A DNA stretch of 36,958 nt from positions 1 through 36,958 of the forward strand of contig JAHHIB010000087.1 of the NCBI GenBank assembly GCA_019359075.1, written 5' to 3'. A program made the position numbers and the translations under genes. The notes beneath the pieces were generated by a model. That model was not told where the DNA came from, ran no database searches, and worked only from the letters and a program-made list of their open reading frames with translations. This DNA comes from Kalymmatonema hyalinum WJT4-NPBG1. Lineage in GTDB: Bacteria; Cyanobacteriota; Cyanobacteriia; Cyanobacteriales; Nostocaceae. Below are positions 1 through 36,958 of this stretch, in pieces. Position 1 is the first letter of the stretch, and every line of letters begins with the position of its first letter.

Positions 1-135
1 CGTTGCCGGGGATAGGGGGATGCAAATCGCGCCTATCTAGACGCGACCAATGAAGCAGGAAATTTCTTCAAGGCGACTTGGAGAAGCCCCACCCTCAATC
101 CTTTTGGTAGGGTGGGGAGAATGTCACCTGCAATG
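1..135 (+). mobile_element. Probable right end of an IS200/IS605-type (TnpB) element, cut by the window edge
   Basis: No open frame of useful length is present, but the layout resembles the 3' end of cyanobacterial IS200/IS605-family elements: a conserved-looking tract (GACCAATGAAGCAGGAAA, near 46-63), then GGAGAAGCCCC, then a strong hairpin with arms CCCCACCCT (about 89-97) and AGGGTGGGG (about 111-119). In this family the 3' end of tnpB and the adjoining right end form the omega-RNA and the hairpin recognised by the transposase. Family assignment is from memory of such ends, not a search. The tnpB body, if present, lies left of the window. Confidence 0.45.
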
Positions 136-826
136 TGAAGATATCCCCATAGCCTTTGGCACAGGTTTCCATTAACGACATGGGGCTAACAATCCACTGA
201 AGCATCTGTACCAGCCTTGGGGTTTGTGGACCATTTGGTAGTTTCATAGGCTCGGGAGTGCAGATTTTATTCTCTTGCGTGCCAATGCAACTAACTTTAA
301 ATAATTAATTTTATTTGATTTGATATTTTAACTACTGATTTTGTCTTGACTTTTCTGAAAAGTAATATTTTGTTACCGTCTTGTTGTAAGCTTTTAGTTG
401 AAGAAAATACTCAGTATCAGAACTTACGCAAAAACTCTCTATAACCCTCTTTGCTTCGTGTCCTTTGCGTCCTTGGCGGTTCCTTTTTCCGTGACTTGTG
501 TGTAAGTTCTAAGTATTTTCTAAAATTGATTTTTCGTAATTAAAATTGGTTGAACAAATAATCAACGCAGAATAAAAAACTTCTCCTTGGAATATAAGTA
601 GGTCAGCGTAAATAAACACAACTATATTAAGAAGGGTAAAGTTTCCATTTTCGACTATAGGGTATGCCGTGCTGAGTAAAACCTGATGATCCCGACATAA
701 GTTTAGGGCACAGCACACCCTTGGGCTGATCCTGTAGAAAACGGGCAACCTGAAAGTTGTAAAATTTTTATTAAATTGAAGGAGCATCCATAGTGTTTCC
801 TCAATACTTGAAATAAGGTACTCAGC
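136..826. other. Non-coding upstream region of the phosphoketolase-family gene
   Basis: No convincing gene on either strand. It is AT-rich from about 290 to 400 and holds the inverted-repeat element listed separately (402-521). The last 300 bases are probably the leader of the downstream gene; AAGG about 8 bases before the ATG at 827 is a plausible ribosome site. I could not identify a promoter with confidence. Confidence 0.5.
402..521. repeat. 120-bp inverted-repeat element carrying a dispersed cyanobacterial repeat
   Basis: Two blocks at the left (AGAAAATACT 402-411 and AGAACTTACGCA 419-430) are matched in reverse complement at the right (TGTGTAAGTTCT 499-510 and AGTATTTTCT 512-521). The body (about 438-488) carries the repetitive text CTTTGCGTCCTTGGCGGTTC. 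A related sequence lies in the opposite orientation at 19847-19893. The structure suggests a small MITE-like or repeat-derived element without coding capacity. Confidence 0.55.
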
Positions 827-3046
827 ATGACAGCAATCACTCCAAAGGCAACTGCAGCATCTCCCGATTTTTGCGAAGGAATTCAATACTTTGGTGAAGC
901 AATCCCAGGTTTTGAAACTTATGGTGGAACACCTGCCATAGAGTCGGGGGGGAGTGCCAACCCCACAGATCCAGCCGCCGCCTTCCAAACCTTACTTGCT
1001 GCCGACGCTTTGCGCTACCTGACATTGCAAATCACCGGAGCTAAAGCCTCTGGACATCCAGGCGGTTTTGCCTCTCAAGCGGAAGCTTATGCAGCGCTTG
1101 TCATGCTCGGTTACAAGAACATTATCACCGAAGTGGGACACCATGCCCCTGGATTTTATAGTGCCATGTTCTTGGATCGTTCGCTAGAGGACATGGGAAT
1201 TTTTACAGTGCAACAATTGCGCGATCGCTTCCGGGAAAAGCACGGACTCTTGGGACACCTTTCCGGCTACATTCCTGGTATTCTTGCACCTGCAGGTCCA
1301 TTGGGACAAGGGCAACACTTTGCAATGGCAGCTGCAAAGCTGCATAAAGATAAGTTATTCCCCTTCACCGTTGGCGACGGTGGACTGGGTGAACCGTATA
1401 TCATAAGTGCGATCGCACACTTCCACACTGCGTTTCCAGAGGCGACCAACTTCTTGCCAGTGTTGGTGTGGAACGGTTACAGCCAGGAACACCACAGCAT
1501 GGTTTCCCTGAAAACGAATGAACAGATGAAGGCATACTGGCAAGGTAACGGTTTTGAAGAAGTCGTGTTAGTCGATGCCAAAGACTTTGACGACCAAAAC
1601 CAAACAGGCGATTATGTTGATAGTACTGTCTTTTCATTTGAGCAGCGGCTAGCTTTCACCAAAGCCGTGCTAACTGGTGTGGATAAAGCTGCTAAATCTG
1701 CACTTGGCGGCAAGCTTACCGTCTTCATCATAAAACAACTCAAAGGTGCAGGAGTCCACGCAAGAGGTGCAAAATCGCACAACCTCTATCCTAAAGATAC
1801 GCTCGATGCTCCGCATATTATAAGTGCGTTGAAAGAACGTGCCTTACCTCCAGAAGCTTGGCAACTGGTACGGACAAATGCTGAACGCGCAGGCGGAGGT
1901 CCCGCAGCGAAGACAGTTGTGACAGAATTTGAATTACCATTGCCAGAATTAGGCGAATTGCCTTTAGAAGAATATGCAGTAGGAGGAGATCCAAAAGTTT
2001 CCACAACATCTATGGGAAGATTAGTGGGAATAGTTGGACAGAAGGATAAGAATTTCCTGGTTACTAACGCCGATGGTAATGAAGCATCAGGAATTGCTAA
2101 TATCAACCAAGCACTCAAGATTATTCATCCCACCACAGACGACTTATACAACCAAGCACCAGGCGGACAAGTTTACGAACCTTTGAGTGAAGATGCTTGT
2201 GCTGGGTTAGCTGCTGGTTTATCGTTGATGGGTGCGAGAACTTTGTGGTGTTCCTACGAATCTTTTGCCATCAACGGTTTACCAATTTGGCAAACAGTCA
2301 CGCAAGCAATGGCAGAATTGCGACGTCCCACTCCCTCAACAATTACTTTATTCACTGCTGGCGCATTAGAGCAAGGGCGTAACGGTTGGACTCATCAACG
2401 TCCGGAAATTGAAGCTTATTTTGCTTCCTTGATGCGGAATGGTAATGTGTTCCCATTGTTCCCCCCCGATGCTAACAGTATTCAAGTCTGTTATGACTGG
2501 GCGCTGACAACAAAGAATAAGGGAATTGTGATTACTGCGAGTAAGTCGCCGTTGCCAATTAGAACAACATTTGAACAAAGTCGTCAAGGGTTACGCGATG
2601 GCGCAGTTGTGTTGCAAGATGTCGATTCTAATCAAGGGGGAAGTAAGAAAGTTGTATTTGCCGTAATTGGCGATATGACGTTAATGCCAGTATTTGAAGC
2701 TGCTGCTTTTCTAGAAACTGAAGGTATTGCCGTCAAGATTGTTTCTGTTATCAACCCCCGGCGTTTGTATCGTCCTCATGATACCGCTTGGGATACTTGT
2801 TCGCAAGCCGATGGCGATTTCTTGGATGATGAGAAATTTGCCGAATTGTTTGCTGGCGATGCACTCATTGGTGTCACTGGTGGCGCTGCGGCGATGCTGG
2901 AACCAATTATGCTGCGGAGTAGTGCGAAGCGGGATACCTTCGCGTGGAAGCGTGGGGAGACGACGGCGAGTGCTGGTGAGTTGATGGCGTTTAATGGTTT
3001 GACGGCGCAGGCGTTGGCGAAGCGGGGGATTGAGTTGCTGCATTAA
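827..3046 (+). CDS. Phosphoketolase/transketolase-family ThDP-dependent enzyme
   Basis: A 739-residue protein. The N-terminal part carries transketolase-like motifs (SGHPGG at 75-80, GPLGQG at 157-162) and a ThDP site (GDG at 183-185, then NGYS near 216). The C-terminal half looks like phosphoketolase: a block LSEDACAGLAAG followed by a CSYESF motif, NGWTHQRPE near 522, and FPPDANS followed by a SKSPLP motif. Phosphoketolases split xylulose-5-P or fructose-6-P into acetyl-phosphate plus a sugar phosphate, bypassing lower glycolysis; the protein is cytosolic. It is somewhat shorter than the roughly 800 residues usual for bacterial Xfp, and the substrate cannot be read from sequence. It stands alone with its own terminator. 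Family membership is firm; the exact reaction is not. It could be a diverged paralogue of canonical Xfp. Confidence 0.8.
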   Translation: MTAITPKATAASPDFCEGIQYFGEAIPGFETYGGTPAIESGGSANPTDPAAAFQTLLAADALRYLTLQITGAKASGHPGGFASQAEAYAALVMLGYKNIITEVGHHAPGFYSAMFLDRSLEDMGIFTVQQLRDRFREKHGLLGHLSGYIPGILAPAGPLGQGQHFAMAAAKLHKDKLFPFTVGDGGLGEPYIISAIAHFHTAFPEATNFLPVLVWNGYSQEHHSMVSLKTNEQMKAYWQGNGFEEVVLVDAKDFDDQNQTGDYVDSTVFSFEQRLAFTKAVLTGVDKAAKSALGGKLTVFIIKQLKGAGVHARGAKSHNLYPKDTLDAPHIISALKERALPPEAWQLVRTNAERAGGGPAAKTVVTEFELPLPELGELPLEEYAVGGDPKVSTTSMGRLVGIVGQKDKNFLVTNADGNEASGIANINQALKIIHPTTDDLYNQAPGGQVYEPLSEDACAGLAAGLSLMGARTLWCSYESFAINGLPIWQTVTQAMAELRRPTPSTITLFTAGALEQGRNGWTHQRPEIEAYFASLMRNGNVFPLFPPDANSIQVCYDWALTTKNKGIVITASKSPLPIRTTFEQSRQGLRDGAVVLQDVDSNQGGSKKVVFAVIGDMTLMPVFEAAAFLETEGIAVKIVSVINPRRLYRPHDTAWDTCSQADGDFLDDEKFAELFAGDALIGVTGGAAAMLEPIMLRSSAKRDTFAWKRGETTASAGELMAFNGLTAQALAKRGIELLH

Positions 3047-3073
3047 GTCCGAGGAATTAATTTGGATGTAATG

Positions 3074-3107
3074 CCTCTGCCTAGTTTATAACTAGGTAGG
3101 GGTTTTT
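3074..3107 (+). terminator. Rho-independent terminator of the phosphoketolase-family gene
   Basis: Arms CCTCTGCCTAGTT (3074-3086) and AACTAGGTAGGGG (3090-3102) pair with only two imperfect positions around a 3-base loop and are followed directly by TTTTT. It lies 27 bases after the stop codon. Confidence 0.85.
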
Positions 3108-3133
3108 ACATTTCAAATTCCAGGAGCTATGAA

Positions 3134-3412
3134 ATGCTGATAATTGATAAAGATAAATGGCAACATATTAAGTTTTTTAGTGAGCGTGATTTCTTAGAGA
3201 TAGGTACCAGAAACGACGGAGCAAAAATCATTCAGATTGCTGTAGAGGGTGATGCTCCTATAGTTGCATTGGCTTATACAGATGATCCAATAAGTGAAGA
3301 TTTAAAGCCTGTAGAACTTTGGTCATTAATGAAGTTTTCATACAATGCAGATGAATACACTTTCTATGACAAGCCTAAAAAAAATTGTAAGAAATTTAAA
3401 AACAATTCATAA
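3134..3412 (+). CDS. Small hypothetical protein (92 aa)
   Basis: Not recognised. The protein is soluble and acidic in its first 75 residues and ends in a Lys/Asn-rich tail. AGGAG about 9 bases before the ATG supports this start. The 3' end overlaps the next gene by 68 bases in another frame, and an A8 run (3377-3384) lies in the overlap. The Lys-rich tail may therefore be an artefact of a frame change, or the two frames may once have been one. It is the first gene of a tight three-gene group ending in glutaredoxin. Confidence 0.55.
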   Translation: MLIIDKDKWQHIKFFSERDFLEIGTRNDGAKIIQIAVEGDAPIVALAYTDDPISEDLKPVELWSLMKFSYNADEYTFYDKPKKNCKKFKNNS

Positions 3413-3695
3413 ATATGAAATTCCTGCAAGTGGTGAATTCATCCTTGAATTACCAGTTGATACACAGATTCTTACTGTTCAACTCCAAAAGGATAAACCC
3501 TGCCTTTGGCTGTTAATTAACACTGAAAATACTAGAAGTGAAATTTTTTATACAAATCGGCGATTTTGCTGGTTTCGTACAGGAGAACCCATTGGTTACA
3601 CTGATTTAAGTTACATTGCCACAGTACAATTTAAGGGTGGAAATTATATAAGTTCAATTGCTTTTCATCCAATCAATTTGTTGAGAGTATTATGA
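3345..3695 (+). CDS. DUF7352-like small hypothetical protein
   Basis: From about residue 20 the protein reads KTIHKYEIP, then ILTVQLQKDKPCLWLLI and a C-terminal YIATVQF block. This matches my memory of the short DUF7352 family (function unknown, about 90-100 aa, seen in bacteria and phages). The first ~18 residues lie inside the preceding gene and look non-native, so the true start is unclear: ATG at 3345 or 3366, a rare codon further on, or frameshifted translation from the upstream frame at the A8 run. The stop overlaps the ATG of the glutaredoxin gene (ATGA at 3692-3695), pointing to translational coupling. Confidence 0.6.
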   Translation: MQMNTLSMTSLKKIVRNLKTIHKYEIPASGEFILELPVDTQILTVQLQKDKPCLWLLINTENTRSEIFYTNRRFCWFRTGEPIGYTDLSYIATVQFKGGNYISSIAFHPINLLRVL

Positions 3696-3958
3696 GTGCG
3701 AAAGTTGAAATTTACACGAGTAAGACTTGCTCATACTGCCGTCAAGCCAAGGCTTTACTAAAGGAAAAGGGCGTTGAATTTATTGAATACAGCATTGATG
3801 GAGATAAAATAGCACGGGCTGTTATGGCAGAGCGAGCCAACGGTCGATATTCCGTACCTCAAATTTTTGTCAATAATCGACCTATTGGTGGTTGTGATGA
3901 CCTGTATGAATTAGACGATCTGGGCAGGCTTGAGCAATTACTACAAGTAGATCTATAA
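3692..3958 (+). CDS. grxC: Glutaredoxin 3-type thiol oxidoreductase
   Basis: An 88-residue protein with the complete glutaredoxin fold signature: active site CSYC (Cys13, Cys16), the SVPQIF cis-proline segment and GGCDD of the C-terminal glutathione site. Glutaredoxins use glutathione to reduce disulfides and glutathionylated proteins in the cytosol. CSYC instead of CPYC is common among cyanobacterial and other bacterial members. The length is normal. The ATG overlaps the previous stop by four bases, so it is probably co-translated with the DUF7352-like gene. No terminator is visible before the MITE-like element that starts 33 bases downstream. Confidence 0.92.
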   Translation: MSAKVEIYTSKTCSYCRQAKALLKEKGVEFIEYSIDGDKIARAVMAERANGRYSVPQIFVNNRPIGGCDDLYELDDLGRLEQLLQVDL

Positions 3959-3990
3959 GCTACAGTCCGTTTATTCTTGCGCCAATTTTA

Positions 3991-4318
3991 AGAGGATGTC
4001 TGAGAAGTCAAAAATGTCATGCTGTTCGCGTTCGCGTAGCGTGCGCTTTGCGCTCAGCGTACCGTTCGGCGGTAGCCGTGGCGTTAGCCATAGGCATACG
4101 GAGCGCCAGCGCAGTGAACGCGAGTGCGTGCGCCTTAGCGCTCAGCATCTCAAAAATTAACGACAAACTGGGATTCTGAGTCCCTGAGTCCTTACGGACA
4201 CGCTTCGCGAACGGGACACGCACTCGCGTTCGCTCCACTTCGTTACGTATGCCCTACGGGCACGCTACGCGAACAGAATGACAAAATATACCTTGCTTAA
4301 AGTTTTCAGACATCCTCT
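3991..4318. mobile_element. 328-bp MITE-like element with nested inverted repeats
   Basis: The ends are perfect 13-bp inverted repeats: AGAGGATGTCTGA (3991-4003) and TCAGACATCCTCT (4306-4318). Inside them lie subterminal inverted repeats near 4016-4043 and 4257-4283 (CTGTTCGCG...TAGCGTGC against GCACGCTACGCGAACAG). The core is GC-rich and full of short palindromic words of the kind found at 24920-25345 and 36069-36295. It has no coding capacity; an apparent minus-strand frame inside has the Arg-rich composition of translated repeats. I see no clear target-site duplication. The autonomous partner family is unknown. Confidence 0.75.
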
Positions 4319-4321
4319 GAG

Positions 4322-4483
4322 AGCTTGGGATGGAATACAGCTTTCGCTGTTCTCAATTTCACTTTACAGGCTCCAGCAGGTCATCTTCCTGCTACTGTTG
4401 GTTGGGGAATGGCATTAGGACCAATATTATTTCATCAGATATACTTAAATCTTTTTGCACGCGTTGAAGATTGTAATCTCTAG
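4322..4483 (+). pseudogene. 3' fragment of a lost membrane-protein gene
   Basis: Directly after the MITE-like element an open frame of 53 residues ends at TAG (4481-4483). It reads like real protein, hydrophobic and patterned (GHLPATVGWGMALGPILFH in the middle), not like a repeat translation. It has no start codon of its own near the beginning, and the frame closes at 4298 inside the element. I read it as the C-terminal remnant of a multi-spanning membrane protein whose upstream part has been lost. The family was not identified. Confidence 0.6.
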
Positions 4484-4490
4484 CGTTTTC

Positions 4491-4536
4491 AAACCTGCGT
4501 AGGCAGGTTTCGTTCGTATAGCCGCGACTTTAGTCG
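4491..4536. repeat. Double-hairpin dispersed repeat
   Basis: Hairpin 1 has arms AAACCTGC (4491-4498) and GCAGGTTT (4503-4510). Hairpin 2 has arms CGACT (4525-4529) and AGTCG (4532-4536). The same two-hairpin plan occurs at 19944-19982. It could stop transcription of the fragment upstream, but there is no proper T-run. Confidence 0.6.
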
Positions 4537-4676
4537 TTAGGCACTCAAGAAGATGGGTTGAGACAGTGCGACATATTATATATTATGTGTTTTGAAAAGT
4601 TTGGTTACGTCCTAGATCCTCAAAGAGGAGCAACGCTTACGCACTTCTTTAGCATCAGACTTAATTGTAGGAAATA

Positions 4677-4904
4677 TTACCGATTTATCACCCGCGTATG
4701 GGCAATTTCTCTACTACTGATGGGACGAACTTGTGCAGCAAAGAGTGAAATAATTGCCACAGTTTCCCCATCCAAGGTGACAAATTCTACCTCATATCCT
4801 TTGCCATCCTGATGTACCAAAACAACTGTACCTATATCACTCTGTTCTAAACTGTACTCTGAAATATCAGTTATTAGAATAACCCTATCAAGTTCTGCAA
4901 TCAT
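4677..4904 (-). CDS. DUF4926 domain protein
   Basis: About 75 residues, starting MIAELDRVIL and continuing IGTVVLVHQDGKGYEVEFVT. This matches DUF4926, a small beta-rich family common in cyanobacteria, of unknown role and often found among toxin-antitoxin-like small genes. I chose the ATG at 4904, which has AAGGT a few bases upstream; an earlier in-frame ATG at 4922 adds six residues. It is transcribed divergently from the gene at 4981. Confidence 0.75.
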   Translation of the reverse strand: MIAELDRVILITDISEYSLEQSDIGTVVLVHQDGKGYEVEFVTLDGETVAIISLFAAQVRPISSREIAHTRVINR

Positions 4905-4980
4905 TTTTCTGACCTTTATCATAAATAAAATAGGATTGCTATATTATATTGAAACATCTGAGAAAAAACGCCAGTGAAAA

Positions 4981-5208
4981 ATGACTATACAAGGAAAAAA
5001 TCAGCGTGTAAAAATCAGTTTGAATTTGTCACCAGAACTATATGAAACTTTGAATAATGTCGCTCAACAGCTTGATGGAGACATGGCTGAGGTTCTGCTA
5101 AAAGGTATAGTTTTGATGCAGGTAGCAGTAGAAGCAAAGCTGGACGGGAAGCATTTATGGATTACTGACGAAAAGAAAACTTTAGAGACTGAAATTGTTG
5201 GCATTTAG
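4981..5208 (+). CDS. Small ribbon-helix-helix-like protein (75 aa)
   Basis: The first half (KNQRVKISLNLSPELYETLNNVAQQL) has the strand-helix-helix pattern of ribbon-helix-helix regulators such as CopG-type antitoxins: alternating Arg/Lys-hydrophobic strand, then LSPELYETL and a second helix ending in LLKGIVLM. Such proteins bind DNA as dimers. The call is by pattern only; the family could equally be an uncharacterised cyanobacterial small protein. The next gene starts 5 bases after its stop, so the two are probably one operon. No toxin-like gene is obvious. Confidence 0.55.
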   Translation: MTIQGKNQRVKISLNLSPELYETLNNVAQQLDGDMAEVLLKGIVLMQVAVEAKLDGKHLWITDEKKTLETEIVGI

Positions 5209-5212
5209 CAGA

Positions 5213-5464
5213 ATGACTGATTTAAAAGATTTATCCAAATTAATTGCCAAACAAGGTAAAAATCCGCTGATTTTATCATCACTAAATTTGCAGTCTCAAG
5301 AAGATGCAGCGCTGGAACGGAAGCTGCGGGAACTAAAGTCTAAACAAGAATTAAGAAAAGATTGGATTTTGTTTCTTGTGAGAGATGTCGTAGCTTTTTC
5401 TGCAGTCGTCGTTTTCATCTTAGGTGTCAGTGGTTACTCTCTATTCACTTCGATTCACAGGTAG
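5213..5464 (+). CDS. Small single-TM protein with charged N-terminus
   Basis: An 83-residue protein starting MTDLKDLSKL. A charged helical stretch, probably coiled coil, spans about residues 30-50 (ERKLRELKSKQELRKD) and is followed by one membrane segment of about 22 residues (VVAFSAVVVFILGVSGYSLF) and a short tail. I chose the ATG at 5213, just after the upstream stop; an in-frame start at 5195 would overlap the previous gene. The function is unknown. A membrane partner for the upstream small protein is possible but unproven. Confidence 0.6.
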   Translation: MTDLKDLSKLIAKQGKNPLILSSLNLQSQEDAALERKLRELKSKQELRKDWILFLVRDVVAFSAVVVFILGVSGYSLFTSIHR

Positions 5465-5605
5465 TACATCTGAAGATGAAAAAGCGCTGGCTTGAAGGCA
5501 AACTTCCTCCAAGCCAGACACTCACTGCTTTTCACATTTTCCGACAAGTCTAATGACTCATGACGACACTCACTTTGAAAGTATGCAATTTAAATGTGTT
5601 TTGGC

Positions 5606-6919
5606 TTATCTATAATCCTGGCTTTGAATATCCCGCAAACGAGCAGCATCACGAATACCATACTCAGGGCGACTGAAGCGGTTTAACTGAGTCTCAAAAA
5701 AGTCTCTATTTGCTTGTAAATGCTCAGGATCTGGGTCATCTAAAGGATGTAAAAGTGCTGTTCGTAATGCTTGAATAACAGCAGAAGTGACGCAGTACAT
5801 TGACCGTTGGAAACTAACTCCCAACTGAATCAACATATCTTCTTCTCCTCGGCAATATTGCTTGTAGTATTCAACAAGATATGGTGGTAAAAAGTGCAAC
5901 ATATCTTGCATGAGCAGTGTTGGTGGAATGCCTGCGGTACCTACTGGAAAGACATCTGCATAAAGAATTCCGTAGTGGAAATCTTTTTGATCTGTAGGTA
6001 CTTGCCGTGCTTGAGCATTATAAGATTTTGTACCCCGGAAGGGAGCGGTGCGGTAGAAAACAGCTTCGACGTAAGGTAATGCAGCTTCGTGAAGCCATAC
6101 GAATCCTTTAGATTTGGGAACGATTTCGTAGCATTCACCACGGATATAAACATTATGGTAAATAGGACGACTTGCGACTGCAAGAATTCCATTCACCAAG
6201 AAATTCATTGCCTCTGGGACACTGGTAATTTTCCCTTCGTCATACAAGTCTGACATTTCAAAGAATACAGGAGCCATGATTTCCCAGAACAAGCCCAGAT
6301 TAGCGTAGTAGGACATCTGACGGCACTGTTCTATAAACATATCCGGGAACAGCTTGTAGAGTCCCAGCATTAATGGGTTGCCTTGGAAGTAAGCTTTGAT
6401 TGCCCTGTCAGCGTTGGCTTTATATTCTTCGGTGTCCAGATAAGGGTCAAATTGTCCACCCATACCTCTGTGCCAAAGCATTGCGCGCATACAAGCTTCA
6501 GCAAATTCCATGTTGATGCGATCATGGAATAAGTGATGCAATAACTTGGGCATTTTGAAGGTTTCACCCTTTTCCATAAATGCCAAAAGTTCTGGATGGG
6601 CAGTTGCTTCACCGCGCCAAACTCTCAACTCAGCATCATCGCCTGCATAATGATTGTGGAGTTCTAAATACTCCTTAGGCAAGAAGTATTTGAAGAAGGG
6701 AAATGGATTTATAAATACGCGTTCGGCAATATATAATAAGTCGCGCCAATAGAAGTCCATCGGCACTGCATAAGCTTTGTAAAGACCGATGATTTGCATT
6801 AAGTTTTCTGGCGTATCGGGTAACATTGCACCGCCTGCTTCTAAGCGATGAATGACTTCTGCAAATTCATGGGTTGAAGGAGGTAATTTAGTTGTAGATT
6901 TATCTGGAGTTTGTACCAT
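5606..6919 (-). CDS. cupA: CO2 hydration protein CupA (ChpY)
   Basis: A 437-residue protein starting MVQTPDKS. AAGGAAGT just upstream of the ATG at 6919 decides this start over one seven codons earlier. The protein matches the CO2-hydration subunit of NDH-1MS: the LEAGGAMLPDTPENLMQIIG block near the N-terminus, HNHYAGDDAELRVWRGEATA, HHLFHDRINMEFAEACM. CupA sits on the cytosolic side of the thylakoid NDH-1MS complex and drives CO2 to bicarbonate conversion coupled to electron transport. I prefer CupA over CupB because of the length (CupB is shorter) and the ndhF-ndhD context. It is the last gene of the operon-like run; no cupS follows. Confidence 0.85.
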   Translation of the reverse strand: MVQTPDKSTTKLPPSTHEFAEVIHRLEAGGAMLPDTPENLMQIIGLYKAYAVPMDFYWRDLLYIAERVFINPFPFFKYFLPKEYLELHNHYAGDDAELRVWRGEATAHPELLAFMEKGETFKMPKLLHHLFHDRINMEFAEACMRAMLWHRGMGGQFDPYLDTEEYKANADRAIKAYFQGNPLMLGLYKLFPDMFIEQCRQMSYYANLGLFWEIMAPVFFEMSDLYDEGKITSVPEAMNFLVNGILAVASRPIYHNVYIRGECYEIVPKSKGFVWLHEAALPYVEAVFYRTAPFRGTKSYNAQARQVPTDQKDFHYGILYADVFPVGTAGIPPTLLMQDMLHFLPPYLVEYYKQYCRGEEDMLIQLGVSFQRSMYCVTSAVIQALRTALLHPLDDPDPEHLQANRDFFETQLNRFSRPEYGIRDAARLRDIQSQDYR

Positions 6920-7003
6920 TTTGACTTCCTTAAAAAGCAATTGCTATATTCTGTCTTTTGTTTTTACAAATGAAGGACAACTTAGCTTGTACTGCCTCCG
7001 GCA

Positions 7004-7027
7004 CCCCTCTAGGTTTGCAAAGAGGGG
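7004..7027. other. Hairpin between ndhD and cupA
   Basis: Arms CCCCTCT (7004-7010) and AGAGGGG (7021-7027) form a 7-bp stem with a 10-base loop. There is no T-run, so it may be a processing or stability element in the polycistronic message, not a terminator. Confidence 0.5.
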
Positions 7028-7043
7028 ATGACGGTAAGGTTCT

Positions 7044-8546
7044 TCATGGGTTGAGAGCTACTTGAGGAGTGACTGTTTTTTCCAAAGGAGGAATAGCCGC
7101 AACCATTGCTGTAGATGTTGGTTCAGCCCAACGCACTAACCAAGTGGGTTGTATTCCCAAGAACAATATGATAACTGCCAAGACAAGGGCTGGCATTTTC
7201 TCAGACCATAGAACTTTGGGATAGTAAGCTAAGTTGTTGTCAAGTCTGCCAAAACAGGTGCGGTTAAGGAGGATGACAAAGTAAACTGCGGTTAAGCCAG
7301 TGGCGATGACACACAACAGTGTTGGTATGGGAAAGACAGAAAAACTGCCTTGAAAGGCAATAAATTCTGCAATGAATCCTACCATGCCTGGAATGCCGGC
7401 GCTTGCCATACCACCTAAAACCAGTAAGCTGCTTATCAGGGGTAATCCGCGTATGGGACTCATTAAGCCATTGAGTTTATCCAACTCACGGGTTCCTACC
7501 TTTGCTTCGACAACTCCTACTAAATGGAAGAGGAGGGCGAGGATGATGCCGTGACTCACCATTTGCGTAATGGCACCGATGAGTGCTAAGGAAGTGCTGG
7601 CGGCAGCTGCTAGCAATATATAGCCCATATGACCGATGGAACTGTACGCCACCATGCGCTTGATGTCTTTTTGGGCAATGGCTGTAAGCGCCCCGTATAT
7701 GGCACTGACAGCTCCCCAAATTGCCAAAGTCGGCGCAAGAATACTCCAAGCTTGGGGAAACAGCGCCATCCCAAATCGCAAAATGCCATAAGTTCCTAAC
7801 TTTGCTAGCACTCCACCGAGAAGAATCGCAACGGGGGCTGAAGCTTCAACGTAAGCATCCGGCAACCAAGTGTGCAAGGGAACTACAGGAATTTTAATAC
7901 CAAAACCTAGTACTATGCCTGCAAGTAGAATGATTTGCAGTGCTGTTGATAAGGTTTGGGTGGAGAGTGCATCGTAATTAAAGCTGGTTGAACCTGTGAG
8001 CCAGACTGTACCTAAGAATGTCGCCAGAATTAACGCTCCTGAAACAGCAGTATAAATCAGGAACTTCATGGCAGCATAAGCCCGGTTTTGACCACCCCAA
8101 ATCGAAATCAGCAGATAGAAGGGTATCAATTCCAGTTCGTAGAACAAGAAGAAGAGCAACAAATTCTGTGCGGCGAGCGCACCTGCGACTCCTCCACTCA
8201 CTAATAAGATGAGCGAATAGAAAAGCCGGGGACGTTCGGTTTGTTGACTGCTGCTGTAGATGGCAACCCAGGTCAGCAAACTATTTAAAATGAGCATCAG
8301 TATCGAAAGTCCGTCAACCCCCAATTGATAGCTCAAGCCCAAGGTATCATTCCAAGGTAAATATTCCTGTAACTGCATTCCGGAATTGGAGATATCAAAT
8401 TTCAGCAGTAGGAAAATATTCCAAATAAGAGCTAATCCAGCAACAGTTAAGGCTGTCAAACGAACATTAATTGCAGGAATAGCACGAGGCAATAAACTAA
8501 TAACAGCGGCACCAAAAATAGGCAGCCAAATTAAGGTACTGAGCAT
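7044..8546 (-). CDS. ndhD: NDH-1 subunit 4, NdhD3-type (CO2 uptake)
   Basis: A 500-residue, highly hydrophobic antiporter-like subunit with about 13-14 membrane spans. Family marks are FYELELIPFYLLISIWGG (conserved membrane Glu), VPLHTWLPDAYVEASAPVAI and the DIKRMVAYSSIGHMGYI loop. NdhD couples electron transfer in the thylakoid NDH-1 complex to proton pumping. The variant paired with NdhF3 and CupA belongs to the low-CO2-inducible NDH-1MS form. The number 3 is inferred from the neighbouring cupA, not from a tree. It lies 116 bases after the carbonic anhydrase gene and about 124 bases before cupA, all on the same strand. Confidence 0.9.
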   Translation of the reverse strand: MLSTLIWLPIFGAAVISLLPRAIPAINVRLTALTVAGLALIWNIFLLLKFDISNSGMQLQEYLPWNDTLGLSYQLGVDGLSILMLILNSLLTWVAIYSSSQQTERPRLFYSLILLVSGGVAGALAAQNLLLFFLFYELELIPFYLLISIWGGQNRAYAAMKFLIYTAVSGALILATFLGTVWLTGSTSFNYDALSTQTLSTALQIILLAGIVLGFGIKIPVVPLHTWLPDAYVEASAPVAILLGGVLAKLGTYGILRFGMALFPQAWSILAPTLAIWGAVSAIYGALTAIAQKDIKRMVAYSSIGHMGYILLAAAASTSLALIGAITQMVSHGIILALLFHLVGVVEAKVGTRELDKLNGLMSPIRGLPLISSLLVLGGMASAGIPGMVGFIAEFIAFQGSFSVFPIPTLLCVIATGLTAVYFVILLNRTCFGRLDNNLAYYPKVLWSEKMPALVLAVIILFLGIQPTWLVRWAEPTSTAMVAAIPPLEKTVTPQVALNP

Positions 8547-8593
8547 AGATCGATTTGAGTCAAAATAAAATTTGAAAATTTGTTAGTAAGATG

Positions 8594-8634
8594 ACTGACG
8601 CAGAGAAGACAGAGAAAGGGGTTTTTGCGTCAGT
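8594..8634. other. Hairpin between the carbonic anhydrase and ndhD genes
   Basis: Arms ACTGACGCA (8594-8602) and TGCGTCAGT (8626-8634) are perfect 9-bp complements around a 23-base loop. The loop holds the GCAGAGAAGACAGAG-type dispersed text. On the minus strand no T-run follows. It could be a repeat footprint or a site of mRNA processing. Confidence 0.5.
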
Positions 8635-8662
8635 ATTAAGTGGCTGGTTAACGCGTCTATTA

Positions 8663-9379
8663 TTAACTCACTATAGTCACTGTACCATTGTCTAAATCGT
8701 AATAACCACCTACAACTTTCAATTTTCCTGCATCAATTAACTGAGAGAGAACACTTGATGCTTTCAACTTTTCGACTTGCATCAAAATATTCGCTTTACA
8801 GGCGTTTTCTAGCTTATCACCTGGTAAGTTTTTTGATTTTTCAACACTGGGTTTAATGGCATCAATCAAACTGCCAATTTGACCAGGAACTTGAGCACCT
8901 TTTATCGTGGCATCTACCGCGCCACATCTTTCATGCCCTAATACCATGATGACTTTTGAGCCTAATACTAAGCTGCCAAATTCTAAGCTGCCAATCTCTT
9001 CGGCAGTGGCAACATTACCAGCAATCCTGCAGACAAATAAATCTCCAAGCCCTTGGTCAAAAACAATTTCAGATGGGACTCGTGAATCGGCACATCCGAG
9101 AATAGATGCAAACGGCTTCTGAGCTTTTGCGACTTCAACAAGACGTGTCTGAGTTTGGTTAGGGTTGCGACGTTTTCTTGTCACAAAGCGTTGATTTCCC
9201 TCGATTAACGATTGCAGAGCTTGCTCCGGATTTATGTCTTTTTGTTGTGCTACAGCTGGTTCAGAAACCATTAACTTGGAGCCAATTCCTGCTGTTAATA
9301 CCCCTGTTCCTATTGCTCCTGCACCAAATTTGAACAAAGTTCTTCTGGAAAGATTGCCCTTCTGTGTTTTTCTGTTCAT
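8663..9379 (-). CDS. Secreted (Tat-signal) beta-carbonic anhydrase, EcaB-like
   Basis: A 238-residue protein. The N-terminus has a twin-arginine signal (SRRTLFKFG at 11-19), a hydrophobic stretch and a likely AVAQ cleavage site near residue 45. The mature part is a beta-carbonic anhydrase with zinc ligands Cys96, His149 and Cys152 and the Asp98-Arg100 dyad (CADSR, GHERCGAVD). It interconverts CO2 and bicarbonate. The signal places it in the periplasm or thylakoid lumen, as for the cyanobacterial EcaB group. It lies between ndhF and ndhD on the same strand (gaps of 123 and 116 bases), suggesting it serves the NDH-1MS CO2-uptake complex. Enzyme class is certain; the partnership is inferred. Confidence 0.9.
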   Translation of the reverse strand: MNRKTQKGNLSRRTLFKFGAGAIGTGVLTAGIGSKLMVSEPAVAQQKDINPEQALQSLIEGNQRFVTRKRRNPNQTQTRLVEVAKAQKPFASILGCADSRVPSEIVFDQGLGDLFVCRIAGNVATAEEIGSLEFGSLVLGSKVIMVLGHERCGAVDATIKGAQVPGQIGSLIDAIKPSVEKSKNLPGDKLENACKANILMQVEKLKASSVLSQLIDAGKLKVVGGYYDLDNGTVTIVS

Positions 9380-9454
9380 CGTCTTTTTCTGATACTTCTA
9401 CTTGCTCATTATTAATTATTTCTTATTAATGGTTTATTGTAAATTTATTCCTTT

Positions 9455-9482
9455 GTAAGGGCGCAAGGCTTTGCGCCCTTAC
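9455..9482. other. Palindromic hairpin between ndhF and the carbonic anhydrase gene
   Basis: GTAAGGGCGCAAGG (9455-9468) faces CTTTGCGCCCTTAC (9469-9482), giving a stem of 12-13 bp with almost no loop. This GGGCGCAAGGC-type hairpin has the look of a dispersed cyanobacterial repeat. It could partly terminate or process the ndhF message. Confidence 0.55.
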
Positions 9483-9502
9483 TCCACAAAGGAATCCCAA
9501 AA

Positions 9503-11365
9503 CTAAAACACCAAATCTAAAAACTGAACTCCCCAGTATTGCCAACTCACAAGCATTCCTAAAACTCCTACTCCCAACAGCACAGTAAATGCATAAAACT
9601 GGGTTTGTCCTGAGGTGCTGTATTTCAAACCTTCTCCACTCAATATGGAAATTAAGCCAACTAAGTTAACAATTCCATCAAATATTAAGCGGTCAATCAT
9701 ATCGGCAAGTTTTGAAATCAGGTCAACACCCAAAACTATGCTCACCCGATACAGTTTCGGTGTGTAGAAGTCGTATGCTAGCAAGTCTTGCAAAGGTTTC
9801 AGTGGGAGACGAACTGGTTTGGGAACAGCATTGCCCAGATAAATGACACTGCTGATGCTGCAACCAAAAACACTCGACCAAACCAGCAGTAGTGCGACAT
9901 CTTTGTTAAGATCTGCCCAAGTTGGTAGCAGTGATAAGCTTTGCAACACCAAAGGTAAATGGAGAGTAAAAGCAAGCAAAATAATCATGGGTAGAGCCAT
10001 TTGCCAACTCACTTCCGGAGAGCGATCGCTCATTTGCTTGGGTTTCCCACCAAAAATTAAACTGAATTCCCTTGTTAAACTGAAAGCTGTCAAAGCGTTC
10101 ACCGCTATCACCACTCCCACTAGCCAAGGTTGCGTTTCCCACAGCCCCGAAGCTAATTTCAGCAATGCCCAAAAGCCGCCCAACGGTGGAAACCCAATTA
10201 ACGCCAGAGTCCCTACTACATAAGCTATGCCTGATACTGGACGGCGTGACCAAAGTCCTCCTAAAAGGGTGACATCTTGAGTGATGCTGTTCCAGATAAT
10301 GGCACCAGTACTCATGACTAAGAGTGCTGCGGCTAAAGCATGAGTCAGTACTAACAAGAGTGCTGCTTCGTTTTGTTGCGTTCCTACGGCGATAAACACC
10401 AAACCCATGTAGGTACTCACGGAATACGATAAGCAACGTTTGATGTCAATTTGGGCGATCGCAATCAAAGAACCACCCACTGCTGTCACTGCACCAATAG
10501 CCACCATTGCAGAACTGGCGAAGGGCGACAAGCTAAAAACAGGTTGCAGTTTAATCAGGACCCAAGCACCAGTCGCAACGACCACTGAATTCCGTAAAAT
10601 CGTACTGGGAACAGGTCCTTCCATCGCCTCATCCAACCACAAATGCAAGGGAAACTGGGCGCACTTACCCATCGGACCTGCAATTAATGCCAGACACACT
10701 AACGTTATCAAGGTTGGGTTTACATTGGCAGTAGCCGCCCACTCCGCGAGTTCCGTATAGTTCCAAGTCCCTGCTAGGGGGAATAAACCCAATACCCCCA
10801 TCAGCAGAAATAAATCTCCCACCCGCTTGGTTAAGAAAGCATCTCTAGCACCCGTCACAACCAAAGGCTGGCTAAACCAAAGTCCTACTAATAAGTAAGT
10901 TCCTAAAGTTAGGACTTCCAAAATGACATAACTGAAAAACAAAGAGTTGCATAATGCAAGGGCGCATAGCCCAGCTTCAAACAAACCCAACAGTGAATAG
11001 AAGCGTGCCCACCCCCAGTCCATCTCCATATAGCCGACAGCAAAAATTTGTGCCAGCAAATTCAAGCCAGCAATGACAACCATTGCGGCGACACTTAATG
11101 AGGAGATTTCTAAATCAATAGAGAGGTTTAAACCAGCCGTACTCAGCCAAGGTATAGATATCTCATACGGCGGTTGATTCCATGTTGCTGGTAATACAAG
11201 AGCAGCATGAACAAACGCAAAAAACGTCATAACCAAGTTGATGTAACCCGCTGGTCTTGGTCCCGTGCGTCGAATGATTCCTGGAGACCAAGGCACGGCT
11301 AAAAGCCCGCCAATCAAGGCATAGCAAGGTACTAACCAAACGGTTTCAAGCAGGAAATGAGCCAT
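9503..11365 (-). CDS. ndhF: NDH-1 subunit 5, NdhF3-type (CO2 uptake)
   Basis: A 620-residue polytopic protein. I chose the ATG at 11365 because GAGGAGAG stands just before it and the protein then begins MAHFLLETVWLVPCYALIGG; the longer reading adds 21 unlikely residues. It has many membrane spans plus a C-terminal extension, as expected for NdhF. The conserved loop reads HLWLDEAMEGPVPSTILRNS, where respiratory NdhF has [20 protein letters not shown]; the change from Ile-His-Ala to Arg-Asn-Ser is, as far as I recall, typical of the CO2-uptake paralogues. It is the first gene of the ndhF-carbonic anhydrase-ndhD-cupA run. F3 versus F4 is not settled beyond the cupA context. Confidence 0.88.
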   Translation of the reverse strand: MAHFLLETVWLVPCYALIGGLLAVPWSPGIIRRTGPRPAGYINLVMTFFAFVHAALVLPATWNQPPYEISIPWLSTAGLNLSIDLEISSLSVAAMVVIAGLNLLAQIFAVGYMEMDWGWARFYSLLGLFEAGLCALALCNSLFFSYVILEVLTLGTYLLVGLWFSQPLVVTGARDAFLTKRVGDLFLLMGVLGLFPLAGTWNYTELAEWAATANVNPTLITLVCLALIAGPMGKCAQFPLHLWLDEAMEGPVPSTILRNSVVVATGAWVLIKLQPVFSLSPFASSAMVAIGAVTAVGGSLIAIAQIDIKRCLSYSVSTYMGLVFIAVGTQQNEAALLLVLTHALAAALLVMSTGAIIWNSITQDVTLLGGLWSRRPVSGIAYVVGTLALIGFPPLGGFWALLKLASGLWETQPWLVGVVIAVNALTAFSLTREFSLIFGGKPKQMSDRSPEVSWQMALPMIILLAFTLHLPLVLQSLSLLPTWADLNKDVALLLVWSSVFGCSISSVIYLGNAVPKPVRLPLKPLQDLLAYDFYTPKLYRVSIVLGVDLISKLADMIDRLIFDGIVNLVGLISILSGEGLKYSTSGQTQFYAFTVLLGVGVLGMLVSWQYWGVQFLDLVF

Positions 11366-11399
11366 GAACTCTCCTCTAAATTTGCAGCATAACAGAACG

Positions 11400-11419
11400 C
11401 GGTTGTCAACTAACAACCG
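11400..11419. promoter_or_regulatory. Inverted repeat in the ndhF leader
   Basis: CGGTTGT (11400-11406) and ACAACCG (11413-11419) are perfect 7-bp arms with a 6-base loop, 35 bases upstream of the ndhF ATG. It could be an RNA hairpin in the leader or an operator. The match to a known regulator site was not established. Confidence 0.35.
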
Positions 11420-11571
11420 TTGCTTCAAATAAAGCAGATATGCGAATTGAAAATTTAATTTTTATTTAAGCTTCTTAGATCATAGATTACCGTTTATCAC
11501 TACAAAAGGGAATAAGTTAGCTAAATAATTAATAGATGTTTACTCTAATAAATTCTTATACTTTTGAAAAT

Positions 11572-11586
11572 CAATAGTTACTATTG
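11572..11586. promoter_or_regulatory. Possible operator upstream of ndhF
   Basis: CAATAG-TTA-CTATTG is a perfect palindrome with a 3-base centre about 207 bases upstream of the ndhF ATG, in AT-rich DNA. LysR-type regulators (NdhR/CcmR, CmpR) control such operons in other cyanobacteria and bind AT-rich dyads. The link here is a guess. Confidence 0.25.
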
Positions 11587-11662
11587 TTATTTATCTATAG
11601 TAGTTCGATAGAAAAAAGCAGAGACACAACGAATTGCGTCTCTTTTATGCTTTTCGCTTGAA

Positions 11663-11863
11663 TTAGTAGATTATTTCTACGACTGCTTGCCCATTTTCTG
11701 GTAAACTGTACACAACCATAGCTGAGGGCTGCGACAACTGACTGATAGGTGCGGGTTTCATTTCGCCCCGAAAGTCCAGCAGTTGCACAAGGAGGAGGTA
11801 GGCAATTGCCAAAATTATGGAAATCGCACCTGTGATAATTGCAACTATTTTTCCACGATTCAT
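11663..11863 (-). CDS. Small single-TM hypothetical protein (66 aa)
   Basis: It begins MNRGKIVAIITG; AGGTAAG lies just upstream of the ATG at 11863. One membrane helix spans about residues 5-28 and is followed by a short soluble tail that ends VVEIIY. The positive N-terminus suggests the tail faces outside. The family was not recognised. It lies between the divergent leader of ndhF and the polysaccharide locus and does not obviously belong to either. Confidence 0.6.
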   Translation of the reverse strand: MNRGKIVAIITGAISIILAIAYLLLVQLLDFRGEMKPAPISQLSQPSAMVVYSLPENGQAVVEIIY

Positions 11864-11932
11864 CAGTCTTACCTGCAATAGGAACTATTGTATTATGCCT
11901 ATAGTAAGATTGCGCTCGCACATCCTAGAGTG

Positions 11933-12928
11933 TTATATATATTTTTTTTTCGGGCTAACAAGGTTATCTATTATTGAATTGAAGAACTTTTGGACCAACA
12001 GTATACGACAAGCAATTCTTTCAGTAAGACGAAAGCCACAAATACTTTGGACAAGACGATAAAATGGTCTTTGAGAGTTTCGCTTAAAATCAGGAAACAG
12101 AATTAAAGCTTCTTCTAACAATCGTATGTATTGTGAGTAGTTGTCAATCAACAAAGAATCTCTAGCCAGTTCAAAGTAAGATTTAGCTAAGGCATACCGA
12201 TACCTCATCGTCAGTTGGTTCATTTGTATCAGTTTTTTTTCTGCCTTTTCTAAGACTGCATAGTGGCTTTCTATCCAGCGAGGGGCAGAGCTACTAGAGA
12301 CTGTGACATTGCCATATCGTCTATAGATAGAATAACAGCCAGGTTGATAGACGACTTTGGCACCATTCATGGCGACTGATAAAAAGAAATCTCTATCCTG
12401 TGCAGCAGGCAACCTTTCATCCCAACCACCACTCTTTTCAACAACAGTTCTCTTATATAGTAAAGAAGCAACAGCAGTCCACCAATTGGCAAGCAGAGAC
12501 TCAAGTATATCTATTTGTGTTCCAGCAATCTCTACTTTATCTAGAAAACTTGTGCCATCAGGCAAATGATGTTTGTGTCTCCAATCACCATAAACAACAT
12601 CCGCTCCAGTTGTTTCTAGAAAATGCACTTGCCTTTCGATCTTTTCTGGTAATATATAGTCATCAGCATCCAAAAACTGGATATACTTCCCCCTAGATAG
12701 AGTAAAAGCTCTGTTTCTGGCGTGATTTCCCCCTTTATGAGGCAAACTTTCGCAAATTATTTTTTTTTCAAATCTTTTGATAATTTCCCAAGAATTGTCA
12801 GTTGAACCATCATCAATGACGACAATTTCAATATTAGAATAGGTTTGTTGTAAGCAGTTATTAATTGCCTCTGCTATCCATCTCTCTGCATTAAAGCAAG
12901 GTATAATGACTGAAACAAGAGGTGGCAT
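11933..12928 (-). CDS. Family 2 glycosyltransferase
   Basis: A 331-residue protein with the GT-A fold marks: VSVIIPCFNAERWI at the N-terminus, DDGSTD (39-44) for nucleotide-sugar binding and FLDADD (85-90) for the metal site; QDRDFFL further on matches the acceptor/base region. It transfers a sugar from a nucleotide sugar to a growing glycan on the cytosolic face of the membrane. The C-terminal ~100 residues are helical and unassigned. It is the last gene of the polysaccharide locus, 88 bases after wzt, so it probably helps build the glycan that Wzm/Wzt exports. The sugar is unknown. Confidence 0.88.
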   Translation of the reverse strand: MPPLVSVIIPCFNAERWIAEAINNCLQQTYSNIEIVVIDDGSTDNSWEIIKRFEKKIICESLPHKGGNHARNRAFTLSRGKYIQFLDADDYILPEKIERQVHFLETTGADVVYGDWRHKHHLPDGTSFLDKVEIAGTQIDILESLLANWWTAVASLLYKRTVVEKSGGWDERLPAAQDRDFFLSVAMNGAKVVYQPGCYSIYRRYGNVTVSSSSAPRWIESHYAVLEKAEKKLIQMNQLTMRYRYALAKSYFELARDSLLIDNYSQYIRLLEEALILFPDFKRNSQRPFYRLVQSICGFRLTERIACRILLVQKFFNSIIDNLVSPKKKYI

Positions 12929-13016
12929 ATCTTTATTCCTGACTTCTAAACGACGTGGGGAATAAGCTAAGTTGGAAATGAATGCTTTATATCTGCACCA
13001 GTTTCTTACCTTAGGC

Positions 13017-14294
13017 TTACTTATTCATGACTTTCCATTTTCGGGGCTGATAAAATAACGATTGGCTTGTCACCTTACTTGCCTTGACTGCAAATCTAAA
13101 AGATTCGACAATATCAAAAGAGCAGATGCCCTCTTTTATGTATATTTTGGCGCTGTATAAACCAGGTAACAAGCAACAGTAAGGCATTTGCATTTGGATC
13201 TCACCTTTCCCAGGAAGTATTTTGAGCAACTCATTATCACTTCCGGAGGTTATATATAAAATCCGTTCATTTTGTCCAGATAAAGCTGTAATTAAGACAC
13301 CGATATTTGCATTATCGATTGTTTTATGTGCTTTGCATTCTATGCACAAATAAGCTGGTTCTCCACAAAGAGGAGTTGCAAGTAATTCTCCTTGCTCATC
13401 TTTGAAGTGAAGGGAAACAATGTCAACACCCAAACTTTCATTGTTTGGTTTTTCTGGTAAGTACATGACTCCTAGAGGTGCCTCTGTTCCTCCTAGGCTG
13501 AGATCTTCTTCATACTTGCGAATCACTGCTTCTGTCTCTCCAGAAGTAATCAACTTCCCTTTTTGTAAATAAATAGAAGACTCGCAGACATTTAAGACGA
13601 CATGAGCATTGTGAGAAACTAAGATAAAAGCTGTTCCATTTTCGCGCAGCTTTGCTAGTCTTTGGTAACACTTCATTCTAAAAGAAATATCACCCACAGC
13701 TAGCACTTCATCAATGAGTAAAATATCTGGTTCTATGTAAACAGCACAGGCAAAACCTAGCCGTGCAGCCATACCAGAACTATAAGTTTGTACGGGAGCA
13801 TCAATCGCATCTGCAATTCCGGCAAAGTCTATCACATCTTGAAATCTCTCTTCGATTTCTTTGGTTGAGAGACCTAGCACTGACATATTTGCATAAATAT
13901 TTTCTCTTCCTGTTAAGATAGGATTAAACCCTGCACCGAGAGCAATTAACGGAGCTACCCTACCCTTAACTTTTAGAGAACCAGTATCCGGCTTAATCAA
14001 ACCACTAATGATGCGCAGCAGTGTACTTTTTCCGGCTCCATTTGAACCAACTAAACCTAGCGCTTCTCCTCGTCGTAGTTGAAAACTAACATCTTTAAGC
14101 GCCCAAAATTCTTTTGTTCTTAAAGTATCACTTTTTCTTCTTCCTCCTACCAATTCTGTGGCAATATCCTGAACACCATACAATAAAGAGCGTTTTAAAT
14201 CTCTACAAAACTTTTTAGAAACGTTGTCAACTGAAATAACAATTTCAGTATCCTCAGGAGTCACAGCAACTTCTTTTTCTATCAAATTAGTCAT
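13017..14294 (-). CDS. wzt: Polysaccharide ABC exporter ATPase, Wzt-type
   Basis: A 425-residue protein. The ABC domain has Walker A (GSNGAGKST, 83-91), a signature YSSGM (171-175) and Walker B ILLIDE (191-196). Residues from about 270 to the end form a beta-rich C-terminal domain like the Wzt carbohydrate-binding domain, which recognises the finished polysaccharide before export. It pairs with the permease gene just upstream, with only two bases between stop and start. Substrates of such transporters are O-antigen, capsule or teichoic-type glycans; in a cyanobacterium, a surface polysaccharide is likely. The symbol is by role and not species-specific (TagH/RfbE is the same class). Confidence 0.85.
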   Translation of the reverse strand: MTNLIEKEVAVTPEDTEIVISVDNVSKKFCRDLKRSLLYGVQDIATELVGGRRKSDTLRTKEFWALKDVSFQLRRGEALGLVGSNGAGKSTLLRIISGLIKPDTGSLKVKGRVAPLIALGAGFNPILTGRENIYANMSVLGLSTKEIEERFQDVIDFAGIADAIDAPVQTYSSGMAARLGFACAVYIEPDILLIDEVLAVGDISFRMKCYQRLAKLRENGTAFILVSHNAHVVLNVCESSIYLQKGKLITSGETEAVIRKYEEDLSLGGTEAPLGVMYLPEKPNNESLGVDIVSLHFKDEQGELLATPLCGEPAYLCIECKAHKTIDNANIGVLITALSGQNERILYITSGSDNELLKILPGKGEIQMQMPYCCLLPGLYSAKIYIKEGICSFDIVESFRFAVKASKVTSQSLFYQPRKWKVMNK

Positions 14295-14296
14295 GA

Positions 14297-15172
14297 TTAA
14301 GAACTCACTCTCTCAACAACGAAAGGCATAGCAAGACGAAATACAATCCAAGTTAGTAGTAAACCAACAAAGGAAAGCCCACTTACCACCCAAAATCCTA
14401 AAGGGTTTGATACGACTCCTGTGGTTGCTAACTCTCGCGTTGTTACTAGTAAAGGAGTGACGGGATTAAGCTTGACTAAAAACCCAAAGGTTCCTTGGCT
14501 GGGAACTGGATAGACAACTGGAGTCAAGAATAGCCAAAACCCAGTCACTAAAGTTATGCCTCTAGAGACATCTTGATATAAAATTCCTAAAGGAGCTAAT
14601 AAAACACCGAAAAATGTTCCTAAAATAACTAAGTGAATTAAGGCAACTGGCACTAAAATCACTGTCCAAGTAACAGGGATATGAAACCAGATGAACAATG
14701 CCACTATTAAAATAACCTTGATGGCAAAGTTAAAAAAGACTTCTCCTACCTTTGCCAAAATGAGTGCTTCGCGGGGAAAGTTGACTCTGGCTAGCATCGG
14801 TTTTGCCACTGTCACTGCTTGCACAGGACCATTTAACGCTTCTACAAATGTCTGCCATAGTGCTGTACTAAATATGACATAAGCTGGATAAGGGATATCT
14901 GTTGTGCCAATATTAATAACATTGGCATCATTAGCAAGGGTGAATCCAGTAGCCATGACAATTGGTGGTAGAAAAGCCCAGGCGACTCCTAAGAATGATT
15001 GACGATACTGGGCGCTGATATCGCGTACCATTAATCGCCAAGCAAGTTCGCGAGAAGCTAGCAAGTCTCGCCACATTTGTTGGAACAATTCACGAGGACG
15101 CCTCAGCTGACTTTCTGGTGTATAAACAACTTCAGCAGGCGGTTGAGATTTGAGAACCTTATTGTGCTTCAA
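14297..15172 (-). CDS. wzm: Polysaccharide ABC exporter permease, Wzm-type
   Basis: A 291-residue ABC-2 permease with an amphipathic cytosolic N-terminus (SRELAWRLMVRDISAQYRQS, then FLGVAWAFLPP) and about six membrane spans. The motif order matches Wzm/TagG. It forms the channel through which the ATPase encoded next drives an undecaprenyl-linked glycan across the inner membrane. It belongs to the same operon as wzt (2-base gap). The first 30 residues before the conserved part are polar and variable. Confidence 0.87.
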   Translation of the reverse strand: MKHNKVLKSQPPAEVVYTPESQLRRPRELFQQMWRDLLASRELAWRLMVRDISAQYRQSFLGVAWAFLPPIVMATGFTLANDANVINIGTTDIPYPAYVIFSTALWQTFVEALNGPVQAVTVAKPMLARVNFPREALILAKVGEVFFNFAIKVILIVALFIWFHIPVTWTVILVPVALIHLVILGTFFGVLLAPLGILYQDVSRGITLVTGFWLFLTPVVYPVPSQGTFGFLVKLNPVTPLLVTTRELATTGVVSNPLGFWVVSGLSFVGLLLTWIVFRLAMPFVVERVSS

Positions 15173-15393
15173 AATTTCTTACCCTGCAAAATACTGTATT
15201 TTTTACGTTTGCGTAGGGTGAGCATTGCCCATCATTCACACTCTTAGATTTTGAGTATTTTGGCGTTGGAACTTTGCATATACTAGGAATAGTCACCTCT
15301 CGCGCAGATATAAAGGCGCTCAGAAAACTTTTGCGTCTTTGTATTTATGCGTGAGAAAAACAATGATCATGCATAGATGCAACGCCATAAATA

Positions 15394-16461
15394 TCAACTC
15401 TCGGAAGTTGCTGTGATTGCATTCACCAATTGTGTCGATCGCGGATTTTGTACATTGTGCAAATGTCTCTTGGCATAGCGGGTTGTTAGATAGCGGTTTA
15501 GCGCCTTGTCCATGTGACGCAGTATTTTCCCTGCTAAGCGATCGCCAATTTTACCAAAGGGAACTTTACGAGTGAGGGGACTGACAATTGTCATGTCTCG
15601 CCGCCATCCTAAACGCTTGTACTTGTTTTGAAAGTACTCGTCTTCGGTGAGGTTCCACTTGTCGCGCAAGCGTTTCAAGCTAGCCAGTTCCCACGCATCG
15701 CTCCAACGCAGCATATAGTAGTGTATATCTGTCCACTCAAGTGGTGGTCCTGGCACATAAGTTACCAGAGATTGAGGTTCAAGATAAATTGAACCGCCAG
15801 CTTCAGCAACCAGCATACACAAATCGACGTGTTCTTTCGTGTTCAGTAGTGCTTCATCCAAAAAACCAATTTTCTCAAATATCTCTGTGCGTACCATCAT
15901 GCAGTGGAATTCTGCTAGCCCGGTTTGCTGGCGTTGTAACTGGGGACGCACGTCTGCTACCTGGCGACCTTGTTTATAAATCTTCTCAATTATTCGCCGT
16001 CTTGTTGTCTCGCCTTTGGTTTCGACTCTCACCCCAGATTCTCCACCTGCACAATGCACTTCCGTATGTAGTGGAAAATATTGACAGATCAGGGGACTGA
16101 CTACAGCAGTTTTTGTTTCCTCAGCACACTCGACCATTGCCTCTAGCCAGCCTGGAGTAACGACGACATCGTTATCGATGAAAACAACATATTTGCTCTT
16201 AACTTGTTGTAAACCGAGGTTTCTGGCTCTATTTGGGGAGAGGTAATGCTCAGTGCGAATCAGTTGAAATTTTTTCTCAGTAGCTTGAGCTACCAGATAA
16301 TCTCTGATATGAGAGGGTGAACCACCATCTACGTAAATTAAATTAAAAGGATAGTTTGTATGTTCGTAGATACTTTCAAGAGATTCACGAGTGTAACTGA
16401 AACGCTCCCGTGGAACCACAACAATCGTAACTTGGGCTTCTGCAATTCCTGGTAAATTCAT
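15394..16461 (-). CDS. Family 2 glycosyltransferase
   Basis: A 355-residue protein from ATG 16461, chosen because GAGG and GGAG lie just before it; 18 more residues would be read from an earlier codon. GT-A marks are VTIVVVPRERF at the N-terminus, DGGSP (45-49), SPNRARNLGL (75-84) and DND (96-98). The family transfers sugars to a lipid-linked glycan. It lies between the GT4 gene and the exporter, so it probably assembles the same polysaccharide. The basic C-terminal 70 residues may contact the membrane. Sugar specificity is unknown. Confidence 0.87.
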   Translation of the reverse strand: MNLPGIAEAQVTIVVVPRERFSYTRESLESIYEHTNYPFNLIYVDGGSPSHIRDYLVAQATEKKFQLIRTEHYLSPNRARNLGLQQVKSKYVVFIDNDVVVTPGWLEAMVECAEETKTAVVSPLICQYFPLHTEVHCAGGESGVRVETKGETTRRRIIEKIYKQGRQVADVRPQLQRQQTGLAEFHCMMVRTEIFEKIGFLDEALLNTKEHVDLCMLVAEAGGSIYLEPQSLVTYVPGPPLEWTDIHYYMLRWSDAWELASLKRLRDKWNLTEDEYFQNKYKRLGWRRDMTIVSPLTRKVPFGKIGDRLAGKILRHMDKALNRYLTTRYAKRHLHNVQNPRSTQLVNAITATSES

Positions 16462-16552
16462 CTCCAAATCCTCTGCTAATCTGAAACGATTTTGTATACT
16501 TGAAAATTGCAGCAAATGAAAGCACCCATTTCTTTTATAGTAGCACTATGCA

Positions 16553-17845
16553 CTACGACAAACTTATGTATTGTGAAGGTACTGATGCTTTTGGTAATTG
16601 CTTGCATAACTCATCGTGACTCATCACGGCTTGCTGATAAATTTCTACTAACTCATCGTTGAGTCTGTTTATATCGTAATGTTCTTCTACATAAACACGA
16701 CCTGCTTTGCCCATTTGTTCCCAGACTTCTGGATGTTCAATAAAATAATGTAACTTTTGGGCTATTGCATCTACATCACGTTCTGGAACAAGAAAACCAG
16801 AGATACCATCTTCTACCAATTCAGGAATACCACCGTGTAGAGTTCCTATAACTGGCAAACCCATCGCCATCGCTTCTTTTAACGTGTTGACAGGAGCGTC
16901 TTGATTTCCATCTTCAGCGGTTACACTTGGGGCGATAAATAGATGAGCCTTATCCAGAATTTCAGTAATTTCTTTCTGGTTTTTCCAGCCTAGCAGCTTG
17001 ACTTTATCAGCAACATTGAGTTCCGAAATCACCTGCTGTAACTGCTCTTTCAAATGTCCATCACCTATGATATTGTACTCAATATTCTGGTGAAGTCTTG
17101 CCACTTTTGCAACGGCACGAATGGCATATTCTATGCCTTTCTTTTCAACGAGACGCCCTGTTGTTACAATCCGAATCCCATCAGGATGGGGATAACGTGG
17201 CTTATAAGTAAACCGACTGCAATCTATTCCAGAACCGTGGACGACAATTTTTTTCTCGTCACAACCTAACTGAATGGCTCGCTTTCTAAAAAACTCACAA
17301 TTGGCTAGAAAAAAGTCTCCTTTGACAAATAATTGATCATATACATCTTCTCCACAAGCTTTCACATACCAACTTATATCATAACCTCGAAACGAAGTTA
17401 TCAATTTTCCTTTGATGACACCAACATCTCGTAAAATCATGCCATCGACGCCATACATCCCAAATTGACAGTGAATAATATCGTATGGTTGAGACTTTAA
17501 TAAAGGCATGACTGAATAAAGCAACCTCATGGAAGCGGCTCGTTTTCCATACTTGAAAATGTTAAGAGATCGCAGCAAAACCAAAGGTGCTTTATGAAAA
17601 TTGGTAGATATGAATGCTAACCCTTTGAGAAAGCGCAAGAAGTAATTTTTGGGAATTTCGGGTATGTAGTAGGTACGCTTAATAAGTTGATATTTTTCTA
17701 CATCGGGATGAACCTTAGAAGTATCATCAGGCTTACAGCCATAAATGTGAACCTCATGTCCACGCACAAGCAAACCTGTTATCTGGTTCAGAATGAATGT
17801 CTCAGATAATACAGGAAATGGTCCTACTATAAAGGCGATTCTCAT
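16553..17845 (-). CDS. Family 4 glycosyltransferase
   Basis: A 430-residue GT-B protein that resembles colanic-acid-type (WcaL/AmsK) transferases: an N-terminal acceptor domain starting [31 protein letters not shown] in the donor half and the retaining GT4 motif [19 protein letters not shown] near residues 325-345. It uses a nucleotide sugar to extend a surface glycan. It is the first gene of the GT4-GT2-wzm-wzt-GT2 series. The upstream 395 bases, shared with the divergent cruP, should hold its promoter. Confidence 0.88.
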
Positions 17846-18240
17846 AAAAAATGTTACAGCATACTAGCTGTTTCAGTGCTTTTATTGATTTTCAGTAATT
17901 TTCTACTACTAAGCTAAAACTTATACCAAGATAGTCATTTTTTTTTCTATCGGCAACAGTACAGAGGCTATTTACAGTATCTTTAAATTAACAAGATTTA
18001 TGTTAAGATTGTGTAAAAAACAAGAGAAGTCTGGATAAAAGCAAGTTTTGCATATCTTGAAAAACAAGGTAACCTCTGTTTGATATCGTTCATGACTTCC
18101 GTATTCGAGAAAATACTTATTGACATTCGATACATCTATCTATAGAGACAAGTTATTAAAATTTAGTATTGATTTTACCAAGTAACTTTCATCAGTACCA
18201 TTCAAAATTAAAAATAGTTACTCTCGTAGAATTTACCGTC
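17846..18240. promoter_or_regulatory. Divergent promoter region between the GT4 gene and cruP
   Basis: There is no gene in these 395 bases. A possible sigma-70-type promoter for cruP is TTGACA (18120-18125) with TATAGA (18141-18146); the 15-base spacer is short. I saw no clear regulator site for either gene. Confidence 0.3.
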
Positions 18241-19779
18241 ATGTCCCTAACTGAAAATGTTCTTTCGCAATTACCAGGCAATGTTTTGGGAGGGTTGCGT
18301 CAAGGCGATCGCCTGTTAGCATCACTCAGAGAAGGTATAGCGCCAGTACCAATGGTAGTCAAAGAAACTCAGCAACCTTTAGGTAATATAGATTGGGACG
18401 TTGTGATTTGCGGCGGGACATTAGGGATTTTACTTGGTTGCGCCTTGGCTGTGAAGGGAGTGCGAGTCGCGTTAATGGAACGGGGTATTCTGCGTGGGAG
18501 AGAGCAAGAATGGAATATTTCCCGCAAAGAATTACAAGTTTTTTTGGAATTAAATTTACTGAGTGATGCAGAATTAGAGCAGGCGATCGCCACAAAATAC
18601 AACCCTGCGAGAGTGAGCTTTTTTGGTGGTACAGAAGTTTGGGTAAGGGATGTTCTCAATATCGGTGTCGATCCAATTTATTTGCTGGAAACTTTAAAGC
18701 AGCGATTTCTTGCATCTGGCGGAAAGTTGTTTGAAAACACTCCATTTACAGAAGCAGTTGTTCACCCTGATGGAGTGATGGTAAACAACCAATTTAAAAC
18801 CAGATTGCTCATTGATGCAATGGGACATCTTTCTCCCATAACACAGCAAGCACGTCAGGGACAAAAACCAGATGCGCTTTGTTTAGTTGTGGGAACTTGT
18901 GCTCAAGGTTTTGGGGAAAACCATACAGGCGACTTATTGTTATCATTCACACCCGTGCAAAATCAGTGCCAGTACTTTTGGGAAGCTTTTCCAGCAAGGG
19001 ATGGCAGAACCACTTATATGTTTACTTACATGGATACCCATCCGCAACGCTTAGGTTTAGAAGCTCTTTTCGAGGATTATCTGCGCCTGATGAGCGAATA
19101 TCAAGGCGTGGAGTTAAACCAACTGACATTTAAACGAGCGCTGTTTGGGTTTTTTCCCTGCTACCGTCATCCGCTAAAGACACCTTGGAGTCGCATTTTA
19201 CCTGTAGGAGATAGCAGTGGGAGCCAATCTCCCTTGAGTTTCGGTGGTTTTGGCGCGATGGTGCGTCACTTGCACCGTTTAACATTTGGTGTTTACGAGG
19301 CGCTGCAAACAGATCAGTTATCTACAAAAGCACTAGCACTACTGCAACCATACCAACCGAGTTTAGCTGTGACTTGGCTATTCCAAAGAGCAATGAGTGT
19401 TGATTTAAATCAAGAAATTGATCCAAATCAAATTAACCAACTGCTCTCTGCGGTGTTTCAACAAATGCAACAACTCGGTGAACCTGTACTCAAACCATTT
19501 TTGCAAGATGTGGTGCAGTTTCCAGCACTAACGCAAACGCTGATAAAAACTGGCTTAACACATCCAGGATTAGTTGCCAAAGTGATTCCACAAGTCGGTT
19601 TAGGAACTTTACTCGATTGGATGGTGCATTACGGAAATTTAGGGATTTACTCTATTTTATTTTGGCTGAGTCAAATATTAGAACCGTGGATGAAAAATTT
19701 GCCTAATGTACCCAAATACTATTGGAATCGCTTAGTTGACACTTGGAAGTATGGTTCTGGTGGTGATTATTCTGATTGA
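18241..19779 (+). CDS. cruP: CruP-type FAD-dependent lycopene cyclase paralogue
   Basis: A 512-residue flavoprotein. I chose the ATG at 18241 because the protein then begins MSLTENVLSQLP; an earlier TTG would add 24 odd residues. The FAD-binding strand-turn is VVICGGTLGILLG (54-66) with Glu80; GREQEWNISRKEL (87-99), FWEAFPARDGRTTYMFTY and GDSSGSQSPLSFGGFG (near 323-338) are marks I recall from plant and cyanobacterial CruP. CruP is a sister of lycopene cyclase CruA; plant CruP has been linked to limiting carotenoid and oxidative damage, and cyclase activity is weak or disputed. It stands alone. No other carotenoid gene is in the window. Confidence 0.88.
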   Translation: MSLTENVLSQLPGNVLGGLRQGDRLLASLREGIAPVPMVVKETQQPLGNIDWDVVICGGTLGILLGCALAVKGVRVALMERGILRGREQEWNISRKELQVFLELNLLSDAELEQAIATKYNPARVSFFGGTEVWVRDVLNIGVDPIYLLETLKQRFLASGGKLFENTPFTEAVVHPDGVMVNNQFKTRLLIDAMGHLSPITQQARQGQKPDALCLVVGTCAQGFGENHTGDLLLSFTPVQNQCQYFWEAFPARDGRTTYMFTYMDTHPQRLGLEALFEDYLRLMSEYQGVELNQLTFKRALFGFFPCYRHPLKTPWSRILPVGDSSGSQSPLSFGGFGAMVRHLHRLTFGVYEALQTDQLSTKALALLQPYQPSLAVTWLFQRAMSVDLNQEIDPNQINQLLSAVFQQMQQLGEPVLKPFLQDVVQFPALTQTLIKTGLTHPGLVAKVIPQVGLGTLLDWMVHYGNLGIYSILFWLSQILEPWMKNLPNVPKYYWNRLVDTWKYGSGGDYSD

Positions 19780-19846
19780 TGATTTTACACTCATACGCGA
19801 TGGGGGAATTTATAAGTACAGCATTTGATTAATTCGTAATCTTTTT

Positions 19847-19893
19847 AAACGCAGAGGAACACTGAGGTAAACGCAAAGGAACGCAGAGTCTTC
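19847..19893. repeat. Dispersed repeat, reverse orientation to that at 438-488
   Basis: The tract AACGCAGAGGAACACTGAGG, continued by ACGCAAAGGAACGCAGAG, is the reverse complement in style of the CTTTGCGTCC tract at 438-488. This text is widely repeated in Nostoc-like genomes. It lies downstream of cruP, and no gene is involved. Confidence 0.55.
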
Positions 19894-19943
19894 GTTTAAG
19901 TTTTCGTTATGAACTTATGCAATCATGTACTAAGTTCCTAGTG

Positions 19944-19982
19944 AGCGCTTAAGCGCTGTTTATGAGGCTAGGACTAAAGTCC
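19944..19982. repeat. Second copy of the double-hairpin repeat
   Basis: The palindrome AGCGCTTAAGCGCT (19944-19957) is followed by a hairpin GGACT-AA-AGTCC (19971-19982). The plan and spacing match 4491-4536. It sits between convergent cruP and the STAND ATPase gene and could act as a weak bidirectional terminator. Confidence 0.55.
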
Positions 19983-20058
19983 TTACTACGAACTTATAAA
20001 ATCATGATAATTATCGATTCTCCTGAGCAGTACTTCCTAACATTATTACTGATTATTT

Positions 20059-22365
20059 CTATAGAGACTCCATTGCTGTTTGTACTTTCTCAACTTGTCT
20101 GGGTGCTTGCATTTCTTGAAAAAGTTTAATAGCCTTCTCAAAATTTTCTTTACTTTGGGCAACTTTCCCCATGGTTTGATGAGTTAATGCCAGTTGGAAG
20201 TACGCCTCAGCCAAATCCAATTTAGCGCCTATTTCACTTAAATCTCTAATTCCTTCTTCATGACACGCTACTGCTTCTTTCAATTTCCCCTGTTCTCGAT
20301 ACAACTGTGCTAAACCAATTAAAGCTTTCGTTTTCGCTTGAGTATAAGGACTTTTGTCAGCATAAAAAATATCTTTTTGGTAAATTTCAAATGATGTTTC
20401 TATTTCTCCTAAATTCTTATACGTTATTAATAAGTAAAATAATCTATACTCTGTCACCCATGAAGGTAGTCCTTCCTCCGGTAGTCTATTGTAGAGGTAA
20501 TTAGCAATCTCACGTGCTTCTTGCTTTCGTTCCAAACAGGAATTTAAAAATGCTAAATAAAACAAAGCAGATGGAGCATATTTCTCATAGTCGAGTTCCT
20601 CACAAAGCTGAACAACTTGTCTGAGAGTATTTACTGCTTCTTCGAGTTCCCAACAACCAATTTGACAAATACCTGTAGTTAATAAGGAATTGATGACTAT
20701 TAATTTATTTTTTTTAACAGTCTCATTTTCATCTTCTTGTCCCATTGTTCGCAAGCAGGCGATCGCTATTTCTCTTGATTGCTCACAATAACTAATAGCT
20801 TGGTGAATTTCACCTTTTAGCCAGCATATAGCACCTAATGTGTGATAAAGTTTGGCAAGGCGATACCCTGGATTAACTTTGTTTAATATCTCAGTTATTG
20901 CAGCAGTCATTGGTTTTAACAAACCTCGTTTGTAAAACGAGCGCCCAAGAGATTCATGAGTTCCCCATTTATTATTTCTTTGTCTGATGATGACATCTGC
21001 CGCTTGTTCAAAGTCTTCAATAACTACATAGTGATAGTAAGCTTCCAAGGCTCTCAATGCATCTGTTGTCCCTTGAACTGTATTTACACTATTTGTCCAA
21101 AAATCAGCAGCTTTGCGGTTCGCTGTCTCCCATTCTCCACTCAGTCGCAACCGGGCGCTCGCCTCCGTCAAAATGACTGGATGCAGCCAGTATTCTCCTT
21201 GACGGCATTCTACTAAAGACCGAGCGCGCAGGCTATTAACCACCCGCCGACGTTGCGACTCTGGCACATCCCAGAGTAAACACAAAAGCCCGTCAATAGG
21301 TACACGAGGCACATCTTGATAGCGGTAGCATCCCAAACGACAAAGGAGCCGATATGCTTCAGGATCAATTTCTTGCAGGCGGTTAAACTGACTGACAACT
21401 AAATTTTCTAACTCTTGTTCAATCAACAAATCATCCTGACTGACGTTCCAATAAGCATCTATCTCACATTCAAAGTCTGCGCGAATGACACCGCTGATGA
21501 TTCGCATTGCTTTGGCATTGCCTCCATAAGCTCTGCATATTTCACTTAGCGCTGCAGAATCAGGATTAGGATTAATGTTGCGACTGGCAAAAAACTGTCT
21601 CCATGCCGACTCCTCCAAGCCCTTGAGCATATAAAAGTTCACATCAACATTAGCTTCACATAGGCGTTCGCGGCTGGTAATGAGTGTGACTGAATAGATT
21701 GTTGGATCTGCCAAAACTCTCAATAATTCTACATAATGGCGATGAGACTCAATAAATTGTCCATATCCATCTAAAGCAGTTTCGAGGTTGTCGATTAATA
21801 TACCTATTCTTCTCGTTTCATCTCGAAGTTTCCGTTTCAGTCTCTGCAAATTGATCCCCAGAGTGCGCCCTGGTTGTTCATCAAAGTCTCGCCATAACCA
21901 TTCCTCAACTACGCTCTCTACAGAAATGATGTTCTGGGGTTCTGTTGCCATCGACAGTTCTAAAAATTTGAAACCCTGATTTTCAAAATATTTGCGAGCT
22001 AGCCTTGTTTTGCCTACGCCACCCTCACCTTGGATGACAATAATCTTTGCAGCTTGGTTAACCATATTGTGGAGTTGGGCGATCGCTTCGTCACGTCCAA
22101 CAAAATTAGGATCTGGTTCAGTGCTGGGAAGATAGCGATCAACAATGTCTTGCCAGCTTGTCAGCTCGACAGCTTGGCAAATATTGATAAAAGTATCTCT
22201 CTGAATTGGCTCCCTTCTCCAAAACCGCTTCAAGGTGGCTTGTGAGGTATGTGCAGCTTGCCACCATATATCAGCATATTTATTCCAGCCCTTTTTTCGT
22301 CTAGCCTTATCAACAAGTTCTAGCCCTTGTGTAGATGCCCTAACAGACCTAACAGAATCCGCCAT
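20059..22365 (-). CDS. STAND (NB-ARC-like) ATPase with N-terminal helical domain and TPRs
   Basis: A 768-residue protein in three parts. Residues 1-80 form a small helical, HTH-like domain (DKARRKKGWNKYADIWWQAA, then TLKRFWRREPI) of a type found at the front of cyanobacterial NB-ARC proteins. Residues 85-330 form the ATPase: VGRDEAIAQL, P-loop GEGGVGKT (113-120), Walker B IGILIDN (187-193), sensor LITSRER (228-234), and GGNAKAM where GLPLA is usual. Residues ~420-768 are TPR-like helical repeats that probably sense a ligand. STAND proteins are switch ATPases used in transcription control, signalling or anti-phage defence; no toxic effector domain is visible, so regulation seems likelier. It is transcribed divergently from small membrane-protein genes. 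Confidence 0.82.
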   Translation of the reverse strand: MADSVRSVRASTQGLELVDKARRKKGWNKYADIWWQAAHTSQATLKRFWRREPIQRDTFINICQAVELTSWQDIVDRYLPSTEPDPNFVGRDEAIAQLHNMVNQAAKIIVIQGEGGVGKTRLARKYFENQGFKFLELSMATEPQNIISVESVVEEWLWRDFDEQPGRTLGINLQRLKRKLRDETRRIGILIDNLETALDGYGQFIESHRHYVELLRVLADPTIYSVTLITSRERLCEANVDVNFYMLKGLEESAWRQFFASRNINPNPDSAALSEICRAYGGNAKAMRIISGVIRADFECEIDAYWNVSQDDLLIEQELENLVVSQFNRLQEIDPEAYRLLCRLGCYRYQDVPRVPIDGLLCLLWDVPESQRRRVVNSLRARSLVECRQGEYWLHPVILTEASARLRLSGEWETANRKAADFWTNSVNTVQGTTDALRALEAYYHYVVIEDFEQAADVIIRQRNNKWGTHESLGRSFYKRGLLKPMTAAITEILNKVNPGYRLAKLYHTLGAICWLKGEIHQAISYCEQSREIAIACLRTMGQEDENETVKKNKLIVINSLLTTGICQIGCWELEEAVNTLRQVVQLCEELDYEKYAPSALFYLAFLNSCLERKQEAREIANYLYNRLPEEGLPSWVTEYRLFYLLITYKNLGEIETSFEIYQKDIFYADKSPYTQAKTKALIGLAQLYREQGKLKEAVACHEEGIRDLSEIGAKLDLAEAYFQLALTHQTMGKVAQSKENFEKAIKLFQEMQAPRQVEKVQTAMESL

Positions 22366-22550
22366 TTTTCAAAAAATTAGCATCATATTTCTTCTTATGT
22401 TACATTTGCTCTGGTGTTCGATAACGACAAACGTAATAACCGAGCCAACTGAGCCAAAAAATTGAGCCGCATAGTGAGCTTTCAAGGCTAATTAATTCAG
22501 TCATTCTGAAAATGTGGACGTTTTTACTTCCCATTTAGGAGCCTTGTAAC

Positions 22551-22802
22551 ATGACCCCTATTTGTAATAATGAGTGCGATCGCGATAATTGTCCGTTCAG
22601 GAGCGATCCCTACAATCCCAACAGACAGGTGTGCGTCAAATGCGGACAAGACTACTTTTTTCGCCGGAATGGTTTTAGCAATTTCTTTGTAATAGCAGCG
22701 CTGGTTGTTTGCTTACTGCTGGCGATTAAAGTGGTGAGCAATCACCGTCAAACCATCGACTCTCAACAGCAGATGCAAACTCCTGTCCAAAGCAGAAAAT
22801 AA
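22551..22802 (+). CDS. Small Cys-rich zinc-ribbon-like protein with one TM helix
   Basis: An 83-residue protein. The N-terminal 40 residues hold Cys at 5, 9, 14, 28 and 31 (CNNECDRDNC and CVKCG), a metal-site-like pattern. One membrane segment follows (FFVIAALVVCLLLAIKVV) and then a polar tail. TTAGGAGCC before the ATG is a good ribosome site. The cytosolic zinc-ribbon plus tail anchor suggests a small membrane adaptor. The family was not recognised. It is divergent from the STAND ATPase (185 bases between starts) and is followed by another membrane protein. Confidence 0.7.
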   Translation: MTPICNNECDRDNCPFRSDPYNPNRQVCVKCGQDYFFRRNGFSNFFVIAALVVCLLLAIKVVSNHRQTIDSQQQMQTPVQSRK

Positions 22803-22858
22803 CAACTGCGTCTTGTGTGTCCCAAATCTTAACAACACATATCTACCCAATTAAAACC

Positions 22859-23092
22859 ATGAAAACCACCACCGATGATCATAGTCGCCTTCTCAAGTTA
22901 GCTTCCAAGTGCCTCAAATATTTCTTAATTGTCATATTCGGCTTTGCGATCGCCTACACAATGTCACTCAGTTTTGGTATCTTGCACATCGCCGCCATGC
23001 TACTACCCTTAGTCGGAAGTTGGTTTTGGCGAGTCGGAATTCTCCTATTGTGTTTGCTAGCAGTAGCTGTCATTTCAGAGTCAGTGCGTTAA
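22859..23092 (+). CDS. Small membrane protein with two TM helices
   Basis: A 77-residue protein starting MKTTTDDHSRLL. Two hydrophobic segments (YFLIVIFGFAIAYTMSLSF and LPLVGSWFWRVGILLLCLLA) are separated by a short turn. I chose the ATG at 22859; an earlier GTG at 22817 would overlap nothing but adds 14 residues. It lies 56 bases after the zinc-ribbon protein and may be in the same transcript. The function is unknown. Confidence 0.6.
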   Translation: MKTTTDDHSRLLKLASKCLKYFLIVIFGFAIAYTMSLSFGILHIAAMLLPLVGSWFWRVGILLLCLLAVAVISESVR

Positions 23093-23135
23093 AGAGCGAG
23101 CATGAGGGAGGTGAGGATAATTGTTCCCACCTCCT

Positions 23136-24077
23136 TTATCCCCCTCTTTGCTTGGCATCCAAAAACTTGAGTTGCCGATATAAACAAGAAATTTGCGGTA
23201 AATTGACACCTGCAGCTTGTGCCATTCGTAACGGGTTCCCGAAAATTGCTTCTACTTCTAAAGGGCGGTGTTCGTCATAGTCTATTTTCATACTGGTGCG
23301 GTAAGGCTTCATCTTCACGGTGTAATCGAGCATTGTTTGAATGAAGCTATCAGGGATAATGCGCCCTGAATTCTTCGCCCCTGTCAGCACTTCATACATG
23401 AGCTGTTCCACTAACTTGTGGGTGTGAACCATTGCCATTAATTCCGCCGTTGTAGCGTTGAGAATGACAGAAAGCCCATTGTAGGGAATGTTCCATACCA
23501 GTTTTTTCCAACGCCCCAGCAGCAAGTCTTCAGTTAATTCAATAAGGATACCAGCACTTTCAAAATCCTCGCCAATTTGCCGCATCCGTTCTGTGATACC
23601 AGCTGCATAATAGTCAACGGCATATTCGCCTAAGGTAATTTGTCCATAGTCCAAGTGGCGGATATGTCCTGGTCCTACTTTATTTGAACACAGAAAGCAC
23701 AACCCACCAATCACCTTATCACTACCGACAATTTGAGCGACTTCCGCCTCCACTCCCAATCCATTCTGCAACACCAGTACAACCCCATCATCCTTAACAA
23801 TATGGGGTAACAACTTTGGCAGCACATAGTTTTGCGTTGTCTTCAGCGCAACGATTACGACATCACATCGAGGCATCTTTTCTACATCGCAGTAGGCATT
23901 GACTTGCCCTAAGGTGAAGTCGCCGTCAACAGACTCAACAACTAAACCGTGCTTGCTGACGTGTTCGTAGTCGCTACGTAGCAAAAAGTGGACGTTTAAC
24001 CCAGCTTTTTGCAGTTTAGCACCGTAAAACCCGCCTAATGCACCTGTTCCTAAAATGGCGTATGTGCGAAGGGACAT
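23136..24077 (-). CDS. 2-Dehydropantoate 2-reductase family protein (PanE/ApbA-like)
   Basis: A 313-residue protein. The Rossmann motif GTGALGGFYGAKL is at 10-22, followed by VVIVALKTTQNYVLPKLLP and LVLQNGLGVE; the C-terminal domain carries the family's Lys (LGRWKKLVWNIPYNGLS) and the EVEAIFGNPLRMA block. PanE reduces ketopantoate to pantoate with NADPH for pantothenate and CoA synthesis. Many cyanobacteria carry several paralogues and this one has no pan gene nearby, so the substrate may be another 2-keto acid. It converges with the membrane-protein gene ending at 23092, 43 bases away. Confidence 0.85.
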   Translation of the reverse strand: MSLRTYAILGTGALGGFYGAKLQKAGLNVHFLLRSDYEHVSKHGLVVESVDGDFTLGQVNAYCDVEKMPRCDVVIVALKTTQNYVLPKLLPHIVKDDGVVLVLQNGLGVEAEVAQIVGSDKVIGGLCFLCSNKVGPGHIRHLDYGQITLGEYAVDYYAAGITERMRQIGEDFESAGILIELTEDLLLGRWKKLVWNIPYNGLSVILNATTAELMAMVHTHKLVEQLMYEVLTGAKNSGRIIPDSFIQTMLDYTVKMKPYRTSMKIDYDEHRPLEVEAIFGNPLRMAQAAGVNLPQISCLYRQLKFLDAKQRGG

Positions 24078-24426
24078 GGAGGAAATCTATTATATCTATT
24101 ATATTTTCTGCGATTATCCTACATCGAAGGTGATAAGATTTTGATTCACGTTATTGATAAAGCCATTTTCATTTCTTAATTAACATTTTTTTAAACTTTT
24201 GCGAGTAAGATTCAAATTAAAATATTTAATGACTATTTGTCAGAAAAGCTTATCCTTTCTGGATTTAGCCCCGCTGACTCTGCTAATAACGATAAAAATA
24301 CTTTACTTATCTAAACTTATGTTAACTTAGTCGTTATTATATTAAATATGTACACTAAGAGATGTTTCACTAATTTATAAATATGTTAAAGGTTCTACAA
24401 AATGTTGACATTATCCCCAAGAATTG
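24078..24426. other. AT-rich intergenic region
   Basis: I see no gene or strong hairpin in these 349 bases. They contain the divergent upstream sequences of the ketopantoate-reductase-like gene and the membrane protein at 24427. No promoter could be chosen with confidence. Confidence 0.5.
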
Positions 24427-24759
24427 ATGCTTGACCTTAACAGCTTAGCTGAGTTCTCCCGCGCCAACTGTGTAAGTATTTGTGCATTTCTAGTGCCAGC
24501 CAACTTGCTTGCCACAATCTTGGCTATGACTTTTGCCGCACTCCGTCGCCCGTCACATTATGTATGGCAAGCATCCGCACTAGGTAGCATATTTGCGTTC
24601 ACAATGATATTGCACGTCTATACTTGGTTTATGGCTGGCGTAGTGATGGCTCCTACCTATATCTTGCTGTGGCTAGCACTCACCTGTTTGTTGACCAATG
24701 TAGGGACAATTCTGTTTCAAAGACGCTTCACTCAAACCCCTCAGCATAGTAACGGATAG
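24427..24759 (+). CDS. Small hypothetical membrane protein (110 aa)
   Basis: It starts MLDLNSLAEF with about three hydrophobic segments (ICAFLVPANLLATILAM, IFAFTMILHVYTWFMAGVVM, YILLWLALTCLLTNVG) and a short basic tail. The ATG at 24427 is preferred to the TTG just before it. The family was not recognised, although the balanced sequence and normal codon use suggest a real conserved cyanobacterial gene. It stands alone, followed by a GC-rich repeat island. Confidence 0.65.
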   Translation: MLDLNSLAEFSRANCVSICAFLVPANLLATILAMTFAALRRPSHYVWQASALGSIFAFTMILHVYTWFMAGVVMAPTYILLWLALTCLLTNVGTILFQRRFTQTPQHSNG

Positions 24760-24919
24760 GCAAACAGACTTAGCACAAGAATTCATTAAGCGCTTCTGGA
24801 GTCATAGATTAAAGAAGCCTAATATAGGCTTTCCATCTTCAATCTTCTTTCTTCCTTCTTCACTGTTGCACCTTCTTTCTTGTCTGGGTACAAAACCCTA
24901 GTAAAGAAAAATGATAATC

Positions 24920-25345
24920 TCGCGCCAAGACGAGTCAGCGCTGCAGTCCTTGTTTCCCTCCGGAGCCACTTCCGTGCCGGGGTTCCCCCCGCCCTTGGAA
25001 AGTGGCGTCAGGCGACTGGTGAGTCCAGTCCTGTTCGCGCAGCCTGCCCGTAAGCGCAAAGCGTGCCGCAGGCATACGCGCAGCGTGTCCGTAAGGACTC
25101 AGGGCGAATGAGGGTTTCCCAACCTAGGGAACTGGCGTAAGAGCGAAGGCGCTGTCCGGAGGACATACCCGTGCCTCTTGCTCCCTTCGGGAGAGCTTCG
25201 CGCTCCAGAGGATCTGAGCGCCTTCGCGCGCACGCTGCGCGTAAGCGCGAAGGCGCTGTCCGCAGGACTTACGCTAACGCCCAAGCCGCGTGCCGCAGGC
25301 ATAGGGCGTCGCGAAGACGCTAAGAAGACCTTTGCGCCTTTGCGC
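24920..25345. repeat. GC-rich palindromic repeat island
   Basis: More than 400 bases of dense short palindromes and repeats, far richer in GC than the surroundings. Two near-identical copies of GCGAAGGCGCTGTCC are followed by GGAGGAC or GCAGGAC (from about 25143 and 25239). Words such as CCGCAGGCATA and GTCCGTAAGGAC recur. Open frames here on both strands are translated repeats. The style is shared with the core of 3991-4318 and with 36069-36295. Confidence 0.75.
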
Positions 25346-25365
25346 GATAAATTCAGATAACAGCT

Positions 25366-25935
25366 TTACTCAACATTACGAATCTGCATCTGTATCCATT
25401 CACGCTCAAGCATGGCGTACAGAACTGAATCTCGCCACTCACCCTGAACCCATTCATACTCTTGCAAATACCCCTCATGACGCATCCCACTTTTTACCAA
25501 AACTCGCATTGAGAGAACATTTTTCGGGTCACACGTTGCAAAAATCCGATGTAAATTAAGTTGCTGGAAACCAAAATTTAAGAGTTTTCCTACAGCTTCC
25601 GTTGCGTATCCTTGTTCCCAAAATTCCTTAGCTAAGCAGTATCCAATCGAACCTTCTTGCTTGTCTGGATTTGTCAAGGAAATACGACAGGCACCAATTA
25701 ACTGTTTATCATCTTTTAAAGTCACTGCTAGACTAAAATGCTGACGGGGTTGTTGCCGTTGTAATTTAATTTCTCTTTGCAAAAAATTTTTGGTATCTTC
25801 TTCGCTATTAGGACCAAAAGGCAAATAGCGAACAACTTCTGGATCACAGGCGTAGCGATGCACTCCTTGCCAATCTGATTTTACAAAGTCTCTCAGGAGA
25901 AGACGTTGCGTTTCTAGCTGTAGGTTGATGCTCAT
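25366..25935 (-). CDS. GNAT acetyltransferase (RimJ/RimL-like)
   Basis: A 189-residue protein starting MSINLQLETQRLLLRDF, the standard opening of the RimJ/RimL group. IGYCLAKEFWEQGYATEAVGKLL carries the acetyl-CoA-binding region, and NVLSMRVLVKSGMRHEGYL is the C-terminal signature. These enzymes acetylate N-termini of ribosomal proteins or small amines; the target is unknown. It is followed within 20 bases by the GC-rich island, so its terminator may be inside that repeat. Confidence 0.87.
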   Translation of the reverse strand: MSINLQLETQRLLLRDFVKSDWQGVHRYACDPEVVRYLPFGPNSEEDTKNFLQREIKLQRQQPRQHFSLAVTLKDDKQLIGACRISLTNPDKQEGSIGYCLAKEFWEQGYATEAVGKLLNFGFQQLNLHRIFATCDPKNVLSMRVLVKSGMRHEGYLQEYEWVQGEWRDSVLYAMLEREWIQMQIRNVE

Positions 25936-26069
25936 TACAAAGTTAAGAGTTACGAGTTATGAGTTAGGAATACAACACATAACTTATACCTCATAACTAT
26001 ACATATCATGTCGAATTTATTCCCCAAACCCCCATCCGCTTGCACGCCTTGAGGTAAGGGGTGGGATAC

Positions 26070-27425
26070 TTAGTTGGCAAACTCCGTACGGAACTGATTC
26101 ACCACTCTATCTAGTGCCACTGAATGGGCTGCCTTAAAAAGAATCCTATCACCCTCTTGCACAAAAGCCTTTAAAGAGGCAACTAAGTCTGCATGAGTTG
26201 CAAAGCACTCAGATGGTATACCTTGGGCACTCTTGGCTATGGCTTCCGCATCCTGTCCATCCACCAAAACCAATAAAGCATCCAAATTCAATCTTCGCAC
26301 TGTTTCCCCCACTTGCTGATGCAAGGAGTGCGATCGCTCTCCTAATTCCTTCATGGCACCCAACACAGCAATGCGTCGTTTTCCTGGCGTGTCTGCCAAT
26401 AAGTGTAACGCTGCTTGCATAGCTTCTGGTGCAGCATTATAAGTCTCATCTAAGATTACCACATCATTAGGCAAAGTAAAACGCTGCGATCGCCCTCCCG
26501 GCATATCCACCATCACACCCGATTTCAGGCATGACCAATCAATGCCCAAAACCTGCGCCACTGCCAAAGCTGCCAAGAAGTTCGTTGCATTGTGTCGTCC
26601 CGGCAAGGGTAAAGGCAATTGCATTCCTGCCACTTCCAACGTCTCGCTATCAATCAACTTTCCTTGGATATCGCCGCCAGATAAACCAAACGTCAAAACT
26701 TTCCCTTGCCAGACTTTCGCCGCCGTTTCAATTAACAAGGGGTTGTCATGATTAAGAATTGCTACACTACCAGCAGGCATTTGAGCCAATAACTCACATT
26801 TTGCGGAGGCAATAGCTTCTTCTGAACCGAGTAATTCAATATGCGCCGTTCCGACATTGGTAATCACACCAATCGTTGGATGGGCTATTTGCGTGAGTTC
26901 CGCAATTTGCCCCTTTCCCCGCATCGCCATTTCAATGACAGCGAAATCATGTTCTGCTGTAAGTTCTAGGAGAGTTTTCGGCACTCCAATTTCGTTATTG
27001 TAATTCCCATAAGTCTTGAGGACTCGTCCCTGTGTCGCCAAAACAGCGGCAATGAGTTCCTTGGTTGTGGTTTTGCCTACAGAACCCGTAACCCCAATCA
27101 CTGGAATAGAAAACTGTTCACGCCACCACCTGCCAATTTTTTGATATGCCTCTAGCGTGTCTTTTACCTGCAACACAGGAAATTCAGAATTGTCGTATTC
27201 AAAATCAGCGATCGCCGCGATTGCACCTTTTTCTATCGCCATTGGGACAAAATTGTGTCCATCAAACTTTTCACCGCGTAAAGCCACAAACACTTCACCA
27301 GGCTTGAGGATACGGGAATCTGTCTGTATACCGCAGATCAAATGTGCTTCATCAGCTTCAGATAAGTTTGCTGCTGTTGCAGATAAAACTTCAACCAATT
27401 GGCTTAGAGTGGCAGAACAAGGCAT
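26070..27425 (-). CDS. murF: UDP-N-acetylmuramoyl-tripeptide:D-Ala-D-Ala ligase
   Basis: A 451-residue Mur ligase. The ATP site TGSVGKTTT is at 113-121; GNYNNEIGVPKTLLEL, EMAMRGKGQIAEL and ILDETYNAAPEAMQAAL are MurF-specific marks. It adds D-Ala-D-Ala to the peptidoglycan precursor in the cytosol. I chose the ATG at 27425 because the protein then begins MPCSATLSQLVEVL as in relatives; a TTG at 27503 with a TAAGGA upstream gives 26 extra residues and cannot be excluded. It stands alone and not in a dcw cluster, as is usual for cyanobacteria. Confidence 0.93.
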   Translation of the reverse strand: MPCSATLSQLVEVLSATAANLSEADEAHLICGIQTDSRILKPGEVFVALRGEKFDGHNFVPMAIEKGAIAAIADFEYDNSEFPVLQVKDTLEAYQKIGRWWREQFSIPVIGVTGSVGKTTTKELIAAVLATQGRVLKTYGNYNNEIGVPKTLLELTAEHDFAVIEMAMRGKGQIAELTQIAHPTIGVITNVGTAHIELLGSEEAIASAKCELLAQMPAGSVAILNHDNPLLIETAAKVWQGKVLTFGLSGGDIQGKLIDSETLEVAGMQLPLPLPGRHNATNFLAALAVAQVLGIDWSCLKSGVMVDMPGGRSQRFTLPNDVVILDETYNAAPEAMQAALHLLADTPGKRRIAVLGAMKELGERSHSLHQQVGETVRRLNLDALLVLVDGQDAEAIAKSAQGIPSECFATHADLVASLKAFVQEGDRILFKAAHSVALDRVVNQFRTEFAN

Positions 27426-27627
27426 AACACTAGGGTTTTTGGATTCCAAAATTTGTTGCTTAGATTCAAGGAGATACCTCGTCTGCAAGTGCGACAAGGA
27501 CAAAATTCCTTAAATGCTAATTTTTTTTGCTGAGAATATAAAGTTAATGAATCTACTATACTCAGATATACTTGTCAAATCAGAATAAAAACAGCCTCAA
27601 AATTTATAAAATTTTCTCATAACAACG

Positions 27628-27660
27628 AAGCAGGGGAGGATTTTTTTACTGCCCCTGCTT
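27628..27660. terminator. Hairpin between the TerB-like gene and murF
   Basis: Arms AAGCAGGGG (27628-27636) and CCCCTGCTT (27652-27660) form a 9-bp perfect stem; the T-run lies in the loop. It is read from the minus strand after the TerB-like gene and could limit read-through into murF. The rest of 27426-27787 shows no gene. Confidence 0.5.
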
Positions 27661-27787
27661 TCGTTTGATTGTCAAGATAGCCGATCATCCTAAAATTGCC
27701 GCTACCCCAGATGAAATATAGGATTTCTCTACACTTTACATTCCACACCCCATTTTTCTAGGAAGGGCTTTTGATAATTGGCAAGCG

Positions 27788-28231
27788 CTATCCCCGATTT
27801 TTGATCCACATCACTTGCACAATTTGTGTGGCAATGTCAGCAGAAATTCCCAAATCTTGATACAAATTTAAAAAGTCTTGCTCCTGTTGAGTCAACAGAC
27901 CATCGGCTAAAACCAAATCCGTGGCTACCGCAAAAGCTGCTTCCCGCAAGTCGTAGGGTAAGGATTCTTTAGCTGAATTAGACAAAGCATTTATACCATA
28001 CCGCCTCAAAGTATCCAGGAGTATGTCAAACATCCTGTCGATCTCATCGTTGGAATAACTTCTGAAAAGCTTTATACGAGACAGCACAGAGGAAATACCA
28101 CGTGCCTGCTGATCAGAAAGATTTCCGTCTGAGGCTGTTGCAGCCAAAGTAATTGCAGCAAAAGGTTCCGCTGGATTGAGTGCTTCTTGGACTTGGCTTT
28201 GTGCCCCGAACATCTTGTCGAATAGACCCAT
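27788..28231 (-). CDS. TerB-like (tellurite-resistance/DjlA fold) protein
   Basis: A 147-residue soluble protein starting MGLFDKMFGAQ. It then shows the TerB-type all-helical pattern with acidic loops: TLAATASDGNLSDQQ and, in the second half, ATDLVLADGLLTQQEQDFL. The acidic loops (DGNLSDQQ, DGLLTQQE) are typical metal-binding spots of the family. A role in tellurite resistance is not implied; TerB-fold proteins also act in membrane stress. I chose the start at 28231; 13 additional codons upstream are unlikely. It stands alone. Confidence 0.75.
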   Translation of the reverse strand: MGLFDKMFGAQSQVQEALNPAEPFAAITLAATASDGNLSDQQARGISSVLSRIKLFRSYSNDEIDRMFDILLDTLRRYGINALSNSAKESLPYDLREAAFAVATDLVLADGLLTQQEQDFLNLYQDLGISADIATQIVQVMWIKNRG

Positions 28232-28439
28232 CGTAGTTGACTCTTCGCTTGCCTCTGTGTAGCGGTACACCCACTCGTGCCTAGGTCACTTTCAGGTCAT
28301 TGTGCAACGCTGTGAGACTTTTACGCTTCAGTGTTCCCAAGATTTTTGGCAAGCGAACACCTGGACTCAATGGTTCTTGACAACAAGTAAATTTTTGGTT
28401 TGAGGTGAGCAGAATTACCTTAGGGAAAGCCCCTGTAGA

Positions 28440-28500
28440 TAAAGCGTCTACGGAAACGCTTGGCTTAGTGAAGACGCTTCGCGTCTATGCCAATACCTGC
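28440..28500. repeat. Short palindromic repeat cluster
   Basis: GTAGATAAAGCGTCTAC and AGACGC-TTC-GCGTCT lie within 60 bases, in the style of the larger GC-rich islands. The cluster overlaps the 3' end of the small gene at 28465-28623. Confidence 0.55.
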
Positions 28501-28623
28501 TTTTTCAAAACTTTCGATAACTGCCAAACCTAAACTAGAAAAGGCAACCAGTAGGAATACCGAAGCCAAGAAGGCGTTTACAAGCATCCGGAGGGCATCG
28601 TCAAAGAAAATGTAACTTGTCAT
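28465..28623 (-). CDS. Small single-TM protein (52 aa)
   Basis: It reads MTSYIFFDDALRMLVNAF, then a strong membrane helix (LASVFLLVAFSSLGLAVI), then ESFEKAGIGIDAKRLH. The last eight or so residues are encoded by a palindromic dispersed repeat (AGACGC...GCGTCT), so the original C-terminus may have been replaced. Size and pattern fit the small subunits that decorate photosynthetic complexes, but I cannot place it in a known family. No strong ribosome site was seen. It is isolated, with 233 bases to the TerB-like gene and 283 to the GNAT. Confidence 0.5.
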   Translation of the reverse strand: MTSYIFFDDALRMLVNAFLASVFLLVAFSSLGLAVIESFEKAGIGIDAKRLH

Positions 28624-28906
28624 TGTTTTATCTACTCAACTCAATGGTGCTAGTACTCATTTATTTCTTCACACCGTGATTGGCATTTTCCGTTGATAGA
28701 ATACCAGCAATTGCATCTTAACAAAACTTTAGCTCTTTCATGACAAAACTTAGATTTTTTCTTTTTGAAGTTCAGATAAATTTTTCGCCACTTTTGTTAA
28801 ATACAATACTCAATCAAATATTAATCAATAAAAATTCTCAATAGTTAGGGCGAGCCATCGATGAAATTGGTAAACTCAGCTAGATAATGACTGAGAATTA
28901 CAGACT

Positions 28907-29431
28907 ATGGAACTGTCTCTAGTAGAAATATTTACAAATCGGCTTGTGTTGCTGCCTATATCACAGAAATACAAAGAAGAGATTTTTAGAGAATTCACAA
29001 AAGAGATTACGACTTATATGTATCCTCGTCCACCTCAAGATATCGTCGAAACAGAAGAATTTATTAACGATTCTCTAGGCGAAATTCAAACAGGAAATCA
29101 TCTTGTACTAGTTATCTTAAAAAAAGACTCCCAAGAATTTTTGGGATGTACTGGAATCCACGATATCCACAGTAAATATCCAGAACTTGGTATTTGGCTA
29201 AAAAAATCTGCACAAGGTAAGGGCTATGGATTAGAGGCTATTACAGCACTGAAAAGATGGGCTGATGAGAACTTAGATTACGAATATCTTATATATGACG
29301 TTGATAAAGCAAATTCCCCCAGCCGAAGAATCCCAGAAAAGCTTGGTGGGCAAATTATTCGAGAGTATGATAAGACAAATTTAAGTGGAAGAGTTTTGTA
29401 TATACTAGAGTATAAAATTTTTAGACAATAA
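28907..29431 (+). CDS. GNAT family acetyltransferase
   Basis: A 174-residue protein starting MELSLVEIFTNRLVLLPIS. It shows the RimJ/RimL-type layout, with LGIWLKKSAQGKGYGLEAI as the acetyl-CoA loop and NSPSRRIPEKLGGQIIRE as the C-terminal helix signature. It is unrelated in detail to the GNAT at 25366. The substrate is unknown. The following hairpin (29564-29626) may terminate it. Confidence 0.83.
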   Translation: MELSLVEIFTNRLVLLPISQKYKEEIFREFTKEITTYMYPRPPQDIVETEEFINDSLGEIQTGNHLVLVILKKDSQEFLGCTGIHDIHSKYPELGIWLKKSAQGKGYGLEAITALKRWADENLDYEYLIYDVDKANSPSRRIPEKLGGQIIREYDKTNLSGRVLYILEYKIFRQ

Positions 29432-29563
29432 AATTTGCTTCAAGCTTCTTACAAATACGTTATTGATTTTTTTAAATAAAAGATTCTGGAAAGAAACTGT
29501 AGACTCCTTGGAGAATTAAAAATTAAAAATGGAACGCAACTCCGTATGAGCATAGAATTTGAA

Positions 29564-29626
29564 AAAAGGGGCGATTGCCTCTGGCGGGCACTCCGTGCCA
29601 TCGCGCTCCATGTGCTCGCCCCTTTT
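29564..29626. terminator. Hairpin downstream of the GNAT gene
   Basis: Arms AAAAGGGGCGA (29564-29574) and TCGCCCCTTTT (29616-29626) are perfect 11-bp complements around a 41-base loop that contains its own small palindromes (GGGCACTCCGTGCC). GTCATTTT follows. It could serve either strand, and could equally be a repeat element. The rest of 29432-29789 shows no gene. Confidence 0.55.
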
Positions 29627-29709
29627 GTCATTTTAATTAACAGAAAATATTCTCAATAGTATTTGAACACAATAAAGCATCAAAAGCTACTTTGTGAAAA
29701 TAAAAAAAT

Positions 29710-29749
29710 AGGTGGAAAAAGATGCGGTTAGCATCACACCATTCCACCT
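29710..29749 (-). terminator. Terminator of the 76-residue gene
   Basis: Read on the minus strand, AGGTGGAA pairs with TTCCACCT, with an inner GATGC/GCATC stem, and is followed by a run of seven T. It lies 40 bases after the stop of the gene at 29790. Confidence 0.75.
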
Positions 29750-29789
29750 GTCATTTTTGGGAGACAACTGGTTTCAGTTGTATTGAAAC

Positions 29790-30020
29790 TTAACGCTTTT
29801 CGGTTCCCTGATTGGGTCCGCCTTCAGTAAACACGTCGCTGTTTCCAGATTCTGGTATTGAAGATGGCTTAGCATTGGTTTCGTTATTACCATAGCCAGT
29901 ATGGCGTTTCTCTTCATCAACAGGGGTTTGATAGTCACCGGAAGCAACAGCGTTTTGTTCGTCGGATTCTCGGTTTTCTGTTTCCTGATCTTTTGGATAA
30001 GTCATAAGTAAGCTCTGCAT
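29790..30020 (-). CDS. Small hydrophilic hypothetical protein (76 aa)
   Basis: The composition is extreme: Glu, Asn, Gly, Ser and Pro, with no hydrophobic core (EKRHTGYGNNETNAKPSS in the middle), so it is probably disordered. GGGAG six bases before the ATG at 30020 supports that start. Its own terminator follows. Such proteins appear under desiccation or salt stress in some bacteria, but the role here is unknown. Confidence 0.65.
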   Translation of the reverse strand: MQSLLMTYPKDQETENRESDEQNAVASGDYQTPVDEEKRHTGYGNNETNAKPSSIPESGNSDVFTEGGPNQGTEKR

Positions 30021-30188
30021 TTAACACTCCCATGATTGTAGGAAGTGTAGGAATGCAATTTCTTCTCTCCAGGATATAGTTTTGCTTAATGACTCCATCT
30101 GTCTTCCGGATGAATTATCACTTAGTTATGTTGAACAAGAATACAAAATTTTGGCGAGTAACCGTATTTGCTTCGGTATTAGAGGTGA

Positions 30189-31001
30189 CTAATGAGTATT
30201 TATTCTCTGTCCTGAAGCACGAATTAATTCAGCGACAAGAGCAGCGATCGCAGAGACTAAAATCAAGATAACGCTTAGAGCATTAATATCTGGTTTGACT
30301 CCTGTCCTAATGCGGCTAAAAATTTCCATTGGCAAGGTGTTGGAACCACTACCAGCAGTGAAACTGGCGATGAGAAAGTCATCTAAGCTGAGGACAAAAG
30401 CTAGCAAACAACCAGCGACAATACCAGGCATTAACTGAGGTAATAAGACTTTGATGAAGGCTTGCACTGGTGTTGCTCCTAAATCTAGTGCTGCTTCTTC
30501 TAAATGGGGATCTAAGTTGGTGAGTCGAGAAGACACAACAAGAGCAACGTAGGCAAGACAGAATACCACATGAGCTGCAACAATTGTCCAGATGCTGAGG
30601 GGAACGGCAAACGCCGCTAGAAAAACTAGGGTAGCAACGGCGATCGCAATATCGGGAATAATCAATGGTAAGTAAGAAATACCGCGATACAAGCTCTTAC
30701 CTAAAAACTGATAACGTGCCAACCCCACCGCCATCAAAGTTCCCAACGCTGCTGAAATCCCCACTGCACACAAGGCTACTATCAAACTATTTTGTAGCGC
30801 TGATAAAATCCGCTCATCACTGAATAATTTGCGATACCATTCCAGGGTAAATCCTTGCCAAGTTGCACTGTAGGGCGAGGAGTTGAAACTATAAAAGGCA
30901 AGAACCAGTATCGGCAGATACATGAAAACAAACATGAGTAGTGAGAAAACCGCCTGCCATGTAAAGGCAGGCGGTTTCTTCCGGAATGGACTTATATTCA
31001 C
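30189..31001 (-). CDS. potC: Spermidine/putrescine ABC transporter permease
   Basis: A 270-residue permease with about six membrane spans. After MNISPFRKKPPAFTWQAVFS the protein reads LPILVLAFYSFNSSPYSATW, and the EAA loop is EEAALDLGATPVQAFIKVLLPQLMPG, typical of PotC. It forms the channel with PotB; PotA supplies ATPase and PotD binds the polyamine. None of these is next to it, so the system must be split in this genome or potC acts with others. A perfect 12-bp inverted repeat lies in its first codons (30947-30977). Confidence 0.86.
   Translation of the reverse strand: MNISPFRKKPPAFTWQAVFSLLMFVFMYLPILVLAFYSFNSSPYSATWQGFTLEWYRKLFSDERILSALQNSLIVALCAVGISAALGTLMAVGLARYQFLGKSLYRGISYLPLIIPDIAIAVATLVFLAAFAVPLSIWTIVAAHVVFCLAYVALVVSSRLTNLDPHLEEAALDLGATPVQAFIKVLLPQLMPGIVAGCLLAFVLSLDDFLIASFTAGSGSNTLPMEIFSRIRTGVKPDINALSVILILVSAIAALVAELIRASGQRINTH
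30947..30977. repeat. Perfect inverted repeat inside the 5' end of potC
   Basis: AAACCGCCTGCC (30947-30958) and GGCAGGCGGTTT (30966-30977) are perfect 12-bp arms with a 7-base loop. They encode residues about 9-18 of PotC. In the mRNA the hairpin begins about 24 bases after the start codon and could slow translation or act as an attenuator. Confidence 0.65.
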
Positions 31002-31118
31002 GTTTTGTTATTTTCACTTATTCTTTTTTTATTCGCATAATTATACCATATTCTAATTTTATAGTCAATAACTCCGTCTCTCGTTTCTCGGCTGCTGATT
31101 TGACCATAACCTCTCCCC

Positions 31119-31343
31119 CTACACCCTACTGACAGCTTCTGCTTCAGCACAGGCGGCTTGCTTCCGCTCTAACATTTGTTTTTGTGATAAACAAGCCTCA
31201 AGATATTCACAATTCTCACAGCAAAGCTCTTTTCCTGGATGAAGACAACCACAGGGAAGATGTAACAGACACTCCGAAGAATTTTTGGATATACAGTTAT
31301 CAACTGTTAACTGCAAACAAAGCATTAAATCTTGAAGGAACAT
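31119..31343 (-). CDS. Small Cys-rich hypothetical protein (74 aa)
   Basis: It starts MFLQDLMLCLQLTVDNC and carries many Cys: in the stretch ECLLHLPCGCLHPGKELCCE and just after (CEYLEAC). The pattern could bind zinc or an iron-sulfur cluster or form disulfides. The ATG at 31343 is preferred; a TTG at 31364 adds seven residues. No ribosome site is strong. The family was not recognised. It lies 117 bases upstream of potC on the same strand. Confidence 0.55.
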   Translation of the reverse strand: MFLQDLMLCLQLTVDNCISKNSSECLLHLPCGCLHPGKELCCENCEYLEACLSQKQMLERKQAACAEAEAVSRV

Positions 31344-31823
31344 AGCGGTGCAGCCTAATAACAAAAAGGACTGTGTTGTATACTTTTCAGCAGATTCAAA
31401 ATATATTTTAGGTTCTATTTATATTAATGAGATTTCGTCAAATCAATACCTCTTCCTCAAAGCGTATTTTCAGCTTACTGAAGGAAGACTTATGTAAAAT
31501 AATTATAAAAAATGTAGAGAATTATGATTTTATAGAAAACTTTTTATATAAAAAATATTGAAGAAACTTCTGGCAAAAGTACCTAGCCCTTAAAAATTGC
31601 GTCTACACACGCAACGCTATTCGTCATCGCTAACAAATAGAAAGCCCTTGCTCTACTGAGTTTAGTACTATAGCTTCAGATTTAGAGTCAGAGGGTACAA
31701 AACTTTTGTAAGAGATCCATGAATCAAAAAGTCTTTCTGACGAAAGAGCAAATCCAGATTTTCATTGTCTAGAGTGATTGAAGGAAAGCCGAAATTGTCA
31801 AAGCAAAAATCTTGGATAGAACC
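31344..31823. other. AT-rich intergenic region
   Basis: In these 480 bases I see no gene. There are short palindromes and possible promoter sites for the genes on either side (31119 minus, 31824 plus), but none I can support. Confidence 0.5.
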
Positions 31824-32156
31824 ATGACTAATCAGCTAGAAAAAAATCAAATTAGGCAGCCAGTCAGTGTGGATTGGCACGCAAAAGAAGAGCCTACAGT
31901 TAAAGAAAGAAACTTAACTGTGAATCCGGGAGACGCAATTGCTGAGAAGCCTCAAACAGTTGAAGAAAAGGCAAAGCAGGTTGCTGTAGACCAACCTGAT
32001 ATTACAGGCGACTGGATTAAAGTACCCACTTACTTTGTTGTGGAATACCCAAATGGTGAAAAGAGAGCTCTTCACCATGTGAAGGATGCAGAAGAAATTT
32101 CTGATGTCATTCGACAAGCACGAGTCGATGAAAATGGGAATAGGATTTGGTGGTAG
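31824..32156 (+). CDS. Small hypothetical protein (110 aa)
   Basis: It starts MTNQLEKNQIRQPV at the ATG 31824, with GGAT a few bases upstream; an earlier TTG at 31812 is less likely. The first 60 residues are highly charged and probably disordered (KAKQVAVDQPD near their end). The last 45 form a compact unit (VPTYFVVEYPNGEKRALHHV) with beta then helix, ending NRIWW. The function is unknown. A strong hairpin follows. Confidence 0.65.
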   Translation: MTNQLEKNQIRQPVSVDWHAKEEPTVKERNLTVNPGDAIAEKPQTVEEKAKQVAVDQPDITGDWIKVPTYFVVEYPNGEKRALHHVKDAEEISDVIRQARVDENGNRIWW

Positions 32157-32186
32157 TAACGAATGGCGTTAGCTAGCCAGAAAGAA

Positions 32187-32242
32187 ATGAGGCTCACTCG
32201 CTCTTGATGTTTCATCTGTCTTATTGCTGAAGTGAGCCTCAT
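32187..32242 (+). terminator. Hairpin after the 110-residue gene
   Basis: ATGAGGCTCACT (32187-32198) and AGTGAGCCTCAT (32231-32242) are perfect 12-bp arms around a 32-base loop. There is no T-run. It is a probable transcription end or mRNA-stabilising hairpin. Confidence 0.6.
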
Positions 32243-32282
32243 CACATATTTATCAATAGCTGTTAATTAAAAATGAATTGTT

Positions 32283-33017
32283 ATGGTAAACGTAATCACA
32301 AAAGCTTTTAACTCTTGGAGTACGCAAGAAATTAAAAACGAACTTTTGAATATGGTTAAAGGTCGAGATACAGAACCTTTAAGCGCTAAAGTTAATTTTT
32401 ATAAAAACGAATTGCTTCCCTATTTTGAAGAGTTAAGCCAACGCAACCCTTTTCCCATCGTTCAAGAGCAACTGCCGATTATTCTTGGTGTTTGGGTACC
32501 AATCTGGTCTACTATACCTTTTCATGACAATTTGCCAGGGCGGATACGTGAGCAGTCTTACCAAATTTTTCATGACGATGGTTACTACGCTAATATTGCT
32601 CGTTATGCACCAGGGCATGAATCTTCTTTCTGGAAAAAGGTTTCGTTGAGGTTGCCTGCTTACGACTTTATGGTGATGCAAAAATATGAAGTCCGTAATA
32701 ATCAATGGTGGATTCAAAATGTTGGCATATTCCAAGCTTTCAGGAACAGAGAAATTCCATTGAGCGTTGACGAGGCAGACAATTGGTTTACTGATGTCGT
32801 CAATACGAAAGTTAAGCCAGCCTTGCAAAAAGGAGACTTACCGGAGGCACTCAAATTAGAAAACTTGGACAAAAATACTGTTAAGAAATATGAAAAAACC
32901 TACTTAGCTAATTTTCATTTAGAACATTTATATGTAGATTGTGACTTGCGCTTGGTTAAAACTCAACGAGAAGCTTCACAGCGACCAAGTTACACAATTG
33001 CTGTTCCTATACGCTAA
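32283..33017 (+). CDS. PAP/fibrillin-like protein
   Basis: A 244-residue soluble protein. The middle (IILGVWVPIWSTIPFHD, later YQIFHDDGYYANIARYAPG) resembles the lipocalin-like plastid-lipid-associated protein/fibrillin family, which binds lipids or carotenoids at thylakoids. The assignment is tentative. The next gene begins 7 bases after its stop, so the two probably form an operon. No ribosome site is clear before the ATG. It could instead be a cyanobacterial family of unknown role. Confidence 0.55.
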   Translation: MVNVITKAFNSWSTQEIKNELLNMVKGRDTEPLSAKVNFYKNELLPYFEELSQRNPFPIVQEQLPIILGVWVPIWSTIPFHDNLPGRIREQSYQIFHDDGYYANIARYAPGHESSFWKKVSLRLPAYDFMVMQKYEVRNNQWWIQNVGIFQAFRNREIPLSVDEADNWFTDVVNTKVKPALQKGDLPEALKLENLDKNTVKKYEKTYLANFHLEHLYVDCDLRLVKTQREASQRPSYTIAVPIR

Positions 33018-33024
33018 TCAGCCC

Positions 33025-33678
33025 ATGCATCAGAAATCGCCACAACGGCAAATTCTGAATACTAATAGCTATAACTACTTGCTGTTTTTGCCTAAAAGCA
33101 ATGAAGCACAAGAGTTTCGTTTACCGATGATTTTGTTTTTACATGGTGCTGGTGAGCGAGGTTCTAACCTAGAGGATCTTAAAAGGATCGGTGTCGCTAA
33201 GATAGTGGAGGAGCAGCCCGATTTCCCGTTCATTGTTGTGTCTCCGCAGTGTCCGCGAGGTGAACGGTGGTCAGTTAACCTCTTGAGCGCCCTTTTGGAT
33301 GACGTTATGGCTCAGTACCACGTCGATCTGGATCGGGTTTACCTAACTGGCTTAAGCATGGGTGGATATGGCACATGGCACTTGGCAGCAGCTCAGCCGG
33401 ATAGGTTTGCAGCAATAGCACCAATTTGCGGTGGTGGGAACCCTGATGAAGCTTATCGTTTAAAAAATCTGCCTGTATGGGTATTTCATGGAGCACGCGA
33501 TCGCATTGTGCCACTCAGCGAGTCTGAAGAAATGGTCCAAGCACTGAAAAAGTGCGGCGCAAATAATGTGAACTTTACAGTGTATCCCCAGGCTGATCAC
33601 GACTCATGGACCCAGACTTATAACAATCCAATGTTGTACGACTGGTTTTTGCAGCATCAAGGTTCAATTGCAACTTAA
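33025..33678 (+). CDS. Alpha/beta hydrolase (esterase/phospholipase type)
   Basis: A 217-residue protein starting MHQKSPQRQIL; this ATG lies 7 bases after the preceding stop and gives the best N-terminus. The alpha/beta-hydrolase marks are complete: oxyanion loop FLHGAGERG (38-46), nucleophile GLSMGGYG (Ser111), acid Asp159 in GARDRIVP, and base His192 in QADHDSW. It is related to small carboxylesterases and prolyl-oligopeptidase-like enzymes. The substrate is unknown. Together with the fibrillin-like gene it may act on thylakoid lipids, but this is only inferred from adjacency. Confidence 0.87.
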   Translation: MHQKSPQRQILNTNSYNYLLFLPKSNEAQEFRLPMILFLHGAGERGSNLEDLKRIGVAKIVEEQPDFPFIVVSPQCPRGERWSVNLLSALLDDVMAQYHVDLDRVYLTGLSMGGYGTWHLAAAQPDRFAAIAPICGGGNPDEAYRLKNLPVWVFHGARDRIVPLSESEEMVQALKKCGANNVNFTVYPQADHDSWTQTYNNPMLYDWFLQHQGSIAT

Positions 33679-33735
33679 TATTGTTTAGCGCTTAGGTGAT
33701 TTTTTTGTGTTGTAACTATCTATTCAAATAAAACT

Positions 33736-33776
33736 ATGAGTGCAAACTAAGCTGTATTAGCTCAGTTTGCACTCAT
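33736..33776. terminator. Long hairpin downstream of the hydrolase gene
   Basis: ATGAGTGCAAACTAAGCT (33736-33753) and AGCTCAGTTTGCACTCAT (33759-33776) pair at 17 of 18 positions with a 5-base loop. No T-run follows directly. It lies 57 bases after the stop codon of the hydrolase gene. Confidence 0.65.
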
Positions 33777-34295
33777 ACTAGTATCTAACTGTGTTAACTA
33801 GTCTGATGAGGTTAAGTAATATAGTTTATATATTAGAAAATATAAAGAAATTTGCTTCTATCTAAAGTCGTAAATATTATCTCTCAAAAGAGACTCATTT
33901 TCTGCTATAACGCAGCATTTTAAATAGAATTAAGGTTTAGAGAAAATCTGCTACCTCTCAGTCACTAGGAGGATGGAGCTAAAGTCATAAGTTTTTAGCC
34001 TTGAAGGCAGAGAGGACTTTAAAAAGAACGCAGAACACACAATATCGCTAACCTAACATTGGCGCTTATTTAGCAAGAAAAGAATTCTTTTTTTCTCCAT
34101 ACCATCAGGTATGGGAGTTTTGACCAATGAAAAACAAGCCTACCACAAAGGAGGAATTCAGAATAAAAAATAAACTTATTTTTTTCTTTATTCTTCTGCC
34201 TTTGTTCTGCGTTTTCCTCATCTAACTCATCGTATAGGGAAATTCAAACTCCTACACTCTTAGAGCAAACAAATTGTTTATCAGGAGGTTAACAA
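33777..34295. other. Intergenic region with dispersed inverted repeats
   Basis: There is no gene. AACGCAGAACA (about 34026-34036) is mirrored by TGTTCTGCGTT further right (about 34204-34214), giving a MITE-like unit of about 190 bases. A small hairpin CCATACC-ATCA-GGTATGG lies near 34097-34114. A strong ribosome site AGGAGGT ends the region at the next gene. Confidence 0.5.
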
Positions 34296-35411
34296 ATGAC
34301 AGTGACAAACAGTAAGCGCATTCGTTACGCCGTCATAGGACTGGGTTGGATTGCCCAAGAAGACGTGCTGCCTGCTTTTGCCCACACCGAAAATTCGCAA
34401 CTGGTTGCCTTATTTTCTGAAGATCCAATCAAGCGTCAGGAACTCGGCAAACAGTATGGAGTGAAAACTTACACCTACGAAGAGTATGATAACTGCCTCA
34501 AAAGTGGCGAAATAGATGCAGTTTACATTGCGCTGCCTAACCATCTTCACTGCGATTATACTGTGCGGGCGGCAAAGGCTGGCGTTCATGTGCTTTGCGA
34601 AAAGCCAATGGCAGTCACAGAGCAAGAATGCGAACAGATGATTCGCGCTTGCCTTGAAAACAATGTCAAGCTGATGATCGCCTACCGTTTGCACTTTGAC
34701 AAAGCAAATATGCAGGCGGTAGAGATTGTTAATTCAGGCAAAATTGGCGACGCCCGTATCTTTAACTCTGTATTTTCTCAAAAGGTTGTTGAAGGCAACG
34801 TGCGGTTAGAACCAATCTCTAATGGTGGCGGTACTGTTTACGACATGGGGATATACTGCATCAATGCTGCCCGTTATCTCTTTCAAGATGAACCCACTGA
34901 AGTCGTTGCCTTCAGCGCTAGTAAAGCAGAGAAGCGCTTTGACGAAGCCGACGAAATGACCAGCGCTATTCTACGTTTTCCTGGAGAGAGACTGGCAACT
35001 TTCACTTCTAGCTTTGGCGTTGCGCCAGTTTCCACTTTGGTGGTTGCAGGCACAAAAGGCGACTTGCAGATGGACTCTGCATACTCTTATCAAGGCGAAC
35101 TGAAGCAACAAATTACCATCAACAATGAAACGCAGGAACAATCTTTTCCTGCTGGAAGCCAGTTTGCCGCAGAAATTATCTACTTCTCAGACTGTGTGCT
35201 CACTGGTAAAGACCCGGAACCCTCTGGTGAGGAAGGGTTAGCTGATATTCGGATCATTCGTGCTATCAATCAATCAGCACAAACAGGTCAGCCCGTCCAA
35301 CTGGGTGAGTTCAAGCGACAGCACAGACCAACGGCTGACCAGATCATTCAACGTCCAGAGAGTCAACAGCCAGAATTAATTCACGCAGCAGACCCTTCAG
35401 GTAAATCGTAA
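34296..35411 (+). CDS. Gfo/Idh/MocA family oxidoreductase
   Basis: A 371-residue protein with ideal AGGAGGT before the ATG. The Rossmann N-terminus has VIGLGWIAQED (13-23). The catalytic-lysine motif CEKPMAV has Lys at 103. The C-terminal domain carries GGGTVYDMGIYCINAARYL. Family members oxidise or reduce sugars and cyclitols with NAD(P). The last 30 residues (after GEFKRQHRPTADQIIQ) are an added polar tail. It is not in a sugar cluster here, so the substrate is unknown; a cyanobacterial glucose-fructose-oxidoreductase-like enzyme is one option. Confidence 0.87.
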   Translation: MTVTNSKRIRYAVIGLGWIAQEDVLPAFAHTENSQLVALFSEDPIKRQELGKQYGVKTYTYEEYDNCLKSGEIDAVYIALPNHLHCDYTVRAAKAGVHVLCEKPMAVTEQECEQMIRACLENNVKLMIAYRLHFDKANMQAVEIVNSGKIGDARIFNSVFSQKVVEGNVRLEPISNGGGTVYDMGIYCINAARYLFQDEPTEVVAFSASKAEKRFDEADEMTSAILRFPGERLATFTSSFGVAPVSTLVVAGTKGDLQMDSAYSYQGELKQQITINNETQEQSFPAGSQFAAEIIYFSDCVLTGKDPEPSGEEGLADIRIIRAINQSAQTGQPVQLGEFKRQHRPTADQIIQRPESQQPELIHAADPSGKS

Positions 35412-35437
35412 ATCATTCAAAATTCCAACAAACGGTT

Positions 35438-35470
35438 AAGAGTGGGGCGTCTTTTGCTCCGCTCTTATTT
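35438..35470 (+). terminator. Terminator of the oxidoreductase gene
   Basis: AAGAGTGGGGC (35438-35448) pairs with GCTCCGCTCTT (35456-35466), two positions being wobble pairs, and ATTT follows. It lies 26 bases after the stop codon. Confidence 0.7.
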
Positions 35471-35500
35471 CAATCCCTGATAGGGATTTATATAATTTAC
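35468..35500 (-). repeat. Isolated CRISPR-repeat-like palindrome
   Basis: On the minus strand it reads AATCCCTATCAGGGATTGAA, with an AT-rich 5' part before it. This is the core and end of repeats found in many cyanobacterial CRISPR arrays. The perfect dyad is AATCCCT (35472-35478) with AGGGATT (35482-35488). Only one copy is present, no second repeat or cas gene is near, and it overlaps the terminator tail. It could be chance, an orphan repeat, or a second terminator hairpin. Confidence 0.4.
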
Positions 35501-35603
35501 TTTTTGTCGCAATATTATATCGAACCACATTCAAAGCACCCGGACGTGTATTCAACCAAATGAAAACCGCCATAACTCATTTCAGAAAAATTTGGTAGAA
35601 AAT

Positions 35604-36068
35604 ATGGACATTAGAAGCCCAGCTTTTTTTATTGGTAGCACCATCCCGTTTAAATACACTTGCGATGGTGACAATATCTCTCCTCCTCTAGTGTGGGAAG
35701 CACCTCCTCAAGGAACAAAAAGCTTTGCCCTGATTGTGGATGACCCCGATGCACCCGACGGAACCTTTACCCATTGGGTTGTCTACAATTTACCTGCTGA
35801 TACCCGCGAATTACCAGAAGGGGTTACAAAAGAGCCCACACTTCCAGATGGTGGTATACAGGGAAAAAACAGTTTTGATGAGTTAGGTTTCGGGGGACCG
35901 TGTCCACCCAAAAACGGTGCTCATCGCTACTTTTTCAAAATCTTTGCGCTAGACCAACCGCTTGATTTACCACCAGGAGCAAGCAAAGAACAGGTGATAG
36001 AGGCGATAGAGGGTCATGTGCTGGATAAAGCAGAACTGATGGGACGCTACGCAAGAGAAACTGGTTAA
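35604..36068 (+). CDS. YbhB/YbcL-type PEBP family protein
   Basis: A 154-residue protein starting MDIRSPAFFIGSTIP. It carries the family signatures DDPDAPDGTFTHWVVYNLP and GPCPPKNGAHRYFFKIFALD. Bacterial PEBP proteins (YbhB/YbcL) have a ligand pocket for phosphoryl or anionic groups; their role is poorly known. The length is normal. The ATG at 35604 is preferred to the TTG at 35592. Its stop abuts a GC-rich repeat island. Confidence 0.9.
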   Translation: MDIRSPAFFIGSTIPFKYTCDGDNISPPLVWEAPPQGTKSFALIVDDPDAPDGTFTHWVVYNLPADTRELPEGVTKEPTLPDGGIQGKNSFDELGFGGPCPPKNGAHRYFFKIFALDQPLDLPPGASKEQVIEAIEGHVLDKAELMGRYARETG

Positions 36069-36295
36069 TTGGCGGAGCGAGGGCGCTTTTCTCCCGCTGA
36101 GTCCTCCGGGCACGCACTCGCATTCGCGATGGGCAAAGCCCTGCATAAAGGCGATGGCACGGAGCGCCCGCTGAGTCCTCCGGACACGCACTCGCGTATG
36201 CGATGCTCCCGTTCGGCGCAGCCGTGCCGTAGGCATAGGGAGCCGCGCAAGGCGCGATGGCGCAAAGCGCCCGCTTTACAGCGATCGCATTGAAA
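36069..36295. repeat. GC-rich palindromic repeat island
   Basis: Dense palindromic words (GCTGAGTCCTCCGG twice, CACGCACTCGC twice, GCCGTAGGCATAGGGAG) occupy about 225 bases right after the PEBP gene. Several overlapping open frames here are repeat translations. The style is as at 24920-25345 and inside 3991-4318. Confidence 0.75.
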
Positions 36296-36561
36296 ATCGG
36301 AATTTGGTCGATGCACTTTGTTGCGATGCTTACCTTGAGTTTGCCGATTAGGTTAGCTGTCATCTCGAAACATGAGGTTACAGCTTTTTTTATCAATAAA
36401 CAAGACGCTTTTTTCAAAAAGCTTACTAAATATATAGCTACATCTAGGTTTCGTCTTTTCCTACTTTTTCAATTTGTAAAAATATAAAAACTGGCTACGA
36501 ATCCCACTTTTTCCACTTACTATAATTTGTAACATTTTTGATAGCGGGACTTAAACAAAAA

Positions 36562-36861
36562 TTAAGCCCAAATAAAGCCCAAACTGGCTTTATAAGCGGT
36601 AAATACGTCACGATTATGGGTTAACCAATCAAAGAATCGGTAAGACATAGCGGTTCTGAAAGCTTCTAAAGCTTCAATAAAGGTGTTCAAAGGTTTCGAG
36701 GCCCACCTTCGTCTTAAACCCCCAGTCATCTGATGCCAAAGAATAAAAGTATAGGCGCAAAAAACCAGGATAAAATGCCGAAGTAGGCTTTTTTTATCTC
36801 GAACTTGATATTCTTTTAGCCCCAACCACCCCCAGGGTAAGCGCAAGAAAAAATGAGCCAA
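36562..36861 (-). pseudogene. C-terminal remnant of an IS701-like transposase
   Basis: The last 99 codons resemble the C-terminus of cyanobacterial IS701-type transposases (LGLKEYQVRDKKSLLRHF, LILWHQ-like VFCAYTFILWHQMTGG, FRTAMSYRFFDWL and the ending GFIWA). It has no true start: the upstream reading frame contains an in-frame TAG just before and a TAA further on, and the window ends at 36958. I read it as a decayed or truncated insertion sequence copy. The right side is missing, so a frameshifted intact copy beyond the edge cannot be excluded. Confidence 0.7.
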
Positions 36862-36958
36862 AAGATGCTAGACCCGACATTCCGCTCTGAGGTGATCGCA
36901 AATATGAATTTTCAGTAGATCGAAAAGTTACGAGATAATGAGGGTTTCAGCCAATATC

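Follow-up and report, generated by a model that had tools for sequence, protein, structure and literature searches.

An EcaB-type beta-carbonic anhydrase gene between ndhF3 and ndhD3 in the NDH-1MS operon of Kalymmatonema hyalinum WJT4-NPBG1

The NDH-1MS operon of K. hyalinum WJT4-NPBG1 carries a gene for a beta-carbonic anhydrase (CA) with a putative export signal between ndhF3 and ndhD3. The same arrangement recurs in other cyanobacteria, and the phylogeny of the protein identifies it as an orthologue of Synechocystis EcaB. The portions of the open-access literature available to us contained no description of a CA at this position.

The operon and its carbonic anhydrase

The window, i.e. the whole analyzed stretch of 36,958 nucleotides, contains four consecutive genes on the minus strand: ndhF3, encoding the antiporter-like subunit of NDH-1MS (9503..11365; TIGR01960, 1025 bits, cut-off 588.7), the CA gene (8663..9379, 238 aa; PF00484, 132.6 bits, cut-off 25.7), ndhD3 (7044..8546; NF005611, 894.4 bits, cut-off 764), and cupA, also named chpY (5606..6916; TIGR01964, 760.6 bits, cut-off 293.7). 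They are separated by 123, 116, and 127 bases, respectively. This order had been proposed in a preliminary description of the same DNA and was recovered for all four genes, coordinates included; profile matches and a twin-arginine motif read by eye likewise agreed with its claim of a beta-CA with an export-type signal in the midst of the NDH-1MS genes. The locus was assigned to NDH-1MS as ndhF3, ndhD3, and cupA lie in their usual order on one strand. Furthermore, the residues of the CupA/NdhF3 site in 6tjv, i.e. the zinc ligands H130 and R135 of CupA and R37, Y41, and E114 of NdhF3 (PMC6981117), are conserved. Alignment to 6tjv, with positions read by eye, matched the NdhF3 residues (chain F) and equated CupA H128 and R133 with H130 and R135 of chain P. 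A second cluster with ndhF, ndhD, and cup matches in that order was found on another contig (C128) and was taken as ndhF4-ndhD4-cupB; none of the four Pro_CA matches of the genome lies there.

The N-terminus of the CA reads MNRKTQKGNLSRRTLFKFGAGAIGTG...EPAVAQQ, in which a twin-arginine signal (SRRTLFKF, residues 11-18, with RR at 12-13) and a cleavage-like site (AVA-QQ) were recognized by eye. The probable signal peptide comprises residues 1-44, with AVA before the probable cut, and is encoded by 9248..9379 on the minus strand. The RR signal was present in all 47 full-length operon CAs, but was equally common outside the operon (58 of 63 CAs). The residues C96, D98, R100, H149, and C152, which we take to form the beta-CA zinc site (ligand pattern Cys-Asp/Arg...His-Cys), are all in place, and the pattern occurred in 109 of 109 tree rows. 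Together, the RR signal and the zinc site point to an exported, active enzyme. The CA is under purifying selection, with dN/dS values of 0.08-0.19 over 11 pairs; these were higher than those of NdhF3 in 10 and of CupA in all 11 pairs.

By consensus match only, terminator-like hairpins were detected on the minus strand after cupA (5487..5517, the probable end of the transcription unit) and upstream of ndhF3 (11620..11643, the probable end of the upstream unit), with a further site before ndhF3 at 11419-11400. The consensus scan found none in the three intergenic gaps. Terminator-like sites also occurred within genes (11 found versus 6.1 expected, sd 2.6). One minus-strand promoter-like site lies in the ndhF3-CA gap (9443-9415); overall, 9 such sites were found versus 11.4 expected. 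Allowing at most one mismatch, the RbcR consensus matched seven times in the window versus 9.2 expected, and never in the 567 bases before ndhF3, so that nothing follows for regulation. Folding also revealed a stable hairpin without a T tract in the ndhF3-CA gap (9447..9495, minus strand). A dispersed repeat was rejected as its origin, since the genome contains the exact core just once. In the nearest relative, the corresponding gap showed no strong fold. Folding covered 37 operon gaps, with the eight shorter than 40 bases left out; 12 of these 37 gave strong folds (z below -2), whose sequences differed between lineages, and the hairpin is thus not generally conserved.

Recurrence of the gene order and relation to EcaB

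An intact CA gene in the same slot and on the same strand was found in 19 of 101 cupA loci, a recurrence beyond chance. Two further loci (L056 and L073) contained CA fragments only, and 79 lacked the gene. The set consisted of the window and 100 genomes from among the matches listed (312 of 388 genomes matched); as these were picked mostly by top CupA identity, with some skipped by hand (G061 and G009 in the nearest 29), it is biased toward CupA proteins like that of the window, and 19/101 is not a random-sample rate. The search of cyanobacterial genomes shows the pairing in more than a single genome; restriction to one genome was among the two findings that the preliminary description had named as speaking against its proposal. 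Instead of its phrase 'not the standard order', the arrangement is better termed a recurrent second order, and the presence of cupS varies separately from that of the CA. Within the window, no CupS match was detected after cupA or elsewhere; other contigs of the genome contain eight CupS-like stretches (the best, on C120, 56% identical). Likewise, cupS did not follow cupA in 61 of the 101 sampled loci, and it did so in 5 of the 19 loci with the CA and in 35 of the remaining 82.

Counted over ndhF-ndhD pairs, 48 of 134 enclosed a CA or CA fragment. The median gap of the other 86 pairs, CupB-type included, was 104 bases, and the six of these gaps longer than 300 bases contained no open frame of more than 83 codons. 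Presence of the CA was patchy (a quick NdhF3 tree implied 14 changes) and extended over seven family codes in the sampled set. Named carriers, taken from the best 80 of 578 confirmed relatives retrieved with a query built from operon CAs, include Nostoc, Scytonema, Fischerella, Microcoleus, Microcystis, and Chamaesiphon. The two sets share at least two genomes (L042 = L176 and L059 = L162); both copies were kept in the 134-pair count and in the distance comparison of 44 operons, and the trees took identical proteins once. In the distance comparison, the CA followed NdhF3: Mantel correlations were 0.705 for CA-NdhF3, 0.665 for NdhF3-CupA, and 0.935 for NdhF3-NdhD3 (0 of 2000 permutations each).

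In the tree, the operon CAs formed one clade (99/96) with few others, separate from stand-alone and sbtA-linked Tat CAs. Clade A comprised 61 rows, with 46 in the slot, two at contig edges beside ndhD3, and nine located elsewhere, three of these from other phyla; the non-cyanobacterial L222, L223, and L225 fall inside this clade. None of the 48 rows of clade B was in the slot. Similarly, for the CA-anchored named set (the best 80 of 578), 27 of 34 cyanobacterial clade-A rows were in the slot (two at contig edges) and one, from Chamaesiphon (L182), followed a cupB-type gene, versus 0 of 43 for clade B. The final tree omits two long branches (L111 and L219), L001, and stretches shorter than 150 aa, L056 and L073 among them. 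The in-slot CA of Laspinema (L173) lay outside the operon clade in a first tree, whereas the final tree placed it in clade A, at the base and on a long branch. Genes of the sbtA family adjoin several CAs (L003 of the same genome, L215, L216, L115, and Synechocystis G065); these CAs are clade-B members and one of clade A, that of G065. No carbon-uptake family was found among the 12 genes adjoining six cyanobacterial non-operon CAs of clade A (L166, L170, and L174, two each; L177, four; L184 and L200, one each). In L177, the contig edge carries a cupA piece that has the same orientation as the CA gene and lies about 6.6 kb upstream of it.

Synechocystis EcaB-type CAs, 50-54% identical to the window CA and including two long branches, were nested with the in-slot CAs of Microcystis and Synechocystis G231, and with Hydrococcus (seven rows, 99/96). 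The window CA is thus of the EcaB type, to which the preliminary description had referred. In G231, the CA gene lies between ndhF3 and ndhD3, after which the contig ends. For G218, G616, and G065, no ndhF3, ndhD3, or cupA was found within 16 kb around the CA gene; in G218, about 1 Mb separates it from cupA. The label Synechocystis was given to genus g17, two of whose genomes encode a CcaA 97% identical to PDB 5swc, presumably the Synechocystis protein. For G065 and G231 this identity was 85-86% and two other genera reached 81-83%, so that their genus label rests on the shared code. We infer that L230 is slr0051. With EcaB nested in the operon clade and the gene in the slot of one Synechocystis species, the window gene is, as judged from the tree, EcaB at its apparent ancestral address. 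Probably, the slot in the NDH-1MS operon is ancestral, and the gene of Synechocystis EcaB seems to have left it.

A possible partner of NDH-1MS and alternative explanations

A CA gene in a fixed operon slot suggests that an enzyme across the membrane acts as a partner of the pump, and we consider it very probable that the CA is a dedicated EcaB-type partner of NDH-1MS. The gene would be kept within the operon so as to be made together with the pump. Exported in folded form via Tat to the lumenal, perhaps also periplasmic, side, the enzyme would equilibrate HCO3- and CO2 there. It may dehydrate HCO3- using protons released by NDH-1; CO2 would enter the non-polar tunnel of NdhF3, reported to be able to conduct CO2 from the luminal side (PMC6981117), CupA would re-hydrate it on the cytosolic side, and the proton would return through NdhD3. 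Export would also keep a fast CA out of the cytosol, where the bicarbonate pool would be short-circuited; CA expressed in the cytoplasm was lethal below 20 ppm CO2 (PMC6981117). The full account, i.e. an EcaB orthologue in the operon, exported, and feeding CO2 to NdhF3/CupA, seems somewhat favored. Taken alone, the dehydration direction at a lumenal site is tentative, with the balance tilting slightly against it. Still more doubtful is a two-enzyme relay moving bicarbonate, in which EcaB would dehydrate in the lumen and CupA re-hydrate in the cytosol; if true, the 'CO2 pump' would partly be a redox-driven bicarbonate scavenger recapturing carbon from the lumen. As 79 of the 101 sampled operons lack the CA, NDH-1MS works without it.

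In Synechocystis, EcaB was reported to be thylakoid-located, to interact with CupA and CupB (PMC10096703 and PMC9283085, citing Sun et al. 2019), and to regulate CO2 uptake. These partners are cytosolic and a Tat substrate goes to the opposite side, which counts against the proposed account. EcaB was once found inactive (PMC9865033), and early studies, as summarized in PMC11360081, saw no CCM role for EcaA/B. In Microcystis PCC 7806, expression of ecaB, possibly the operon gene, was unresponsive to CO2, as were the CO2-uptake genes save for a slight fall of ndhF3 (PMC4419860). Two alternative hypotheses have CupA receive its CO2 from the cytosol or from the lumen (PMC10096703), and debate continues on the role of EcaB (PMC10096703, PMC9865033, PMC11360081). 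Here, the fixed slot and the RR signal in every full-length operon copy provide genomic evidence for a far-side partner that is independent of the Synechocystis work. Carriers such as Nostoc and Fischerella allow work at the native locus. The PDB search with CupA matched a single entry, the NDH-1MS structure 6tjv. It stems from Thermosynechococcus elongatus, which we take to be the same organism as strain BP-1. As BP-1 is listed without ecaB in the table of PMC9120777, the partner could not have appeared in that structure.

Possibly, the CA is instead exported across the plasma membrane and equilibrates CO2 and HCO3- at the cell surface, supplying the scarcer species; joint induction at low CO2 would be its sole reason for sharing the operon, and it would not contact NDH-1MS. 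Tat signals do not distinguish lumen from periplasm, SbtA is a plasma-membrane transporter, and the sister CAs beside sbtA, together with the clade-A CA of G065, argue for a periplasmic site. Synechocystis EcaB was indeed first detected in the periplasm by proteomics, but its bulk was reported on thylakoids (both PMC10096703, PMC11360081). As the NDH-1MS slot holds 46 of 61 clade-A rows (48 with those at contig edges) and no clade-B row, we regard a purely periplasmic role as unlikely.

The reported CupA and CupB interaction and regulation of CO2 uptake would also suit a regulatory or structural subunit that binds the Cup/NdhF module, perhaps from the cytosolic face, and tunes or stabilizes CupA-dependent hydration rather than supplying substrate. 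The invariant RR signal of the operon CAs, the conserved zinc site, and the lethality of cytoplasmic CA at very low CO2 (PMC6981117) make this improbable. Least credible is that the CA entered the operon once and was inherited by linkage without functional connection. Such hitchhiking would fit its patchy presence, its decay in L056 and L073, and the three Synechocystis genomes in which it lies outside the operon; against it stand purifying selection, retention in seven family codes, CA-less gaps too short for another gene, and separate cases of linkage to genes of the cupB type and the sbtA family. Given selection and recurrence, it is kept as a weak rival to a dedicated partner of NDH-1MS.

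Comparison with known systems

The CA shares its clade, the beta-CA zinc site, and the RR signal with Synechocystis EcaB (Slr0051), whose gene lies away from the NDH-1MS genes in G218, G616, and G065, whereas that of the window is in the operon. Compared with the operon ndhF3-ndhD3-cupA-cupS, the window has the same order and strand of ndhF3, ndhD3, and cupA and the conserved CupA/NdhF3 site residues, but contains the CA between ndhF3 and ndhD3 and no cupS. Carboxysomal CcaA is also of the beta-CA family; the genome encodes a separate CcaA-like protein (L001) that is close to 5swc and lacks the RR signal. The window CA itself was rejected as a CcaA, being 29-30% identical to Synechocystis CcaA-type matches and having an RR signal. 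Finally, CAH3 of Chlamydomonas would be a functional analogue, as it dehydrates HCO3- in the lumen with lumen protons (PMC10096703), but it is an alpha-CA of the thylakoid lumen and feeds Rubisco in the pyrenoid rather than a complex I module.

Organization of the ndhF3-cupA gene block

The genome of K. hyalinum comprises 8.4 Mb on 174 contigs, with the window corresponding to contig C75. As laid out in the preliminary description, ndhF3 (9503-11365), the beta-carbonic anhydrase (CA) gene (8663-9379), ndhD3 (7044-8546), and cupA (5606-6916) follow each other on the minus strand, separated by 123, 116, and 127 bases. The CA displays an N-terminal twin-arginine (RR) signal (motif recognised by eye) and a beta-CA zinc site. 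Its top matches among solved structures were 2a5v and 1ym3, and its closest relatives in a quick tree were the CAs of Scytonema sp. RU_4_4 (87%) and Brasilonema sp. UFV-L1. Residues R37, Y41, and E114 of NdhF3 and the His/Arg zinc ligands of CupA align with 6tjv; judged by their sequences, both proteins look canonical. Elsewhere in the window, the protein encoded at 827-3046 gave weak matches to phosphoketolase models only (best 105 bits vs cut-offs of at least 777).

Terminator-like sites were found on both sides of the four-gene block and none within its gaps, and a single promoter-like site lies ahead of the CA gene. Promoter-like sites occurred at chance level (9 seen vs 11.4 expected), terminator-like sites somewhat above it (11 vs 6.1, sd 2.6). 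Just 3′ of ndhF3, the gap preceding the CA gene contains a strongly folding hairpin (9447-9495, z -4.35), the exact core of which is unique in this genome. It may represent an RNA processing site. This hairpin was not generally conserved in the ndhF3-CA gap, and the nearest relative lacked a strong fold; a Microcoleus-type group (L082, L158, L159, L163) has a different strong hairpin in the same gap.

Distribution of the arrangement

Among the matches listed, a CupA search detected 312 of the 388 genomes of the class. Gene order was compared for 101 loci (100 fetched neighbourhoods and the window), a set weighted toward genomes whose CupA resembles that of the window. The pairing proposed from this one genome extends beyond it: 19 of the 101 cupA loci carried CA genes between ndhF3 and ndhD3 (hereafter, the slot), 18 as a single intact gene and one as two. 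CA fragments were present in 2 loci, 79 were without CA, and one was truncated by a contig end. The two-gene locus (L044:5795-7163) holds a divergent tandem pair. Since the 19 carriers represent seven family codes (f1, f5, f6, f30, f33, f39, f40) and include loci in genomes of one or two contigs (G097 and G178), the arrangement is not a binning artefact. cupS was located 3′ of cupA in 5 of the 19.

A CA-anchored scan of named genomes covered the best 80 of 578 confirmed relatives, of which 27 showed the order ndhF3-CA-ndhD3 and 2 more CA-ndhD3 at a contig start. Carriers among these 80 include Scytonema, Brasilonema, Nostoc, Calothrix, Westiellopsis, Fischerella, Oscillatoria, Microcoleus, Limnofasciculus, Chlorogloea, Microcystis, Gomphosphaeria, Laspinema, and Chamaesiphon, among others. 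Across both sets, 134 ndhF-ndhD pairs comprised 48 with a CA or fragment and 86 without (CupB-type pairs counted). The median gap in the latter was 104 bases, leaving no space for another gene of CA size; six gaps exceeded 300 bases, with no open frame longer than 83 codons (frames assessed by length).

In the accessible parts of the open-access literature, we found no statement of a CA gene between ndhF3 and ndhD3, although Sandrini et al. (2014), on Microcystis CCM genes, may show the locus. The arrangement is likewise absent from the available portions of two comparative papers, which describe ecaB as scattered among 17 thermophiles (PMC9120777) and as not detected among 12 alkaliphiles (PMC5472144).

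Phylogeny and inheritance of the carbonic anhydrases

In a first quick tree, most operon CAs grouped together (support 84), with L173 outside. A careful tree of 109 rows separated clade A (EcaB-type, mostly operon CAs) from clade B (other Tat-type CAs) with support 99/96. Clade A comprised 61 rows: 46 in the slot, 2 adjoining ndhD3 at contig edges, 1 after a cupB-type gene, 3 of the Synechocystis EcaB type, and 9 located elsewhere (6 cyanobacterial, 3 from other phyla). None of the 48 clade B rows was in the slot.

Synechocystis genomes were picked by a stretch of PDB 5swc, which we take to be Synechocystis CcaA, and five of one genus code (g17) matched at 85-97%. G218, G616, and G065 each have one EcaB-like CA gene whose surrounding 16 kb lacks ndhF3, ndhD3, and cupA; a search for an EcaB-like CA in G259 gave no match, and that of G231 lies in the slot. 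The three displaced genes form one clade of 7 rows (99/96) with the CAs of G231, two Microcystis, and Hydrococcus. Our reading of these sequences is that EcaB departed from the operon within Synechocystis; gene transfer is a possible alternative. Mapped onto a quick 100-locus NdhF3 tree, CA presence (fragments counted) required 14 gains or losses; well-supported branches force 10 of these, and shuffled labels gave a mean of 19.4. This points to frequent loss or to movement by homologous replacement. The remnants at loci L056 and L073 suggest decay in place.

Within 44 operons, CA distances correlated with those of NdhF3 (r 0.705), NdhD3 (0.633), and CupA (0.484); among the partners, values were 0.665 for NdhF3-CupA and 0.935 for NdhF3-NdhD3. 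Eleven informative pairs gave a CA dN/dS of 0.08-0.19 (the members of a twelfth pair were identical), far below 1, and higher than that of NdhF3 in 10 and of CupA in all 11. All 47 full-length operon CAs carried RR, as did 58 of 63 other CAs; the signal thus marks the exported family overall rather than just the operon type.

Links to carbon uptake and a possible role in CO2 supply

Besides the window CA, the genome encodes three Pro_CA proteins: a CcaA-like CA (L001), a Tat-type CA without any carbon-uptake gene seen among its neighbours (L002), and a Tat-type CA adjoining sbtA (L003). The last lies on contig C35 (L003:1486-3416), on the strand of sbtA (PF05982, 395 bits) and directly 3′ of it. 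A second ndhF, ndhD, and cup cluster, on contig C128, is taken as ndhF4-ndhD4-cupB.

Clade B CAs adjoin sbtA here and in two Nodosilinea (L215, L216). An sbtA-CA pair also occurs in L115 (2-11151), a one-strand supercluster ordered ndhF4-ndhD4-cupB-sbtA-CA-ndhF3-ndhD3-cupA-CA (types inferred by identity). In Chamaesiphon sp. 341R (L182:2181-7684), a clade A CA follows an ndhF4-ndhD4-cupB-type cluster, outside the slot. The displaced EcaB orthologue of Synechocystis sp. G065 (L239:4556-8731) adjoins an Sbt_1 gene (PF05982) and has a Na+/H+ exchanger gene close by. An Actinomycetota MAG, possibly misbinned, has an EcaB-like CA directly 5′ of an SbtA-like gene (42%; L219:7001-8722). As sbtA matched in only 6 of 84 loci searched, the CA-sbtA link is uncommon. 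The vicinity of exported beta-CAs to diverse carbon-uptake systems supports a function; a periplasmic role is also possible.

Cryo-EM work proposes a non-polar tunnel in NdhF3 through which CO2 could reach the CupA site from the luminal side, with protons released by hydration being pumped to that side (PMC6981117; PMC13249358). A review sets CO2 supply from the cytosol and from the lumen side by side as competing hypotheses, and reports activity of EcaB as well as its interaction with CupA/CupB (PMC10096703). As CupA is cytosolic, direct contact with exported EcaB is hard to envisage, unless mediated by NdhF3 or unless part of EcaB is not exported. Given the genes, slot, clade, signal motif, and selection observed here, we infer that the CA is exported and would convert HCO3- and lumen protons into CO2 at the mouth of the NdhF3 tunnel, its compartment, reaction direction, and contact with the complex forming part of this proposal. 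An exported CA produced together with the pump would fit the lumenal side of these rival hypotheses.
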